From contig NZ_CP044523.1 of assembly GCF_008831545.1 (NCBI RefSeq), positions 1,178,001 through 1,242,000 of the forward strand: 64,000 bases of DNA, written 5' to 3'. The position numbers and the translations under genes were made by a program. Positions 1 through 64,000 of this stretch are shown piece by piece (the stretch's first letter is position 1; each line of letters begins with the position of its first letter). The DNA comes from Halorussus halophilus (GTDB taxonomy: Archaea; Halobacteriota; Halobacteria; Halobacteriales; Haladaptataceae). A model generated the notes under the pieces. That model did not search any database and was not told the origin of the DNA. It saw only the letters and a list, made by a program, of their open reading frames with translations.

Positions 1-416
1 TCGCCCGTAGTCTTCTGGTACACGCCGAGCAGGTCCTGAGCCTGTTTGTCCCACTGGTACTCGTAGCGGGAGGGTATCGTCCAGTCTTTGTGGTGGTGGT
101 TGTCGCCACCCCAGTCGTGGTCGTCGTCATCGTCGTCGCGATGCTCCCTGTCCACCTGAAACTCCATCTCCACGTCTTTCGAGTGGCGCAGTCCCTCGAC
201 CGCGTCCTTCTCGCCTTCGACGACGGCGATGTCGATTTGACTGAGGTCGTGGACGACGGTCAGGCCGTCGAGCGCGCCTTCGGAGACGTTCTGTAAGTCG
301 ATGATGAAGCGGTCCTCTCTCGACTTCGCGGAGACCGTAGCGGTCGGGAGCGTGAGACCGGCGACTGCAGCACCTGCCCCTTTCAGAAACGAGCGTCGAT
401 TGGGTTTGTCTACCAT
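1..416 (-). CDS. Tat-exported S8 (subtilisin-like) protease, N-terminal part only
   Basis: The reading frame starts at ATG 416 and runs off the left edge, so about 138 residues are visible. Residues 7-13 read RRSFLKG, a twin-arginine signal, followed by a short Ala/Gly/Leu-rich hydrophobic stretch and a likely cleavage after VSA. The next roughly 70 residues resemble an I9-type propeptide. The last visible stretch (YEYQWDKQAQ...) resembles the segment just before the catalytic domain of halolysins. The catalytic Asp/His/Ser triad lies outside the window, so the family call is an inference. Between propeptide and catalytic domain sits an odd Asp/His-rich run (HRDDDDDDHDWGGDNHHH). The product would act outside the cell after Tat export. 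Confidence 0.65.
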   Translation of the reverse strand, partial: MVDKPNRRSFLKGAGAAVAGLTLPTATVSAKSREDRFIIDLQNVSEGALDGLTVVHDLSQIDIAVVEGEKDAVEGLRHSKDVEMEFQVDREHRDDDDDDHDWGGDNHHHKDWTIPSRYEYQWDKQAQDLLGVYQKTTG

Positions 417-622
417 ACGGACTCTCCTACATGGGTTGAACTTAAGACTAGTGAAACAGTAAACAACTTATGTTTCATTTTCTCACACTAATTTCTACAC
501 TATAAGAAAGTACAATAATTGGGTTAACAAATGGAAGTTCGAGCGGCACGGGAGCGTAGCGAATCAGCGGGCGACGGCAAGAAAGAGAAACCTCGTCTCG
601 GTGGCTTCTGGAGAGACGGTCG

Positions 623-1774
623 TTAGAAGCCTTTGCCGAGCAGTTCGCGAGCGATGATGTTCTTCTGAATTTCCGTGGTGCCCTCGTAGATTTGGGTGAT
701 CTTCGCGTCGCGGTAGAACCGCTCGACGGGGAAGTCGTTGACGTAGCCTGCGCCGCCGTGAATCTGGACGGCTTCGTTGGCAACGTCCACGGCCACGCGG
801 GAGGCGAACTCCTTGGCCATGCTGGCGAGTTTCGTGATGTCCTCGCCCTGGTCCACGTTCCACGCGGCCTTGTAGGTCAGGTTGCGCGCGGCCTCGGTTC
901 GGGTGTGCATGTCGGCGAGTTTGTGCTGAATCGCCTGGAAGTCGCCGATTTGACGGCCGAACTGCTCGCGCTCCTCGGCGTAGTCGAGTGCGGCCTCGCT
1001 GGCACCCTTTGCGATACCGACGCCCTGGGCGGCGACGGCCGTGCGAGTCTCGTCGAAGAACTGCATCTGCTGGAGGAAGCCCATGCCGCGGGTCCCGATG
1101 AGGTTCTCCTCGGGGACACGCACGTCGTCCAGAATGAGTTCGGCGGTGTCCGACGAACGGATACCGAGTTTGCCCGTAATCTTCTCGGACTCGAAGCCGT
1201 CGCGGTCGGACTCGACCACGATTTGGCTGAAGCCGTTGTAGCGACCGTCTGCGTCGGGGTCGGTCTGACAGAGGACGACGTAGAAGTCGCCGACAGAGCC
1301 GTTCGTAATCCACATCTTGTTGCCGTTGATGACCCACTCGTCGCCGTCCTTCTCGGCGCTGGTCGAGACGCTGGACACGTCAGAGCCGGTGTCAGGCTCG
1401 GAAATCGCCGCGCCCATGATTTGCTCGCCTTCCGCGATTGGCCGCAGGAAGCGCTCTTTCTGGTCGTCGGTCCCGAACTGCATGATGGCGTCCGCGCCGA
1501 ACGCGGCGGAGGTGATGCAGAGACCAATGCCAGCGTCTACGGCGAACAGTTCCTCGGTGATGATTGCGGATTCGAGGTTACTGTAGCCCGCACCGCCGTA
1601 ATCGAGGGGGATGTGCGCGCCGAGCAGTCCCATCTCGGCGGCCTTGTCCATCACGTCCCACGGGTACTTCTCTTCGACGTCGTACTCTTTCGCTACGGGA
1701 GCGATTTCGTTCTCGGCGAAGCGTCGAACTTCTTCTCGAATCTGTTTCTGCTCGTCGGAGAGTCCGAAGTCCAT
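623..1774 (-). CDS. Acyl-CoA dehydrogenase
   Basis: This 383-residue protein oxidises acyl-CoA to trans-2-enoyl-CoA with FAD, the first step of beta-oxidation, passing electrons to an electron-transfer flavoprotein. It shows the whole family layout: N-terminal helical domain, a central beta domain with the [10 protein letters not shown] signature near residue 125, and a C-terminal helical domain. The catalytic base is Glu364 in IYEGTTE, the position used by short- and medium-chain enzymes. The length is normal for the family. It is divergent from the HAD/ECH fusion gene 115 bp away, which carries the next two steps, so the two are probably co-regulated. Chain-length preference cannot be read from sequence. 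Confidence 0.95.
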
Positions 1775-1889
1775 GGGCCGGGGTTACACACCCGACCCTA
1801 AAGTCCTTTGTAACCGGGAATAAACTCGAAGATAGTTTTTAATCTCGGATAGGGAAACGTTCAAACGCCTTCCAGACGACGCCACGCGT

Positions 1890-3878
1890 ATGGAGGTAGA
1901 CGATATCAACACCATCGCGGTTCTCGGTGCTGGCAACATGGGCCACGGCATCGCGGAAGTCGCGGCCATCGCGGGGTTCGACGTGAACCTGCGAGACATC
2001 AAAGACGAGTTCGTCCAGAACGGCTACGACCAAATCGAGTGGAGTCTCGGCAAACTCGCCGAGAAAGACCAACTTTCCGAGGAAGAAGCAGACGCGGCAC
2101 TCGACAGAGTGACGCCAATCGTGGACTTCGAGGAAGCCGTCTCGGACGCCGACTTCGTCATCGAGGCAGTCCCAGAGAAGATGGACATCAAGAAGGACGT
2201 GTACGGTGAGTTGGAGGAGTACGCGCCCGACCGCGCCGTCTTCGCCACGAACACGTCCAGTCTCTCGGTGACGGAACTCTCGGAGGTCACGGAGCGCCCC
2301 GAGCGGTTCTGCGGGATGCACTTCTTCAACCCGCCGGTTCGGATGCAGTTGGTCGAAGTAATCTCCGGCGCACACACCGACGACGAGGTGCTCGACCTGA
2401 CCGAAGACCTCGCCGAGGAGATGGGCAAGACGCCCGTCCGCGTCCGTAAGGACAGCCCCGGCTTCATCGTCAACCGCGTGCTGGTCCCGCTGATGAACGA
2501 GGCGGCGTGGCTTGTCTACGACGACGAGGCGACTATCGCTGAGGTGGACTCGACCGCGAAGTTCGACATGGGTCTCCCGATGGGCCTGTTCGAACTCACC
2601 GACCAAGTCGGCCTCGACGTGGGCCAGCACGTTCTTGAATACATGCACGACGTACTCGGCGAGGCCTACGCGCCATGCCCGCTCTCCCAACAGAAACTGG
2701 AGAACGAGCACTACGGCAAGAAGTCCGGTAAGGGATTCTACGACTACGAGGACGGCGAGGGTGCACAGATACCAACAGACGCGGGCAAGGAATTCGTCGA
2801 GGCGCGCCTCCTCGCAGTGATGGCCAACGAAGTCGCCAAACTCGTCGGCAACGACGTGGCCGACCCCGCCGCCATCGACGAGGCCATGATGCTCGGTACT
2901 GGATTCCCGGACGGTCCGGCGAAGATGGCCGACGAAGCAGGTCTCGACTCGCTACTCGAAACGCTCGAAGACCTCCACGAGGAGACCGGCGAACCACGCT
3001 ACGAGCCAGCCGACTACCTCAGTGAAGCCGCCGAGGAGGGTGGCTTCTACGGCGGCGAGGACGGCGACGGCGACGACGAGTCCGGACAGTACGAGTACGA
3101 CACCATTCGCGTCGAGAAGCCCGGGGACTACCTCGGGAAACTCGTCATCGACCGCCCGCACCGCATGAACACCATCAGCGGCGAACTGCTCGGCGAACTC
3201 GGCGAGGCCATCGACGCACTCACCGAGGACGACGACGTGCGCGCCATCCTACTCGTCGGCGAAGGCGACAAGGCGTTCTCCGCGGGTGCGGACGTACAGA
3301 GCATGGCCGCTGGCGGCGGCGACCCGCTCGAAGCGGTCGAACTCTCGAAGAAGGGCCAAGACACCTTCGGCAAACTCGAAGCCTGCCCGATGCCAGTGTT
3401 GGCGGCCATCGACGGCTACTGCCTCGGCGGCGGCATGGAACTGGCGACCTGCGCGGACATGCGCATCGCCAGCGACCGCTCGGAACTCGGCCAGCCAGAA
3501 CACAACCTCGGTTTGCTCCCCGGTTGGGGCGGCACCCAGCGACTCAAGCACATCGTCGGTGAAGGTCGTGCGAAAGAAATCATCTTCACCGCCGACCGCT
3601 TCGACGCCGAGACGATGGCAGACTACGGCTTCATCAACGAAGTCGTCGAAGTCTCTGAGTTCGAAGACCGAGCAGGCGAATTGGCTCGTGATTTGGCTGC
3701 TGGGCCGCCGGTTGCCCAGAAGTACACCAAGCGCGCGATGCTCGCGGGCCGCGACGACACCGACGCCGGTCTCGAAGTCGAATCGCAAGCGTTCGGCCAC
3801 CTCATGAGCACCGACGACCTGATGGAAGGCATCACGGCGTTCATGGGCGACGGGGAACCTGAGTTCGAAGGGAAGTAA
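1890..3878 (+). CDS. 3-hydroxyacyl-CoA dehydrogenase / enoyl-CoA hydratase fusion
   Basis: A 662-residue two-domain beta-oxidation enzyme. Residues 1-300 form a 3-hydroxyacyl-CoA dehydrogenase with the NAD-binding motif GAGNMG (13-18) and the FFNPPVRM motif typical of the family. A linker around 380-400 (GGEDGDGDDESG) leads to a crotonase-fold enoyl-CoA hydratase domain with the oxyanion-hole segments SAGADVQSM and DGYCLGGGMELA. The order is dehydrogenase first and hydratase second, the reverse of bacterial FadB, and is a known arrangement in haloarchaea and Archaeoglobus. It would convert enoyl-CoA to 3-ketoacyl-CoA in the cytoplasm. It sits opposite an acyl-CoA dehydrogenase; the thiolase step may come from another locus. 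Confidence 0.95.
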   Translation: MEVDDINTIAVLGAGNMGHGIAEVAAIAGFDVNLRDIKDEFVQNGYDQIEWSLGKLAEKDQLSEEEADAALDRVTPIVDFEEAVSDADFVIEAVPEKMDIKKDVYGELEEYAPDRAVFATNTSSLSVTELSEVTERPERFCGMHFFNPPVRMQLVEVISGAHTDDEVLDLTEDLAEEMGKTPVRVRKDSPGFIVNRVLVPLMNEAAWLVYDDEATIAEVDSTAKFDMGLPMGLFELTDQVGLDVGQHVLEYMHDVLGEAYAPCPLSQQKLENEHYGKKSGKGFYDYEDGEGAQIPTDAGKEFVEARLLAVMANEVAKLVGNDVADPAAIDEAMMLGTGFPDGPAKMADEAGLDSLLETLEDLHEETGEPRYEPADYLSEAAEEGGFYGGEDGDGDDESGQYEYDTIRVEKPGDYLGKLVIDRPHRMNTISGELLGELGEAIDALTEDDDVRAILLVGEGDKAFSAGADVQSMAAGGGDPLEAVELSKKGQDTFGKLEACPMPVLAAIDGYCLGGGMELATCADMRIASDRSELGQPEHNLGLLPGWGGTQRLKHIVGEGRAKEIIFTADRFDAETMADYGFINEVVEVSEFEDRAGELARDLAAGPPVAQKYTKRAMLAGRDDTDAGLEVESQAFGHLMSTDDLMEGITAFMGDGEPEFEGK

Positions 3879-3991
3879 ACGAGTGGCGAGTCGGGTGTGA
3901 CCGTCTCACACCTTTCTCTTCGTGCGATAACGGAAGCCTTAAACTATTCAGCGATAAACGAAGAAATGCGTTCAGCAGGAACGTGAGTTCG

Positions 3992-4065
3992 CTCCGTTGG
4001 TGTAGTCCGGCCAATCATTTCGGCCTTTCGAGCCGATGACCAGGGTTCAAATCCCTGACGGAGCA
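3992..4065 (+). tRNA. tRNA-Glu (anticodon UUC)
   Basis: A 74-nt cloverleaf can be folded by eye. The acceptor stem is GCTCCGT (3992-3998) with ACGGAGC (4058-4064) and discriminator A at 4065. The anticodon stem TCGGC/GCCGA encloses the loop CTTTCGA, giving anticodon TTC. The T arm is CAGGG-TTCAAAT-CCCTG. No CCA is encoded, as is usual in archaea, and no intron is seen. Several partial copies of its 3' end lie just downstream. Confidence 0.93.
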
Positions 4066-4106
4066 TTCTTCTGAGGAACAACGTGAGGAAGAAGGAAGCG
4101 CACGCT

Positions 4107-4311
4107 CAGGGATTTGAACTAAACCAGTCGCACGCCCGCGCAACGAAGTGAGCAGGAACGTCTGGGCGTGGTTCAAATCCCTGACGGAGCATTTTCCTGA
4201 AGCAAACCGTCGAGCAACAGCGAGGCGTTTGCGAATTGGAATCCTGAAAGACTCGCTTTGCGACTCTCTTGACGCTTGCAGACATTCGATCTGCTCACTC
4301 CCTGACGGAGC
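4107..4311. repeat. Partial copies of the tRNA-Glu 3' end
   Basis: Three fragments of the tRNA-Glu 3' half follow the gene. At 4171-4193 there is a direct copy (GTTCAAATCCCTGACGGAGC plus ATT). At 4107-4119 there is an inverted copy of its T-arm part (CAGGGATTTGAAC). At 4299-4311 there is a shorter direct copy (TCCCTGACGGAGC). The 11-mer AGCAGGAACGT occurs both before the tRNA (3975-3985) and before the first direct copy (4151-4161). The pattern resembles attachment-site remnants or a decayed partial tandem duplication. No integrase gene is visible nearby. Confidence 0.7.
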
Positions 4312-4388
4312 GCTTCTCCAAGTTCGACGTCAAACAGCCACGCCTTTTCCACCGAAAGTATTTGCCGTCCACACACAAACTTCCGAAC

Positions 4389-4778
4389 ATGTCCCAACGA
4401 ACGACGACCGTCTCCCGAGAGCGCCAATCTCGGTCCGACCCAGAACCGAACACCCTGATGAACGCGCTCATCGGGGCAGTCGTCACCGTCGTCACCGCGC
4501 CTCTCCTCCCGTTCGCCGCCATCGTCGGCGGTGCCGTCGCGGGCTACCTCCAAGAGCGAGACGGCCTGAAAGTCGGCGCACTCTCTGGTGGCATCGCCGC
4601 CATCCCGGCGTTCTTCGTCGCGTGGCTCGTCGTCGGATTTCTCTTCCTCGGTGTAGATCCGATGCTCGGGATTGGCGGTCTCTTAGCGATGATGATCTTC
4701 GTGTTCGTCCTCGGCTATCTCGTTCTCGCGGGTGCGCTCGGCGGCTTGCTGGGCGTCTACGTCCGGAAAGAACTGTAA
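4389..4778 (+). CDS. Small membrane protein, DUF5518-like
   Basis: A 129-residue protein with a polar N-terminus (about 20 residues) and then three to four hydrophobic, Gly/Ala-rich helices covering roughly residues 22-125, ending in a short charged tail (YVRKEL). Start ATG 4389 was chosen because earlier codons in frame lie inside the tRNA-fragment region and encode an unrelated arginine-rich stretch. The shape and Gly-rich helices match a haloarchaeal family of unknown function (DUF5518); that name is from memory. It sits alone between tRNA-Glu and a convergent oxidase gene. No function can be assigned. Confidence 0.75.
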   Translation: MSQRTTTVSRERQSRSDPEPNTLMNALIGAVVTVVTAPLLPFAAIVGGAVAGYLQERDGLKVGALSGGIAAIPAFFVAWLVVGFLFLGVDPMLGIGGLLAMMIFVFVLGYLVLAGALGGLLGVYVRKEL

Positions 4779-4805
4779 CTCGACGTAAACTGTAAATCGA
4801 CTTAC

Positions 4806-6230
4806 TCAGTCACTCGGTCGGACGTTCGCGTTCGACTGGAACACGTTCTTCGGGTCGTACTCGTCTTTCACCGTGACCAGTCGGTCGTAGTTGTCGCCGT
4901 ACATCGTCGCCGCCGTCTCGTCTGCCTCGTCTAACATCGAGAAGTTCTGGTACCCTTGCTCGGCGGCGTACGGTTCCATCGCCTCCCAGAACTCTCGGAC
5001 CCACTCGACGTTCTCGTCGTCTTCGCTGGAATCTTCCCACGCTCCGTCGATGCTCAGCATGAACGGCGAACTCCGGTCGGGGAACGCAGTTTCGTCGCTC
5101 CCGACGCGGGTGACCGCGCCGCCACGCGAGCGAATCGGAATCACCGACTGGCCCGAGGGCCGCTTGCGACCGTACTCCACAATCGTCTCGATAGCGTCCT
5201 CGTTCAAATCGGTCAGATACCGGGACTTCCAGTAGTACCGTGCGCCCTTCGGGAAGAAGGGGTCGAGCATCGACTGCAACTGCAAGTAGTCCATCGGGCC
5301 GGTCATGTCCAGCAGTGGCTTCGTAATCGTCCGAAGTGGCTCGACAACTCCTTCACCCTCCTCGAAGTCACCCGCGTAGGTGCCGAGGATGCCGACAAAC
5401 GGCGTTCCGTGGAGTTCTTCTGGAAACATCGGCGTTTCTGGAATCGTCCAAACGTCCGCGTCTGCGGTGAGTTCGTCGGGGGCCGTCTCCATGTAGTCTA
5501 CCCACTCGCTGAGGACGGTCGGAGCGTCGTCCAGCGGATACATCGCGCCCAAGAAGAGTATCTCTGGACCAAGTTCGTACAAGTCGAACTCGAAGGAGGT
5601 GACGACGCCGAAGTTACCGCCGCCGCCACGGAGCGCCCAGAAGAGGTCAGAGTGTTGGTCCTCGCTCGCGGTGACGACGTTGCCGTCGGCAGTGACTACG
5701 TCTGCCGACACGAGGTTGTCGCAGGTCAGACCATGCGTGCGGCGCGTCCAGCCATATCCCCCTCCGAGGGTCAGTCCGGCGATACCTGTCGAAGAGATTG
5801 CCCCTCCGGGCGTCATCTGCCCGAACACCTGCGTCTCGCTGTCTACGTCGCCCCACGTCGCGCCGCCCTGCGCGCGGACTGTCCCGGCGTCTAAATCGAC
5901 GTGAACGCCGCGCATCGCCGAGAGGTCGATGACGATGCCACCGTCACAGACCCCCGTCCCGGCGACGTTGTGCCCGCCGCCGCGAACCGCCACGCGCAGG
6001 TCCTCTTCGCGGGCAAATTCGACTGCCGCGACTACGTCGGCGGTTCCTGCACACCGCGCGATTATCGCGGGATACTTGTCTATCGTCCCGTTCCAGACTT
6101 GCCTGGCACTGTCGTACTCGCCGTCGTCGGGTCTGACGACTTCGCCTCGGAAGCGTTCCGCGAACGCTTCGAGCGCGTCTTCTGCTATCGTTTCTTGCGT
6201 CGCTCTCCCTGCTTCGGGATCCCCCACCAT
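4806..6230 (-). CDS. FAD-binding oxidoreductase, berberine-bridge-enzyme type
   Basis: A 474-residue flavoprotein of the PCMH/BBE class. The FAD domain includes RGGGHN with His87, the residue that usually forms the covalent 8-alpha bond to FAD, and the GLTLGGGYGW segment. The position where bicovalent enzymes carry a second, Cys linkage appears to hold Ser, so a single covalent bond is expected. The C-terminus has the BBE signature (MYGDNYDRLVTVKDEYDPKNVF). Relatives oxidise sugars, oligosaccharides or aromatic alcohols using oxygen; the substrate here is not evident. It faces the DUF5518-like gene with a 27-bp gap and is divergent from an alpha/beta hydrolase gene. Confidence 0.9.
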   Translation of the reverse strand: MVGDPEAGRATQETIAEDALEAFAERFRGEVVRPDDGEYDSARQVWNGTIDKYPAIIARCAGTADVVAAVEFAREEDLRVAVRGGGHNVAGTGVCDGGIVIDLSAMRGVHVDLDAGTVRAQGGATWGDVDSETQVFGQMTPGGAISSTGIAGLTLGGGYGWTRRTHGLTCDNLVSADVVTADGNVVTASEDQHSDLFWALRGGGGNFGVVTSFEFDLYELGPEILFLGAMYPLDDAPTVLSEWVDYMETAPDELTADADVWTIPETPMFPEELHGTPFVGILGTYAGDFEEGEGVVEPLRTITKPLLDMTGPMDYLQLQSMLDPFFPKGARYYWKSRYLTDLNEDAIETIVEYGRKRPSGQSVIPIRSRGGAVTRVGSDETAFPDRSSPFMLSIDGAWEDSSEDDENVEWVREFWEAMEPYAAEQGYQNFSMLDEADETAATMYGDNYDRLVTVKDEYDPKNVFQSNANVRPSD

Positions 6231-6439
6231 GGACCGTATGTCGCTGGCGACGGCAAAAAACGTGTATTACGAGTTTCAGGAATTCACTCTTCGATTCCCG
6301 TCTCGCAGTTCCGTCAGAACGTCGAATTTTGAAGAGACGTTCTTAGTATGGCTTCAGATGCAAATTCGGTAAGTACTACGTCGGCACCACTGGACCGCAT
6401 CGCTCAGAGTTTTCGTCCCCTCTCTCGACACGGTAGCGT

Positions 6440-7285
6440 ATGCCATACGAACAGTGCAACGGGGCCGACCTCTACTTCGAAGACGAACAACCAGCCAATT
6501 CGGAGGCAGGAAGTTCAGCGTCCAGCGGTCTGGAGTCGAACAATCCAATCGTCCTCCTTCCGGGTGTCACGACCGGAATTCGGTTCTTCGACGAGCAGTT
6601 GTCCGGCCTCTCGGGGGACCATCACACGGTCGCGCTCGACTACCGGGGACACGGCCGCTCCGAGAAGACCGAAATCGGCCACACGGTTCCCCAGTACGCC
6701 CGCGACCTCCGGTCGTTTCTCGACCAGCGAGACCTCGAAGACGTAGTCCTCGTGGGGTGGTCGATGGGCGCGCTCGTCGCCTGGGAGTATCTCGACCAGT
6801 TCGGTGCCGACGACATCGCTGGCCTCGTGGTCGTGGACATGGCCGCGACGGCGTTCGACTGGGACGACTCGGAGTACGGCGGCACCGACCTCGAACGACT
6901 CACGGACGTGCTCGAACTCGTCCAGACGGACCACTCGTCGCTGGTCGAGATGCAGATGGAGTTGACGTTCAAGGACCCGCCGTCCCCCGAAATTCAGCAA
7001 CTGGTGTTCGACGAGACGACTCGTACCCCACCACCCATCAAGAGTGCGATTCTGTTCGACTACACCGTGCGCGACTACCGCGAGGTGCTTCCGAACCTCG
7101 ACGTGCCTGCACTGGTCTGTGCTGGCGCAGACGAAAAGTGGCGCTCGGTAGCCTCCGTCGAACACGTCGCGCGACTGCTCCCGAACGCGGAGTTCGAACG
7201 CTTCGAGGAGAGCGGCCACTGTCTCTCGCTCGAAGAACCCGACCACTTCAACCGCGTCGTCGGGGAGTTCGTCGATTCAATTTGA
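6440..7285 (+). CDS. Alpha/beta-fold hydrolase
   Basis: A 281-residue soluble hydrolase with a complete apparent catalytic triad: Ser108 in GWSMG, Asp231 in GADEKW, and His260 in ESGHCL. The DYRGHGRSE segment at about residue 67 is the usual conserved loop of haloperoxidase and esterase-like members. A low-complexity insert (residues 19-35, rich in Ser, Gly and Glu) lies before the first core strand. The protein has no signal peptide and would be cytoplasmic. It is convergent with the ABC permease gene, 15 bp away. The substrate is unknown. Confidence 0.9.
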   Translation: MPYEQCNGADLYFEDEQPANSEAGSSASSGLESNNPIVLLPGVTTGIRFFDEQLSGLSGDHHTVALDYRGHGRSEKTEIGHTVPQYARDLRSFLDQRDLEDVVLVGWSMGALVAWEYLDQFGADDIAGLVVVDMAATAFDWDDSEYGGTDLERLTDVLELVQTDHSSLVEMQMELTFKDPPSPEIQQLVFDETTRTPPPIKSAILFDYTVRDYREVLPNLDVPALVCAGADEKWRSVASVEHVARLLPNAEFERFEESGHCLSLEEPDHFNRVVGEFVDSI

Positions 7286-7300
7286 GACACAGGCCGCCGC

Positions 7301-8521
7301 TCACTGTTGTTTCGGGTCGAGTACGTCCCGCAACGTGTCCCCGAGGACGCTGAACGACGTGACTGTTATCGCCAGCAGAGCCACCGTGAACGTCGAGGTC
7401 CACCACGTCTTCGGGAACGCCTTTCGCAGTTCGAGCGCGATGGTCTCACCCCACGACATCAACAGGAAGTTGTTCAGTTCGAGATACGCGATGGCAACTT
7501 CGGTCAGGATGAGAATCGGAATTTGGCGACTCAGTGCCGTGATTATCGTCGTGGAGACGTTCGGCAAGATGTGGGTGCCGACGACGTGGCTCCAACTCGC
7601 ACCCGCGTTCTCGGCGGCTTGCACGAACTCTTCTTCCCTGCGTTGGAGGACTTCGCTGCGGACCATTCGGGCCGCACCGCCCCAACTCGTCAGTCCGAAG
7701 ACGAGGACGATGAGGAGCAGGCTCTTGCCGTAGACGAACATCAGGATGACGTAGAGGACGAACGCGGGGAGGGTCTGCTGTACGTCCACGTAGCCCATCA
7801 GCAGGTCGTCCGTCCACCCGCCTGCGTAGCCAGCCAAGACGCCGATGGTCGTCCCGACGGGGACCAGAATCGTCGCGGAGACGAGCGAGACGAGGAGGCT
7901 GACTCGCATGCCCGAGACGAGCAGAGCTACCACGCTCTTGCCGGTGCTGTTGGTGCCGAGCGGATACTTCAGCGTTCCGTGACAGCGACCATCGACTACG
8001 GGGCCGACGCAGTTGTAGACGTTACTCTCGCTAATACTAAGAAACAACGGCGGCTGGTCGGCGACGGTGAGGTTCAGGTCGGGTTGCACGAACCACGGGC
8101 CGACCGTCCCGACGACCAGAAAGACGACGAGATACGCGAGCGCGGCGACTCCGGCGGGCCGCGAACGTAATCGACGCCAGTAGATTCGGGTCTGCCGTCG
8201 CCGGAGCGCCAGTGGGACGAGGACGAACGACGCGAGCGCCAGCCACGACAGCGCGAACAGCCAGTCGAGTCCAGTGGGATTTACACCGAAAAACAGCGGA
8301 CGACCTTCGCCGACGACCGTGTGGTCGTAGGCGAACGCCGTAGTCAACAGCGCCACGCCGAGTGCGAACAGTTTCGTCCCCGTGCCGAGTGCGGCCGTGT
8401 CTTCCGACGCGCGTTTCCCGTTTTCGGCCGTCGCTTCGCCTCCGTAGCGGCCAGCCCCGTCTGTTCGTGTCTCTCCGTCGGATTTCGGTGACGTCTCGTC
8501 GTCGGTGTCTGCTCCGTCCAT
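7301..8521 (-). CDS. ABC transporter permease, peptide/nickel type (DppC-like)
   Basis: A 406-residue integral membrane subunit of a peptide- or nickel-type importer. About 90 acidic and polar N-terminal residues precede the first membrane helix (TKLFALGVALLTTAFAY). The C-terminal two thirds carry the binding-protein-dependent permease domain, with the EAA loop EFVQAAENAGASWSHVVGTH that contacts the ATPase. It is longer than bacterial DppC because of the N-terminal extension and the large extracytoplasmic loop with two cysteines (NCVGPVVDGRC). It stands head to head with its probable DppB-like partner (8656). No binding protein or ATPase gene is in the window. Confidence 0.9.
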   Translation of the reverse strand: MDGADTDDETSPKSDGETRTDGAGRYGGEATAENGKRASEDTAALGTGTKLFALGVALLTTAFAYDHTVVGEGRPLFFGVNPTGLDWLFALSWLALASFVLVPLALRRRQTRIYWRRLRSRPAGVAALAYLVVFLVVGTVGPWFVQPDLNLTVADQPPLFLSISESNVYNCVGPVVDGRCHGTLKYPLGTNSTGKSVVALLVSGMRVSLLVSLVSATILVPVGTTIGVLAGYAGGWTDDLLMGYVDVQQTLPAFVLYVILMFVYGKSLLLIVLVFGLTSWGGAARMVRSEVLQRREEEFVQAAENAGASWSHVVGTHILPNVSTTIITALSRQIPILILTEVAIAYLELNNFLLMSWGETIALELRKAFPKTWWTSTFTVALLAITVTSFSVLGDTLRDVLDPKQQ

Positions 8522-8655
8522 GCGTTTGGTCGAACACCGACCCGGTCGTCACCTCACACCATAAACATTAATGACCGCTCGTCCGAGGAACGAATCGTTC
8601 GAATGTCCCTCCGGAACGCTGATGCGACCGCCGTGGTGTCCGGCGTGGTGTCTCG

Positions 8656-9639
8656 ATGAGTCTGGGCAGACACGTCGCGCGCCGCGCTGTCGTCTCGCTG
8701 GTCGCCATCTACCTCGTCGTCACGCTCTCGTTCGGCTTCGTCGCGCTCACGCCGGACCCGAATCAGGCGGCGGTCGCGTACGAAACCCAAACCTCGGGCG
8801 GGGACGCCGAAGACGTGAAGGCGGCCATCGCGGCCTACCGGTCGGCGCACAATCTCGACGACCCGATACTTCAGCGATACACCCGCTGGGTCGTGGACAT
8901 CTCGACGTTCGACTGGGGCATCTCCTACTCGATGGGCGCGCCCGTCACGTCGGTCATCGCGCAACGACTCCCCTACACGGCGCTGTACGTCGTTCCGGCC
9001 CTGTTTCTCTCGCTGGTCAGCGGCGTCGCCGTCGGCCTCTACTCGGCGTTCAACAGACACGGCCTCGTAGACAGAGTGGCTAGCGTGCTGGCCTACACGG
9101 GCTTCGGCGTCCCGAACTTCTGGCTCGCGGAGGTGTTCCTCCTCGTCGTCGTCACCAAACTCGGTTTGCTGAGTCATCCCGAACTAGCGACTGCGGGGTC
9201 GTTCTGGTCGATATCGCACCTCGAACAGTACGTGGTCCCGACGCTCGTCCTCGCGTCTGGACTGTTCGCCGGGCAACTCCGCTACGCCCGCGCCGAGTCG
9301 CTGGAGTACGTCAACGCCGAATTCGTCGCCGCGCTCAAAGCGAAGGGCGTCTCGAACGGGGGCGTCGCTCGTCACGTCCTCCGCAACGCGGCGATTCCGA
9401 TTCTGTCGCTGTTCTTCGCCGACATGGTGGCGGTGCTGGTCGTGGACATCTTCGTCATCGAGAAGTTCTTCGGCATCCGGGGGCTGAGTTGGCTGACCAT
9501 CCGCGCCGTCAGTCAGCGAGACATGCCGCTCGTCCTCGGCGTAACGATGGTCATCGGATTCGTCGGCATCGCCGCGAACTTCTTACAGGACGTGACCTAC
9601 GCGGCACTGGACCCGCGAATCGGCGACGGCGAGCGTTAG
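8656..9639 (+). CDS. ABC transporter permease, peptide/nickel type (DppB-like)
   Basis: A 327-residue membrane protein with a first helix at residues 10-33, a long external loop, and then about five helices. The EAA-type loop reads EFVAALKAKGVSNGGVARHV. The layout and length fit DppB/OppB permeases, which pair with a DppC-like subunit. The gene is divergent from the DppC-like gene, with 134 bp between the starts, rather than in the usual B-C-D-F operon. It ends 10 bp before the convergent YjbQ gene. The substrate (oligopeptide, nickel or a glycoside) cannot be read from the permeases. Confidence 0.92.
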   Translation: MSLGRHVARRAVVSLVAIYLVVTLSFGFVALTPDPNQAAVAYETQTSGGDAEDVKAAIAAYRSAHNLDDPILQRYTRWVVDISTFDWGISYSMGAPVTSVIAQRLPYTALYVVPALFLSLVSGVAVGLYSAFNRHGLVDRVASVLAYTGFGVPNFWLAEVFLLVVVTKLGLLSHPELATAGSFWSISHLEQYVVPTLVLASGLFAGQLRYARAESLEYVNAEFVAALKAKGVSNGGVARHVLRNAAIPILSLFFADMVAVLVVDIFVIEKFFGIRGLSWLTIRAVSQRDMPLVLGVTMVIGFVGIAANFLQDVTYAALDPRIGDGER

Positions 9640-9649
9640 GAGTGGTTCG

Positions 9650-10039
9650 TTAGTCGGTGACTGTGACCCTGACTCGACGGGTTCTGGGTCCGTCGCACTC
9701 CACGAACAAGAGTTTCTGCCACGTGCCGAGCGCGAGTTCGCCGTCCTCGATGGGGACGGTTGCTGATTCACCGAGCAGGAGCGCCCGCAGATGCGAGTCG
9801 GCGTTGTCGTCGATTCGGTCGTGTCGGTAGTCGTCGTGGTCCGGGACGATGTTCTGGAGGAACGACTCGATGTCTTCGAGGAGGCCTGATTCGGCCTCGT
9901 TGACCACGACCCCTGCGGTGGTGTGCTGGACGAAGACGGTACAGAGGCCGTCTGAGACATTTTGACCTTGGAGTTCGTCACGGACTTTCTCGGTCACGTC
10001 CACGACTTGGGTGCGCTCTTGGGTTTCTACTTGGAACAT
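9650..10039 (-). CDS. yjbQ: YjbQ/UPF0047 family protein
   Basis: A 129-residue single-domain protein with the family hallmarks FVQHTTAGVVVNEAE, a D(5)DYRHDR-like segment with conserved His, the HLRALLLG motif, and a C-terminal VECDGPRTRRVRVTV strand. Members have secondary thiamine-phosphate synthase activity in vitro, but their cellular role is unsettled. The length is standard. The gene is convergent with the DppB-like gene and is followed upstream by a 500-bp non-coding region holding repeat elements. Confidence 0.93.
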   Translation of the reverse strand: MFQVETQERTQVVDVTEKVRDELQGQNVSDGLCTVFVQHTTAGVVVNEAESGLLEDIESFLQNIVPDHDDYRHDRIDDNADSHLRALLLGESATVPIEDGELALGTWQKLLFVECDGPRTRRVRVTVTD

Positions 10040-10165
10040 GGGTGGATGTGCGTCGCCAGTCGGGGTAAATGCTGGTCTGGATTGTGTTCGAGGGGGGTGG
10101 ATGAAGATATTTTCTGAGTCTTCCTGCGTCGATTGTTTGGATGGCGGTGTCTTTCTCAGTAAAGC

Positions 10166-10246
10166 GAGCTACTCCCGAAACCGATGAGACCGCACAGCTC
10201 CGCCACTGCACCGCGAGAGCCACGCCCTCCCCAACCGATTCGCTCA
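10166..10246 (-). repeat. Dispersed structured repeat, copy 1 left arm
   Basis: Read on the minus strand, this stretch carries block B (TGGGGAGG-GCGTGGCTCTCG, 10211-10237) and block C' (CGGGAGTAGCTCG, 10166-10178), the blocks shared with the other copies. It faces the right arm at 10281-10454, so copy 1 is a pair of oppositely oriented elements. The first block and hairpin H1 are missing or degraded in this arm. Confidence 0.7.
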
Positions 10247-10280
10247 CATGAGTAGTAGTATCGTGTATTTCCAACACTGC

Positions 10281-10454
10281 CCGGCGCGCGGTCGAATCCC
10301 GACGGTGATTCGACCGTTCCGCGCGAGGGATGAGGACCGCAGCGCGAAAGACGCGACGAGTCGCGTCTTTCGGACCTGAGGACCGCAGTCGGGTGGGGAG
10401 GCGTGTGGCCGTCGCGGTGAGGTTTCTCCTAGGCACCGGGAGTAGCTAGCTTCT
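10281..10454 (+). repeat. Dispersed structured repeat, copy 1 right arm
   Basis: A full element in order: hairpin H1 (10289-10298 pairing with 10307-10316, 10 bp), block A GCGCGAGGGATGAGGAC (10321-10337), hairpin H2 (10345-10356 pairing with 10361-10372, 12 bp), block B GTCGGGTGGGGAGGCGTGTG (from 10388), and block C GGGAGTAGCTAGCTT (10438-10452). The same blocks occur in the copies near 40.3, 50.0, 55.3 and 61.8 kb, with differently sequenced but still paired hairpins. The rest of 10040-10546 shows no credible gene. Confidence 0.8.
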
Positions 10455-10546
10455 CGCCAAAAAACAATTCTACAGCGCAACTCTCACCAATTCAAAGCCG
10501 AACGCCACACAAAACAGCGAAGAAAAGAACGACGATAAAACAACGC

Positions 10547-12538
10547 CTAAGCCAACCAATCCTCGGGCTTGGTGTCGTAGTCCACTTCCGTCGCCGCGAT
10601 GTCCTCGACTTCGTTCCACTCCAGGTCCTCTATGGTGAACTCCTCGCCGTCGTACCGCAGAAGTTTGCCCTGCTCTTCAGGCTCAGGCTCCCTATCTCTC
10701 CGGCGCGCAATCTCGGCGTCCCGGTCGTCCACTTCTTTGACGATTGTCTTGAGATTCACCGGGCGACCCCAGAGGGCGAAGACGCGCTCTAAGGTGCCTT
10801 TCGCCTGCTGGATGTCGAGCATCACGCCGTTGTAGTGGTGGCCCAACAGCAACTCGTTGCGGTTGTTGTAGTTGCCGTCGTACACCGCGATGGTCGGCTT
10901 GCCGAAGTTGGTGAACTGCAACATCAGCTTCTTCTTCACGTCCTCGTACTGCTTGCTGGCGACCCGGTAGTCTCCCGTGGTCTGGCTGAACTCGTAGGTG
11001 AAGTACTTGTTGTCCGTGACGAACTCCTGGGTGAGGAAGCTGTCGAGGAACGTCACGTCGTTGTGGCTCTCCCGGACTTCCCGCATCTTGTCCCACCCAA
11101 CCGTGTAGTCCAGTTCGCTCAGAGCTTCCTCCACAGAGCCATACCGCGCGTCGTCCATGATGTAGCGGGCGTACTGCTCTAAGTCCGTCTGCGAAATCGA
11201 GCGCACGAACCCGCGGTTCTGGCGCTTGCACAGCGAGAAGTGTCGCTCCGCGAGGCCCTCGTAGGTCAGCACCTTCCACGGGTACTTCTCCACGTCGATT
11301 TCCCCTGATTTCGCCTTTTCAAGTGCTTCCTCGTCCACTTTTTCGGGAGCCAGCGCGTCCAACTCGTCCAGCGTCTCGGGCGTAATCGTCGCCAGCGCGG
11401 GGTCCGAAGCCATCAGATTCTGCACCTCCTCGAAGTCCACCACATCGTGGAAGTTCCGCCACGTGATGCCGTCCACGCGGAGGAGCAGTCGCGCGACCTG
11501 CCGTCGGTTCTCCGTGTTCTCCAAGTACTCCCACAGCTCCTTGCCGAGTTTGTAGGGATTCAGCCCCGGAGAGTTCAGCACCTTCGCTTGGTGGTCGGCG
11601 TACTGCACGAACTCGTCGTCGCCAGCGAAGCCCTCTTCGCCCATCATCATCGACTCCCAGTAGGCCGCCCAGCCTTCGTTCATCACCTTCGTCAGCTTCT
11701 GGGCCGCGAAGTAGTACGACTCCGCACGAAGCATCTCCAAGGTCTCTTTCTGCCACTCCGTCATCTCGACGGCTTTCTCTGACTCTTTGTCGAAGGCCTT
11801 CCCGTGGTCCCGGAGGAACGCCAGCACGTCCATCTCTGGCTCGTCTAAATCGACCGTGCCCTCTGCTTGCTCGTTCATCCACTCTTCGTCGAACACCTGC
11901 CGTTTGACCTCTTCGCTGAGGTCCATCTCGTCCAACTTGTCGGCCAACTCTGGGTCGGGTTCGTCGTCCTCGTCGTCGCGGCGCGCTCGCTCGTGTTGGC
12001 GCTTGAACGGTTCGTGCTGGTCGATGTTGTCCTCCAGACACAGCACGCTGTCTATCCACTCCTCGACTTCCTCTCTATCGACCTCCGAGTCGGCCATGTA
12101 GTTGCCGATGCGAGCGGCGTGGCGTTCCAGCATCGCCGCCGCGTCCAAATCGTCGGCGAACATGGCGTACCACTCGTTGTTGGCGAAGAAGTCCGAGTGG
12201 GCTTCGACGTGCGTGATGACCGCCTTCTGGTCGGCCACGCTGTTGGACTCCTGCAGGAACGCGTGGGAGGGGTCGTCGTTGATGACGATTTCGAACGCCT
12301 TCCCGCCCGTATATTGCCCTTGCTTCTGCTGGCGGTCGTACTGCATGCCCCACCGCCAGTGGGGATAGCGCTCTTGGAAGCCGTTGTAGGCGATGAGTTC
12401 GTTCATCTCGTCGTAATCGACCACCCAGTAGTTGACCGGGTACGGCTCTAAGCCGAGCTTTTCCGCCAGTGCGTTCGCCTCCACGACTGGTTCGTGGAGC
12501 TTCGATGCCGCCTTTCGTGTGATTGGTCGTTCGTCCAT
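10547..12538 (-). CDS. SpoVR family protein
   Basis: A 663-residue member of the SpoVR family, near or slightly above usual length because of acidic inserts around residues 185-215 (RRDDEDDEPDPELADK). Conserved features seen include NYWVVDYDEMNELIAYNGFQ... near the start, HVEAHSDFFANN, and the NEGWAAYWE segment. The molecular activity of SpoVR is not established; bacterial homologues affect spore cortex or stress survival. It is the last gene of the PrkA-PrkA-YeaH-SpoVR operon, starting 1 bp after the YeaH stop, an arrangement conserved in bacteria and haloarchaea, so it probably works in the same stress pathway. Confidence 0.95.
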   Translation of the reverse strand: MDERPITRKAASKLHEPVVEANALAEKLGLEPYPVNYWVVDYDEMNELIAYNGFQERYPHWRWGMQYDRQQKQGQYTGGKAFEIVINDDPSHAFLQESNSVADQKAVITHVEAHSDFFANNEWYAMFADDLDAAAMLERHAARIGNYMADSEVDREEVEEWIDSVLCLEDNIDQHEPFKRQHERARRDDEDDEPDPELADKLDEMDLSEEVKRQVFDEEWMNEQAEGTVDLDEPEMDVLAFLRDHGKAFDKESEKAVEMTEWQKETLEMLRAESYYFAAQKLTKVMNEGWAAYWESMMMGEEGFAGDDEFVQYADHQAKVLNSPGLNPYKLGKELWEYLENTENRRQVARLLLRVDGITWRNFHDVVDFEEVQNLMASDPALATITPETLDELDALAPEKVDEEALEKAKSGEIDVEKYPWKVLTYEGLAERHFSLCKRQNRGFVRSISQTDLEQYARYIMDDARYGSVEEALSELDYTVGWDKMREVRESHNDVTFLDSFLTQEFVTDNKYFTYEFSQTTGDYRVASKQYEDVKKKLMLQFTNFGKPTIAVYDGNYNNRNELLLGHHYNGVMLDIQQAKGTLERVFALWGRPVNLKTIVKEVDDRDAEIARRRDREPEPEEQGKLLRYDGEEFTIEDLEWNEVEDIAATEVDYDTKPEDWLA

Positions 12539-12539
12539 A

Positions 12540-13847
12540 CTATTCGGCCTCCGTACTCAGGATTTCGTAGATAGCAGTCGTCACGTCCTCCGGGCCGTTG
12601 ACGTAACTGACCGCCACCTCGTTCGACTCGGCGTAGTGTTCGTCCACCTCTTCGGCGTGGGTCGCGTTGATGGCCTTGCCGTCGGGTTGGGTCTCCACGT
12701 AGGCGTGGAGGTTCGCCGGAATCTCGTCCATCAGCGGGATGACGTTCTCGCTGGTGTCGTTGCGGGAATTCTCGCTGTCGCCCGCCGCAAACACGTAGCG
12801 GTTCCAGTCGCTCCACGGGTACCGTTCTTCGAGAACTTGCCTCGCAAGCTGATACGCCGACGAGATTTTCGTCCCACCCCCCGAGCGAATCCCGAAGAAC
12901 TCGTCGCGCTCGACTTCCCACGCCTCTGCGTCGTGGGCGATGTAGACGAACTCGGCGTTGTCGTACTTGCCGGTGAGGTACCAGTCGAGTGGCGTGAAGG
13001 TGCGCTCGACCAGTTCGCGTTTCTTCTCGCGCATCGACCCGGACACGTCGCGGATGTTGACGACGACGACGTTCTTCTCGCGCTCCTCGATGATTTCGGG
13101 ATAGCGGTAGCGTTCGTCTTCCGGACGGAACGGCACGTGGCGGATGCCCTCTTCGCGTATCTTCTGGGCGGCGCTCCTGTGGGGAACGCTCTCTTCCATC
13201 TCCTCGATGCTCTCGTAAGTCGCCAACTCGTCTTGGGGAATCGCCTTGTACTGCTCGTCCAGCCAGTGTTTCGAGACACGGATGCCGCTTCCGCGCGCCC
13301 ACTCGAACACCTTCTCGGGACCCCAGCCATCGATTTTGAGCGCTTCCCGAACGAACTTCGGGTCGAAGTCCATCGCCAGCTTGCGTTTCAGCCCTTCCTT
13401 GAACATCCGCTCGAAGTCGAGCGTGCTGTTCGGGCCGGTCCGGGTCATGTCGGTGAAGTCGCCTTCCTTCTCCTCGATGACTTCCTTGCCTTTGGGTTCC
13501 AAGTCGAGGCCCAACTCGTCGTCCAGTTCCTCGGCGAACTCCTCGGGGTCCATCTCGTAGTAGTCGTGTTCGCCCGATTCGTCGCCGGGGTCGCCTTCTT
13601 CGCCGTCGTCACCGGGTTGTGGCTGTGGCTGGCCGACCGGGTCGCCCACGTCGGGTTCGCCCTGTCCGATGCCGCCCCTGTCGAGGCGGTCGTAGGCGAA
13701 CTCCGGCGGGTCGATAATCTTGATGGGGATGTTGATCTCGTCCGGGAGACTCTGGCCGAGGTCGCCGTACTGGATGAAGTCCGCGAGGTCTTGGCGCTTG
13801 TCCTCGCCGACTTCCCGGTAGCGTTCGATGTCTTCTCTCAGTCCCAT
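12540..13847 (-). CDS. YeaH/YhbH (DUF444, UPF0229) protein
   Basis: A 435-residue protein. The C-terminal half has a von Willebrand A-like fold with a metal-site motif [11 protein letters not shown] at about residue 263, followed by the [13 protein letters not shown] segment and the [10 protein letters not shown] segment typical of DUF444. The N-terminal part has a low-complexity linker (residues about 75-110) with [16 protein letters not shown]. In bacteria the partner genes yeaG (a PrkA kinase) and yeaH are co-expressed under nutrient stress and stationary phase. Here it follows the second PrkA gene by 28 bp and precedes SpoVR by 1 bp, so the genes form one operon. Confidence 0.94.
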
Positions 13848-13875
13848 CTCTTACTCACCTCGCTTTCTCGCTCGT

Positions 13876-16164
13876 TCAGTCCCATTTATAACTCACCTGA
13901 CTCATGACGTGCTGACTGGTCAACTCCGCCGACGCGGGCGAGTAGCCGAACATCTCGACCATGTTGTCCACGGTCTCTGCTTTGACAGTCTCCGTCTCGG
14001 TGTTGCTCGGCGGGTCGGCCCACTGGTTCGGGTCGAAGTCCTCGTACACCCGGCGCACGTCGTCCCAGTCGTAACTCGCGAGGACCGTCTTGATGATGGG
14101 TATCTCTTTGGGGTCGATGTCGCCAACTTTGAAGTCGTCGCTGCGGTTCTCCCACGCGTGGCGGTTCAGCGCGGTGATGACCTTGTTGCGCCGGAACTCC
14201 TCGACCGCTGGCGCGGGTTCGTGGCCCTCGTCGTAGCTCTCCGGCGAGAATCGTCCCAGATGCTCGGTCTCGAATATCTTCATTTTGAGGGCATCGGGTT
14301 CGATGCGCTCGCCACGGTCGTTCTCGACGGGAGCGTCCGTCGCCCACGCGTAGACGTGTTCGATGTACTCCTCGACAGTCTCCTCGTCCACGCGTTTGTC
14401 GCGCATCATCGCGTCGAGGACGTCCTCCTCCTGTCGCTGGAAGACGTAGTTCTTCACGGGCACGAGGCGATTCTCGTACTCGGTGCGCTCTGCCGTCGAG
14501 AAGACTGGGGCCGCAGTCAAACCCTCGGCCATCGCATTGAGGATGTCACGCGGCATGATGACCTCCTCGACGGCGTGTTCGACGTGGTGGCGCTCGCTCT
14601 CGTCGTTGAGCAGGTCCGCGATGGTGTCGCGGGTGTAGGTCACCGGAATCCCCTGCTCGCCGTCTTCGCCGTCGTCGCCGAAGTCGAAGTCGTCCTTGTC
14701 CAACCTGTCGTCGCCGTCCAGTAGGTACCCTCGGTCGAACAGCATCGCCTTATCGACGAGGTCCAATCCGGCGGGCACGTCGTCGCCGTCGAGTCGCGTG
14801 ACGACGCTGTAGAGGGCGGCCGCTTCGACTGCGTGCGGTGCGAGTTCGCGCTTCGTCACGTCGTGGTGGTCGCTTCGCACGTCCACCGATAGCGGTTCGC
14901 GGATGAGCCCTTCCAACTCGTCGTAACTCATCGCCATCCACACGTCCGTCTCGTTGGTCAACTCGCGGCGGATGAGTTCGGCCTCTAAGCTCAAGTTAGT
15001 CAAATACTTGAATCGTCTTCTGTCCAACCTGCGCTTCAGTGCCTTCAGCGGGTCCTTTCCGCCAGCCTCCGAGTGCTGATTGAGTTGTGCCTCCAAGTCG
15101 GGGTTCGAGATGATGACCAACTGCGTGTCGATGTCCATCCCGATACCCTTGTCGAGTTTAACCGTCTGTTCGTCGGGAACGTTCAGCAGTTTCTGGAGCA
15201 AGTCTGCGTGCTGGGCAGCGTCTTCGACGATTGTCAGCAGGCCGTTGCCCTGCGAGAGGACACCGTCGTAGCTGAACGCTTGGGGGTTCTTGCGCCCCCG
15301 CGAGTCCAGTTCCTGCAACATCCCGCGCATCCACGACCCGACGAGGCGCTCTTTCGGCGGCCCCGAGTCTTCGGAGTGCAGGACGCCGATGCCCTTCCCG
15401 ATGTCCACGACGTAGTTCTTCACGCGGAGGTGGTTCGGGTCGGTAATCGCGGAGAACAGGTTCTCCTCGCCCTGTCGGCGGTACTGCTCTTCGAGGTAGT
15501 CGTAGGCCTCTCGGCTGAAGGGGTCAAGTTTCCCATCGACCTTGATGCCGATGTGATCGTCGGTGTTCGACTGGAGTTCGGCCAGCACGTCCGCCCGAAC
15601 CTCCGGCGGGAACACGAGCAAGGGGTTCGACTGGACGGGACTCGGGAACCAGTTCTCCTCGTCGCCCGCCGCAGGGTCGTCGCCGTAGCTCAGACTCCGC
15701 GAGTCGCTCGCGGAGGCGATGTTCCACTCGACGGTGTATCTGCGGCCTTCGTCGGTCTTGGAGAACTCGCGGAGTCCGTTGACCAGACACCGCTTGAGTT
15801 CCGACTTACCGGTGGCCGTGGGACCGTCGAACCAGATTATCTTCTCGGCCTTCCCGCGCTCCGCCGCAATCGAGCGCAGGTCGTCAACGAACGCATTGAG
15901 AACTTCTGTATTGCCGAGTATCGCGTGTTCGCCGTCGTTTGCCGGGTCGTCGAAGAACTTGTAGCGGTCCTTCTCCTCGCCCTCTTCGATGACGGTCCGG
16001 GTGCCCATCGACTCGATGGCCGAGAGGAGATACTTGCTGGCGTGGGAAGCGACGGTCGGGTTCTCGAAGGCCGCTTCGACGTACTCGTCGAGGCTCATCG
16101 GCTCTTCGTACGTCTCTCGCAACTCGTGGTCGGCCCGTTCGATGTAGTCGCTGCCACTCGGCAC
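13876..16164 (-). CDS. PrkA-type serine protein kinase / AAA protein, second paralogue
   Basis: A 762-residue PrkA-family protein: an N-terminal AAA-like domain with Walker A GPTATGKS near residue 112, and a C-terminal PrkA domain. It differs from its upstream neighbour in Walker A sequence and in a 70-residue acidic insert around residue 500 (DKDDFDFGDDGEDGEQG). Paired divergent PrkA paralogues in tandem are common in haloarchaea and may form a hetero-oligomer; that is inference. Its start ATG lies 2 bp past the stop of the first PrkA gene. Whether it acts as kinase, ATPase or protease (bacterial PrkA has been reported as an AAA protease too) is unsettled. Confidence 0.93.
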   Translation of the reverse strand: MPSGSDYIERADHELRETYEEPMSLDEYVEAAFENPTVASHASKYLLSAIESMGTRTVIEEGEEKDRYKFFDDPANDGEHAILGNTEVLNAFVDDLRSIAAERGKAEKIIWFDGPTATGKSELKRCLVNGLREFSKTDEGRRYTVEWNIASASDSRSLSYGDDPAAGDEENWFPSPVQSNPLLVFPPEVRADVLAELQSNTDDHIGIKVDGKLDPFSREAYDYLEEQYRRQGEENLFSAITDPNHLRVKNYVVDIGKGIGVLHSEDSGPPKERLVGSWMRGMLQELDSRGRKNPQAFSYDGVLSQGNGLLTIVEDAAQHADLLQKLLNVPDEQTVKLDKGIGMDIDTQLVIISNPDLEAQLNQHSEAGGKDPLKALKRRLDRRRFKYLTNLSLEAELIRRELTNETDVWMAMSYDELEGLIREPLSVDVRSDHHDVTKRELAPHAVEAAALYSVVTRLDGDDVPAGLDLVDKAMLFDRGYLLDGDDRLDKDDFDFGDDGEDGEQGIPVTYTRDTIADLLNDESERHHVEHAVEEVIMPRDILNAMAEGLTAAPVFSTAERTEYENRLVPVKNYVFQRQEEDVLDAMMRDKRVDEETVEEYIEHVYAWATDAPVENDRGERIEPDALKMKIFETEHLGRFSPESYDEGHEPAPAVEEFRRNKVITALNRHAWENRSDDFKVGDIDPKEIPIIKTVLASYDWDDVRRVYEDFDPNQWADPPSNTETETVKAETVDNMVEMFGYSPASAELTSQHVMSQVSYKWD

Positions 16165-16166
16165 GG

Positions 16167-18230
16167 TTAGTCCTCCATCTCCGCGCGAGCGACCTCGGCT
16201 CCGGCGAATTCGAGCACCTCCTTGGCACCCTCGCGCGAGTAGCCTTGGTCGATGAGCGCGTCTATCCAGGCGTTCTGTTCGTCGTCGTCCATCTCGTTGG
16301 CCGACACCAGTGCGCTGAAGTTGATGTTGTGTTTCTTGTCTTCCCAGAGCTTGCGTTCCAGCGCGCGGCGCAGGCGCTCGTTGTCCTGCGGGTCGAACGG
16401 CGACCCTTCGCGGGCGCGTCGCGAGACCCAGTTCGACACTTCCTGACGGAAGTCGTTCTTCCGGTCGCGCGGGATGTCCAACTTCTCCTCGACGGCGCGA
16501 AGGAAACTCTCGTCGGGTTCCTGTTCGCGGCCGGTCAACTCGTCTTCGACGGTGTCGTCGTCGATGTAGGCCATCACGTGGTCCATGTACTTCTCGCCTT
16601 GGCGCTGAATCTCCTCGATGTCGTAGGCGAGCGCGTGGCGCACGTCCTCGATAGCCCGGTCTTTGTACTCTTCACGGACCATTTCGAGGTAGCGGTAGTA
16701 CGTCTCGAAGTTCTCCTCCGGAATGGAGCCGTGATTTTCGAGGTTGCCCTCGAAGTGGTTGAACACCGACAGCGGACTCAGGAAGCCTCTGTCTCTGTGC
16801 GTGGAGTTCATGATGGCTTCGGCGATTTCGTCGCCGATGAACCGGGCAGAGACGCCTTCCATGCCTTCGCCGATGTCGGCCTTCTCCTCGCCCTCTTCGC
16901 GGAGTTTCTTCGTGTCCACGTCGTCAACGTCCTCGGTCTCGCCGTTGTACGCCTTGACCTTCTGCATCAAATCGACCGTCTCGGTGTCGGGTTCTTCGAT
17001 GCGGGTCAGCACTCCAAAGAGACCAGCCATCTCCAAGGTGTGTGGTTCGATGTGCACGTCCGGCACGTCGGCGTTCCCGAGCATCTTCCGGTAGATGTCT
17101 GATTCCTCGTCGTATTCGAGGACGTACGGGAAGTCGATGCGTTTCGTGCGGTCGTTGAACGCCTCCATCTTCTCGTCGCCCTTCTTGTCCCGGTACTCGG
17201 GCATGTTCGTCCGGCCGACGATGACCTGGTCGATGTCGATTCGCGGGTTGTTCTTCGGTTTGATAGTCTGTTCCTGCGTAGCGTGGAGGAAGTCGTACAA
17301 GAACTCCCGTTGCAACTTGAGCAGTTCTTCACCACTGAAGATACCGCGGTTCGCGTTACAGAACGCACCCGAGTAGTCGAAGGCTCTGGGGTCTGATTCC
17401 CCGTAAATCGCGATCTTGCTATAATTGACGTCCCCCGTAAGCTCCGTCTCGTCTTGGTTCTTCTTGTCTTTCGGCTCGAACGTCTCGACCGCTTGGCGCT
17501 TGTTCTCGTCTGCGGTCAGGCGAATGACCTCGACGTGGTTCTCCAACACCTGCTGGAGGTCGTCGTCGTAGTGCGCCAGCAACTCGTCCATGTAGAACTC
17601 CGAGGCGGGGTCGAGTGACTGCTCGTTGCGGATGGAGTAGGGCGCGTCGAGACGCTCGTTCAGGTCGTCGATGACGCGTTGGCGCTGCTCGATTGGAAGG
17701 AGGACCAGCGGGTCTTGGTTCATCGGCGACCGCACGGTGTCGTCCGCGGGGTCTTGGTCGTGGATGACGTCACAGAGGTTCGTCCAGCGGAACGTGTACA
17801 GTCGCCCCTCGTCGCGGAGGGTGTAGTCCTCGAAGTACTTCCGCACTTGGCGGTCGAAGTCGGACTTACCCGACCCGACCGGACCGAGGAGGAGTTTGAT
17901 ACGCTTCTCCGGGCCGAGTCCGCGCGCACCCGACTTCACCTTGTTCACGAACTCGTGGATGGCGCGGTGAATCTCGCGGCCGTAGAAGGTGTTCTCTCCG
18001 TCGTGGAGGGGGTCCTCCGAGGCGAGGCGGTACTCGACGACGCCAGCGTCTTCGTCGTACTCCGTCCCGTAGTAGTCGAACATGTCTGCGACCCGCTGGT
18101 GGGCGTTGCGGGTTATCTTCGGGTCGTCGTACACCGCGTCGAGATACCAGTCGAACGACTTGGTCTCCCGGAGGTCTTCGGGCATCGATTCTTGGTAGCG
18201 TTGACTGAGTTCTTCCAGTGTTTCCGTCAT
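16167..18230 (-). CDS. prkA: PrkA-type serine protein kinase / AAA protein, first paralogue
   Basis: A 687-residue PrkA with Walker A GPVGSGKS near residue 118 and family motifs RGIFSGEELLKL and TNMPEYRDKKGDEKMEAF. Start ATG 18230 (MTETLEELSQRY) was chosen; 27 further upstream codons are open but encode a Cys/Arg-rich stretch unlike the family. It heads the four-gene operon. PrkA proteins phosphorylate unknown targets and act in stress and starvation responses in bacteria. The 576-bp region upstream contains stable stem-loops and two TATA-like sites, so the operon may have a structured leader. Confidence 0.95.
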   Translation of the reverse strand: MTETLEELSQRYQESMPEDLRETKSFDWYLDAVYDDPKITRNAHQRVADMFDYYGTEYDEDAGVVEYRLASEDPLHDGENTFYGREIHRAIHEFVNKVKSGARGLGPEKRIKLLLGPVGSGKSDFDRQVRKYFEDYTLRDEGRLYTFRWTNLCDVIHDQDPADDTVRSPMNQDPLVLLPIEQRQRVIDDLNERLDAPYSIRNEQSLDPASEFYMDELLAHYDDDLQQVLENHVEVIRLTADENKRQAVETFEPKDKKNQDETELTGDVNYSKIAIYGESDPRAFDYSGAFCNANRGIFSGEELLKLQREFLYDFLHATQEQTIKPKNNPRIDIDQVIVGRTNMPEYRDKKGDEKMEAFNDRTKRIDFPYVLEYDEESDIYRKMLGNADVPDVHIEPHTLEMAGLFGVLTRIEEPDTETVDLMQKVKAYNGETEDVDDVDTKKLREEGEEKADIGEGMEGVSARFIGDEIAEAIMNSTHRDRGFLSPLSVFNHFEGNLENHGSIPEENFETYYRYLEMVREEYKDRAIEDVRHALAYDIEEIQRQGEKYMDHVMAYIDDDTVEDELTGREQEPDESFLRAVEEKLDIPRDRKNDFRQEVSNWVSRRAREGSPFDPQDNERLRRALERKLWEDKKHNINFSALVSANEMDDDEQNAWIDALIDQGYSREGAKEVLEFAGAEVARAEMED

Positions 18231-18356
18231 TGTATCACGTGTTGGTTTCGTGGGAGAGGCGCGAGTAGTCGAGTCCAGAGAACGCAGACAGTAGCGCCGT
18301 TGACCCGGCACTGCAGGCCGGAGTTATTGGTAGGGAGGAATCCACATAGCTTTGAC

Positions 18357-18453
18357 GGCCCGCACGACCGCTCCTTGCGGGTCCACCGCTCTTCATGGAG
18401 CGGTGTCGTGCCGCCACCCCAATCGATACTCCCAACCCTGCGCTGTCGCAGGG
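18357..18453. other. Structured non-coding segment upstream of prkA
   Basis: Within the 576-bp gene-free region 18231-18806, this segment folds strongly. GCACGA (18362-18367) pairs with TCGTGC (18406-18411) and encloses two hairpins: 18368-18371 with 18377-18380, and ACCGCTC (18385-18391) with GAGCGGT (18398-18404). A further hairpin, CCCTGCG-CTGT-CGCAGGG, lies at 18436-18453. Read either way it could be a small RNA or part of the prkA leader. TATA-like stretches lie at 18614-18622 and 18733-18741. A further GTGAC-GGGG-GTCAC hairpin occurs near 18692-18705. It matches neither SRP RNA nor RNase P RNA as far as can be judged by eye. Confidence 0.5.
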
Positions 18454-18806
18454 CAATCGGTTGCTTGCATGTCATGTGCGTGCCATACCCCACACTCCGT
18501 TCACGGCGACGACACGACGACGAGCAACTTGACAGGCGAGCGTGACGGTTTGGTATGTGTGGACATGTACCGTGTGGGTGACTACCACCGATACTGTTTA
18601 GTAGATAGTATGCGGAAATATATAACTGTTGGCCCGATTCACACACCACTTCCGATAACGTAAGGCCCGAAGGGACCCACAACTGTGATGGGTGACGGGG
18701 GTCACTCGTGCGCGGGTTTCTAATAGGGGGTTCGGTATATAATGGGTTTAAATACAGTCGGACGGCTATCGGCACGCCCTTACCGTCGGGTCGCTGAGGG
18801 GACAAC

Positions 18807-19199
18807 GTGAGCGACAACGAACTCCCCGAGGGGTGGACCGTCTGGAACGACGAATCGGAGGGTCGCCGAATCCTCGCGTACCGCCCGGACGTGTTCGACG
18901 GCGGGCAGTTCCCCGCGCCGTGTATGCCGACTATTTACGTCGCGCCCGGTGCGCCGAATCGACCACCGGCGGAATCGGAAGTCGGGACGCCGACGGTCTG
19001 GCGCGTGGAGTTCTTTCTCGAACCGGACGTGCAACTGACCAGTCCACAGACCTTCGACACCCGCGACGAAGCACTCGACGGCGCACGCGAACTGGCGGAC
19101 GAGTTCGCCGCGGGCGAACTCGACTTCCGCGGCGCGTATCAGGTCCCACGCGAGGAGTACTTAGACGAGTTGGACGAGTTGACGGGGCGTGCCGACTAG
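18807..19199 (+). CDS. Haloarchaeal hypothetical protein (DUF5820-like)
   Basis: A 130-residue soluble acidic protein starting at GTG 18807. It has an N-terminal segment LPEGWTVWNDE followed by alternating strands (RILAYRPD, PTIYVAPG, VWRVEFFLE) and a C-terminal helix rich in Glu and Leu. No catalytic or binding motif is evident. It resembles a small haloarchaea-only family (DUF5820, name from memory). A TATA-like TTTAAATA at 18749-18756 fits a start site near 18780. Transcribed away from the PrkA operon and 66 bp before UPF0179. Confidence 0.8.
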   Translation: MSDNELPEGWTVWNDESEGRRILAYRPDVFDGGQFPAPCMPTIYVAPGAPNRPPAESEVGTPTVWRVEFFLEPDVQLTSPQTFDTRDEALDGARELADEFAAGELDFRGAYQVPREEYLDELDELTGRAD

Positions 19200-19265
19200 C
19201 GTGGCGAGGACCTGTCCGATCTCCGCGCCGAGAGTCTTAACCGAGCGGGTTCCGTAGCCCTCAGC

Positions 19266-19715
19266 ATGTCCACCATCACGCTCGTCGGCACCCGCCTCGC
19301 CCGCGCAGGTGAGGAGTTCGTCTACCGGGGCGAGTCCGCCGCCTGTGAAGGCTGTCCGTATCGGAGTCAGTGTCTCAACTTGGACGAAGGGGTCCGCTAT
19401 CGAATCTCGGACGTACGCGACAACGCACAGACCTTAGAGTGCAACGTCCACGACGAGGGCGTCTCTGCCGTCGAAGTCGAACCGGTCGGAATGAAGGCTA
19501 ACGTGCCCGCGAAGAATGCATACGCCGGGAGCAAGTCGAGTCTGGCGGGTCCCTGCCCCCACACGGAGTGTCCGAGTCACGAGTTCTGCGAACCGACGGG
19601 CGTCGAGTTCGACGACGACTACCAAATCGCCGAGATTCTGGGCGAACCGCCCCACGACTACTGCATGCTCGACCGCGACCTGACGCTGGTGGAGTTCGCG
19701 TCGAAAGACGAGTAG
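19266..19715 (+). CDS. UPF0179 family protein
   Basis: A 149-residue archaeal protein of unknown function. It carries eight or more cysteines, arranged as CEGCPYRSQC near residue 27 and CPHTECPSHEFC near residue 97, which suggests a metal site, possibly zinc or an iron-sulfur cluster (inference). The rest reads as compact beta-rich sequence. Its length is standard for the family, which is found in most Euryarchaeota. It is convergent with the PepF gene, with 5 bp between stops. Confidence 0.92.
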   Translation: MSTITLVGTRLARAGEEFVYRGESAACEGCPYRSQCLNLDEGVRYRISDVRDNAQTLECNVHDEGVSAVEVEPVGMKANVPAKNAYAGSKSSLAGPCPHTECPSHEFCEPTGVEFDDDYQIAEILGEPPHDYCMLDRDLTLVEFASKDE

Positions 19716-19720
19716 CGCGC

Positions 19721-21505
19721 TCAGTCGAACTCGGCTAGATAGCCTGCGAACGTCTCTGCCGCTCGCTCGTAGGGAGCCGAACTCGTCACGTCGATGCCGA
19801 CGGTCTCGAACTGCGCGAGGAGGTTTTTACTGCCAGTGTTTCGGAGGAAGTCGTGGTACTGTTCAGGCGAGAGGCTTCCCTCTCGGAGTCTGTCGCGGAC
19901 GACCAGCGCGCCAGTCGCGCCTAACACGTACTGGAAGCTACAGTAGGGCACGCGCGTCCCCCACCCGAGCCAGTTCCGGCCCGCACGGTCGTCGTAGTCC
20001 ACTTCCGGCCGAAACTCTCCCAACAGTTCTGCGTAGGTGTTCCGGATGCGTTCCGCGGAGAGGTCGTCACTCTCTTCGACGACTCCCGCGAGTCGGTGGA
20101 CGAACGTCGAGTACATCGCGGCGTTGTAGAAGTTTCCGCCGAGCAAACTGAGCAGTCGGTTCTCGGCGTAGTCTGCGAGCGCACCGCCCTCCCGCATCCA
20201 GTGTTCGACCAGCAGAATCTCGTGGAGAATCGACGGAATCTCGCAGATTGCGTGCGGGCAGGTCGCGTCTCTGGTCGGTTTCTCACTGTGGTACGAGACG
20301 TTGAGTGCGTGACCGAGTTCGTGGCAGACGTAGGACGCGGTACGCACGTCCTCGCGGTAGTTCGCCAACACGAACGCGCCATCCGCCGAAGACGAGGGGC
20401 AGTACGCCGGGATGTCCGTGCGCTTGTTCTGCGTGGGATACACGTCGATGCGCCGCTCCTCGAAGAAGTCGCTGGTCCGACTCACGTAGTCGTCACCGAG
20501 GGGTGCGAGCGCGTCGAGGATGTCCAATTTCGCCTCCTCGTACGGAATCTCTGGCTCCGGGGCGTCCGCGATTGAGACGTTGAGGTCCCACGGTTGGAGG
20601 GACTCGACGCCGAGTCGCTCGCATCGAATCTCCTGTGCGCGGTGGTACGGCCCGAGATTCGCTTGCACCGCACTCAACATCGCCTCGTGGACCTCGCCGG
20701 GGAAACTCGGTTCGAGACCGTTCTCGGGGTAGGTGTCACGGAAGTCGCGGTCTCGGACGGAGTCGTATCCCCGAACGTCCGCCTCCGTTTCTGCGGCGGC
20801 AAGCTTCTCCGCGAACGCCCGCGAGAGGACGTGTTCGAATCGGTCGAACTCGCCGCGATAGGCTTCGTACACCCGCCGCCGATACTCTCGATTCGAGTGG
20901 GTTATCTCCTCGCGGTAACTGCCGTATCCGAGTTCGACCGTCTCACCATCGGGGCGTTCGACGCTCGGTGGGTCGAAGTCCTCGTTTCGGACTGCTTCGA
21001 TGATTCTAGTCGGAGCGGAACGAACCTCGCCGTGGGCCGCGATGGCGTCCTCGGCGTCTGGTGACCGCACTCGCTCGGCTTGCGCTCGGAGATGCTCGGC
21101 GTATCGTCGGTAGTCGTTCAATTCGGCGACGTAGGCGTCGAGACGGTCGTCGTCGGTCTCCCGGAGGCAACGGCGAACGCCCGAGACGACAGGTTCGAAC
21201 TCCGATTCGAGCTCTCGAAACTGTCGAAGTAAGTCGTCGGCCCGTTCTTCGTCAGTGTTGACGTTCTCGTAGAGCGTTGCGTACAGGTTCAATCGCTGTT
21301 TTCGGCGATAGCACGACTCGGTCTGTTCGAGGAGCGTGCGGAGGGACGCTGGTGAATCGAGCGACCGGTCTGCGCGCGACTGTAGCTTGGAGAGGTCTCC
21401 TCGGAGCGTCTGCGCGCTGTTTTCCCATTCGGCAGGTGTCTCGAAGATGTGAGTCAGGTCGAATCGATACTCGGGGTCGATAGCTTCTCTTGCTGGTAAA
21501 CTCAT
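19721..21505 (-). CDS. pepF: Oligoendopeptidase F, M3 family
   Basis: A 594-residue cytoplasmic zinc metallopeptidase. The HELGH motif (in SYVCHELGHALN, about residue 394) supplies two zinc ligands and the catalytic Glu, with a downstream helix bearing the third ligand (EIPSILHEILLVEHW). The N-terminal half is helical, as in PepF enzymes that close over short peptide substrates. The length matches the family. It would degrade oligopeptides left by the proteasome. A 230-bp gap separates it from the divergent SBDS gene. Confidence 0.95.
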   Translation of the reverse strand: MSLPAREAIDPEYRFDLTHIFETPAEWENSAQTLRGDLSKLQSRADRSLDSPASLRTLLEQTESCYRRKQRLNLYATLYENVNTDEERADDLLRQFRELESEFEPVVSGVRRCLRETDDDRLDAYVAELNDYRRYAEHLRAQAERVRSPDAEDAIAAHGEVRSAPTRIIEAVRNEDFDPPSVERPDGETVELGYGSYREEITHSNREYRRRVYEAYRGEFDRFEHVLSRAFAEKLAAAETEADVRGYDSVRDRDFRDTYPENGLEPSFPGEVHEAMLSAVQANLGPYHRAQEIRCERLGVESLQPWDLNVSIADAPEPEIPYEEAKLDILDALAPLGDDYVSRTSDFFEERRIDVYPTQNKRTDIPAYCPSSSADGAFVLANYREDVRTASYVCHELGHALNVSYHSEKPTRDATCPHAICEIPSILHEILLVEHWMREGGALADYAENRLLSLLGGNFYNAAMYSTFVHRLAGVVEESDDLSAERIRNTYAELLGEFRPEVDYDDRAGRNWLGWGTRVPYCSFQYVLGATGALVVRDRLREGSLSPEQYHDFLRNTGSKNLLAQFETVGIDVTSSAPYERAAETFAGYLAEFD

Positions 21506-21738
21506 GACTGTCGGTGTGATAGGTAGTCGAACGGCTAGACTGCGACGTAACTGACCGAAGGCGTACCGGTCGGGAGAGAAGTTAGCGGGTCATCGGTCGC
21601 CTGCTCTTGGGTCGAATATCATACTACACCGACAAAATTCTTGCCCCGTCGAACGAGTCGGCGGTGTGTCTGTCTGGCGTCGCCATCGGGCGGTGAGGGT
21701 CCAATACTTCTTTTACGTGGAAGGGTCTACCGTACTGT

Positions 21739-22464
21739 ATGATACCACTCGATGAGGCAGTGACCGCACGCCTGGAATCCCACGGCGAGCGGTTCGAGGT
21801 ACTCGTAGACCCGGACGCCGCGCTCGCGATGAAGCGCGGCGAGTTCGAGGGCGAACTGGAAGACGTCATCGCGGCCGAGGACGTCTTCGAGAACGCGAGT
21901 CGCGGCGACCGACCCGCGGAAGCAGACCTCGAAGAGGTGTTCGGCACGACGGACCCGCTCGAAATCATCCCGGAGGTCATCGATCGCGGGGAGATACAGA
22001 TTACCGCCGAACAGCGCAAGGAGATGCAGGAGAAGAAGCACAAACAGCTCATCAACCGCATCGCGCGCAACGCGGTCAACCCGCAGATGGACAACGCGCC
22101 CCACCCGCCGGACCGCATCGAGAGTGCGCTCGAAGAGACGGACTTCCGCATCGACCCGATGGTTCCGGTCGAAAATCAGGTGGACGAAGCACTCGAAGCA
22201 CTCCGGCCGGTCATCCCGATTCGATTCGAGGAGGTCACTATCGCGGTGCAGGTGCCCGCCGACTACGCCGGGAGCGCCCAAGCGAGAATTCGGCAGTTCG
22301 GCGAACTCGAACGCGAAGAGTGGCAGAACGACGGGTCGTGGGTCGGCGTGCTGACGTTCCCCGCGGGGCTTCAGAACGACTTCTACGACCTCGTGAACGA
22401 ACACACGAGCGGCGAGGCCGAGACCCGAATCGTCAAAGACGAAGACGACCTGAAGACCCGCTAA
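21739..22464 (+). CDS. Ribosome maturation protein SBDS
   Basis: A 241-residue archaeal SBDS orthologue. The N-terminal FYSH domain (1-90) is followed by a helical middle domain with the conserved KKHKQLINRIARNAVNPQ stretch, and a C-terminal ferredoxin-like domain with PIRFEEVTIAVQVPADYAGSA. SBDS works with the EF-2-like GTPase to release an anti-association factor from the large ribosomal subunit in eukaryotes; archaeal homologues are presumed to act in ribosome assembly. In many archaea it neighbours exosome genes, but here the next gene is an unrelated membrane protein. Confidence 0.96.
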   Translation: MIPLDEAVTARLESHGERFEVLVDPDAALAMKRGEFEGELEDVIAAEDVFENASRGDRPAEADLEEVFGTTDPLEIIPEVIDRGEIQITAEQRKEMQEKKHKQLINRIARNAVNPQMDNAPHPPDRIESALEETDFRIDPMVPVENQVDEALEALRPVIPIRFEEVTIAVQVPADYAGSAQARIRQFGELEREEWQNDGSWVGVLTFPAGLQNDFYDLVNEHTSGEAETRIVKDEDDLKTR

Positions 22465-22525
22465 GGCGGGGGTGTTTTCGTTTCGGGCCATAGCCACTTT
22501 TGTGGGTGCTGTCGTGTTCGACGTT

Positions 22526-23500
22526 ATGAACGAAGAGTCGGACGAGAGTCGTCGCCTTCTGAAGTGGGTTCTTCTAGAAGGGAACAGATTCGTCATCGCG
22601 GGGGGAATCGCTGTCGGCGTCGCCGTTCTCGTCTACGCACTCACCGTCGCGAACGTCATCACCGTCGGACCGAAGAGTAACGTGCGGTCGCTCCTGTCGA
22701 GCGGTATCGCGTCCGGACTGCTGACGCTCGTTACCGTCGCGCTCTCTATCAACCAACTTCTCCTCTCGCGGGTGTTCGGGTCACCAAAGGAGTTCTCGGA
22801 CCGCATCGACGGGACGAGCGATTTCCGAGCGCGAGTCGCCGACGCGGCCGACAAACCGATGCCGGAGAACCACCCGACGGACTTCCTGCTGAAGATGATG
22901 CGGGCGCTCCACGAGCGAAGCGAGGCCTTCGAAGAGGAACTCGACGACGCACCCGAGGAAGTGGTCGATTTCGCGGACCACATACTCGCGTACGCCGACT
23001 CGGTCATCGAGACCATCGAGAGCGACACTCGTGCTGGAAAGTCGAGTACGATGGACGTGATGACCTCCATCCTCGGGCCGGAGTACGCCCATGGCTTGTC
23101 TACGATTCCGCACCTCCAAGACCGCCACGGGTCGGACCTTTCCGAACAGGCGAGCGACGAACTCGAACGCGTCCTCGAACTGCTGAAGGGCGTCGCTATC
23201 TTCCGACAGTTCCTCAAGACGATGGCGATTCAACAGGACCTCGCACGCCTCTCACGGCTCATTGCGTACTCGGGGATTGCCGCAGTCGTGACGACGTTCG
23301 TCCTGTCGATGGTGTACGGGGCGAGTTCGACTGCGATGCTCAGCGCCTCGCTTCTTCCGCCGGTCATCAGTATCGGCCTCGGAATCATCGTCGTTCCGCT
23401 CGCGTTGCTGGTCTCCTACATTCTGCGAGTCGCGACGATTTCACGATACACCGTCTCGGCGGGGTCGTTCGTCCCGCCGGAAGAGCAGTTCGAGAACTAG
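22526..23500 (+). CDS. Membrane protein of unknown function with cytoplasmic coiled region
   Basis: A 324-residue protein with two N-terminal membrane helices (about residues 22-46 and 55-80), a long soluble acidic helical part, and two C-terminal helices (about 235-255 and 265-300). Start ATG 22526 follows SBDS by 61 bp; an earlier in-frame start would place codons in the SBDS trailer. Helix pairs bracketing a soluble helical domain resemble haloarchaeal proteins often found as orphans. Its stop overlaps the gvpM stop on the opposite strand in the palindrome CTAG. No function can be assigned. Confidence 0.82.
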   Translation: MNEESDESRRLLKWVLLEGNRFVIAGGIAVGVAVLVYALTVANVITVGPKSNVRSLLSSGIASGLLTLVTVALSINQLLLSRVFGSPKEFSDRIDGTSDFRARVADAADKPMPENHPTDFLLKMMRALHERSEAFEEELDDAPEEVVDFADHILAYADSVIETIESDTRAGKSSTMDVMTSILGPEYAHGLSTIPHLQDRHGSDLSEQASDELERVLELLKGVAIFRQFLKTMAIQQDLARLSRLIAYSGIAAVVTTFVLSMVYGASSTAMLSASLLPPVISIGLGIIVVPLALLVSYILRVATISRYTVSAGSFVPPEEQFEN

Positions 23501-23829
23501 GGGTCGCGTTCTTCCGACACTGCTCCGCGCTCGGTCGTCTCTGGCTCTCCGCGGCGACGTTCTCGACTCGCTCGTTCTCCGGTCCTGTCGAGTCCCACGC
23601 AGTCGGACCGCTCCGCCTCGCGTCCGCTCGCTCGAATCTCTTCGTCCCACGCTTCGAAGAAGCCGTACTCCCGCATCGTCGCCATCCCCGCGATGGCCGC
23701 ACGGAGGTTTATTCCCACCAGTGGCACGTCTGCGACGGTGAGTATCACGTCTGCTTGCAGGAGCGCGCCCTCCGCTAGGAGCGCGTCGAGCAGGTCCACG
23801 ACGGCGTGGTCGTCTTTCTGCGGTTTCAC
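23497..23829 (-). CDS. gvpM: Gas vesicle protein GvpM
   Basis: A 110-residue GvpA-family protein. Residues 1-60 match the GvpJ/GvpM subgroup: DHAVVDLLDALLAEGALLQA, then ILTVADVPLVGINLRAAIAG. The C-terminal 50 residues are charged and Arg/Glu-rich, longer than usual and not conserved. Start is GTG 23829. GvpM is essential for gas vesicle formation in Haloferax transformants with the salinarum p-vac genes and is a minor component or nucleation factor. It is the last gene of the gvpFGHIJKLM series, 19 bp after gvpL. Confidence 0.92.
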   Translation of the reverse strand: MKPQKDDHAVVDLLDALLAEGALLQADVILTVADVPLVGINLRAAIAGMATMREYGFFEAWDEEIRASGREAERSDCVGLDRTGERASRERRRGEPETTERGAVSEERDP

Positions 23830-23848
23830 GTTCGACTCACCTCCCCGC

Positions 23849-24604
23849 TCATAGTTCGGGAGCGAACGAGTAGGGCGGCCACGGTCCCGTAAATTTGACT
23901 TCGATGCCGTCGCGGGCCGCCACGGGGTCTAGTTCGTCGCCGATAGCCGTCTCGTCGTCTTCGTGGGCGAGCAGAGAGAACGACGCGACTTCGTCGGGGT
24001 CGGTCGCCTGCTCGAACTCGCTGGAGAGCGGTTCGAGGCGCTCGCGGGCGTCCGCGGCAATCTCGTCGTCTCTGGCTCTGTGGAGGTCGGTCTCACGGCG
24101 CGCTCGCTGTTTTTCGAGCAGGAAGGCCGTACCGTCGTCCGCGTTCTCGATTTCCGCGTCGAGTTCGGCCAGTCGCTCGTCTTCGAGTTCGGGGTCGTCG
24201 GTGCGGGTGATTTCGACGCGGTACTCCCAGTGGCCCGCGAACTCCGTGAGGTACGCTTCGAGGTCCTCGCGCGACTCGTCTAACCACCCCCTGACCGCTT
24301 CGTCGTCGCCGGTCAGTATCGTGTCGAACCGGAACGGTAGCGGCGTCCCGAACTGCTCGCCGACCGAGTCCACGACGGCCTGGTGGTCTAGCAACCACTC
24401 CCGAACGCGTTCCATGTCGTCCGCGTCGTACAGCGACTCGCAGTGGTGGACGACCGCCGCGAGACCGTCGGAGTGGACGAGGTACACTGGTTCGTCTTCG
24501 ACCCCGTCCGCCTCGAACTCCGCTTGGTCGTCGCTTCTCACGACGCAGTAGAGGTAGCGTCCAGTCTCGAAGTCGGTCGACTTGTCGGAACGGCCCAGAC
24601 TCAT
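23849..24604 (-). CDS. gvpL: Gas vesicle protein GvpL
   Basis: A 251-residue GvpL/GvpF family protein. It begins with the ferredoxin-like strand GRYLYCVVRS and ends with KFTGPWPPYSFAPEL, the same C-terminal signature as GvpF. The middle is a charged helical hairpin (residues 140-190). It is required for vesicle formation and interacts with most other accessory Gvp proteins in Halobacterium. Its ATG overlaps the gvpK stop by 4 bp, which implies translational coupling. Confidence 0.95.
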   Translation of the reverse strand: MSLGRSDKSTDFETGRYLYCVVRSDDQAEFEADGVEDEPVYLVHSDGLAAVVHHCESLYDADDMERVREWLLDHQAVVDSVGEQFGTPLPFRFDTILTGDDEAVRGWLDESREDLEAYLTEFAGHWEYRVEITRTDDPELEDERLAELDAEIENADDGTAFLLEKQRARRETDLHRARDDEIAADARERLEPLSSEFEQATDPDEVASFSLLAHEDDETAIGDELDPVAARDGIEVKFTGPWPPYSFAPEL

Positions 24605-24924
24605 CGCTGTCCCTCCGTTCGTGGCTCTTCGTCTATCCGCTCGATAGCGTCGTGGACGAGTCCGTCGAGTTGCCCCCGAAGGTCTTCGACGTCGCCGTCG
24701 ATGCCCTCGCGTTCTTTCAGGCCTTCCAACTCCGCTTCCAACTGGGCTAACTGACGGCCCAGTCGCTCCACGTCCTCGTCGGTCAGCGTGTCACGTTCCA
24801 TTCGACGGACGGCCTCGCGTTCGAGTGCATCGACCAGCAGATCGACGACGGTCACGACGAGCGCGGTCAGCCCCGAACTCGCGTCCCCGTCCTCGCCGTC
24901 GCCGTCCAGTTCGATCGTCGTCAT
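24601..24924 (-). CDS. gvpK: Gas vesicle protein GvpK
   Basis: A 107-residue protein with the GvpK core: LTALVVTVVDLLVDALEREA, MERDTLTDEDVERLGRQLAQLE, and a C-terminal acidic helix. The length is usual for haloarchaea. It is essential for vesicle assembly though its biochemical role is unclear. ATG 24924 overlaps the gvpJ stop. Confidence 0.95.
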   Translation of the reverse strand: MTTIELDGDGEDGDASSGLTALVVTVVDLLVDALEREAVRRMERDTLTDEDVERLGRQLAQLEAELEGLKEREGIDGDVEDLRGQLDGLVHDAIERIDEEPRTEGQR

Positions 24925-25256
24925 CGGTGTCCCGCCTCCTCGTCGTTCTCCTCGCTCTCTCCCTCGCTCGCGGCCGCCTCGATTTCGAGTTCGTCCAGTT
25001 CTGGCCGGTCGCTCTCGATTTCCTCCACTCCCGCGGCCCGTTCGACGCGCTCCATGTCGGTGCCGTCGGGGAACTCCATGCCGTACTTCGCCGCCGTCTC
25101 GAACGACGCGACGGCCGCCCGGAGTTTCACGCCGAGGAGTTCGGTCTCGCCGACCGTCACCGCGATGTCGGCGTTGATGACCACGCCCTTGTCCAAGAGG
25201 AGTTCGAGCATGTCCGCGAGGTCGCTCTGCCGTCTGGTCGGTCGCGTCTCATCCAT
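24921..25256 (-). CDS. gvpJ: Gas vesicle protein GvpJ
   Basis: A 111-residue GvpA paralogue. The GvpA-like core (residues 10-70) reads DLADMLELLLDKGVVINADI followed by AVTVGETELLGVKLRAAVAS. The C-terminal 45 residues are acidic. Start ATG 25256 was chosen because it begins the conserved domain and overlaps the end of gvpI by 8 bp; 40 upstream open codons lie within gvpI. GvpJ is an essential minor structural or nucleating protein. Confidence 0.94.
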   Translation of the reverse strand: MDETRPTRRQSDLADMLELLLDKGVVINADIAVTVGETELLGVKLRAAVASFETAAKYGMEFPDGTDMERVERAAGVEEIESDRPELDELEIEAAASEGESEENDEEAGHR

Positions 25257-26163
25257 CGTCGCGTTCCTCCTCGAATCGGGTCCCGTAAATTCGGCGTTTG
25301 TTCGGAGCAGTCGAATAGCGCGTCTCCCGTGGTACCGTCGAGTGACGTGTTCCGTGCCCAACGTCCGACCGTCCACCGCTCGGCATCGTCGAGTGTGCGG
25401 TCGGGTTGCGCGAATTGACGCCGCTGTCCTGACTGCTCGTTCGCTCGCGATTCTCCTCGCGCAGTGCTTTCAACTTCTCGTGGGCGCCCAAGAGGGCTTC
25501 CCGAAACTCCTCGACGCCGTCCATCATCTTCGACTGGATGGCGTTCTCCATCGACTCCGGGTCGAAGTCCGAGGAACCGGACGCGTCTGGCGACCAATCG
25601 ACACTCGGAGCGAGCGAGTCGTCCGCGTCGTCCACGGCGTCTCCGTCCTCTTCGCCGTTGTCTACCACGTCCTCCAACTCGTTCTCGAACTCGCGCTTCT
25701 GCTTCCAGAACGCTCGCACGTCAGCGGCGTCCCACAACTCTGTTAGTTTGACGACTTTCAGCAATTTGCGAAGTTTCACCGCATCTCCCGGATTCCCCGA
25801 CGAAATAGCGTCGGGGAGTTCGCCCTCCTCGATAACCTCGTGCAGTTCGCTCGGTTCGACTGCCTCCGGAAGGTCCGAGAGGTCCACGGTCTGAGCGATA
25901 TCCTCGGCTTCGTCGGCGACCTCCCAGAGGTCGTGGACGTATTCGGCGGCTTCGGAGACCGACGCTTCGTCCTCAACTTGCTCGCGGAGGTCGGCGAGGT
26001 CCGACTCTGGGTCTTCGACGTACTCCTGTAACCCGTCGATGGATTCTTCGGCGCGCGTGACGAGTTCGTCTACGCGCTCGGTGACGCCAGAGTCGTCGTC
26101 TTTCGGGGATTCCGGCGTCGTCTCGCTCTCTTCGGTCTCTTCGGCGTCAGAATCGTCGCTCAC
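25249..26163 (-). CDS. gvpI: Gas vesicle protein GvpI, unusually long
   Basis: A 304-residue protein in the gvpI position. The C-terminal 75 residues contain the GvpI-type pattern: three repeats of (H/Y)ST(M/V/A)P ending in PNKRRIYGTRFEEE. The N-terminal 220 residues are very acidic and helical (for instance DLSDLPEAVEPSELHEVIEE), which is an extension over the roughly 140-residue Halobacterium protein. GTG 26163 overlaps the gvpH stop (GTGA). GvpI is not essential in Halobacterium but influences vesicle shape or number. Confidence 0.85.
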   Translation of the reverse strand: MSDDSDAEETEESETTPESPKDDDSGVTERVDELVTRAEESIDGLQEYVEDPESDLADLREQVEDEASVSEAAEYVHDLWEVADEAEDIAQTVDLSDLPEAVEPSELHEVIEEGELPDAISSGNPGDAVKLRKLLKVVKLTELWDAADVRAFWKQKREFENELEDVVDNGEEDGDAVDDADDSLAPSVDWSPDASGSSDFDPESMENAIQSKMMDGVEEFREALLGAHEKLKALREENRERTSSQDSGVNSRNPTAHSTMPSGGRSDVGHGTRHSTVPRETRYSTAPNKRRIYGTRFEEERDDG

Positions 26164-26675
26164 GCTCGCTCGTCCTCCCGGTCGAGTCGAACCTCCAAGA
26201 CACCGTTTCGAAGCGTGCTCTGCTCTGCCGTCGGGTCCGACCACGGGACGGTGACGCGCTCGACGACCCGTCCCTCGACTGCCACGACGAGTGTCTCACG
26301 CTCGTCGTCGAACCCGACGGTCAGTTCGTCTTCTTCGACGCCCGGAAGGTCGGCGGTCACGACGAACACGTCGTCTTCTCGTCGCGCCGTGACGTGATAG
26401 CGTTCGTTCGTCCGTCGCTTTCGCCGCTTGACCGACCCGCGAGTTCGACGTTTCGTCCGGTCGTCCGGAGCAGCGCCGACGCTCACGCCGTAATCGAGGG
26501 TCGTTCTGTCACTTTCGACGCGCCCCTTCTTCTCTCCCTCGACGGCGTCGTCCAGCACACGCAGGAGGTCCGTGAACGCGCGGAATCCGTCACGGAGACC
26601 GAAGGCCGATTTACCTCGGTCGGAAGGAGTCGTTTCGTCGTGCGGTTCGTGCGGGTCGTCGGGAGCGTGGCTCAC
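26160..26675 (-). CDS. gvpH: Gas vesicle protein GvpH, Hsp20-like
   Basis: A 171-residue protein. The C-terminal half (about 92-171) is an alpha-crystallin/Hsp20-like domain: YHVTARREDDVFVVTADLPG, then GFDDERETLVVAVEG and LRNGVLEVRL. The N-terminal half is charged and variable with an Arg/Lys cluster (TKRRTRGSVKRRKRR). GvpH probably chaperones other Gvp proteins; it stabilises GvpE in Haloferax, but no gvpE is seen here. It follows gvpG directly with overlapping stop and start. Confidence 0.93.
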   Translation of the reverse strand: MSHAPDDPHEPHDETTPSDRGKSAFGLRDGFRAFTDLLRVLDDAVEGEKKGRVESDRTTLDYGVSVGAAPDDRTKRRTRGSVKRRKRRTNERYHVTARREDDVFVVTADLPGVEEDELTVGFDDERETLVVAVEGRVVERVTVPWSDPTAEQSTLRNGVLEVRLDREDERA

Positions 26676-26929
26676 TATCGTTTCACCTCTATCTTACCGC
26701 TCGTCAGTTCCTCGTGGACGCGTTCTGCGAACTCGAGTTCCTCGCGTAGTCTCTCGTCTCGTCGTTCGTACTCCGCTTCGCTCAACTCGCCGAGTTCGTA
26801 CAGCAGTCTGTTCTCCTTGATGTTGTCTTTGATAGCCGCCGTGTCGTACTGCTCGTCCAGCGCCATCGTGTGCAGCACGTCGAGCAGACCGACGAAGGGC
26901 CGGACGAGCAGGTCATCGAGTACGAACAT
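26675..26929 (-). CDS. gvpG: Gas vesicle protein GvpG
   Basis: An 84-residue helical protein with the family start MFVLDDLLVRPFVGLLDVLH and a charged second helix (LGELSEAEYERRDERLREEL). Its length is standard. GvpG is essential for vesicle formation and interacts with GvpF and GvpL. It starts 1 bp after the gvpF stop. Confidence 0.95.
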   Translation of the reverse strand: MFVLDDLLVRPFVGLLDVLHTMALDEQYDTAAIKDNIKENRLLYELGELSEAEYERRDERLREELEFAERVHEELTSGKIEVKR

Positions 26930-26930
26930 A

Positions 26931-27578
26931 TCACTGTCTCGCGCCGATGTGGATGTCTACGAAGTTGTAGGGTGCCCACGGCCCAGTGTACTGTACCATC
27001 GCGTCACCGTCCAGTTCGTCTTCGAGGTCGGCGACCGCCTCGTCGAACTCCGTGCGCCGGTCACGCTCGACGAGGTAGGCCTCGTTGGCGAGCAGTCGGT
27101 CGCTGAACTGGTCGTTCTCGACGCGATTGACGCTCGGCTCTTCGAGGTGGTCGTCGATTACTTCTCTGACGGTCGATTCGGCTATCGACACGTCCTCCTC
27201 GTTGACGACCTTCACGCCGAGTTCGACGGTACCGGACACGTCTCGGAGCGCCTTCGTGAACGAGTGGCGGGTTCCTCTGAGGACGTTCTTCAGCGTCCGC
27301 GCGCTCTCGAACGCCATCCCGAACTGCATGGGAACGACGGTCGGTTCGTCCTCGTGCTCGAGGGCGGCCCGAAGCACGTCGTCGTGTGCCTGTGCGTTCT
27401 CGTCGGTCTGCTCGGGGTCGGTCGTGTCTATCTCCGACACCAGTGCCGAGAGGTTCCGAAACGAGACGGTCGTGACGTGCTCCGCGCCACCGACCCCATC
27501 GACATCTAACTCCAGTTCCGACTCGTCGGTTTCGTCGCTCTCGTAGACGCCGTAGACGTAGAGATTCGTTCCTGACAC
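26931..27578 (-). CDS. gvpF: Gas vesicle protein GvpF
   Basis: A 215-residue protein starting at GTG 27578 with TNLYVYGVYE, carrying the segment VVPMQFGMAFES typical of GvpF, and ending in QYTGPWAPYNFVDIHIG. It is related to GvpL but shorter. GvpF binds GvpA and may keep it from premature aggregation. It is the first gene of the accessory operon. A TATA-like CTTATATGG (27614-27622) lies 36 bp upstream of the start, giving a short leader. Confidence 0.95.
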   Translation of the reverse strand: MSGTNLYVYGVYESDETDESELELDVDGVGGAEHVTTVSFRNLSALVSEIDTTDPEQTDENAQAHDDVLRAALEHEDEPTVVPMQFGMAFESARTLKNVLRGTRHSFTKALRDVSGTVELGVKVVNEEDVSIAESTVREVIDDHLEEPSVNRVENDQFSDRLLANEAYLVERDRRTEFDEAVADLEDELDGDAMVQYTGPWAPYNFVDIHIGARQ

Positions 27579-27749
27579 AGTCGTGCCTCGCTCCTATTCG
27601 ATACGACGCGACACCATATAAGGGAAAGCCAGTATTAATCATGCCCGTAAAAAGGGGAAACGTCTATTTTCGGGCTTTTGAGGGCTTCTACTGCACTAAC
27701 GGCCTCAAGATTATTACGTGCTCGACCTGTAGGTTGATAGGCTACTACA
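27579..27749. promoter_or_regulatory. Divergent gvp promoter region
   Basis: This 171-bp AT-rich stretch separates gvpF and gvpA. For gvpF, the minus strand has CTTATATGG at 27614-27622. For gvpA, AAGATTATTA at 27707-27716 would place a start near 27735-27740, giving a leader of about 10-15 nt, similar to Halobacterium gvpA. In other haloarchaea gvpD and gvpE sit on the gvpF side; here no room exists for them. GvpE-type activator sites could not be identified with confidence. Confidence 0.6.
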
Positions 27750-28007
27750 ATGGCAACCAGACAGCAACCGAACGCGTCGAGTCTCGCGGAAGTTCTCGAC
27801 CGGATCCTCGACAAAGGTGTCGTCGTGGACGTATGGGCGCGGATATCTGTGGTCGGCATCGAGTTGCTGACAGTCGAAGCGCGCGTCGTCGCCGCGTCTG
27901 TCGATACGTTCCTGCACTACGCAGAGGAGATAGCGAAGATAGAGCAAGCCAGTGCCTCCGGGGACATCGACGACCTCGAAGAGTTAGAGGTCGAAACGGA
28001 GGCGTAA
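27750..28007 (+). CDS. gvpA: Major gas vesicle structural protein GvpA
   Basis: An 85-residue protein nearly identical over its core to known haloarchaeal Gvp[21 protein letters not shown], then [20 protein letters not shown], and [15 protein letters not shown]. It forms the ribs of the vesicle wall. The C-terminal tail after IEQA is acidic and about 20 residues long, slightly longer than the 76-residue Halobacterium protein. It leads the gvpA-N-O transcript and is divergent from gvpF. Confidence 0.98.
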
Positions 28008-28016
28008 CTGACTTCG

Positions 28017-29018
28017 ATGAGTGATTCCGGTCGCAAACGAAAGGTTCGCGGGACGAAGATACGGTCAGACCGCGAACAGAAGGAGACCCGAAACGTCGCC
28101 GAGGAGACGAGCGCCGAAACTGCGGCGAAAATTGGTGACCGAATGTCCCGGAGCGACGACGCTCCGTCACCCGACGTTGGCGGCGAACCGTTCGTGGAAA
28201 CGGACGAGATAGCTCGCTACCGGGAACGGGTCCAGCGTTGGCTCGCGGCCGAGGAACCGGTTCACCTCGTCGGCCCGTCCGGGTGTGGGAAGACGGCGCT
28301 CGCACTCGAAGTCGCGCGTAATCGTGACCGACCGGTCGTCTGGATGAACGGCGACGCGGACCTCGACACCGAAGACCTCGTTGGCGCGTACGCGGGCAAG
28401 GAATCGTACACCGAACGTGACGGCTTCGTCAGCGACGTAGTGAAGAAAAAGGAGGTCGTCCGCGACCGATGGGTCGATAACCCGCTGACCGTCGCGGTAC
28501 GAGAAGGTGCGACACTCGTCTACAACGAGTTCTCGCGGTCGAAACCCGCGGCGAACAACGTCCTGTTGTCGGTATTCGAGGAGGGCGTCCTCGAACTTCC
28601 GGGCCAACGCGGTGAAGACCGACAGGTCGAAGCCCACCCCGATTTTCGGACGATACTCACCTCGAACTCTGCGGAGTACGCGGGTGTCCACGAACCGCAG
28701 GACGCCCTGCTCGACCGTCTCGTCGCCGTCCATCTCGGTCGGTACAGCCCCGAGACCGAGACGGAAATCGTCGCGGCCCACACCGAACTGCCTCGCGAGC
28801 GAGTCGAGACGGTCGTGGAGGCGATGTGCGAACTCCGAGAGGACGACGAGATACCCGTCCCAGTCAGCATCCGCGCGACTATCACTGCCGCGAAGGGTCT
28901 CGACGCGTTTCCCGACGACGAATCGCTAGGCGACCTCTGTGCGGACGTGCTCGCCGCACACGCCACTACTACCGACGACGCAGCGTCGCTGCGCGATCAA
29001 ATTACCGACCTGCTATGA
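28017..29018 (+). CDS. gvpN: Gas vesicle protein GvpN, AAA ATPase
   Basis: A 333-residue MoxR-like AAA protein with Walker A GPSGCGKT (about residues 85-92), Walker B-like ATLVYNEFSR, and a sensor segment FRTILTSNSAEYAGVHEPQDAL. The basic N-terminus (RKRKVRGTKIRSDREQ) is shared with other haloarchaeal GvpN proteins. GvpN is thought to aid vesicle enlargement and is not strictly essential in Halobacterium. It starts 9 bp after gvpA, where gvpC normally lies; no gvpC is present. Confidence 0.94.
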   Translation: MSDSGRKRKVRGTKIRSDREQKETRNVAEETSAETAAKIGDRMSRSDDAPSPDVGGEPFVETDEIARYRERVQRWLAAEEPVHLVGPSGCGKTALALEVARNRDRPVVWMNGDADLDTEDLVGAYAGKESYTERDGFVSDVVKKKEVVRDRWVDNPLTVAVREGATLVYNEFSRSKPAANNVLLSVFEEGVLELPGQRGEDRQVEAHPDFRTILTSNSAEYAGVHEPQDALLDRLVAVHLGRYSPETETEIVAAHTELPRERVETVVEAMCELREDDEIPVPVSIRATITAAKGLDAFPDDESLGDLCADVLAAHATTTDDAASLRDQITDLL

Positions 29019-29572
29019 CGAACGGAGATACCACTATGGCCGATGCTGAAGACGGCTACGACGAGTTGGAAGACGTTCCCGGGGTCGGACCTGAAACTGC
29101 CGAGGCGCTGCGAGCGGCGGGTTTCGAGTCCGTCGAAGACCTCCGAACGGCGAGCGTCGAGGAACTCACCGACGCCGACGGTGTCGGCGAGGCGCGCGCT
29201 TCGGAACTGACAGACGAACTCCGACAGAAGGGACCTGACGATGTCGGAACCGACGGCGGCGTCACAGCGGACGTGTCGGCGACCGAAGCGACCCTTGACG
29301 AGGACGATTCCGGTGAATCGTTCGGACTCCTCGACGCTCGCGACACCGTCGAAGAAGTCGCTGACGCGCTCATCGACGACCCGCTCGACAGCATCATCGA
29401 ACTCGAACGCGGAGACGACGGCTGGTTCGCCGTCGTAGAAGTGGTAGAACGAAGTGCGGTACCCGACACCCAAGACATCCTCGGTCGGTACGAAATCGAC
29501 CTCGATACGTCGGGGTCGGTGACGGCCTATCGGTTGACGGACCGATACCGGCGGGGAGAAGTCTCGGGGTGA
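29015..29572 (+). CDS. gvpO: GvpO with N-terminal helix-hairpin-helix domain
   Basis: A 185-residue protein with two parts. Residues 15-70 form a helix-hairpin-helix unit of the Rad51/topoisomerase kind: DVPGVGPETAEALRAAGF, then DADGVGEARASELTDEL. Residues 95-185 match GvpO: DTVEEVADALIDDPLDSIIE, then GWFAVVEVVERSAVPDTQDI and TAYRLTDRYRRGE. Halobacterium GvpO lacks the HhH part. ATG 29015 overlaps the gvpN stop; ATG 29036 is an alternative that would keep the HhH domain. GvpO is essential for vesicle formation. The added domain may bind DNA or protein. Confidence 0.9.
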   Translation: MTNGDTTMADAEDGYDELEDVPGVGPETAEALRAAGFESVEDLRTASVEELTDADGVGEARASELTDELRQKGPDDVGTDGGVTADVSATEATLDEDDSGESFGLLDARDTVEEVADALIDDPLDSIIELERGDDGWFAVVEVVERSAVPDTQDILGRYEIDLDTSGSVTAYRLTDRYRRGEVSG

Positions 29573-29893
29573 CTATCCTTTCTTGAAGCCGACGAGGAAG
29601 CCGCCGGTGAACCCGGCCCCGATGGAGAGCGTAGAGAGAATGGTCATCATCCACGACGGCGGAGTGCCGTTCTGGGCCGATTCACCTATCTTGAGCATCC
29701 CAGCGGTCAACTTCTCCCAATCGACGGTGAGGATGCCGCGCGATTCGAGGAACTTGAACAGAGCCAACTCGATGCCGACGAGGACGGCGATGAGCTTCGC
29801 TACCTTCTTCGCCGCGAAGCCCATGATACCGCCGATGAGGGCACCCGAGCCGAATTCAAGCCCGAGTTGTTGAGGGTCAATGGGCGATGGCAT
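29573..29893 (-). CDS. FUN14 family membrane protein
   Basis: A 106-residue protein with three hydrophobic, Gly-rich helices: GSGALIGGIMGFAAKK near the start, VLVGIELALFKFLES in the middle, and the C-terminal SIGAGFTGGFLVGFKKG. This matches the FUN14 family. Start ATG 29893 gives a normal N-terminus. Upstream open codons come from the repeat region. The gene abuts gvpO with stop codons back to back. The family's role in archaea is unknown. Confidence 0.9.
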   Translation of the reverse strand: MPSPIDPQQLGLEFGSGALIGGIMGFAAKKVAKLIAVLVGIELALFKFLESRGILTVDWEKLTAGMLKIGESAQNGTPPSWMMTILSTLSIGAGFTGGFLVGFKKG

Positions 29894-29930
29894 AGAATTA
29901 ACCGTACGTTGAAGCGTTAAGTACTTTCTG

Positions 29931-29991
29931 CAACCTTTTCCTGCGGGGTGGTCGCCACGGCGACCACCCGCTGGCAAAACGTTGATGAAAA
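29931..29991 (+). repeat. Facing hairpin element, left arm
   Basis: The arm reads CAACCTTTTCCTGCGGGG, a hairpin GTGGTCGCC (29948-29956) with GGCGACCAC (29959-29967), and then CTGGCAAAACGTTGATGAAAA. The right arm at 30369-30428 is the same design in the opposite orientation with another hairpin sequence. The two arms bracket about 380 bp. No gene is supported between 29894 and 30536. Confidence 0.8.
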
Positions 29992-30368
29992 TCACCGGAA
30001 GACAAACCGCGTCTTCCGAGCCTTCCTTCACATCCGCTCAGGAAAACACGTCGTCACCGCTTACGGAGCGCGCAGAGCGCGCTCCTTCGACGGTTCCTCG
30101 GACGCGCTCGCTCGGTGCGGCGCGAGAAGCGCGCCTCCTTCGCTTCCGGTACAATCACTTGTACTCGACCGCAGGTGGAACGTGTCGTCTGCTGATAGTG
30201 CGTCCCTTATCGACTGTCGAAACTAGACCTAATTTCGCTCGGCCGAACTCCTGCGGTTGGATACTGTAATCTACCGCGAGCGAAGCGAGCGCGGGCGACG
30301 AACCCTCGAACGAGCGAGTGCGAGGCGGCGTAGCCGTCTCGCCGAGCGAGTGAGGGGGTGAGGAAGGC

Positions 30369-30428
30369 TTTTCATCAACGTTTTGCCAGTGGGCGGGCGC
30401 AGAGCGCCCGCCCCGCAGCAAAAGGTTG
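30369..30428 (-). repeat. Facing hairpin element, right arm
   Basis: Read on the minus strand: CAACCTTTTGCTGCGGGG, a hairpin GGCGGGCGC with GCGCCCGCC (plus-strand 30392-30400 and 30404-30412), then CTGGCAAAACGTTGATGAAAA, except that one base before CTGG differs (A for G). The flanks are nearly identical to the left arm while the stem differs but still pairs. The interior next to it is rich in CGAGCGAG-type repeats. Confidence 0.8.
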
Positions 30429-30536
30429 GGGGTAATGATAAAAACCCGGAGAGCGTACGGGCGCGTATGGGCATGGGTACGGTACTCGTGAGCGTGCGAA
30501 TCGAGGTGCAGGTCCGGCGAGGCTGACGTCGTCGGC

Positions 30537-30893
30537 GTGGACATCAGTGGTCGCCACGAGGAGGCAGGTGAGTATCTGATGGTTGCCGCGGCCGTCCACG
30601 CCACGGTCGGCACGGCACGTCTCCAGAGCGTCGTGGGGATGGGCTTTGCTACCAGTCGCAACGAACCGACACTCGAACGGACCACGGCAGTCGTCGCGGA
30701 GGCGACGGACGAACTTCCCAACCCGCCAGACGGTCCCATCGTCGCCGAACGCGGCGAGTTTTACGAAGAACCAGAGTGGGAAGTCGAACAGTTCCTCGGC
30801 CACGATTTCAAGTACGTCGAGAGCATAGCCGAACGCGAGACAGTGCAAGCCGCACACCACGCAGCGTACGCCGCCCGAAAACTGCTCCTATGA
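30537..30893 (+). CDS. DUF2209 family protein
   Basis: A 118-residue archaeal protein whose start region VDISGRHEEAGEYLMVAAAV suggests an RNase H-like first strand with the key Asp. GTG 30537 is the first usable start codon. The preceding codons in frame (encoding ADVVG) look like the true beginning of that strand, yet no ATG, GTG or TTG occurs there before an in-frame stop at 30489. Either the protein starts at GTG with a short strand or a rare start codon is used. Its stop overlaps the hflX ATG by 4 bp. The function is unknown. Confidence 0.75.
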   Translation: MDISGRHEEAGEYLMVAAAVHATVGTARLQSVVGMGFATSRNEPTLERTTAVVAEATDELPNPPDGPIVAERGEFYEEPEWEVEQFLGHDFKYVESIAERETVQAAHHAAYAARKLLL

Positions 30894-32191
30894 AAGCGAT
30901 AATCGTCAAACGAGTCGATTCAGGCACACCAGACACCGAAGAGATACAGGACCTCGCCCGCGCCGCAGGCTACGAAATCGTCGGCGAGTACACCCAGTCG
31001 CGCAAGGAAGACGCCGCCTTGCAGGTCGGAGAGGGGAAAGCCGACGAAATCGCCGCCGCAGCCGTCGAGTCGGGTGCTGGAATCGTCATCTTCGACAACG
31101 AACTCGGTCCGTACCAGACGTACAACCTCGGTCAGAAATTCCCCGAAGGGACGCGGGTCATCGACCGATTCCGGCTGATTCTCGAAATCTTCGGTCAGCG
31201 TGCACAGACGAGGAAGGCGCAACTACAGGTCGAACTCGCCGAACTGCGGTACGAACTGCCGCGTGCGGAGGCGAAGACGAGTCTCGCCAAGCGCGACGAG
31301 CGCCCTGGGTTCATGGGTCTCGGTGAGTACGACGAGAGCCGCGAACAGGACATCAAAGACCAGATTTCCAATATCAAGGACGAACTCGACAACATCGCTC
31401 TCACGGAGGCGAATCGCCGGGACCGACGCCGCGAGTCTGGCTTCGACCTCGTGGCGATGGCTGGCTACACGAACGCCGGGAAATCGACGCTGATGCAGAG
31501 TCTCGCGGCAGACCTCGAACTCGGCCAGAACGACGAGTTGCACCCGGACCTCGACAAGACGGCCGAAGCGCAGGACCGCCTCTTTACGACGCTCGGCACG
31601 ACGACTCGCAAGATGGACATGGAGCGCCGCGACGTCCTCTTGACCGATACAGTCGGGTTCATCAGCGACCTGCCGCACTGGCTGGTCGAGTCGTTCCAAT
31701 CGACGCTGGATGCGGTGTACTACGCCGACCTCGTCTTGCTCGTCGTGGACGTGAGCGAACCCATCGAAGAGATTCGAGACAAACTCGTCACCTGTCACGA
31801 CACGCTCTACGAGCGCAACGAGGCACCCATCGTCACGGTGCTGAACAAGATAGACGCCGTCAGCGACGACGAACTCGCCGAGAAACAGGAGGCACTCTCC
31901 GCGCTCGCACCGAACCCACTCGCCGTCAGCGGCAAGGAGCAACTGAACTTGGAGGGCCTTCGGGCACGCATCGACGACGAACTCCCCGACTGGCAGCGCG
32001 AGCGACTGGTCCTCCCGATGACGGAAGACACCATGAGCGTCGTCTCGTGGCTCCACGACCACGCCCGAGTGGGCGACGTGAACTACGCCAACGACGAGGT
32101 CGTCGTGGACTTCGAAGCGCGACCATCTATCGTCCAACAGTCACGTGCGAAGGCGGGCGAACTGGCGGATGCAGACGCACCGTCGCCGTAA
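30890..32191 (+). CDS. hflX: GTPase HflX
   Basis: A 433-residue ribosome-associated GTPase. The N-terminal HflX domain (1-110) is followed by a charged coiled segment and a G domain from about 195 with G1 GYTNAGKST, G3 DTVGF and G4 NKID. In bacteria it splits stalled or heat-damaged ribosomes; archaeal HflX binds the large subunit. It is translationally coupled to the upstream DUF2209 gene (ATGA overlap). Start ATG 30890 begins the conserved MKAIIVKRVD strand. Confidence 0.95.
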   Translation: MKAIIVKRVDSGTPDTEEIQDLARAAGYEIVGEYTQSRKEDAALQVGEGKADEIAAAAVESGAGIVIFDNELGPYQTYNLGQKFPEGTRVIDRFRLILEIFGQRAQTRKAQLQVELAELRYELPRAEAKTSLAKRDERPGFMGLGEYDESREQDIKDQISNIKDELDNIALTEANRRDRRRESGFDLVAMAGYTNAGKSTLMQSLAADLELGQNDELHPDLDKTAEAQDRLFTTLGTTTRKMDMERRDVLLTDTVGFISDLPHWLVESFQSTLDAVYYADLVLLVVDVSEPIEEIRDKLVTCHDTLYERNEAPIVTVLNKIDAVSDDELAEKQEALSALAPNPLAVSGKEQLNLEGLRARIDDELPDWQRERLVLPMTEDTMSVVSWLHDHARVGDVNYANDEVVVDFEARPSIVQQSRAKAGELADADAPSP

Positions 32192-32256
32192 TTCTTCACG
32201 TTCGCCGTCTGTAACTGTCGCGTAGCTATAATTAGGAGAACGGCGTAGCTACCGGT

Positions 32257-33183
32257 ATGGGGGTAATCGAAACCGAGGGGTTGACGAAACGCTTCGGGCA
32301 GGACGTACTCGCGGTGAACTCGCTGGACCTCACCGTCGAGGAGGGCGAAGTGTTCGGCTTCCTCGGGCCGAACGGCGCGGGAAAGTCCACGACCATCGAC
32401 ATGTTGTTGGACTACGTCCGGCCGACGAGCGGTACCGCACGCGTCTTGGGCTACGACGCACAGGAGGAGCCGACCGAGATCCACCAGCGCATCGGCATCC
32501 TGCCAGACGGCTACGGGCTGTACGACCGACTGTCGGGGCGCAAGCACGTCGAGTTCATGCGGGATTCGAAGGGCGTCGAGGACGACCCAGCCGAAATTCT
32601 CGAACTGGTAGGTCTCGACGCCGACGATGCAGACAGAGCCGTCGGCGGGTATTCGAAAGGGATGGCCCAGCGTCTCGTCCTCGGAATGGCGCTGGTCGGC
32701 GACCCCGACTTGCTCATTCTGGACGAGCCATCGACGGGGCTCGACCCGAACGGCGCGCGAGAGATTCGGCGCATCGTCCGCGAACTCGCGGCGTCGGGGA
32801 CGACCATCTTCTTCTCTAGCCACATCCTCGGGCAAGTCGAGGCAGTCTGCGACAGGGTCGCCATCCTGAACGACGGCCAACTGGTCGCCGTCGATACAAT
32901 CGACGGACTGCGCGACTCGATAGGCACCGGTTCGACCATCGAACTCACAGTGGACAGGGTTCCGGCAGACTTCGAGACGCTCACAATCGAGGGTGTCGAT
33001 GGTATCACCGTCGAAGACAGCGTGGTCCGAGCGACGTGTCTCGACCCGGCGGCGAAAATCGCGGTCATCGACCGGGTTCGGGAGGCGGGCGCGACCGTCC
33101 GGGACATCGAGACCAGAGAGTCCTCGCTGGAGGAGTTGTTCACGACGTACACGCTGGAGGAACCACAGGAGGTGCAGGCATGA
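32257..33183 (+). CDS. ABC transporter ATP-binding protein (exporter type 1)
   Basis: A 308-residue ATPase with Walker A GPNGAGKS, a signature motif YSKGMAQRLVLGMA (in place of LSGGQ) and Walker B LLILDEP. The C-terminal 90 residues form a regulatory domain as in Ccm/Nat/Nos-type exporters. It pairs with the permease gene at 33221 and is a paralogue of the ATPase gene at 35650-36588, which lies in mirror orientation. The substrate is unknown; the family moves drugs, sodium, copper-related or lipid substrates outward. Confidence 0.93.
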   Translation: MGVIETEGLTKRFGQDVLAVNSLDLTVEEGEVFGFLGPNGAGKSTTIDMLLDYVRPTSGTARVLGYDAQEEPTEIHQRIGILPDGYGLYDRLSGRKHVEFMRDSKGVEDDPAEILELVGLDADDADRAVGGYSKGMAQRLVLGMALVGDPDLLILDEPSTGLDPNGAREIRRIVRELAASGTTIFFSSHILGQVEAVCDRVAILNDGQLVAVDTIDGLRDSIGTGSTIELTVDRVPADFETLTIEGVDGITVEDSVVRATCLDPAAKIAVIDRVREAGATVRDIETRESSLEELFTTYTLEEPQEVQA

Positions 33184-33220
33184 CGCAAGTGCCCTGTCCA
33201 GCGACGCAGGAGGTGCGGCG

Positions 33221-34081
33221 ATGAGTTGGGCCGTCGTCGCCCGCAAGGACTTCGAGGACGCCGTGCGCTCGCGGATGCTGTGGGGAATCGTCGCGCTCTT
33301 CGCGGGTCTCATCGCGCTCTCGGTCTTCGTCCCGAGTCTGCTCTCGGACGACCTTTCGGTAATCACGGGATACGGCGTCGCCACCGAGTTCGCGAAGACG
33401 CTCGTGCCGATTACGGCGCTGGTGGCGGCGTACCTCGCCATCGCGGGCGAACGCGAGTCCGGTAGCATCAAGATTCTGCTGGGCGCGCCCCACTCGCGGT
33501 CGGACGTGACCCTCGGCAAGTTGGTCGGTCGCTCGGGCGTCGTCGTTGTCGGCGTCGTCGCCGGATTCCTCGTCGCCGGAGCGGTCGGCGCGCTCGTCTA
33601 CGGCGAACTCCCAGTAATCAAGTTCCTCTCTGTGACTGCGCTCACTGCACTGCTCGGCGTCGCGTTCGTCGGTATCGCGGTCGGCATCTCCGCGGCGACG
33701 AGTACCCGCTCGCGGGCGATGGCGCTGGCCATCGGCGTCTTCTTCGTCTTCGCGCTCCTGTGGGACCTAGTCTCGCTCGGGTTGACGTACCTCCGAACTG
33801 GGAGCCTGCCGGTGCCGGGTGCGACGGTTCCGGCGTGGCAGTTGCTGGTCGAGCGACTCAACCCCTCGGCCGCGTTCGGGCAACTCGTCAACTCGGTGCT
33901 GGAGGCAGGTTCGAACGCCGCCACCGGCCAAGCAGGAGGACAGGCAGGCGGAATAGCGGCACAGGTCTCGGGACCGGTTCCGTTCTACCTCCAAGACTGG
34001 TTCATGTTCGTCCTCCTCGCCGCGTGGGTCGTCGTGCCGGTCGTTCTCGGCCACCTCCGGTTCCAGCGTACCGACCTCTGA
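33221..34081 (+). CDS. ABC transporter permease (exporter type 1)
   Basis: A 286-residue membrane protein of the ABC-2/NosY type with six helices. It begins with MSWAVVARKDFEDAVRSRML and has the GERESGSIKILLG loop typical of NosY-like permeases. ATG 33221 lies 38 bp past the ATPase stop. It is a close paralogue of the permease at 34802-35653. A Gly/Ala/Gln-rich loop (ATGQAGGQAGGIAAQ) near residue 250 is particular to this copy. Confidence 0.92.
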   Translation: MSWAVVARKDFEDAVRSRMLWGIVALFAGLIALSVFVPSLLSDDLSVITGYGVATEFAKTLVPITALVAAYLAIAGERESGSIKILLGAPHSRSDVTLGKLVGRSGVVVVGVVAGFLVAGAVGALVYGELPVIKFLSVTALTALLGVAFVGIAVGISAATSTRSRAMALAIGVFFVFALLWDLVSLGLTYLRTGSLPVPGATVPAWQLLVERLNPSAAFGQLVNSVLEAGSNAATGQAGGQAGGIAAQVSGPVPFYLQDWFMFVLLAAWVVVPVVLGHLRFQRTDL

Positions 34082-34143
34082 GCGGTCGCTCAAGCGGTCC
34101 GCTAATCGGCCGGCTTTTGTTCACCCGTCTGAAATTCCGGTGC

Positions 34144-34785
34144 ATGTCCGACGAGTTCGAAGACGACTCCGCCACCGAAGACCCCGCCGCGTGGTGGGAC
34201 GAAGCGTACGAGGGCGACGTGTACGACGACGGCGTGCCGTGGGACACCGGCGAACCACAATCGGCGTTCGTCCGTCTCGCCGACGCAGGCCAAATCGAGG
34301 GCCGCGTCCTCGACGTGGGTTGTGGCACCGGCACGGAAGCCATCTACCTCGCCGAGCAGGGCTACGAAGTGGTGGGCGTCGATTTCTCGGCAGAAGCAAT
34401 CGGGCGAGCGAACGAGAAAGCAACGTCCCGGGAGCGCGACCTCGACGTGACCTTCCGCGTCGGGGACGTACTCGACCTCCGAGACGAGGCGGGGTCGTTC
34501 GACACCGTCGTCGATTCCGGTCTCTTCCACGCCCTTCAGGACGACCAGCGAGAACGATACGCCGACGAACTCGCTCGCGTCCTCCGTTCCGGCGGGTCGG
34601 CGTTCGTCCTCTCGTTCGGCGAAGATGCGCCCGAAGGCGGGGGACCACGACCCGTCTCGGAGTCGGACGTCCGAGCGGCCTTCGGCGGGGAAGAATGGGC
34701 GATTCGAGAGATTCGGGAGACAACCTTCGAGGCTGTCGAAGCCGTTCCGGGCTGTTTGGCAATCGTCGAGCGGAAGACCGAGTAG
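34144..34785 (+). CDS. Class I SAM-dependent methyltransferase
   Basis: A 213-residue methyltransferase with motif I VLDVGCGTGTE, motif II VVGVDFS and the segment FDTVVDSGLFHALQ. The N-terminal WWDEAYEG...VPWDTGEPQ stretch is like that of thiopurine/tellurite-type methyltransferases. It lies between two mirror-image ABC exporters. The substrate is unknown; the neighbours hint at resistance or detoxification, which is inference. Confidence 0.92.
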   Translation: MSDEFEDDSATEDPAAWWDEAYEGDVYDDGVPWDTGEPQSAFVRLADAGQIEGRVLDVGCGTGTEAIYLAEQGYEVVGVDFSAEAIGRANEKATSRERDLDVTFRVGDVLDLRDEAGSFDTVVDSGLFHALQDDQRERYADELARVLRSGGSAFVLSFGEDAPEGGGPRPVSESDVRAAFGGEEWAIREIRETTFEAVEAVPGCLAIVERKTE

Positions 34786-34801
34786 GTTCGTTACTGCGGA
34801 C

Positions 34802-35653
34802 TTAGCTGACGTCTGCGCGCTCGAAGGCGAGATAGCCGAGTGCGACGGGCACGACGAGCCAGATGGCTAGCACGACGAGGCCGAACCAGCTTTCGAGGTA
34901 GAACGGCACCTCGCCGATAACGCGGTCGGCCATCGTCATGCTTTGGCCGCCGTTCGCGGCCGCCATCGCGCCGCCCGTGAGGAAGAGGTCTGAGGCCGTC
35001 GTGTAGGCGTTCTTCGGATTGAGCGTCACGAGAAGGTAGTACCACGCCGGAAGTTTACCGACTCCCGGAATCGTCCCTTCGGCGACGTAGTAGATGGCCG
35101 CTGGAACGTAGTCCCAGAGTATCTGGAAGAGAACGAATACGCCGACAGCACTGGCCATGGCCCGGGAACGCGATGCCGACGTGGCCGAAATGCCCACCGC
35201 GATGCCGACGAACGTCGTTCCAAACAGGACGGTCAACAGTGTGAGCATGACGAACTGGCCGAACGAAACCGTCCCGTACAGTGCGGCGAGAACGACCCCC
35301 GTGACGGCGAAGGCGACGACCACGGCGGCCGCGACGACGCCTGCACGGCCGAGAAGCTTCCCGACCACGACGTCTCGACGGGTGTGCGGAAGTCCGAGGA
35401 GAATCTTGATACTCCCCGATTCGCGTTCGCCCGCGATGGCGAGGTACGCCGCCACCAGTGCCGATATCGGGATGATGAGGCCTGCAGGAAGGGTGAGCAG
35501 TTGGGTCGCACCGTCGGCGTCGAGTTCGAGCACTTGGTCGAGGGCGGCTATCGTCCCGGCAGTTGCCAGCACGAACAACAGTATTATCGACCAGAGCATC
35601 TTCGAGCGCACGGCGTCCTCGAAGTCCTTGCGGGCGACGACCAGCCAACTCAT
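34802..35653 (-). CDS. ABC transporter permease (exporter type 2)
   Basis: A 283-residue six-helix NosY-like permease beginning MSWLVVARKDFEDAVRSKML and carrying the same GERESGSIKILLG loop as the copy at 33221. It is translationally coupled to its ATPase (ATG inside the stop of the upstream gene). Together with the gene at 35650 it forms the second exporter, in mirror orientation to the first. Confidence 0.92.
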   Translation of the reverse strand: MSWLVVARKDFEDAVRSKMLWSIILLFVLATAGTIAALDQVLELDADGATQLLTLPAGLIIPISALVAAYLAIAGERESGSIKILLGLPHTRRDVVVGKLLGRAGVVAAAVVVAFAVTGVVLAALYGTVSFGQFVMLTLLTVLFGTTFVGIAVGISATSASRSRAMASAVGVFVLFQILWDYVPAAIYYVAEGTIPGVGKLPAWYYLLVTLNPKNAYTTASDLFLTGGAMAAANGGQSMTMADRVIGEVPFYLESWFGLVVLAIWLVVPVALGYLAFERADVS

Positions 35654-36588
35654 AGCGACACCTCCGATTCGACTCGCTGGTCGTCTGCACCGGTCGTGTA
35701 GGAGGTAAAGAGGTCCTCCAGCGACGACTCTTTCGAGGTGATGTCGGTGACGGTCGCGCCTGCGGCCTCGACGCGATTGATTAGCTTCGCCTTCGCGGTC
35801 GTGTCGGTAATCGTCGCGGAGACGAGATGACCATCGACGGTCGTCCCGCTCACGCCCTCGATGTCGGACAGGTCCAGTTCGGGCACGCGGTCCACGGTAA
35901 GCTCCAGCGTCGAACCGGTTTCGGCGGCCTCGCGGAGTCCCGCGATAGTGTCTACGGCGATGAGTCGTCCGCGGTTCATGATTCCCACGCGGTCACAGAC
36001 CGCTTCGACTTGCGAGAGGATGTGGCTGGAGAAGAAGACGGTCGTGCCGTTCTCCGCTTCCGAGCGGATGATGTCGCGCATCTCGCGGATTCCGTGCGGG
36101 TCCAATCCCGAGGATGGTTCGTCGAGAATCAGGAGGTCGGGATCGCCGACCAGCGCCATCCCGAGCGCGAGACGTTGTCCCATCCCCTTCGAGTAGTCGC
36201 CAGCAGGTCTCTCGGCGTCCTCGGCGTCGAGTCCGACTCTGTCGAGGATTTCGTCGGCGTCGTCGTCGGTCGCCTTCGAGTCGATAGCGAACTGGACGTG
36301 TTTCCGGCCGTCGAGGCGGTCGTAGAGGTCGAAGGCGTCCGGCAGGATGCCGATGCGCTGGTGAATCGCCTGCGTCTCGTCTCGGGTGTCGTATCCCAGT
36401 ACCGTCGCACTCCCTTCGGTCGGGCGAACGTAGTCGAGCAGGAGGTTGATGGTCGTGGACTTCCCTGACCCGTTCGGGCCGAGGAAGCCGAATATCTCTC
36501 CGCGTTCGACGGCCAGGTCGAGCGAGTCCACGGCGAGAACGTCGTCGCCGAACTGTTTTGTCAGGGCGTCAGTTTCGATAGCGGCCAT
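35650..36588 (-). CDS. ABC transporter ATP-binding protein (exporter type 2)
   Basis: A 312-residue ATPase with Walker A GPNGSGKS, signature YSKGMGQRLALGMA and Walker B LLILDEP. Its sequence is closely parallel to the ATPase at 32257 over the whole length, so one exporter probably arose from the other by duplication. A winged-helix regulator gene lies 196 bp upstream on the same strand. Confidence 0.93.
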   Translation of the reverse strand: MAAIETDALTKQFGDDVLAVDSLDLAVERGEIFGFLGPNGSGKSTTINLLLDYVRPTEGSATVLGYDTRDETQAIHQRIGILPDAFDLYDRLDGRKHVQFAIDSKATDDDADEILDRVGLDAEDAERPAGDYSKGMGQRLALGMALVGDPDLLILDEPSSGLDPHGIREMRDIIRSEAENGTTVFFSSHILSQVEAVCDRVGIMNRGRLIAVDTIAGLREAAETGSTLELTVDRVPELDLSDIEGVSGTTVDGHLVSATITDTTAKAKLINRVEAAGATVTDITSKESSLEDLFTSYTTGADDQRVESEVSL

Positions 36589-36784
36589 ACTGTCGTAACA
36601 GTCGGCACGGCCGTCCTCCGTATATTCCTTCCTATCTTTTTACATTTTGACGGTTCGACAACTAAAACGCGCTGTAGCTCCGCGTATAAACCCCTCGCGA
36701 CTGCTTGCGGTTGCTCGCCTGACTCACCCTCGTCGCTTTAACTCATTCGAGAAAACAGTCTTACACTTCTGTCGAGTCGTGTCC

Positions 36785-37744
36785 TCACGATTGGCTGGCG
36801 TCCGGCGCAGACTCGAACGCGCTTGCTTCGACCGAGTGACTTTCGACCGTCTCGATGGCGTCGATTTCGAGGTCCGCGTCGAGTTCTGTCCGGAGTTCGT
36901 CGCCGTCGAGCGAGACGGTCACGCGGAACCGATAGGGGTCAGTCGAGAGACACTCCGTCTCCCAGCAGTCCACGTGGAACCGGGTGAACAGTCCCCAGAA
37001 CGCCTCGTTCGTAACGTCTACGCCGCGCTCCCAGCAGAAGGAGATGACTGCGGGATGGTACGTCACCCGGGCCGCTATCGGGGCAGTGAGTTTGTGACCA
37101 CATCGCTCGCACGTTGCGACTTCGAGGAAGACGTTCGGAAGCGGTTCTTTGCCCGGCTGGACCTGCGAGTGCATTCGCCCGGAACACTCGAAACAGACGC
37201 CCTCGACAGCCATCGAGAATTCGTCACGGACGTGTCGCTGTGCACTCTCGACGACTTCCTCCGGCGTCCGATTCTCGGTCTGGCCGGGCGCGAGTTGATA
37301 AGAGAGGAGGCGAGTCTCACACTCGTCACACCGAATCGTGAGCAGTTCTTGTTCGTGTGCGACCACGAACGTCGTCGCCTCGCAGACCGGACAGACGCCG
37401 TCGAGTTCCACCGGTTCGAACTCCGGTCGCTCGTTGTACGTTCCCGCGAAGATGGCTCGCACGACTTTCTGGCCCGCGTGGGTCAGTCGGTAACCGTCGT
37501 CGGCCTGCCAGACGAACACGTCCTCTAACTGGCTCAGGTGGTAGGAAAACTGCGAGGTGTTGGGTGCGTCCACCTGCTCGTACAACTCCGAGAACGAGCG
37601 GCCGTGCGTGTCGCGGTGCGTGTCCTCCGGTTGCTCTGCCGCGCCGAGCGTCCGTAGTATCTCCACTCTGAGTTCGTTGCCGAGGAGTGCGAACGCTTCG
37701 TCTGGAGAGCGGTGGGCTTCGCTCGGCCCAGGCGTCGAGTTCAT
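36785..37744 (-). CDS. Winged-helix transcriptional regulator with zinc-ribbon-like part
   Basis: A 319-residue protein. Residues 12-95 form an ArsR-like winged helix (ALLGNELRVEILRTLGA, with a recognition helix in TSQFSYHLSQLED). The middle has two zinc-ribbon-like pairs, CPVCEA...CDECE and CFECSG...CERCG. The C-terminus is a mixed alpha/beta domain without known motif. Haloarchaea have many such regulators. The gene lies upstream of and in line with the second ABC exporter and may control it, which is inference. Confidence 0.87.
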   Translation of the reverse strand: MNSTPGPSEAHRSPDEAFALLGNELRVEILRTLGAAEQPEDTHRDTHGRSFSELYEQVDAPNTSQFSYHLSQLEDVFVWQADDGYRLTHAGQKVVRAIFAGTYNERPEFEPVELDGVCPVCEATTFVVAHEQELLTIRCDECETRLLSYQLAPGQTENRTPEEVVESAQRHVRDEFSMAVEGVCFECSGRMHSQVQPGKEPLPNVFLEVATCERCGHKLTAPIAARVTYHPAVISFCWERGVDVTNEAFWGLFTRFHVDCWETECLSTDPYRFRVTVSLDGDELRTELDADLEIDAIETVESHSVEASAFESAPDASQS

Positions 37745-37836
37745 GCCCGGCCTATGCGGGCGGTAGCTAAAGGAGTTTCAGGTCGCGCCGGGGACTCTGT
37801 GGGACGTCCAATCTGGCGATTCTGCGTCGTGGGGCG

Positions 37837-38349
37837 TCAGACCACTTCCTTCGACTTCTCGACGACGCGCACTCGGTCGATGGAGGTGTCCGGATACTGG
37901 CCGTCGTCGTCCTTCTCGGCGGCCTTCACCATGTCCCAGACGACGTTCAGGCCGGTCGTCACGCCCTCAAGCGCCTCCATCTCACAGCCCGTCTTCCCGG
38001 TCGTCTCGACGGCGACTTCCACGGTCACGCGCTCGTCGTAGAGTTCGAAACTCGTCTCGACGTTCGAAATCGGAATCTGGTGGCACATCGGAATCGTCTC
38101 CCACGTGTGCTTGACCGCCTGTACTGCACCGACTCGCGCGGTGGCGAGTACGTCGCCCTTGCCGAGCGCGTTGTCGCGGATGGCTTCGATGGTCGATGGC
38201 TGAAGGTTGATTTCGCCCGCCGCGACCGCCCGCCGTCGAGAGTCGGGTTTGTCGCCTACGTCCACCATCTGGACTTCGCCCTCCTCGTCGGTGTGGGTGA
38301 GGTCGTTGGCGTCGTCTGTCTGGCCGTCGTCGCTTCCGTCACTCGTCAT
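37837..38349 (-). CDS. moaC: Cyclic pyranopterin monophosphate synthase MoaC
   Basis: A 170-residue MoaC. The conserved MCHQIPI segment and the KTGCEMEALEGVTTGL segment are present. It converts the product of MoaA into cyclic pyranopterin monophosphate in molybdenum cofactor synthesis. An N-terminal acidic extension of about 28 residues (SDGSDDGQTDDAND...) is halophile-style. ATG 38349 lies inside the end of the NnrD gene (11-bp overlap), showing translational coupling. No other moa genes are nearby. Confidence 0.95.
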   Translation of the reverse strand: MTSDGSDDGQTDDANDLTHTDEEGEVQMVDVGDKPDSRRRAVAAGEINLQPSTIEAIRDNALGKGDVLATARVGAVQAVKHTWETIPMCHQIPISNVETSFELYDERVTVEVAVETTGKTGCEMEALEGVTTGLNVVWDMVKAAEKDDDGQYPDTSIDRVRVVEKSKEVV

Positions 38350-39781
38350 CGTTACCCCACAGTGCCCGCGGCAGGGTCTCAAGCATGTCGGAAGCGAGCA
38401 GTCCGTCCTTGTAGCAGTCGTCCAGCAGTTCGGCAGACCGGCCGTTCGCGTAGGCGGCCATGCACGCTGACTGGAAGGGGTCGTGGGCCGCGAGCAGTCC
38501 GGCGGTCGCGCCTGCGAGCAAGTCACCGGTTCCGCCGACGGCCATGCCGGGGGTCCCCGTTCGGCAGATTCGCGTCTCCTCGCCGTCGGTTATCACGTCG
38601 TCTTTCGCCTTGGCCAGCACGACATGGCCTAACTCGGCGGCAAGGGCTTCGATTTCGTCGGCGTAGTCGGCCATTTCCTCGCCGCTCTCGACTTCCGGGC
38701 CGCCCATCTTCGCCAACTCTCTCCGGTTCGGCGTACAGACCAGTGTCGCGTCTGTATCTACGTCGGCGACGACTGCGAGAGCGTCTGCATCGACTACAGC
38801 GCGACCGGAGAAATCGGAGAGAAACTGCGAAACTGCTTCGAGCGTCTCGTCGGCGCTCCCGAGTCCCGGACCCAACACGACCACGTCGTCGTAACTCTCT
38901 GCGGTATCGAGAATGTCGCTCACTCGCTCGGGCCGTAGTCGGTCGCTCTCGTACGGTTGGACGATGAGGTCTTCTGCGTAGCCCTGAATCTGGTCGGCGA
39001 CCGTCTCGGGCGCGGCGACGAACGCGAGGTCTGCACCCGCTCGCATCGCCGACTGGGCGGCCAATGCGGGCGCACCGGTGAACGGCCCGCCACCGATGAC
39101 GTAGGCGCGGGCGTCCTCGGACTTGCGTCCAGAGCGGATGGGGCGAAGGTCGCCCGGTCCGACCTGTCGTTCTGCGGCCGCGGGGATGCCGATGTCGGCG
39201 ACGGTCACGTCGGCGTCGAGGCTCGACAGGCCGGGTTTCTCGTCGTGGAACGTGACGATTCGGTCTGCCTCGACGGCGACTCCCGGTGCTTCGCCGGTGT
39301 CTGCGTTGATTCCCGAGGGCACGTCCACGGCGACGACTGCCGCGTCGGCGTCGTTGATTCGTTCCGCGACGGTTGCCTCGGGTTCTCGGAGCGCGCCAGT
39401 GACGCCGGTACCGAGCATGGCGTCTACAACCACGTCACAGTCGGGCAACTCGAAGCTCCGGGAGTCGGTGACTGTTTGGCTGGCGTAGCGTGCCTGTTCG
39501 AGCGCGTCCCAGTTCTCGCGGGCGATATCTGTCGAGATGGTTCCGGGTCTCCCCAAGAGGTGGACCGACACGTCGTACTCGTCTAGGAAGCGAGCAGCGA
39601 CGAAGGCGTCACCGCCGTTGTTGCCGCGGCCTGCGACGATAGCGACCCGTGCCCCGGGGTCGGCGACTGCGCGAACTTCGCGGGCGACGGCGTTCCCGCT
39701 CGACTCCATCAACTGCTTCTGAGGGACGCCGAGTGCGGCGGCGTTCTCGTCTACCTGCGCCATCCGGTCGGACGAAATCAT
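38339..39781 (-). CDS. nnr: Bifunctional NAD(P)H-hydrate epimerase / dehydratase
   Basis: A 480-residue repair enzyme. The N-terminal epimerase domain (YjeF-N, residues 1-205) has VAIVAGRGNNGGDAF. The C-terminal ADP-dependent dehydratase domain (YjeF-C/CARKD) has VVLGPGLGS and the GMAVGGTGDLLAGATAGLLA segment with catalytic Asp. Together they convert the S and R forms of damaged NAD(P)HX back to NAD(P)H. The fused form is common in archaea and bacteria. It lies between acylphosphatase and moaC on one strand. Confidence 0.95.
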   Translation of the reverse strand: MISSDRMAQVDENAAALGVPQKQLMESSGNAVAREVRAVADPGARVAIVAGRGNNGGDAFVAARFLDEYDVSVHLLGRPGTISTDIARENWDALEQARYASQTVTDSRSFELPDCDVVVDAMLGTGVTGALREPEATVAERINDADAAVVAVDVPSGINADTGEAPGVAVEADRIVTFHDEKPGLSSLDADVTVADIGIPAAAERQVGPGDLRPIRSGRKSEDARAYVIGGGPFTGAPALAAQSAMRAGADLAFVAAPETVADQIQGYAEDLIVQPYESDRLRPERVSDILDTAESYDDVVVLGPGLGSADETLEAVSQFLSDFSGRAVVDADALAVVADVDTDATLVCTPNRRELAKMGGPEVESGEEMADYADEIEALAAELGHVVLAKAKDDVITDGEETRICRTGTPGMAVGGTGDLLAGATAGLLAAHDPFQSACMAAYANGRSAELLDDCYKDGLLASDMLETLPRALWGNDDE

Positions 39782-39843
39782 GTCCGGGATTTCGTCGGGA
39801 ACGCTCGTAAAGCCTGCCGCTACGAGGTGGGTCGGGTGGACTC

Positions 39844-40131
39844 TCAGCGGCGAACCTCGAACCCGTCCTCCCCCTCGGGGTCACCGTACTCGACTTCCAC
39901 GTCGTCCACGCTCGCGGCGGGACTACCGGAGTGACACCACTCGACCATCTCGGAGACGGTCGATTCGGGGCCTTCGAAGACGGCTTCGACGCGGCCGTCC
40001 GAGAGGTTCTTCACCCAGCCGTCGATGCCCTTCTCGCGGGCCGTATCGCGCGTGTTCGCCCGGTAGAAGACGCCCTGAACGTTGCCGGAGACGAAGACGT
40101 GTGCGCGAGTTCTGTCGCCGTTATTTGGCAT
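39844..40131 (-). CDS. acyP: Acylphosphatase
   Basis: A 95-residue protein with the acylphosphatase signature GNVQGVFYR (catalytic Arg) and GWVKNLSDGRVEAVFEG (catalytic Asn). It hydrolyses carboxyl-phosphate bonds such as in 1,3-bisphosphoglycerate. The length is standard. It is 62 bp upstream of the nnr gene on the same strand. Confidence 0.95.
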   Translation of the reverse strand: MPNNGDRTRAHVFVSGNVQGVFYRANTRDTAREKGIDGWVKNLSDGRVEAVFEGPESTVSEMVEWCHSGSPAASVDDVEVEYGDPEGEDGFEVRR

Positions 40132-40254
40132 GGTTTTGGGTTCGTTCGGGAGCGGTAAATGCCGTGTGGCGACTAGTTGGTTCCGTCTGATGAAGTACTT
40201 CGGTGAGGATTGGTCGTGTCTCGGAGGTTGCTACTTACGACAGGATAGTATAAA

Positions 40255-40345
40255 AGCTAGCTACTGCCGGTGCTTAGAATACCGCAACCACACGCTTCCC
40301 CAGCCGACTGCGGTCCTCGGGTCCGAAAGACATGCTGTCGCGCCC
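40255..40345 (-). repeat. Dispersed structured repeat, copy 2 left arm
   Basis: On the minus strand this arm has GTCTTTCGGACCCGAGGACC near 40331-40312, block B GTCGGCTGGGGAAGCGTGTG (40310-40291), and block C CCGGCAGTAGCTAGCTTTT (40269-40251). The wording matches copy 1's right arm closely (GTCTTTCGGACCTGAGGACC there). It faces the right arm at 40385-40563. The remaining sequence of 40132-40702 contains no supported gene. Confidence 0.8.
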
Positions 40346-40384
40346 GAGGGGTGCGACTAGCGCACGCCGCCCGGCTGTGAAAAT

Positions 40385-40563
40385 GCGCGATACCTGTCCT
40401 TGGGTCATGGCGCGCGCTGGTGCGACCCAGGGTGGTCGCACCAAACTCCGCGCGAGGGATGACTGAACGAAGCGCCGCAGGTGCGAGTGAGAGAATCGGC
40501 TGGGGAGGTGTGTGGCTCTCGCGGTGCGGTACGGTCTCCTTGGTTTCGGCAGTAGCTAGCTTC
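40385..40563 (+). repeat. Dispersed structured repeat, copy 2 right arm
   Basis: A full element: GCGCGATACC start, GGCGCGCGCTGG, hairpin H1 TGGTGCGACC (40418-40427) with GGTCGCACCA (40434-40443), block A CGCGCGAGGGATGACTGA (40450-40467), block B ATCGGCTGGGGAGGTGTGTG (from 40495), a TCTCGCGGTGCGG stretch, CTCCTTGGTTTCGG, and block C CAGTAGCTAGCTTC (40550-40563). H2 is poorly formed here. Confidence 0.8.
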
Positions 40564-40702
40564 ACTGCGCCGTCCGATTTTCCGTTTGCTGACACCTCTC
40601 TTCGTGTGGTGACGACAGTAGCTACCCCTCTGTCTTCCGTGACTCGTTAGTTGTTTCAGTCCACCATTGCGATGCTCCGAAAGTACCTCAGAACAACTTC
40701 TA

Positions 40703-41587
40703 CTACCGATTCCGCAGATAGTGGAACACGTACGTCTGGGCGTACCCGGCGTACTCCCCACCAAATTCTGCGCGAATCGCCCGCGAAGTTTCCGCATAGG
40801 ACCCGCAGTCGCACTCTGGGTAGTACTCCGCAATCGCAGTCTGAATCCACGTGTCGAGCGGGACTGCCTCCAGATACCCCAGCGAGAACAGTAGCACGCA
40901 GTCGGCCACCTTGTCGCCGACGCCGACGAACGCCTGCATCGCGTCGCGGGCCGCTTCGTACTCCAGTCCGCGAACGTCGCTCTCCGTCGCCTCACCCGAA
41001 GCGACCAACTCTGCAGTTCGCTGGACGTACGGCGCACGATAGCCGAGTCCTAAGCCGCGTAGCTCCGACTCGCTCGCCGTCGCCAGTCGCTCCGGTGTCG
41101 GAAACTGGTGGTACGTCTTGCCGTCGAACTCGACCGCCTCGCCGTACTCCTCGGCGAGTGCGACCTGCATGTCGTAGATGCGACTCACGCGCATCTGAGC
41201 CGAGCAAATGAACGAAATCAGGCAGGGAAAGAAGGGGTCTTCGACGATTCGCATCCCGCGGTAGGCGTCGTACGCTTCGTCGAGCAGTTCGCCCCCCGGA
41301 GTCGCTTCGACGATGGCGTCTAAGTCGTCGTCCAGTCGCAGGAGGTCGAACAGTAGGTCTTCAGCATCAGTACTGGCTTCCCACTCCAACAGACCATCGC
41401 GCTGGCGCACCCAGAGGACTTCGTCGTCGAGGACCGTGTAGTACCACGCAGACCCGCCGTAGGCAGCAGCCGTTTCGTACATCTGACCGTCCTCGCGCCG
41501 CCAGAGGTAGCTCTGGCCACTCTCCAGCGTCGATTGGAGGTCTATCCCCCCGGACAGGTCCGCGACGGCTATCGAACCGGAATCCAT
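40703..41587 (-). CDS. ogg: 8-oxoguanine DNA glycosylase / AP lyase
   Basis: A 294-residue base-excision-repair enzyme of the OGG/AlkA fold. The helix-hairpin-helix GVGDKVADC holds the catalytic Lys226, and Asp245 in PLDTWI is the second key residue. The N-terminal domain (residues 1-110) shows GQSYLWRRE, the usual damaged-base domain start. It removes 8-oxoguanine and cuts the backbone. It is divergent from the UPF0212 gene at 41674. Confidence 0.95.
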   Translation of the reverse strand: MDSGSIAVADLSGGIDLQSTLESGQSYLWRREDGQMYETAAAYGGSAWYYTVLDDEVLWVRQRDGLLEWEASTDAEDLLFDLLRLDDDLDAIVEATPGGELLDEAYDAYRGMRIVEDPFFPCLISFICSAQMRVSRIYDMQVALAEEYGEAVEFDGKTYHQFPTPERLATASESELRGLGLGYRAPYVQRTAELVASGEATESDVRGLEYEAARDAMQAFVGVGDKVADCVLLFSLGYLEAVPLDTWIQTAIAEYYPECDCGSYAETSRAIRAEFGGEYAGYAQTYVFHYLRNR

Positions 41588-41673
41588 CGCCGGTCAGAAA
41601 GGGCCGGGGTACTTGAAAACTTTCGGTTTAGGGCCAACGTTAATACTGGTGGCCGTACAAGTTTGATGCGACC

Positions 41674-42120
41674 ATGAACTGCAGTGTTGTCGTGGAGGCC
41701 GCAGTCCCGGTCTACGACGTCGAGACCTCGGACGAGGCGGTACGAATCGCCATCTCGAAGACCGGAGAGTTGCTCAACCCCGACCTGAACTACGTCGAGA
41801 TTAACATGGGCGAGCGGTCCTGTCCGCACTGTGGTGAGGAGTTGGACCCCGCGTTCATCGCCGCCGACGAGAGTCTGGTCGCGCTGGAACTAGAGATGAC
41901 GGTCTTCAACGTCGAACGCGAGGAACACGCCTCGCGCATCGCTCGCAAGGAGATCGGTCAACGACTCGAAAACATCCCCCTGTCGATACTCGACGTCACC
42001 GTGCTGGAAGACGACGACGAGGACGATGAGGACGAGGAAGAAGAAGTCGAGGAGGCCGAAACAGCGTCCGACGGGACGGACGACGAGGTCCTCCCCGAAT
42101 TCGAAGACCTCATCGAGTAA
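41674..42120 (+). CDS. UPF0212 (DUF555) family protein
   Basis: A 148-residue archaeal protein. Residues 1-105 form the conserved core (VVVEAAVPVYDVETSDEAVR, then LNPDLNYVEINMG, then IARKEIGQRLENIPL), with one CPHCGEE pair near residue 50. The last 40 residues are an extreme acidic tail of Asp and Glu. It starts 86 bp from the divergent ogg gene. The function is unknown. Confidence 0.92.
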   Translation: MNCSVVVEAAVPVYDVETSDEAVRIAISKTGELLNPDLNYVEINMGERSCPHCGEELDPAFIAADESLVALELEMTVFNVEREEHASRIARKEIGQRLENIPLSILDVTVLEDDDEDDEDEEEEVEEAETASDGTDDEVLPEFEDLIE

Positions 42121-42350
42121 AGGAGTTCGACGACCGGGACTGGCCTGCGACGACCGGGTCGGGTTGTGACGACTGACCTGTTTGCAGATTATCTAGCGAA
42201 TATCTGGCGAAGTCGAAATTCGTTCAGCGACGACTCCGCGTCGCATACGTTTCGAGGTCAATCGAGTACGTATCGAGACCAAACGCATCGTTACGCACCG
42301 CTAGTAGGGAGTTGCTACCGTAGTGAGGAATCGACTACCGCGACTGCGTT

Positions 42351-42590
42351 TCAGTCGGCCTTGGGAGCGACTTTCTCGCCGCTCTCGACTTCGGTCATCT
42401 CGGACGTAATTGATTTCGCCATCGCAAAAACAGCGGCCTTGTGGTCAGTTTTTGATTTGTGGATCGATGTCGGTCGTACACCGAGAGAGTCGTACTCGCT
42501 GAGGTCTACGTTCATGCCGTTCTCGTCTTCGTAGTAGCTTCCGACCTCTGCGAGCAGGCCGTGAAGGTGAATGAGTTCCTGCTTCTTCAT
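42351..42590 (-). CDS. UPF0058 family protein
   Basis: A 79-residue protein with the family pattern MKKQELIHLHGLLAEVGSYY, then LGVRPTSIHKSKTDHKAAVF. Start ATG 42590 was preferred over the TTG two codons earlier. The conserved Lys, His and Asp residues suggest a nucleic-acid or metal role, which is unproven. It lies alone between UPF0212 and a 479-bp non-coding stretch. Confidence 0.93.
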   Translation of the reverse strand: MKKQELIHLHGLLAEVGSYYEDENGMNVDLSEYDSLGVRPTSIHKSKTDHKAAVFAMAKSITSEMTEVESGEKVAPKAD

Positions 42591-43069
42591 GGACAACCAA
42601 GGCTAACGGTTGCAGGGTTATAGTATTATCTTGAGTCCCGTTAACACGGGTTACGGATTACTCCTCCGTTTGAGAACTGTTCACGAACGAAATAATCGAT
42701 AACCTACCGTTGCCAAATCGTTCCATACCGTTCCGTTCGCTTCCAGAGAATACGGAATCTTGCAGCCTTCTCACGGTCTGATTCGACGGATATCGAAAAT
42801 AGGTACTATCGAACGAATAATATCTCTGCTTGGAACGAAGTCCCCATACTCGACAGGAACTGCGTGTCATGAAACGTTTCCGCGCAGAAATCGGAGGAAA
42901 ATGGGTCGGTTTTTCTCGCGCGCGCTCGTCGCGCGTCGGGCGCTCCCGTAGCAAGAACACGGTCTTCCTGTCGAAGCGACTCACGACAGTCGACGCTTCG
43001 CTTCGACGTACTCGGCCCGAGAAGAACGTGGACGTTGCGTTCGAAACGCGACGCACGTCCGGCGACTCA
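42591..43069. other. Gene-free stretch with low-GC segment
   Basis: No credible gene was found in 479 bp. The left part (about 42600-42850) is clearly lower in GC than its surroundings and contains short AT-rich stretches; the right part is rich in CGCG. Open frames here lack family similarity and have the codon pattern of noise. It may hold the promoter of UPF0058 and old insertion debris. Confidence 0.5.
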
Positions 43070-43249
43070 CTACTTGAACTGCTTCAGCGTCTCCAAGTCA
43101 CGCTCGGTTCGCGTGAACTCGGCCGTCCGACGTGACGCGTGACAGTTCGGGCAGTGGAACATCTCGTCGGTGGACGGGAGGGCGTCCGGGCCTTCCTCCC
43201 AATCCTTGCCACACTCTGGACACAACAGTCGCACGTACGTTTCGTTCAT
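43070..43249 (-). CDS. Small zinc-finger protein
   Basis: A 59-residue protein with LLCPECGKDWEE and FHCPNCHASRR, a CxxC...CxxC zinc ribbon, followed by a charged C-terminal helix (FTRTERDLETLKQF). Start ATG 43249 begins MNETYVRLLC. Small proteins of this kind are frequent in haloarchaea and often regulatory or ribosome-linked; no specific role is evident. It is divergent from the metal-exporter gene. Confidence 0.85.
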   Translation of the reverse strand: MNETYVRLLCPECGKDWEEGPDALPSTDEMFHCPNCHASRRTAEFTRTERDLETLKQFK

Positions 43250-43326
43250 ACACCTGAGTATGTGCGAGACTGGTAGAAAAAACTTGTCGCAGAAATGTGG
43301 GGTGGGCGATACGTGGAACCGCAAAC

Positions 43327-43368
43327 TATAAATTTGGGTGTACTAAAATAACTTTTAGATATGTCTAA
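43327..43368 (+). promoter_or_regulatory. TATA box and palindromic metal-regulator-like operator
   Basis: TATAAAT at 43327-43333 is a plausible TATA box. About 25 nt downstream lies the inverted repeat TTAGA-TATG-TCTAA (43355-43368), at the expected transcription start. The half-site resembles those of DtxR/MntR/SirR-type metal regulators (TTAG...CTAA). It stands 40 bp upstream of the metal-exporter ATG. Assignment to a specific regulator is inference. Confidence 0.55.
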
Positions 43369-43407
43369 TCTACTGTCGGACAGTCGGCTACCCCGTCTGG
43401 AGTGCGA

Positions 43408-44631
43408 ATGAACGAAATAGTCGAGATATTCGTCGCGTCGGTGCGCGACGGTTACGTGCAAGTCAGCGCGTTCGTCGCGGTCACCGTCCTATTGTTCAGT
43501 TACGTGCAGTATCGAACCGGCGGCGCGCTGGTCGAACGACTCGAAGAAAACGAACGCTTCCAACCGTTCGCTGGTGCGGCGATGGGACTCACGCCCGGCT
43601 GTGGCGGCGCAATCGTGATGATGCCGCTGTACGTCCGTGGCTCTGTTAGCTTCGGGACCGTCGTGGCGACGCTCATCGCCACGGCTGGCGACTCGGCGTT
43701 CGTCATCTTCGCGCTCGCACCGGAGGCGGCGCTGTACGCTTACGGTATCGCGTTCGCTACGGCAGTCGTCTTCGGTTACGCCATCGACAAGTTCGGTCTC
43801 GGCGTCGGTCGCGTCGATGCCGCGGTCAGCAAACTCGACCGGAGGGCGGCCACCGACGGCGGCGTCGCCACTGGTGGCGTCAGTAGCGGTCCCCACGACT
43901 TCGACGCAAGCCGTGACTACGACCACGATGCAAGCTGTGACCACGACCACGAACCAGCGAGAGAGTCGGCCATCCTGACGCCCATCTCGCACGCCGCGCA
44001 CGCCGCGTGGTGGGTAGCGGCCGGGTCCGCACTCGCCTTGGGGGTCATGTACCTCCTCGCAGGTGCCCCAGAAGTCGCGCTCGAACTCGGACCGACGTTC
44101 GACGGTGCGTTCACGGTGGTCGGTATCACCGGGACGACACTGTCCTTTTTCCTCTACTTCGTCGGTCGCCGCTATCTCGGTGACGGCGAAGTCGGACGCG
44201 CCCGCGAGTCGTTCGCCGACGCATACGACACACTGGTCCACGCCGCGATGGAGACCAGTTTCGTCACCGTCTGGGTGCTGACGGCGTACCTGCTCTACGA
44301 GTACGGCATCCTCCTCACCGGCATCGACATCGGTGCGGTCGCTGCGGCCGCTGGCCTGCTCGCACCCATCGCGGGTGCGCTAGTCGGCCTCATCCCGGGC
44401 TGTGGCCCGCAAATCGTCCTCGCTGGCGTCTACGCCGAGGGTGCGATTCCGTTCTCGGCACTGACGGCAAACGCCATCAGTCAGGACGGCGACGCGCTGT
44501 TCCCGCTCATCGCGGTGGACAAGACGGCCGCAATCGTCGCGTCCATCTACACCACGATACCGGCGCTCATCGTCGGCGTGCTTCTGCACGTCGTCTTCGG
44601 CCCGTTGTTCGGTTTCGGCGTGCTCGGGTAG
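43408..44631 (+). CDS. Putative heavy-metal or manganese exporter (10-TM, ArsP_2-like)
   Basis: A 407-residue membrane protein made of two similar halves. Each half has a Pro-Gly-Cys-Gly motif: TPGCGGAIVMMP (about residue 63) and IPGCGPQIVLAG (about 327). Later segments read TAGDSAFV and SQDGDALFPL. Between the halves lies an Asp/His-rich loop (DYDHDASCDHDHEPA, about 170-185) that could bind metal. This fits the DUF2899/ArsP_2 family, annotated as putative manganese transporters or heavy-metal exporters. ATG 43408 was chosen; GTG 43402 is possible. The operator candidate upstream supports metal control. Confidence 0.85.
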   Translation: MNEIVEIFVASVRDGYVQVSAFVAVTVLLFSYVQYRTGGALVERLEENERFQPFAGAAMGLTPGCGGAIVMMPLYVRGSVSFGTVVATLIATAGDSAFVIFALAPEAALYAYGIAFATAVVFGYAIDKFGLGVGRVDAAVSKLDRRAATDGGVATGGVSSGPHDFDASRDYDHDASCDHDHEPARESAILTPISHAAHAAWWVAAGSALALGVMYLLAGAPEVALELGPTFDGAFTVVGITGTTLSFFLYFVGRRYLGDGEVGRARESFADAYDTLVHAAMETSFVTVWVLTAYLLYEYGILLTGIDIGAVAAAAGLLAPIAGALVGLIPGCGPQIVLAGVYAEGAIPFSALTANAISQDGDALFPLIAVDKTAAIVASIYTTIPALIVGVLLHVVFGPLFGFGVLG

Positions 44632-44839
44632 CGGTTCGTAAGAATTAGTTTCGGGCTGGTTTCGGTGCTGACGACGAATTAGACGTGGCTGTGACCACCT
44701 CGAAAGCCCCCTTTCGTTTCCCCTGTCGGTTGGGTAGTCGGTTTTCGCGTTCGGTTGGGCCACCCCAATAGCTGGTGGTCTGCTCGTTTTCGGAAGAAGG
44801 GCCGAAGTATCCGGGACCAAGAAAAAGAGCCGCCGTGGT

Positions 44840-45538
44840 TCAGCCTTCGACGATGAACTGACTCGCTATCTCTATGACTTCCTCCATCGACTGCGCTGGG
44901 TCGAAGGCGTCGGGGAACGGCGAGTCCCCGTTGGCGAAGTTCAGGATGGAAGCGTGTCGGGCCTCGACGCTGTGAATCGACAGCGCAGCCGACAGAATCT
45001 CGTCGTTCTGGATAGCTGGTGCGGCACCGGCGTAGGCCGCGACACCTGTGTTCTCCAGTGCCTGTGCAATCGCCACGAACTCCGTCGCGTTGCTGTATCC
45101 GAAGTCGTACTCTGCTTCGCCGACCGGTTCGCCACCGAGGTCGGTCACGACTTCGGTCAGTGCATCGACGTGGGCCTTCTCGTGGTCGCGGACGACTTCT
45201 AGTAGGTCCGTCACCGAGTACTGCACACCCTTCGTGAGTCGTCGGATCGACTTCGACTGCGCGAGGTCGCCCTCGCTGAACTGTTCGAGGCCGTCGCGGT
45301 AGAAGGCGTACTCCAGATGTTCGAGCGTCAGCGCGTAGTTCAGGATGTCCACGTCGCTCGGGCCGTCCTCGGACTCTTGGCCGCCGGTAGCGGCGACCGC
45401 TCCCGCCCCGCCCAGCGACAGCGCGAGTGCCCCGCCGCCGACTTTCGCCGAACTTTCGAGAAACGCACGCCGAGTCGTCGGTGCGAGTTCTCGTAGTTGC
45501 TCCCCGGTTCCCCATTCGTCCCCCTCGTGGTCGCTCAT
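44840..45538 (-). CDS. Tat-exported ferritin-like domain protein, copy 1
   Basis: A 232-residue protein with a Tat signal (TTRRAFLESSAKVGGGALAL). The mature part is a four-helix ferritin-like domain with helix starts DILNYALTLEHLEYAFY, the DHEKAH segment and SIHSVEARHA, whose Glu and His residues are placed like di-metal ligands. The family (PF13668-like, related to plant desiccation protein Pcc13-62) has no settled activity. It is 70 percent-like, by eye, to the downstream copy. A GTG eight codons earlier is possible. It would sit outside the cell membrane. Confidence 0.88.
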   Translation of the reverse strand: MSDHEGDEWGTGEQLRELAPTTRRAFLESSAKVGGGALALSLGGAGAVAATGGQESEDGPSDVDILNYALTLEHLEYAFYRDGLEQFSEGDLAQSKSIRRLTKGVQYSVTDLLEVVRDHEKAHVDALTEVVTDLGGEPVGEAEYDFGYSNATEFVAIAQALENTGVAAYAGAAPAIQNDEILSAALSIHSVEARHASILNFANGDSPFPDAFDPAQSMEEVIEIASQFIVEG

Positions 45539-45592
45539 GGTCGTTCTGTGCCTGTCCGGCACGATTCAAACGGAGTCTGTATTTTAAAAGAA

Positions 45593-45618
45593 GATTTTCC
45601 GAACTCTCACCCAAATTC
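45593..45618 (-). promoter_or_regulatory. Shared upstream motif of ferritin-like gene, copy 1
   Basis: This 26-nt stretch is identical at 24 positions to 46514-46539. The core on the plus strand is CCGAACTCTCACCCAA. It lies 55 nt upstream of the ATG, the same distance as in copy 2 (56 nt). An AT-rich stretch TTTTAAAATA follows on the minus strand (45582-45591). It is a candidate operator or promoter element. Confidence 0.6.
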
Positions 45619-45705
45619 GTCCCACAACCCGGGATAGCACGTTCGAACGTGGGCGCAGTGGTTGTCTCTGGCTGGCTCCGACCCTCTTTCTTGTGAACTA
45701 CCGCC

Positions 45706-46458
45706 TCAAGACTTCACGATGAACTGGCTGGCTATCTCCTTGACCTTCTCCATCGACTTCGCCTCGTCGAACGCGTTGGGGAACGGCGAGGCGTCGTTGA
45801 CGTAGTTGAGCGACGCCGCGTGACGCGCTTCGACGCTGTGAATCGACACTGCGGCCGCGAGCAGTTTGTCGCTCTCGATGGACGGCGCGGCACCGGCGTA
45901 CGCCGCGACGCCCGTGTTTTCGAGGGCTTTCGCCACGCCGAGGAACTCGGCTGGTGACTCGTAGCCGAAGTCGTACTCGGCGGCCTCGACGGGGTCACCG
46001 CCGAGTTTCTCGATGACCTTCGTTATCTGCTCGACGTGGGCCGCTTCGTGTTCGCCGACAGTTTCGACCCACATCGGAATCTGTTCACGGGTCGCGTCGG
46101 GCACGTCACAGCCCAAGTTGGCGTCTCGGAACTCCTCGGCGTCGAACTCCTCTACGCCTTGTTGGTAGAACGTCGCTTCCAGGTGTTCGAGGGTCAGCGC
46201 GTAGTTGAGGATGTCTATGTCAGAGGTCTCGTCGCTCTTCTCCGCGCCGTCCTCGTCCTGTGCCGCGGGCGCTCCGGACTTGTCGGTCTGCCCACCAGCG
46301 AGTTGCCCCATGGCGGTGCCCGACACCCCGACCGCGCCGAGTGCAGTGGCCGAGCCTGCGAGGAAGCCGCGCCGGGAGGTCAACTGCTCCTGCGCGCTCT
46401 CGGTTATCGCCTCGATGCTCGCGGCCGCGTCGTCGTCGGATTGGGTTCGGTCTACCAT
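45706..46458 (-). CDS. Tat-exported ferritin-like domain protein, copy 2
   Basis: A 250-residue paralogue of the gene at 44840. The Tat signal is SRRGFLAGSATALGAVGVSG, followed by a linker rich in Gly, Asp and Glu, and the same ferritin-like core: DILNYALTLEHLEATFYQQG, GEHEAAHVEQI, and SIHSVEARHAASLNY. An insert of about 14 residues (ANLGCDVPDATREQ) sets it apart. It lies 167 bp upstream of copy 1, and both have the same upstream motif, so they are separately started but probably co-regulated. Confidence 0.88.
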   Translation of the reverse strand: MVDRTQSDDDAAASIEAITESAQEQLTSRRGFLAGSATALGAVGVSGTAMGQLAGGQTDKSGAPAAQDEDGAEKSDETSDIDILNYALTLEHLEATFYQQGVEEFDAEEFRDANLGCDVPDATREQIPMWVETVGEHEAAHVEQITKVIEKLGGDPVEAAEYDFGYESPAEFLGVAKALENTGVAAYAGAAPSIESDKLLAAAVSIHSVEARHAASLNYVNDASPFPNAFDEAKSMEKVKEIASQFIVKS

Positions 46459-46513
46459 CGGTGAATCCGTGCGCCGTAGCGCACAGGCAGAACGAGGCCG
46501 AAGACACCAAAGT

Positions 46514-46539
46514 GGATTTCCCGAACTCTCACCCAATTT
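46514..46539 (-). promoter_or_regulatory. Shared upstream motif of ferritin-like gene, copy 2
   Basis: Matches the motif at 45593-45618 at 24 of 26 positions (core CCGAACTCTCACCCAA). An AT-rich stretch containing ATATAATA (minus strand, about 46557-46564) lies further upstream and would place a transcription start inside the motif. A weaker relative (TTTCCCAAATTCACCC, 47046-47061) precedes the gene at 46705. Confidence 0.6.
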
Positions 46540-46704
46540 CATCTCGAATTTTGTGTATTATATTGGAAATTGGCTAAAAACGTTATTTTTATTTGGAATA
46601 TGTCTGCACTGCGTTCTCTCTCGGGAGTCGGCTATTTCGACTGATTCGACTTTCCACGCGCGAGAAGACACGACCCAAAATTTCGATTCTGGCTCGATTC
46701 CAGT

Positions 46705-47010
46705 TCAGTCCCACGTCACCCAGGTCAGAAACACCAGCGCGCCGAATTCGAGGATGTGGAGGATGAGCATCGCACGCCACGCGGGGGCCGGAACGGCGGT
46801 GCTGAACCACCCTGCGAGCAGTGGGTCCAGCATGTAGTAGTAGAACGCCAGTGCGTTCTCTGCGAGCAACAGGATAGAGAAGACGCTCAGTCCCAGCGTA
46901 TGCTTCGAGCGGAACTGGAGGTAGTTGCGGGCCCAGACGTAGGTCAGCATAGCTAACAGCACCGTGTTCAGCGCCGTTGCCACGCGTGCGGCGTCGATTA
47001 GCAGGCCCAT
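46705..47010 (-). CDS. Small membrane protein, three helices
   Basis: A 101-residue protein with hydrophobic helices at about residues 5-27, 38-60 and 78-98. No motif is recognised. It follows a winged-helix regulator gene by 55 bp on the same strand; such regulator plus small membrane protein pairs are frequent in haloarchaea. A paralogous role with the regulator as sensor is possible but unproven. Confidence 0.8.
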   Translation of the reverse strand: MGLLIDAARVATALNTVLLAMLTYVWARNYLQFRSKHTLGLSVFSILLLAENALAFYYYMLDPLLAGWFSTAVPAPAWRAMLILHILEFGALVFLTWVTWD

Positions 47011-47065
47011 TCGTATCTCCGTTGTAAGTTCCGGCAGTTATACGCTTTCCCAAATTCACCCATAA

Positions 47066-47341
47066 TCACTCTACCTCCTCGATAATTTGCTCGACCGTCT
47101 CCCAGTGGTGGCGCGCTTGGTCGGTGGGGAGATACACCGCGCCGTAGTCGTCGCCGCTATTCTGGACGATGTCGTTTTCCATCAACACGTCGAGATGATG
47201 GCGCACCGTCTTGTAGTCCAAGTCGAGGTCTTCCGCGAGTTGGTTGGCGTTCCGTGGACGCTCGTCTATGGCCCGCAGGAGACGCGCGCGGTTGGCACCG
47301 CCCCGCGTCCCGGTCAACACGTACCACAGAACGCTCTCCAT
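47066..47341 (-). CDS. Winged-helix transcriptional regulator
   Basis: A 91-residue DNA-binding protein. The helix-turn-helix reads RPRNANQLAEDLDLDYKTVR, with a wing around GDDYGAVYLP and a C-terminal helix. The first residues (ESVLWYVLTGTRGGANRARL) are typical of a haloarchaeal ArsR-like family. Probably autoregulates itself and the membrane protein gene downstream. Confidence 0.88.
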   Translation of the reverse strand: MESVLWYVLTGTRGGANRARLLRAIDERPRNANQLAEDLDLDYKTVRHHLDVLMENDIVQNSGDDYGAVYLPTDQARHHWETVEQIIEEVE

Positions 47342-47411
47342 CGATTACCCACTCACGTGCCCGGTTTGTAAGCGCATCGACACCGCTCGCAATTTTCCGG
47401 TTTTCTAACAG

Positions 47412-47696
47412 TCAGACGGTGAAGAGATGTCCCTCGCGTGGCACGTCGAACAGACCGACGCGTGCGCCCGCGTCGAGCCAAGCGTGACCGTACGAAAAGG
47501 AGGCCAGCGCGTTCACGAGGTCGTCTTCCTCGCGGAAGTGACGGCCGTCGTCCAGATACGACTGGGCCATCTCCAGACACTCGGCGGCGGCCTCGCCCAT
47601 CGGCGTGTCCTCGGGCGGCGCGACTTCGGCGGCGTCGAGTGCCTCCGCGAGCAGGCCCTCGTAGCGGTCGGTCTTCTCTTCGAGGTCGGCGGCCAT
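47412..47696 (-). CDS. DUF357 family protein
   Basis: A 94-residue helical protein. The helices KTDRYEGLLAEALDAAEVA and AECLEMAQSYLDDGRHFRE, followed by LASFSYGHAWLDAGARVG, match the DUF357 archaeal family, which has helical repeats and no known activity. It is 70 bp from the regulator gene and divergent from the thioredoxin reductase fusion gene. Confidence 0.9.
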   Translation of the reverse strand: MAADLEEKTDRYEGLLAEALDAAEVAPPEDTPMGEAAAECLEMAQSYLDDGRHFREEDDLVNALASFSYGHAWLDAGARVGLFDVPREGHLFTV

Positions 47697-47822
47697 GTAC
47701 GGTTCGTGGGGTGGACGGTAGGTAAGCGTTCGGAGTTATCACTCGGTGTTAGTCTGACTCCGATAGCGGAAAGTCGGGGGGACAACACAAGCTAAATAGC
47801 CCGGCCGAATCAATATTGCACT

Positions 47823-49166
47823 ATGAGCGAACACCCGCACGTCGAGATTTACACAAAGGAGCAGTGTCCGTACTGCGAGAAGGCCAAGGACCTCTTCGAC
47901 GCGAAAGGCGTCGAGTACGAGACGTACAACGTGACCGGCGACGACGACCTGTTCGAGGAGATGGTCGAGCGCGCCGACGGTCGGAAGACGGCACCCGAAG
48001 TGTTCATCGACGACGAACTAATCGGTGGCTTCGACCAGACCAAAGAACTGGACGAGGCTGGCGAACTGGACAAAAAACTCGGTACTGTCTGTGCCGACGG
48101 TGGTGAGGAGTCCGCCAATGCAGACGCCCCCACCGAACACCGCAAACTCATCGTCGCCGGGAGCGGCATCGCAGGATTGACCGCGGCCATCTACTCCGCG
48201 CGGTCGAACAACGACCCGCTGGTGTTGGAAGGTGACGAACCCGGGGGCCAACTCACCCTCACCACAGAGGTCGAGAATTACCCTGGCTTCCCGGAGGGCA
48301 TCAGTGGCCCGGACCTCATCAACAACATGAAAGAGCAGGCCAAGCGGTTCGGTACCGAGGTCAAACACGGCGTCATCGAAGACGTAGACGACTCCCAGCG
48401 ACCGTACCGCGTCGAGTTGTCCAGTGGCGACGTCTACACGACCGACGCATTCATCGCCGCGTCCGGTGCGAGCGCCCGCACGCTCGGCATTCCGGGCGAG
48501 GACAACCTGATGGGCTACGGCGTCTCGACCTGCGCGACCTGCGACGGCGCGTTCTTCCGCGGTGAGGAGATGGTGGTCGTCGGCGGCGGCGACGCCGCCT
48601 TCGAGGAGGCCAACTTCCTCACGAAGTTCGCCTCGAAGGTGTATCTGGTCCACCGCCGCGAGGAGTTCCGCGCCGAGGACTACTGGATCGACCGCGTGCA
48701 GGAGAAAGTCGATGAGGGCGAAATCGAGATTCTGCGCAACACAGAAGTCACGGAAATCCACGGCACTCCCGAAGAGGGCGTGGACTACCTCTCGATGGTC
48801 CGCCATCCCGAGGGTCGCCCGAGCGAGAAACTGGACGACTCCGAAACCGAGGAGTTCGAGATGGACGTCGGCGCGATGTTCGTCGCCATCGGCCACACGC
48901 CGAACACGGAGTACTTCGAAGACACAGCCGTCGAGATGGACGACGCGGGGTACATCCAGACCGAGGGCGGCAAGGGCGGCGGCCAGACGAAGACAGGCGT
49001 GCCCGGCATCTTCGGCGCTGGCGACGTAGTGGACTTCCACTATCAACAGGCTGTCACCGCCGCGGGTATGGGCTGTAAGGCCGCGCTCGACGCCGACGAC
49101 TATCTCGAAACTGTGGAACTGGAAACCGAGGAACCGGCGGCGGAAGCGGCGGCAGGCGACGACTGA
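47823..49166 (+). CDS. Glutaredoxin-thioredoxin reductase fusion
   Basis: A 447-residue protein with two redox domains. Residues 1-87 are a glutaredoxin with active-site CPYC (15-18) and the TAPEVFIDDELIGGFD segment. Residues 100-440 are a thioredoxin reductase with FAD motif AGSGIAGLTAAIY, redox pair CATC (about 237-240), NAD(P) motif GGGDAAFEEA and VHRREEFRAE (suggesting NADPH), and a final GDVVDF FAD segment. A fused glutaredoxin could be the reductase's own electron acceptor. A linker around 88-100 is Asp/Ala-rich. No thioredoxin gene is adjacent. Confidence 0.93.
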   Translation: MSEHPHVEIYTKEQCPYCEKAKDLFDAKGVEYETYNVTGDDDLFEEMVERADGRKTAPEVFIDDELIGGFDQTKELDEAGELDKKLGTVCADGGEESANADAPTEHRKLIVAGSGIAGLTAAIYSARSNNDPLVLEGDEPGGQLTLTTEVENYPGFPEGISGPDLINNMKEQAKRFGTEVKHGVIEDVDDSQRPYRVELSSGDVYTTDAFIAASGASARTLGIPGEDNLMGYGVSTCATCDGAFFRGEEMVVVGGGDAAFEEANFLTKFASKVYLVHRREEFRAEDYWIDRVQEKVDEGEIEILRNTEVTEIHGTPEEGVDYLSMVRHPEGRPSEKLDDSETEEFEMDVGAMFVAIGHTPNTEYFEDTAVEMDDAGYIQTEGGKGGGQTKTGVPGIFGAGDVVDFHYQQAVTAAGMGCKAALDADDYLETVELETEEPAAEAAAGDD

Positions 49167-49501
49167 GGACTTTCTGACTACTCTCGCGGTTCAGCAACCG
49201 ATAGTTTCGTCCGGTGACACCTGCCACTGGGAACGCTCGCTTGACCAATTGAAGGGTGGACTGAAAGGGGCCGACCGGTCGCGTCCGAAGGACGTGGTTA
49301 CTCTGCGGGCCACTATTCGCGCCGTGCTGTGCGGTGAGGCCGAATATCCTGCAGAGCAACCGGGAGCGGTCGGGGGCTTTCTAAGCGGTAATACTGAGGA
49401 TGTTGTCTGCGGTTGGTAGCAAATAGACTGTGAGATCCGGGACAGCAACTCTCTATCCCGACACCCGCACACCTTTACGTCCGCTCCTGAAACTACCACG
49501 C
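49167..49501. other. Intergenic region, possibly a conserved non-coding element
   Basis: No gene supported. The middle contains GCCGTGCTGTGCGGTGAGGC, TATCCTGCAGAGCAACC and a GCGCCGTGCTG stretch. Spurious reading frames from similar sequences are annotated in other haloarchaea, by memory only, which suggests a repeated non-coding element. Upstream promoter elements of the gene at 49502 probably lie at its right end. Confidence 0.35.
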
Positions 49502-49795
49502 ATGTCCGACGAAGTCGAGACGACGACGTACACCATCGAAAGCCCCGACGGAGACAGCGACGAACTGACGATTCCGACTGGCCTCGTGGAGATGCTCCAA
49601 GAAGAGGGCGAGACGGGTGCGGACGTCCTGGGCGACATGGCGATGCTCTCGCTCGCACAGCAGGCCCACGCCGTCGTTCACCACTCCCACGGCGAGACGG
49701 ACCCACAAATCGAAGCCTACGAGGAGAAGGCGATGGACCTCTTCGAGGAACGCTTCGGCACGACGTTCGGCGAGATGACTGGTCACGACCACTAA
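49502..49795 (+). CDS. Haloarchaeal hypothetical protein
   Basis: A 97-residue acidic protein with a short N-terminal beta segment (TTYTIESPDGDSDELTIP), a helix (GLVEMLQEEGETGADVLGDM), and a His-containing stretch AVVHHSHGETD followed by two helices. It looks conserved and soluble. No function is recognised. ATG 49502 follows a CACACC(T) stretch; earlier codons do not resemble coding sequence. Confidence 0.83.
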   Translation: MSDEVETTTYTIESPDGDSDELTIPTGLVEMLQEEGETGADVLGDMAMLSLAQQAHAVVHHSHGETDPQIEAYEEKAMDLFEERFGTTFGEMTGHDH

Positions 49796-49932
49796 CCACC
49801 TTTTTTCTCGTCGGGTGCCGTCGCGATAGAGGCGCTCGGCACCGCTCTCTGCTCACGGCCAAAGGCCGTTCGCACGGTTCGAGGGCCGGAGTCTCTCGGC
49901 ACTCGAAAAAATATGGATCAAAAAAGGGATAC

Positions 49933-49967
49933 GAGAAATCAGCGCGCGACGCGCGCTGATTTCTCGA
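49933..49967. repeat. Long perfect hairpin
   Basis: CGAGAAATCAGCGCG pairs with CGCGCTGATTTCTCG across a 5-nt loop, giving a 15-bp stem. On the plus strand it is followed by CTTCTTTTTCTGG. It could act as a bidirectional terminator between the hypothetical gene and the convergent mevalonate genes, or belong to the adjacent repeat (49988-50127). Confidence 0.7.
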
Positions 49968-49987
49968 ATCTTCTTTTTCTGGTGCCA

Positions 49988-50127
49988 CTTCCGCACAGCA
50001 CAGCACCGCGAGAGCCACACCCTCCCCAACCGACTCCTTCGCTTCGCTCAGTCGTCCCTCGCGCGGAGTTGGCGCGACTCCCTTGCGGGGTCGCGCCAGC
50101 GCGCGCCGTGACCAAACCCGGTATCGC
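49988..50127 (-). repeat. Dispersed structured repeat, copy 3
   Basis: Read on the minus strand: ACGCGATACCGGG start (50129-50117), GGCGCGCGCTGG, hairpin H1 TGGCGCGAC with GTCGCGCCA (50098-50090 with 50078-50070), block A CGCGCGAGGGACGACTGA, block B GTCGGTTGGGGAGGGTGTGG, and CTCTCGCGGTGCTG. Block C is missing. H1 sequence differs from the others yet pairs perfectly over 9 bp. Confidence 0.8.
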
Positions 50128-50273
50128 GTGTATTCGCAGAAACGAACGTTCAAGTATCAGAACGAGACCAACCCATCTCGGACGTTCTGTATTGGTTCCG
50201 TATCTCCAAAATCTCCCCGGAACCACCAGTCCGACTAACCCGAAAGGGCCGAGCCAAAACACCAAGCCGACAG

Positions 50274-51020
50274 TTACGACTCGCCGCCGTCGATGAGGGT
50301 GCCGGGGTCTTGGCCACCCAAGAACTCCCGAATAGCATCAGGACCGAAAATCGTCGCGGGCGCACCCAAGTCCAGCAGGGCGCGCACCTTCCCGGCCATC
50401 CCACCAGTCACATCTGTAGACTCACTGCCACCCAAGAAATCGGCTACCTCGTCGTAGGAGCGAATCTCCGGAATCACCGCTTCCTCGTCGTCCAGCACGC
50501 CGGGCACCGTCGAGCAGAAGCCCACCCGGTCGGCACCCAGACCCTGAGCCACTGCTGTGACCACTTCGTCACCACTGAGGATGGTCACACCCTTCCCCTC
50601 GTGGGCCACAACGTCGCCGTGCAGTACCGGGACGAATCCCTCGTCGAGCATCGTCTCGACTTGCGTGGTCATCAACTCCAACGTTCCCGCTCCGTCTCGC
50701 TTCGCGGCCGAGAACGGATGCACCGGCACCGCTGGCACGTCGCGCTCGTGCAGACGCGAGAGGACGAAGTCGTTCAGCGTCTTCATCGCGCCGTGGATTT
50801 CGACCGCCGCAGCGGCATCTTTCGAGCCGTCGGTCTTCGAAACGCCGTGTTCGCTGGCGTTGTGGTGGCCGAAGCTTCCGCCGCCGTGGACGACCACGAG
50901 GTCCGAGACGGGCGACTCCGCAATCGCGTCCGCGGCGTCAGCCAACGCCGGGCCGTCCAGTGCTTCCGCGCGGTCCTTGTCGGTGATGACGCTTCCGCCG
51001 AGTTTCAGGATGGTAGTCAT
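50274..51020 (-). CDS. ipk: Isopentenyl phosphate kinase
   Basis: A 248-residue amino-acid-kinase-fold enzyme that phosphorylates isopentenyl phosphate to isopentenyl diphosphate in the archaeal mevalonate pathway. The N-terminal KLGGSVITDK and the HGGGSFGH segments, with the conserved His, are diagnostic. The terminal GTDVTGGMAGKV-like segment is present (STDVTGGMAGKVRALL). It starts 3 bp after the mevalonate kinase stop, so the two form an operon. Confidence 0.95.
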   Translation of the reverse strand: MTTILKLGGSVITDKDRAEALDGPALADAADAIAESPVSDLVVVHGGGSFGHHNASEHGVSKTDGSKDAAAAVEIHGAMKTLNDFVLSRLHERDVPAVPVHPFSAAKRDGAGTLELMTTQVETMLDEGFVPVLHGDVVAHEGKGVTILSGDEVVTAVAQGLGADRVGFCSTVPGVLDDEEAVIPEIRSYDEVADFLGGSESTDVTGGMAGKVRALLDLGAPATIFGPDAIREFLGGQDPGTLIDGGES

Positions 51021-51023
51021 CTC

Positions 51024-52013
51024 TCAGACCTCCTCCACGCGCACGCCGTCGGTGTCTAACCCCGCTCGGAACGCGGCCTCACAACCGGGCGTGAACTTCA
51101 GCGCCGTCTCTGTCCCATCGCTCTCGTCCAGCGCGACGATACAGCCACCGCCGCCCGCGCCGGTCAGTTTCGCCCCGAGTGCGTCGGCGTCACGGGCCGC
51201 CCAGACCATGTTGTCGAGCGAGCGCGAGGAGACGCCCAGTGCTTCGAGCAGTCCGTGATTGAAGTTCATCAGTCGGCCCAACTCTTCGAGGTCACCGTCT
51301 GCGAGTGCCTCTTCGCCGGAGCGCACGATGTCGCCGATGCTTGCGACGGTATCGGCCGCGAAGTCGTACTCCTCGCGGAGTGCGCGGACGCCAGCGACGA
51401 GTTGTCCGGTGTCGCCCGCACCGCCGTCGAAGCCGATGACGAAGGGGAGGTCCGGTGCGTCGATACTCCGGCAGTCGTCGCCTTCGACGCGGACCGCGCC
51501 GCCTGTCGCCGAGCAGAAGGTGTCTGCGCGAGAGGCTTCGCCGTCCTGTACTTCGAGTTCGGCTCGGTACGCGCGCTCGGCGATTTCCTCGCTCGTCAAC
51601 TCGACGCCCAACTCCCGGGTCGCCGCGTCGATGCCCGCACAGACGACTGCCGCCGAAGAGCCGAGACCCGCACCGAGGGGAATCTTGCTCTCGACGGTGA
51701 TGTCGAAGCCCACCTCGGGCGCGTCTGCCGCGTCGCGGGCCTGTTCGACGGCGGCGTCGATGTACCCCACTCCTGCGGCGACCAACGATTCGGAGACGTT
51801 CACGTCGGGCGTCTCCTCGCTCTCGCTACTGTACTCGACCGTGAACCCGTCGAGGCTCAGGTCCTCGGCGTGGACTCGCAATCGGTCGTCGTCCCGCTTC
51901 TCCACCGTGACCCGTGCCCGTCGCTCGATGGCACAGGGGACCGCCGGTTCGCCGTAGACGACCGCGTGCTCCCCGAACAAGTAGACCTTGCCGGGAGCGC
52001 TCGAAACGACCAT
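51024..52013 (-). CDS. mvk: Mevalonate kinase
   Basis: A 329-residue GHMP kinase. Motif 1 APGKVYLFGEHAVVYGEP, the ATP-binding motif PLGAGLGSSAAV and motif 3 KLTGAGGGGCIVAL are intact. It makes phosphomevalonate for isoprenoid lipids and sits upstream of isopentenyl phosphate kinase. Start ATG 52013 begins the conserved first strand; earlier open codons lack similarity. The gene is divergent from the prolyl oligopeptidase gene, 108 bp away. Confidence 0.95.
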   Translation of the reverse strand: MVVSSAPGKVYLFGEHAVVYGEPAVPCAIERRARVTVEKRDDDRLRVHAEDLSLDGFTVEYSSESEETPDVNVSESLVAAGVGYIDAAVEQARDAADAPEVGFDITVESKIPLGAGLGSSAAVVCAGIDAATRELGVELTSEEIAERAYRAELEVQDGEASRADTFCSATGGAVRVEGDDCRSIDAPDLPFVIGFDGGAGDTGQLVAGVRALREEYDFAADTVASIGDIVRSGEEALADGDLEELGRLMNFNHGLLEALGVSSRSLDNMVWAARDADALGAKLTGAGGGGCIVALDESDGTETALKFTPGCEAAFRAGLDTDGVRVEEV

Positions 52014-52121
52014 GCGGGGAGGTTCCGGTTCGGGGGGTTTCACTCTTTCCGAAGCGGTTCCTGCTTTCGAGACGGTTGCCTGCGCCCGAGAGACTTTGTA
52101 GCACGACTCACACTGGGAACC

Positions 52122-54170
52122 ATGCCCGAACCTCCGGAGACCGAGCGACGCGAAGTCGTCGAAACCCTCCACGGCGAAGAGATACGCGACCCGTATCGCT
52201 GGTTAGAGGACGACACCGACGAGGTAACTGCGTGGGTCGAACGCCAGAACGAGTACGCCGACAAGTTTCTCGAAAACGACGCCCGCGAGTCCTTAGAGTC
52301 TCGATTCCGCTCGCTCGCCGACGTACCCAACCACGGCGTCGTCGTGCCGCGAAGCGCGGGCTACTTCCAGCGCGTCGAGCGCGCAGACGACGACCGAGCG
52401 CGACTGCTCGTTCGCCCGGAAATCGACGCGGAGCCTCGCGTCCTCGTGGACCCGAACGAGTGGGACGACGCGTCGTCGCTCGACTGGTTCTATCCTTCTC
52501 CAGATGGTTCGCTGGTCGCCTACGGTTTCGCGGAGGGCGGCCAGGAGCAGTACGACGTGCGGGTCCTAGACACCGAATCCGGCGACCTCGTAGACGAGCT
52601 ACTCGACTGCGGACGCGCCGGACCGCGAGGACTGGCGTGGACCGAGGACGGATTCTACTACGTGACGACCGGGGCCGCAACCGACGGCGGTCAACTCGAC
52701 AAGGAAATTCGCTACCACGAACTCGGTAGCGATTCCGACGAAGACCCGCTGTTGACCGACGACATCAGCGAGTACGCGTGGCCGGGTCTCGAAATCGACG
52801 ACGGGACGTTAGTCGTCGCGTATCAGGAGGGATGGACGCGGAGCGACGTGTACCGCTGGGATGGCACACCGGCCGAGTTGGCAGATTCGGACGCTGGCGA
52901 ACTCGTACCGATACTCACGGACGTAGACGCGTCGTTCCAACCGACGCTCACCGACGGGACGCTGTACTTCCTCTCGGACTACGACGCGTCGAAGCGACGG
53001 ATACTAGCCTGCGACGTAGACAACCGTAACTTGGACCCCGAGGACCTCCGAGAAGTGATCCCCGAGTCCGACAGTCTCCTCGAAGAGTTCGTGGTCGCCG
53101 ACGACTCGCTGGTGGTTCATCGTCAACAGGACGCCCACTCGTCGCTCGCGGTCTACGACTTAGATGGAACCCACCGCCACGACGTAGACTTGGTTGGGTT
53201 CACAGGCATGAACCGGGGCGAACTTTGCGGTCACCCGGACGACCCGGAGTGGTTCTTCCAAGCGCGACGGTTCGACCGGCCGCCGTGGGTCGCTCGTGGC
53301 GACACCGAGACAGGCGAGACAGTAGTCGTCAGCGAGCGGGAAGCCGCGCTCGACGCGAGCGGGAATGCGGACCTCGTCGTCAGCCAGAAGTTCTACGAGT
53401 CGGCCGACGGAACCGAAATCCCTGCGTTCGTCGTCCACCGTGAGGACGTGGAGCACGACGGCGACAATCCGACGGTTCTCTACGGCTACGGCGGCTTCCG
53501 AAAGAGCATGACGCCGGAGTTCGACCGGTTCAGAACGCCGTTCCTCGAAGACGGTGGCGTCTTCGTGCAGGCGAATTTGCGGGGCGGTGCTGAGTACGGC
53601 AAGGAGTGGAACCACGACGGACGGCGCGAACACAAACAGCACACCTTCGACGACTTCATCGCGGTCGCAGAGGGTCTCGTCGAGTCGGGTTACACCAACT
53701 CCGAGCGACTCGCGGCACTAGGGCGGTCGAACGGCGGGTTGACCGTCGGCGCGGCCCTGACACAGCGACCCGACCTGTTCGGCGCAGTCCTCTCGGAAGT
53801 GCCCCTGCTCGACATGCTCCGGTTCCACCGATTTCTGCTCGGCGAATCGTGGACTACCGAGTACGGCCATCCGGAAGACCCCGAAGCGTTCGAGTACATC
53901 CGCGAGTACTCGCCGTACCACAACGTCGAAGAGGGAGTTGAGTATCCGGCAGTCCTGTTCGGAACTGCGGCTGGCGACACGCGGGTCCACCCGTGTCACG
54001 CCCGAAAGATGACCGCGCGGATGCAGGAGGCAACGATGGGCGACGCCCCGATTGTGCTCCGCACGGAGAACGGAACCGGCCACGGCGTCGGCAAACCAAC
54101 CTCGATGCAGGTCGCCGAAGAACTCGACCGCTGGGCATTCCTCTACGACCAGTTGGGCGTGCTGGACTGA
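52122..54170 (+). CDS. Prolyl oligopeptidase family protein (S9)
   Basis: A 682-residue serine peptidase of the S9A type. The N-terminal part forms a beta-propeller (residues about 70-400) with the start DPYRWLEDDTDEVTAWVERQ typical of prolyl oligopeptidase. The hydrolase domain has the nucleophile Ser in GRSNGG (about residue 537) and the catalytic His in GHGVGKP near residue 653. It would cleave short proline-containing peptides in the cytoplasm. ATG 52122 was preferred over earlier open codons, which overlap the mevalonate kinase region. Confidence 0.94.
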   Translation: MPEPPETERREVVETLHGEEIRDPYRWLEDDTDEVTAWVERQNEYADKFLENDARESLESRFRSLADVPNHGVVVPRSAGYFQRVERADDDRARLLVRPEIDAEPRVLVDPNEWDDASSLDWFYPSPDGSLVAYGFAEGGQEQYDVRVLDTESGDLVDELLDCGRAGPRGLAWTEDGFYYVTTGAATDGGQLDKEIRYHELGSDSDEDPLLTDDISEYAWPGLEIDDGTLVVAYQEGWTRSDVYRWDGTPAELADSDAGELVPILTDVDASFQPTLTDGTLYFLSDYDASKRRILACDVDNRNLDPEDLREVIPESDSLLEEFVVADDSLVVHRQQDAHSSLAVYDLDGTHRHDVDLVGFTGMNRGELCGHPDDPEWFFQARRFDRPPWVARGDTETGETVVVSEREAALDASGNADLVVSQKFYESADGTEIPAFVVHREDVEHDGDNPTVLYGYGGFRKSMTPEFDRFRTPFLEDGGVFVQANLRGGAEYGKEWNHDGRREHKQHTFDDFIAVAEGLVESGYTNSERLAALGRSNGGLTVGAALTQRPDLFGAVLSEVPLLDMLRFHRFLLGESWTTEYGHPEDPEAFEYIREYSPYHNVEEGVEYPAVLFGTAAGDTRVHPCHARKMTARMQEATMGDAPIVLRTENGTGHGVGKPTSMQVAEELDRWAFLYDQLGVLD

Positions 54171-54256
54171 AACCCGTTTCATACTTCTCTAAATATGTGA
54201 TAAAAAGGGGTGGGCCGCCAACAAAAGCTAAATCTCTCCACGATGACTAGTCACGT

Positions 54257-55213
54257 ATGAAGCTACGGAGGGCCATCACCGCGACAGTGGGCGGACTCGG
54301 CGCGGCCGCACTCGGCAACAAGCTACTCGCGTGGAAAGCGGGGAAACTCTCCCCGCCACTGGAAGGTGAGCAACGGACCTACCGCTGGCGCGGGTTCGAC
54401 ATCGCGTACACCGAGGCTGGCGACCCAGACGACCCCGACCTGTTACTCCTGCACGGCGTTCACGCCGCGGCGTCGAACAAGGAGTTCGACCAGATTTTCA
54501 GACAACTCAGCAAGACCCACCACGTCATCGCGCCCGACCTTCCAGGGTTCGGCCGCTCGGACCGGCCGCCGCTGACCTACTCGGCGTCGCTGTACACCGC
54601 CTTCGTCACCGACTTCGCGGAGGACCTGACTGACGACGCCGCCTGCGTCGCCTCCTCGCTAGCGGGGTCGTACGCCGCGCTCGCTCAGCAACAGTCCGAG
54701 GTGTTCTCCCGATTGGTTCTGGTCTGCCCGACGGCCGACACGGGCACGCGCCGACTCTGGCTTCGGTCGGTGATGCGTTCGCCGCTCGTCGGTCAGACGC
54801 TATTCAACCTTCTGACAAGCAAGCGGTCGCTCCACTGGTTCGACAATCGAGACGCCTACTCCGACGAAGCGGGCTACACCGAGCGCGACGTGGACTTCCA
54901 GTGGGAGACCAGCCATCAACCCGGCGCACGCTACGCACCTGCCTCGTTCGTCTCGGGCTATCTCGACCCAGACGTGGACCTCGGCGCGGAACTGGCCAGA
55001 GTGGACGTCCCCGTTACCATCGTCTGGGGTCGGGACGCCACCGTGACGCCGCTGGAAGAAGGAGAGAAATTGGCCGAGGCGGCCGACACGAAACTGGTGG
55101 TCTTCGACGAGGCGAGACTGCTCCCACACGCCGAGCATCCGGGTCCGTTCCTCGAAGTCCTGCTGGACGAGTTGACCGAGCGACCGGAGCGCGAGAGGGA
55201 AGCCGAACCGTAA
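54257..55213 (+). CDS. Alpha/beta hydrolase
   Basis: A 318-residue hydrolase. A short hydrophobic N-terminal stretch (RRAITATVGGLGAAALGNKL) may be a membrane anchor or Tat-like segment, but RR is not followed by the usual FLK. The nucleophile elbow reads ASSLAG, a variant of GxSxG with Ser in the middle. Other parts are LLLHGVHAAA, PDLPGFGRSDRP and WGRDATVTP. The catalytic His is probably in PHAEHPGPF. The substrate is unknown. Confidence 0.87.
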   Translation: MKLRRAITATVGGLGAAALGNKLLAWKAGKLSPPLEGEQRTYRWRGFDIAYTEAGDPDDPDLLLLHGVHAAASNKEFDQIFRQLSKTHHVIAPDLPGFGRSDRPPLTYSASLYTAFVTDFAEDLTDDAACVASSLAGSYAALAQQQSEVFSRLVLVCPTADTGTRRLWLRSVMRSPLVGQTLFNLLTSKRSLHWFDNRDAYSDEAGYTERDVDFQWETSHQPGARYAPASFVSGYLDPDVDLGAELARVDVPVTIVWGRDATVTPLEEGEKLAEAADTKLVVFDEARLLPHAEHPGPFLEVLLDELTERPEREREAEP

Positions 55214-55269
55214 CGCTCCGAACTTCGGTGTCGCTTCTCAGAGTTTCACGGTCCACGAGAATCGGCAGG

Positions 55270-55405
55270 AGAACCTAGCCCACAGGACGCGAACGGCGGG
55301 CGCCGTTCGCGGGGAGGTTTGGGGACTGCGGTAGGTCTGGTGAGTGACGCGAACCAGACCGTCTGCGGAGTTTGCACGGCGTTGCACCGGCAGTAGCTAG
55401 CGTAG
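55270..55405 (+). repeat. Dispersed structured repeat, copy 4 (divergent)
   Basis: This copy has hairpin GCGAACGGC-GGGC-GCCGTTCGC, then GGGGAGGTTTGGGGACTGCG, a second hairpin GGTCTGGT...ACCAGACC, and block C CACCGGCAGTAGCTAGCG (55387-55404). Blocks A and B are not recognisable, so it is a divergent or shortened member. The 270-bp gap 55214-55483 has no gene. Confidence 0.55.
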
Positions 55406-55483
55406 CGTCGTCCGACCTCGCACTACACTAGTCGCTCTCGAAGCGACGACAACTGCAACGACGACACGAAAAGCGATAATTTT

Positions 55484-55873
55484 CTAGCGCGGGTGGAAGA
55501 CGAGAATCCGCTCGCCCGTCGTCTCCGTCTCGCCGATTCCTGCTTCGACTTCCATGCCGGTTTCGACCGCGTCTACCTCGACACCACGCATCTGTCCCGT
55601 CGCGCGAACGCCGCCGAAGTCTACGACAGCAGTCACGTAGGGCGTGTCGGCTTCGAACTCTGGCGCGGCTACCCGAACCACGGTGAACGTCTCGATTGTC
55701 CCTGTTTCAGGTAGCGCAACCTCCGCCAACTCGTCCGAACCGCAGTGCGGGCAGAGTCGTCGCGGCGGGAGCGACCCGTGGCCGTTCTCGCATTCGAGAT
55801 AGAACCCTTCACCCGACTCGATTGCGTCGAGGAAGTCGTCGAAGCCGTCGTCGCGTGCGTCGTGTCGCTTCAT
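55484..55873 (-). CDS. Zn-ribbon OB-fold protein (DUF35)
   Basis: A 129-residue acyl-CoA-associated protein. The rubredoxin-like zinc ribbon has CENGHG...LCPHCGSDEL, followed by an OB fold (TIETFTVVRVAAPEFEADTP). In archaea DUF35 proteins bind CoA esters and hold thiolase and HMG-CoA synthase together. Here its start overlaps the stop of the thiolase gene by 4 bp, a standard DUF35-thiolase pair. Confidence 0.93.
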   Translation of the reverse strand: MKRHDARDDGFDDFLDAIESGEGFYLECENGHGSLPPRRLCPHCGSDELAEVALPETGTIETFTVVRVAAPEFEADTPYVTAVVDFGGVRATGQMRGVEVDAVETGMEVEAGIGETETTGERILVFHPR

Positions 55874-57033
55874 TGGTTTACCTCCAGCACGTGAACCGTC
55901 GTACTCGCAACCGTGCCACCCGCGTTGTGCGCGACACCCACGTCGCCGTCCACGGCGTCGCTGTTGTGATGGTCGCCGCGGAGCAGGCGCGTGAGTTCGG
56001 TAATTTGGCTGGTGCCGGTTGCACCGACCGGGTGGCCCTTGGCTTTCAGTCCACCGGACAGATTTATCGGCAGGCCGCCGTCGCGGGTCGTCTCGCCGCG
56101 CGCCGCCGCACCGATGGCTTCGCCCTGCGCGTAGAAGTCGAGTGCTTCGAGTGCCAGCACTTCTGCGATGGTGAAGCAGTCGTGGACCTCTGCGACGGAC
56201 ACGTCCGTCGCGTCGATGCCCGCGTCGTCGTACGCTTCTTCGGCGGCCTTCTCGGCAGCTGGCGTGCGAGCCAGATACTCACGGTCCTGCAAGGCCATCT
56301 TGTCGCCGCCCTGTCCGGTGCCGGTAATCGAGACCGGCGCGTCGAGGTCGTGTTGCTCCGCAAATTCGTCGCTGACGAGGACGATTGCGCTCGCGCCGTC
56401 GGTGATTGGGCACGCGTCGTACAACCCGAGCGGGTCGGCGACCATCGGCGCGTCGAGGGCGTCTTCGACCGAAATCTCGCGCTGGAACTGCGCGAACTCG
56501 TTGCCGAGCGCGTTGTCGTGGTTCTTCACCGCGATTTCGGCGAGGTCCTCTCGAGAGCCACCGTACTGCTCGAAGTACGCTTGTGCCATCAGGGCGTACG
56601 CGGCCGGGAACGTCATCCCAGCCCGCACCTCGTAGAGGTCGTCGGCCGCGATTGCGAGCGCCTCGGTCGTCTTCGCAGTGCCGAGGTTGTTCATGCGCTC
56701 TGCGCCACCGACCAGAACGACGTCCGCCTCGCCGTTGCGCACGTCTTTGACGGCTTCGCGTACTGCGACGCCGCTAGAGGCACACGCACTCTCGTAGCGC
56801 GTCGCAGGCGCGTCTAATCCCGCTGCTTCGGCCATCAGCGGCCCTTGGTGGCCCTGATGCTCGCTCAGTTCGCCCATGAAGTTGCCGTAGTTCAACTGCT
56901 CGACCAGCGAGCGGTCGATGCCCGCGTCGTCGAGCGCAGTCGCGCTCGCTTCTGCGAAGAGGTCCCGGCCAGTCCGCTCGGGATGGCTCCCGAAGTGGGT
57001 CAGTCCGACCCCCGCAACTCGAACACCTGTCAT
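55870..57033 (-). CDS. Thiolase family protein
   Basis: A 387-residue thiolase-fold enzyme. The nucleophilic Cys is in ESACASSGVAV, the catalytic His in KGHPVGATG, and the C-terminus has NAGGTVASTTVHVLEVN with the conserved Gly-rich loop. Members of this archaeal group condense or cleave acetyl-CoA, acting in the mevalonate pathway or beta-oxidation, and need a DUF35 partner. ATG 57033 was chosen over a start 12 codons earlier. The exact chain-length role is not readable. Confidence 0.93.
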   Translation of the reverse strand: MTGVRVAGVGLTHFGSHPERTGRDLFAEASATALDDAGIDRSLVEQLNYGNFMGELSEHQGHQGPLMAEAAGLDAPATRYESACASSGVAVREAVKDVRNGEADVVLVGGAERMNNLGTAKTTEALAIAADDLYEVRAGMTFPAAYALMAQAYFEQYGGSREDLAEIAVKNHDNALGNEFAQFQREISVEDALDAPMVADPLGLYDACPITDGASAIVLVSDEFAEQHDLDAPVSITGTGQGGDKMALQDREYLARTPAAEKAAEEAYDDAGIDATDVSVAEVHDCFTIAEVLALEALDFYAQGEAIGAAARGETTRDGGLPINLSGGLKAKGHPVGATGTSQITELTRLLRGDHHNSDAVDGDVGVAHNAGGTVASTTVHVLEVNQ

Positions 57034-57148
57034 AAATGGTCGTACGTGATGGACAGTTAAGAAAGCCACCGGTTTTCTAGCGTGTGATACGTCACCAAAT
57101 TACCACACGGGACGTAGTTTTTCAAGGAACGAGTCGTATGGATTTCCT

Positions 57149-57475
57149 ATGGGCGTGAGGCCACCAACATCGGACTCTGGGGGAACCGAGGCCATCGAGT
57201 TCGGTATCGCCGAACTCGCCGCGGAACTCGACCGGGCAGACGCGTCGTTTCCAGCGACCGGCGAGGAAATCGTCCGCGCGACGGAGAATCCGCGCATCGA
57301 CTACGACGCGAACGGCCACGCCGTCGCACTCGCCGACGCGCTCGCGGAGGCCGACAGCGACCACTTCGAGAGTCAACGCCAGTTGCTGAACGAACTTCAC
57401 CCCGTCTTCGAGGAGTATCGAACGACGCGCTCGCCGAGTCTCGTCGAGCGGATGCGCGCGATGTTGCCGTACTAA
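57149..57475 (+). CDS. DUF5789-like haloarchaeal protein
   Basis: A 108-residue acidic protein with a helix-rich core (EFGIAELAAELDRADASFPA, then IVRATENPRIDYDANG, then SDHFESQRQLLNELHPVFEE). It resembles the small haloarchaeal DUF5789 family (name from memory). Its stop overlaps the aglJ stop on the other strand. No function is known. Confidence 0.85.
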   Translation: MGVRPPTSDSGGTEAIEFGIAELAAELDRADASFPATGEEIVRATENPRIDYDANGHAVALADALAEADSDHFESQRQLLNELHPVFEEYRTTRSPSLVERMRAMLPY

Positions 57476-58374
57476 TCCATCCGGCGCATCTGTTCGCGGT
57501 GCAGCGTCACTATCATGTCCGAGAGGACGCCAAACATCAGCAACTGCACGCCGAACAGGATGGCGAACGCGGCGACGACAGCGAGCACCTCGTGAGAGAT
57601 GCGCTGCGTGACCCACTCGATGCCGACGTACGCACCGAGACCCACGCCGAACAGCGAACTCATCACGCCGATGCTCCCGAAGTAGAACAGTGGGTTGTTC
57701 GTCTTCGCCAGTTGGTAGAGGGTCAGCAGAATGACGCCGCCGTCGTGAATCGGGTGAAGGTTCGTGTCCGAGTCGTCCGGGCGTGCCTCGTAGCGAATCG
57801 GCACGACCGTGGTCGGGACGCCCTGCTTGACACACTCGACGGCCATCTCCGTCTCGACGCCGAAGCCGTCTGCGTCGAGATAGAAGTTCTCCACTGACTC
57901 GCGGGTAAACGCCCGATAGCCGCTGAGGATGTCCTGAAAGTTCTTGCCGTGGATGTGGCGAAACACCCAGTTGAACATCGCGTTGCCCCACTGGTTGAGC
58001 TTCGTCATCGCGCCGTCTTCCATGTCGGCGAACCGGTCGCCGATGACGTGTTCCGCACTCCCAGCTAACAGGGGTTCGAGCATCGCGTCTGCGTCTTCCG
58101 CCCGATACGTGCCGTCGCCGTCGAGCATCAACACGTACTCGGCGTCGATGTAGTCGAGGGCCTCACGAACCGCTTGTCCCTTGCCAGTCCCAGTTTGCGT
58201 GACGACGCGTGCGCCATGCTCTTTGGCGACTGCTTGCGTGTCGTCGGTGGAGTTACCGTCGGCGACGAGGACGTTGTCGAAGCCACGGCTCGTGAAGCCG
58301 TCTATCACCTCGCCGATAGTCTCGGCTTCGTTCAGCGTCGGGATGAGTACGCAGACGTCCTCGCGGTCGGCCAT
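57472..58374 (-). CDS. aglJ: Dolichyl-phosphate sugar transferase AglJ
   Basis: A 300-residue family-2 glycosyltransferase. The N-terminal catalytic domain has LIPTLNEAETIGEVIDGF, the metal-binding MLDGDGTYR (DxD-like) and ILSGYRAFTRESVENF. Two C-terminal membrane helices anchor it (about residues 230-285). In Haloferax AglJ attaches the first sugar (a hexose) to dolichol phosphate for S-layer and archaellin N-glycosylation. It lies next to an archaellin gene carrying several glycosylation sequons. Confidence 0.92.
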   Translation of the reverse strand: MADREDVCVLIPTLNEAETIGEVIDGFTSRGFDNVLVADGNSTDDTQAVAKEHGARVVTQTGTGKGQAVREALDYIDAEYVLMLDGDGTYRAEDADAMLEPLLAGSAEHVIGDRFADMEDGAMTKLNQWGNAMFNWVFRHIHGKNFQDILSGYRAFTRESVENFYLDADGFGVETEMAVECVKQGVPTTVVPIRYEARPDDSDTNLHPIHDGGVILLTLYQLAKTNNPLFYFGSIGVMSSLFGVGLGAYVGIEWVTQRISHEVLAVVAAFAILFGVQLLMFGVLSDMIVTLHREQMRRMD

Positions 58375-58633
58375 TGGATGGCAGTGGTCCCCACTTGCGC
58401 AAAAGCCTTACTTCTCGGGTGGCCCGTGGACGTTCCAATCGGGATGGTCACACATAGACACATTTAAATAACTAGTTTATATAGTCGTTCCAAGTTTTTC
58501 TGTACTGATTGTTCGAAGATTTCCCAGTTTGCTAGTACGAGGTCCGTCGCCGTCGAACTACTCGATCACCCCGTCCGCGCGCCACGAAAACCCGCGACGA
58601 CGGCGAGTTATCAGCGATGAAAATAGACGAATG

Positions 58634-58643
58634 ATATATATAA
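58634..58643 (+). promoter_or_regulatory. Archaellin TATA box
   Basis: ATATATATAA at 58634-58643, in an AT-rich stretch. Its centre lies about 25 nt upstream of the ATG at 58663, so transcription would begin at the start codon and the mRNA would be leaderless if that start is used. Confidence 0.75.
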
Positions 58644-58662
58644 TAGGGGTGGTACGTCATCG

Positions 58663-59346
58663 ATGGGAAAGTTCCCGAACACAGAGACCATTCGAAAAAT
58701 GACACGGAATTATCTCTCTCAGTTTAAACAACGGCTGACCGCCGACCGCGGTCAGGTGGGTATCGGCACCCTCATCGTCTTCATCGCGATGGTGCTCGTC
58801 GCAGCAATCGCGGCGGGGGTTCTCATCAACACGGCTGGCTTCCTGCAGACGAAGTCCGAACAGACCGGTCAAGAGTCGTCCGCACAGGTGTCCAACCGCG
58901 TGCAGGTCGTCTCCGGCTTCGGTAACGTCGCCAACGAGGAAGTCAACTACATCAACCTCACGGTCATGCGTGGCTCCGGTTCCGACGACATCAACCTCTC
59001 GTCAGCTACCATCGAGTGGCTTGGCCCGAACGAAGCCAAGACGCTCGTGAGCGGTAGTGAGGACGACATGAACGCATACAACCTCGGTGGAAATTCGAAA
59101 TCTAACCCCGGCGAGACTGCCAACTTCACGGTCAAGTCCATCAAGGACCCGGACGACTCGGTTCCGGTCCTCGACGAGCAAGACGACCGCTTTAAGATTT
59201 CGCTGAACTCGACGGCGATTAGCGGCCAGCGTCTCTCCGAAGGCCAGACCGTCGAACTCAAGCTCACCACCCAGTACGGTGCAGTCACCATCTACCGCGC
59301 GAACATTCCGCAGTCGCTCTCCCAAGAGAGCGCGGTGACGGTCTAA
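58663..59346 (+). CDS. Archaellin (flagellin) precursor
   Basis: A 227-residue archaellin. The signal peptide ends at ADRG|QVGIG, cut by the archaellin peptidase after Gly30, and is followed by the conserved hydrophobic helix [20 protein letters not shown] and the [17 protein letters not shown] stretch. The globular domain has four N-glycosylation sequons (NLT, NLS, NFT, NST). ATG 58663 fits the TATA position; ATG 58699 is an alternative that gives a shorter signal peptide closer to other archaellins. No other archaellum genes are present. Confidence 0.95.
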
Positions 59347-59498
59347 ACGTAGCGCCTACAAACTAACCTTCCTCTCAACGTTTTCGCCCTGTCCAACGGG
59401 GATTCGGGGCTTCATTTTTCAGTACTCGTGACACAGAGCCACTCGTTCGTGGCTCGCTAAGCAACACTAAATTATAACCCCTCTCCGTAGGCGTCTGT

Positions 59499-60641
59499 AT
59501 GAATCCCTTCGTGGCCGCCGCAGGTGCCCTCGTGGCAGTGACGGCCCTGCCGTACATCGCCTACGTGGCTCTCTACGCGTTGGTCCGGCCAAGTGGCTCA
59601 CCGGCTGACAAGCGCGACGCCGAGCCCACGACCAGCATCATCCTCCCGACGTACAACGAGTCGGGCATTATCGAGAAGAAACTAGACGACGTTCTCGCGC
59701 TCGACTACCCGATGGAGAAGGTCGAACTCGTCGTGGTCGATTCCTCCGAGGACGAGACGCCCGAGCTAATCGAGGAGTACTTCGCCGACCGCGAGTACCC
59801 CGAACTGAACCTCATCCGAGAGCAGGAACGCCGCGGACTCGCACCTGCGCTCAACGACGCCTACGCGGCCGCGAAAAACGAGATGGTCGTCAAGACCGAC
59901 TGCGACTCTTACGTCGCCGAGGACGCCCTCCGGCAGGCCGCCGCGAACCTCGCAGACCCCGAAGTCGCGGCCGTCACGGGACAGAACGCGGAAGTCCTCG
60001 GTGGGAGCGAAGTCGAAGCGGGCTACCGCGGCGTGCAGGCACACATCCAGACGCTCGAATCGCATCTAGACTCGACGCTCATCTTCCACGGGCCGTTCTC
60101 CGCCTTCGAGAACGACGCCATCGTCCCTATCGACCCGAACTCGCTGGCCGACGACACGGAACTCGCGCTGAAGATTCGCCGGGGTGGCGACCGAGTCATC
60201 TTCGACCCCGCAGTTCGGTACAAGGAGGCCTCCCACTCGGACTTCGGAAAGCGTCGATTGCAGAAGGACCGACGCGGGATGGGACTGATTCGCCTGCTCG
60301 CTCAGCACCGCGACGCGCTGGGCAAGTACGGTAACTACGGCAAAGTGGTCCTCCCGTTCAACTGGTGGTTCATGGTGATTTCGCCGTGGTTGGTCGCGCT
60401 GGACGTGGTGGCAGTTACGGCGGCCGCGATAGCAGTTGCAGGACCGGTCGGCCTCGCCGCTCCCGTCGCATTCGGGGCGTTCGTCTGGCTCGGGCAGAAG
60501 GACCTTCTCGGTCCGCTGCAAGCCGTCTACGCAATCTTCGACTCGCAGGTGTCACTGCTCGCGGGTGCAATCGCACTCCTGCGCGGCGAGGGCGACGGCA
60601 CGTGGGAAGTGGACGAGGAACTGCGCGAAGCGTTCGACTGA
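59499..60641 (+). CDS. Membrane glycosyltransferase, family 2
   Basis: A 380-residue glycosyltransferase. One N-terminal helix (residues 4-30) leads to a GT2 domain with SIILPTYNESG, a KTDCDSYV acidic metal site, and FSAFENDAI. A QxxRW-like processing motif is replaced by QKDRRGMGLIR. Two or three C-terminal helices (280-335) embed it in the membrane. It may extend surface glycans. It is 37 bp upstream of a GT4 gene, so likely co-transcribed. Confidence 0.9.
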   Translation: MNPFVAAAGALVAVTALPYIAYVALYALVRPSGSPADKRDAEPTTSIILPTYNESGIIEKKLDDVLALDYPMEKVELVVVDSSEDETPELIEEYFADREYPELNLIREQERRGLAPALNDAYAAAKNEMVVKTDCDSYVAEDALRQAAANLADPEVAAVTGQNAEVLGGSEVEAGYRGVQAHIQTLESHLDSTLIFHGPFSAFENDAIVPIDPNSLADDTELALKIRRGGDRVIFDPAVRYKEASHSDFGKRRLQKDRRGMGLIRLLAQHRDALGKYGNYGKVVLPFNWWFMVISPWLVALDVVAVTAAAIAVAGPVGLAAPVAFGAFVWLGQKDLLGPLQAVYAIFDSQVSLLAGAIALLRGEGDGTWEVDEELREAFD

Positions 60642-60677
60642 GGACCGAAGAGAGAACTTTCGACTGAAAATCCATTC

Positions 60678-61718
60678 ATGCGAATTCTACAGGTTACACC
60701 GCGCTATCCGCCCCACACTGGTGGTGTCGAAACGCACGTGCAGGAACTCGCCGAACGGATGGTCGAACGCGGCCACGACGTGATGGTCGTCAGTGCCGAC
60801 GCGGGCGAGGATGTCGAACGGCGGGAGACGCGAAACGGCGTGGTCGTCCGGCGATTCCGTGGCTTCGCACCGGGCGGAGCGTTTCACATCGCTCCCAGCA
60901 TCGCGCGCGCAGTCCGCGGGGCAAATCCAGACGTAGTTCACGCCCACAACTACCACTCGCTTCCAGTCTTCTTCGCGGCACTGGGTCGGTCTTCTGACGC
61001 CCGATTCGTCGTAACCGCTCACTACCACGGCGCGAGTGCAGACGACTTCCGCGACAAATTGCTCTCGTTGTATCGCCCGCTCGGCGGATGGGCAGTCCGA
61101 AAGGCAGACGCCCGCATCGCGGTGAGCGAGTGGGAGCGCGACCAGTTGCAAGCCGACTTCGGCGTCGAAGCGACGGTGATTCCAAACGGGCTGGAAACAG
61201 AGCTATTTGCCGACGCAACTCCCGAAGAACGCGACAACCCCTATCTGCTCTGCGTCGGCCGACTGGAGGAGTACAAGGGCGTCCAGCACGCGATTCGGGC
61301 GCTCGCTGAACTGCCCAACTACGACCTGCTCGTCGCAGGCTCTGGCGACTACCGCGACCAGTTGGAGCGAACCGCCAAAGAAGCGGGCGTCGAGTCGCGC
61401 GTAGAGTTCCTCGGTTTCGTCGCCGACGAGCGCCTGCCCGGCCTGTACGCTGGCGCAGACGCCTACCTCACGCTCTCGGAGTTCGAATCCTACGGGATGA
61501 CCGTCGCGGAGGCGCTCGCCGCTGGCACGCCCTGCGTCGTCCGCGAGGCGGGCGCCCTGGTGGATTGGGCCGACCGCGAGGATTGTGTGGGGGTCGAAGA
61601 CGTCGCCCCCGAGACCGTCGCTCGTGGGGTCGCTGAAGCTGTCGAACTTGACGCACCTGCCACCGCGCTCCCGACGTGGGACGACGTTACGGAGCGTGTT
61701 TTGGAAGTGTACGAGTGA
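60678..61718 (+). CDS. Glycosyltransferase family 4
   Basis: A 346-residue GT-B enzyme. The N-terminal half starts ILQVTPRYPPHTGGVETHVQ, with PDVVHAHNYHS. The C-terminal half has LLCVGRLEEYKGVQHAIRAL and the nucleotide-sugar site EX7E in SEFESYGMTVAEAL. It has no membrane helix and would transfer a sugar to a lipid- or protein-linked acceptor on the cytoplasmic face. It is probably in one operon with the preceding gene. Confidence 0.93.
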   Translation: MRILQVTPRYPPHTGGVETHVQELAERMVERGHDVMVVSADAGEDVERRETRNGVVVRRFRGFAPGGAFHIAPSIARAVRGANPDVVHAHNYHSLPVFFAALGRSSDARFVVTAHYHGASADDFRDKLLSLYRPLGGWAVRKADARIAVSEWERDQLQADFGVEATVIPNGLETELFADATPEERDNPYLLCVGRLEEYKGVQHAIRALAELPNYDLLVAGSGDYRDQLERTAKEAGVESRVEFLGFVADERLPGLYAGADAYLTLSEFESYGMTVAEALAAGTPCVVREAGALVDWADREDCVGVEDVAPETVARGVAEAVELDAPATALPTWDDVTERVLEVYE

Positions 61719-61739
61719 AGAGTTGGAGTCGGGCTCTGT

Positions 61740-61925
61740 GTCGTGAATTTTGACGAAGAACCGGCGCGCGCTGGTCGCGGGTGTCAGACCGCGACCAAAT
61801 GTCGCGCGAGGGATGAGGACTGCAAGCCCGAAAGACGCGCAACTGCGCGTCTTTCGTCCTGAAGCCCGCAGTCGGGTGGGGAGGACGTGGTTCTCGCGGT
61901 GCGGTTGCGGTGTTGTCTCTCCTTG
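61740..61925 (+). repeat. Dispersed structured repeat, copy 5
   Basis: A full element: CCGGCGCGCGCTGG, hairpin H1 TGGTCGCGG (61772-61780) with CCGCGACCA (61789-61797), block A GTCGCGCGAGGGATGAGGAC, hairpin H2 CGAAAGACGCGCA (61829-61841) with TGCGCGTCTTTCG (61844-61856), block B GTCGGGTGGGGAGGACGTGG, and TTCTCGCGGTGCGG. Block C is degraded. The H2 stem differs from copy 1 in two inner pairs, both compensated. No gene lies in 61719-62111. Confidence 0.8.
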
Positions 61926-61938
61926 GTTTCGGAGAAAG

Positions 61939-62025
61939 TGCGGTTCGTCTCGACTCTGTTTGCTTGAGCAGAGTGCGGTTGGTCTCGATGGCAGGGACCT
62001 ACCAATAATGCGGTTCGACTCGATC
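61939..62025 (+). repeat. Three short direct repeats at 35-nt intervals
   Basis: TGCGGTTCGTCTCGACT (61939), TGCGGTTGGTCTCGATG (61974) and TGCGGTTCGACTCGATC (62009) lie exactly 35 nt apart. The spaces between them share no sequence. Distance to the MaoC gene start (62112) is about 90 bp. Possibly regulator-binding sites; the period and unit length do not fit CRISPR. Confidence 0.5.
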
Positions 62026-62111
62026 AGACCGTCAATTCCCTATCTTTCTCACCAGCAAGGCCCCACACCAGATACCATAGAACTTTGACCCAGAGTGCAA
62101 AACTTACCACC

Positions 62112-62573
62112 ATGCCCTACAGCTATCAGCCGCACCACTTCGAGGACTTCGAGGAAGGCCAGACGTTCGAGAGCGTCGGTCGCACCGTCACCGAGTACGA
62201 CTTCGTCCAGCACTCGGCGTTCACTGGCGACTGGACCGAACTCCACACCAACAAGGAGTACGCCGAAGACGAGTACTTCGGCGAGCGAGTCGCCCACGGC
62301 CCGATGACGTTCTCGCTGGCGACCGGGTTCGTCTACCGCTGTGGCTTCCTCGAACGCACCGTGCTGGCGTTCCTCGGCATGAACTACATGGACATCCCCG
62401 CTCCGGTCCACATGGACGACACCGTCTCACTGGACATGGAAGTCGTCGAGACGAAGGATCTGAGCAGTCGGGACGACGCCGGACTGGTCGTCATCGACAC
62501 GACGATGACCAACCAGGAGGACACCATCGTCTTCGAAGGCGACATGAAGTTCATGATAAAGAAGAGCGAGTAG
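62112..62573 (+). CDS. MaoC-like (R)-enoyl-CoA hydratase
   Basis: A 153-residue hot-dog-fold hydratase. The catalytic motif is FTGDWTELHTN (Asp and His spaced as in R-specific hydratases), followed by FGERVAHGPMTFSLATGF. It hydrates trans-2-enoyl-CoA to the (R)-3-hydroxy form, which may feed polyhydroxyalkanoate synthesis or an alternative oxidation route. ATG 62112 begins MPYSYQPHHF; nine earlier codons are open. The gene stands alone behind the repeats. Confidence 0.92.
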   Translation: MPYSYQPHHFEDFEEGQTFESVGRTVTEYDFVQHSAFTGDWTELHTNKEYAEDEYFGERVAHGPMTFSLATGFVYRCGFLERTVLAFLGMNYMDIPAPVHMDDTVSLDMEVVETKDLSSRDDAGLVVIDTTMTNQEDTIVFEGDMKFMIKKSE

Positions 62574-62717
62574 CAACCCCAATCGCCTCCACCGCCACGC
62601 GGTAGACGAACGAACGTGCCAACGTTCGGTCTCTGTGCTCCGAACGTCGAAGCGTCCTGATTCTCACTAGTGATACCGCCCGAAACACCAAAGGGGTGAC
62701 TTTGACATCTATGTATC

Positions 62718-63695
62718 ATGTCGATATTTCCGCACGACGAGGTACCGACCGTTCGAGTCGTCGGCGTCGGTGACCCCGACCCCGGTTCCGTGCAGGTCGT
62801 CGCAGAGACGTACGAAGCCGAATTCGAAGTCCCCGTCACCGTCGGGGAGACGATACCGCTAGACGACCAGTCCGGTCAGCGCGATAGTGCCGACGTACTC
62901 TTCGCGCTTGAAGAGACTCCAGAGCTGGACTTCGTAATCGGCGTCACGGACGAGAAACTCTACTACAGAGAGCGGAACTCTATCTTCGGACTCGTGTCGT
63001 GGGACGAAGGATACAGTCTTGTCTCGACGGGGGCGCTCCACGAGGACGGCCCAAGTGAGACGACCAAACGCGAACGCATCGAAAACGTCACGCGGCACTG
63101 TGCGGGTCAGTTGTTCGAGTTTCGAAGTCACAAACGCTGCGTTATGGATGGTGTGGACACGCTCGACGAACTCGACGACCGACCGAACGATTTCTGTCGG
63201 GACTGCGCCGACCGATTGCGGCGCGAGGAGACCGCACCGGAGCCTCCACAGTGGCAAGTCCTGACTCAGGGAGCAGAAGAGATGGAGACGGCGATTCGTT
63301 GGTCTAAGGGCGACATCCGTCTCACGGAGTACCCACTGTTCGCTCTCGGTATGGTCGTAGACGGCGTGTGGCGGCTATGGGACTGGCTACCGAGTTCGCC
63401 GAGCGTCTCGGTGCCGCGGTCGGTCCGTGCATTTGTCCACGAGTCGTACCGAACGATTAGTTTCTGGTGGCTGGTTCTCACCTACTTCGCCGTCTTCCTC
63501 GCAGTCGTCGGCGTCGGACTGACTGGCTACGAGAGTGCGACAGGTGGCGCGACCTCCGACGTTGCGATGTGGGCTATCGTCGTCGCGGGTCTTCCCATCG
63601 CGTACGTCGTTCACGCGATACTCACCGGTATCTTCGGTGGACTTCTCGCCGGGACGGTCACTGGTGTCCGCGACGGATTAGCCGCCGAGAAATAG
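62718..63695 (+). CDS. Membrane protein of unknown function with Cys pairs
   Basis: A 325-residue protein. The N-terminal 175 residues are soluble and acidic; Cys residues in HCAGQLFEF, KRCVMDG and FCRDCADRL could bind a metal. Two or three hydrophobic helices occupy the C-terminal part (about 245-320), the last Gly-rich (LTGIFGGLLAGTVTG). No family is recognised. It overlaps the convergent partial gene at its 3' end by 18 bp. Confidence 0.8.
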   Translation: MSIFPHDEVPTVRVVGVGDPDPGSVQVVAETYEAEFEVPVTVGETIPLDDQSGQRDSADVLFALEETPELDFVIGVTDEKLYYRERNSIFGLVSWDEGYSLVSTGALHEDGPSETTKRERIENVTRHCAGQLFEFRSHKRCVMDGVDTLDELDDRPNDFCRDCADRLRREETAPEPPQWQVLTQGAEEMETAIRWSKGDIRLTEYPLFALGMVVDGVWRLWDWLPSSPSVSVPRSVRAFVHESYRTISFWWLVLTYFAVFLAVVGVGLTGYESATGGATSDVAMWAIVVAGLPIAYVVHAILTGIFGGLLAGTVTGVRDGLAAEK

Positions 63696-64000
63696 CTGTG
63701 CGAATCCGGTCAGCCAGAGGACGCTACCAAGACCGAGCGTCGCCACGAGCGTGCCACTGACGACGGACTTCACGAGCGAGTATCGCCGCTCGCGTCGTAA
63801 CTCGTCGCGGGACCTATCTGCGAGGAATCCGCGGCTACCAGACTGCAAGACGACTGTTTTCTCGTCTGTCTCACCATCGTGGTCGGCGTCCGGACGAACG
63901 TCACCGTAAGCATACACCTCGTCACCGCGTCGAAGATAGACGTATTCGATGGTCCGGTCCCGACGCAGTCCACGCTCGGGGAGGTCTCGGCTGTCGTGGA
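63678..64000 (-). CDS. Membrane protein, N-terminal part beyond the window (GIDE-like)
   Basis: About 107 C-terminal residues are visible; the start lies beyond the right edge because the frame stays open to base 64000. The segment IEYVYLRRGDEVYAYGDVRPD resembles the E3-ligase/GIDE domain of MULAN-like proteins, whose archaeal relatives are membrane proteins of unknown role. One hydrophobic helix (VVSGTLVATLGLGSVLWLTG) near the end is likely membrane-spanning. GTG 63917 may look like a start but lies inside the domain. Confidence 0.65.
   Translation of the reverse strand, partial: HDSRDLPERGLRRDRTIEYVYLRRGDEVYAYGDVRPDADHDGETDEKTVVLQSGSRGFLADRSRDELRRERRYSLVKSVVSGTLVATLGLGSVLWLTGFAQLFLGG

Follow-up and report, generated by a model that had tools for sequence, protein, structure and literature searches.

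What are the two facing arms that lie between a pair of divergent genes in Halorussus halophilus, and what has placed them there? The window, the whole 64,000-nucleotide stretch of NZ_CP044523.1 that we analyzed, had been described in an initial annotation as holding two facing arms of 60 nt with conserved flanks and differing stems that pair, and our analysis agreed with that description, giving arms of 60-61 nt with self-complementary stems. The left palindromic arm (29931-29991, plus strand) consists of CAACC, a T-run (29936-29939), an inner hairpin, an A-run (29976-29979) and a 3′ box, CGTTGATGAAAA (29980-29991, plus strand). The right arm (30369-30428, minus strand) is in the opposite orientation, with AAAA at 30420-30423 forming the T-run of the minus strand, followed by a hairpin and a 3′ box. 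Each arm forms a stem made up of an outer T-run/A-run pair and the inner hairpin. The inverted repeats of this stretch include I1 (32 nt at 91%) and I4 (25 nt at 88%). Since the core word common to both arms, CAAAACGTTGATGAAAA, occurs twice in the window when up to three mismatches are allowed, compared to a chance expectation of 0.02, the arms are real rather than fortuitous.

Further hairpins lie inward of each arm. In the left unit, these are an optional module B (29996-30018, plus strand), a hairpin of CGGAAGAC and GTCTTCCG that is common to several other copies in the H. halophilus genome; an inner hairpin C (30065-30085, plus strand; GGAGCGCGC AGA GCGCGCTCC), a module that has different stems in other copies; and a hairpin D with its tail (30107-30152, plus strand), which runs from GCTCGCT to CGCTTCCGGTA. 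The right unit contains a hairpin C region (30315-30352, minus strand; GCGAGGCGGCGTAGCCGTCTCGC) and a hairpin D region (30274-30292, minus strand; CCGCGAGCGAAGCGAGCGC). Between the two units is a middle stretch (30153-30273, no strand assigned) that is partly conserved in the genome's other two facing pairs, with about 62-69% overall conservation between the three. In keeping with the annotation, the core has no convincing gene: its 377 bp contain only short overlapping open reading frames, a tRNA search of the stretch found none between the arms, and Rfam gave no match to the stretch at strict or permissive thresholds. When 29931-30428 was folded as one RNA strand, its energy was far below that of shuffled sequences (z = -13.6).

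Each arm abuts a promoter. To the left is a FUN14-family gene (29573-29893, minus strand; PF04930, E = 8e-18), whose start codon is 42 nt from the T-run of the left arm. To the right is a transcript (30467-30893, plus strand) that comprises a conserved short leader open reading frame and a DUF2209 gene (30537-30893, plus strand; PF09974, E = 3.5e-30). The right arm lies 43 nt upstream of the conserved ATG of this transcript, a distance counted by hand from the ATG at 30467, the gene caller having placed the start at 30537. As the arms are set 42 and 43 nt from two divergent start codons, the facing pair consists of two units whose tails meet in the middle of the core. The short open reading frame at 30467-30526 (MGMGTVLVSVRIEVQVRRG, then a stop codon) has a congener form, MGTVGAETEVKARRG, that stops just before the gene, and it is possibly a leader peptide.

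We searched for copies elsewhere. The arm box is present 28 times in the 4.45-Mb H. halophilus genome, in all 17 of the 17 congeners searched, and also in Haladaptatus and several Natrialbaceae-type genera. The general layout of these palindromes is C-T(4-7)-hairpin-A(4-6)-8 nt-AAAA, followed by further hairpins. A pattern for this layout matched 63 distinct palindromes in the H. halophilus genome, compared to 0 for a reversed-pattern control, and at least one in 27 of 28 genomes of the family, where the reversed pattern matched almost none. In a class-wide sample, 164 of 194 genomes and 61 of 65 genera had at least one copy. The majority of copies consist of one arm plus a tail, with facing pairs in the minority. 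Host genes include the core genes aRF1, SRP54, TFS, S17e, aIF1A, and ThrRS. Many copies are followed, inward of the tail, by long runs of a degenerate ACCGC repeat (ACCGCACAGCAACCGC), as in L001, L010, L402, and others. Apparent tandem arm duplicates about 90 bp apart in L097, L116, and L120 contain N and are probably assembly joins.

Because the copies were counted by a pattern in which the T- and A-runs are fixed, conservation of these runs can be read without bias only in sets chosen by gene. Such sets are the orthologous cdc48 and aIF1A 3′ ends, at which palindromes whose stems are unrelated occur in many genomes of Halorussus-like and Haladaptatus-like kind. Here the box and stem vary widely, beyond the range of the first pattern, and the layout is constant: the stop codon, a short spacer, C-T(4-7), a hairpin, A(4-6), 8 nt, and AAAA. 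One cdc48 site scored as empty (L155) has decayed remnants. With an A-run and a 3′ box that ends in AAAA, the opposite strand of a palindrome has two T-runs 8 nt apart.

The stems change and continue to pair. Among the designs were GCTGCG with CTGGC, CTCGTCGGGT with ACCNCTCCTCG, and ATTGCGAGC with GCTCGAT; close to the base, every design has a conserved internal loop that is specific to it. In six sets, stem halves from the same copy paired better than halves swapped between copies, and none of 2,000 permutations reached the observed total in any set or class, the class labels being rough in that four copies of arm type A were placed in B. The outer stem also changes in concert (CAAC/GTTG, CGAC/GTCG, GAAC/GTTC), and a C·C mismatch beside the T-run is often conserved. 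Copies exist in other haloarchaeal genomes and their stems pair, so that neither of the outcomes named in the initial annotation as refuting its proposal was observed.

Position relative to genes was examined for 183 copies from nine genomes of several families, with the surrounding genes called by ARAGORN and a simple codon-usage caller with a window-trained model. The T-run side was 0-15 nt past a stop codon or tRNA end in 90 of the 183, compared to 7.2 expected under random placement and orientation (z = 32); a T-run soon past the end of the coding sequence is also a feature of archaeal terminators. In another 29 (3.3 expected, z = 14.5), the T-run side was 38-55 nt before a start codon, gene starts from this caller being crude. 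In the same distance ranges, the far side of the palindrome followed a 3′ end in 3 of 183 copies and preceded a start codon in 0 of 183. The initial annotation had not foreseen such strict placement. In the promoter group, the edge of the palindrome reads GGTnG, and a 3-4 nt gap separates it from a BRE-like block rich in A, beyond which is a TATA-like stretch. Some of the remaining H. halophilus copies look adjacent to tRNAs or genes that the caller missed.

Two features concern individual hosts. Different genes with the shortest gaps (L024, L260, L277, L278, L293, L300, L305, L306) often end in TTCCAATGA or TTCCAATAG, a C-terminal FQ, and in these hosts pairing of the palindrome seems to extend into the stop codon region. 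In several Natrialbaceae (L094, L106, L119, L123, L129), a gene with a TrpG-like N terminus (LVIDNYDSFAYN) has its start overlapped or abutted by a copy, which may alter the gene start.

The presence of the palindromes is patchy. At the window site, where gene order is conserved, 4 of 12 congeners, including H. halophilus, have a palindrome and 8 of 12 are empty; where present, it always borders the FUN14 promoter block on the same side, and in an HflX tree the genomes with a filled site are not united in a single clade. In genome G209, a copy lies 2 nt past the stop codon of folD and is absent from 11 matching relatives, including the sole genome of the same genus with a match, in a comparison that was limited to genomes with good partial matches to a query made by joining the two ends of the protein. 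The difference between G209 and G165 at folD includes a gene and so is not a clean single insertion. Copies also resemble their neighbors within a genome. For 132 of the 183 copies, the nearest stem was in the same genome, compared to 32 expected and a maximum of 52 in shuffles, indicating that copies are generated or overwritten inside individual genomes.

How might these properties fit together? We suggest that these palindromes, with their shared design, covarying stems, strict position and orientation, patchy presence, and homogenization within genomes, are REP-like repeats that copy themselves within genomes and delimit transcription units by acting as bidirectional terminators or insulators. 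Judged from sequence patterns, this has about an even chance of being correct. The T-run side faces the gene, either directly past a stop codon or tRNA or directly upstream of BRE/TATA. Where the palindrome follows a gene, its first T-run would terminate the transcript of that gene, and in both settings the double T-run of the outer strand would block transcription that arrives from beyond the palindrome. The two copies in the window would each shield one of the divergent FUN14 and DUF2209 promoters, with the core formed by the two tails meeting, and copies would arise by targeted insertion, gene conversion, or both. In Haloferax volcanii, the T-stretch T5C terminates transcription efficiently, at 95% in an in vivo reporter (PMC7237163); together with the placement of T-runs on both strands, this suggests bidirectional termination or insulation, which would account for both positions and the single orientation. 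Several features count against it. Many orthologous sites lack a palindrome, indicating that it is dispensable. Unlike in bacterial intrinsic terminators, the T-run precedes the hairpin, and in the promoter cases it is not obvious which transcript is to be stopped. In G209, moreover, a young, almost uniform expansion resembles a mobile element more closely than a set of fixed regulatory sites.

The main rival is that these are selfish, transposase-free repeats of the REP or PATE kind, strictly targeted to transcription-unit borders as the sites of least harm, with any terminator effect incidental. This explanation, which is compatible with a role as terminators or insulators, seems to us possible but doubtful. 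It gains from G209, whose roughly 26 nearly identical copies have sharp left ends (ACCGACC) and lie 1-3 nt past stop codons or beside promoters; the empty folD sites, the filled and empty window sites, and the excess of nearest stems within genomes speak for it as well. Against this, palindromes are retained at the ends of the same core genes in two genera, and no link to a transposase was found: in H. halophilus, no palindrome occurred within about 1.5 kb of any of 13 tnpB and 2 tnpA matches, and the two Y1 transposases (tnpA) and tnpB were rejected as mobilizers on this ground. Also against it, 61 of the 63 H. halophilus palindromes lie on the main chromosome, with 2 elsewhere (P = 0.0003), whereas 6 of the 13 tnpB are on contig C3 and 2 on C2. 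The original proposal of a miniature mobile element is supported in part. Dispersed, genome-homogenized copies and filled and empty sites among congeners agree with it; neither a terminal duplication nor a transposase link was found, and as the majority of copies are single arms with a tail, a MITE comprising the whole facing pair was dropped. In a MITE comparison that drew its empty sites from relatives more distant than close strains, the outer ends were sharp and the inner ends diffuse. A phage or plasmid origin was not supported, since our search of plasmid and phage collections yielded no full copies.

Two further explanations place the function in RNA or in DNA structure. The hairpins could act after transcription, in 3′ untranslated regions or as small RNAs, for instance by stabilizing mRNA 3′ ends like bacterial REPs. 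The covarying stems, conserved internal loops, low folding energy, and placement right after stop codons would all suit such a role. We consider it unlikely, as about one-sixth of copies are upstream of promoters and point away from the gene, which would leave them outside its mRNA, a T-run straight after the stop codon would tend to end the transcript ahead of the hairpin, and Rfam contains no match. The related proposal of divergent RNA units in the window could not be established, the palindromes occurring in both orientations relative to transcription. Those same two orientations, and the fixed 8-nt spacing of the A-runs in all forms, including the sets picked by gene rather than motif, would be expected of a DNA-level site, either a cruciform or A-tracts spaced 12 bp, that binds a nucleoid or boundary protein and affects transcription only indirectly. 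However, paired T-runs also explain the spacing and the boundary protein is hypothetical, making this explanation improbable too.

Bacterial REPs are often located soon after stop codons. REP/BIME elements of the GTAG/CGTC kind are likewise short, dispersed, multicopy, non-coding palindromes, sometimes in facing pairs and variable between species (PMC3733652), and bacterial CGTC REPs also lack a dedicated transposase (PMC3733652). They differ from the haloarchaeal palindromes in several respects. The unpaired GTAG/CGTC foot of the hairpin is absent here, with C-T4 and A4-box feet in the aligned copies instead, and whereas GTAG REPs flank a RAYT gene, the two Y1 transposases of this genome have no palindrome nearby. 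In addition, the haloarchaeal stems are replaced whole while continuing to pair, there is a second strict placement, bordering promoters on their upstream side, and the hosts are archaea. The PATEs of Haloquadratum are closer in host, being haloarchaeal, transposase-free, palindromic, and heterogeneous in sequence, with no target duplication seen (PMC3119063). PATE palindromes resemble the ends of IS605-type transposons (PMC3119063); in contrast, the palindromes described here lie at gene edges and, in the H. halophilus genome, on no tnpA or tnpB locus. Archaeal T-tract terminators, as described in H. volcanii, share a T-run of 4-7 shortly past the coding end (PMC7237163). Unlike those T-tracts, the T-run here is inside a conserved, covarying palindrome with a double T-run on its other strand, in dispersed repeats that are also found at promoters. 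BOX/RUP-type repeats of pneumococci are modular, with several stem-loop boxes, and we know of no sequence relation between them and these palindromes. Like the haloarchaeal palindromes, they are intergenic repeats (PMC3049150). The positional rule differs. In a literature search largely confined to papers outside subscription, we did not find the family described, which does not prove priority.

For haloarchaea, the palindromes are candidates for a general device, recognizable from pattern alone, that separates genes in crowded and often divergent or convergent arrangements. Their nucleotide-precise placement and ongoing spread in some genomes raise the question of how a repeat locates a transcription-unit boundary or becomes fixed there. 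As a tentative conjecture, mobile insulator palindromes throughout Halobacteria may recognize transcription-unit edges, either just past a stop codon or tRNA or at the BRE edge, and insert in one orientation, with their paired stems renewed by turnover of hairpin tips or gene conversion. The G209 copies, which have nearly identical arms, stems that differ and still pair, and 15 distinct hairpin D loops in 20 rows (one row unscored), indicate that stem turnover is fast and symmetric. In these copies (L325, L337, L349, and L352-L368), the 3-6 nt loop of the second hairpin differs in most of the near-identical palindromes, and the tips of the hairpins appear hypervariable, as though each round of copying had opened them again.
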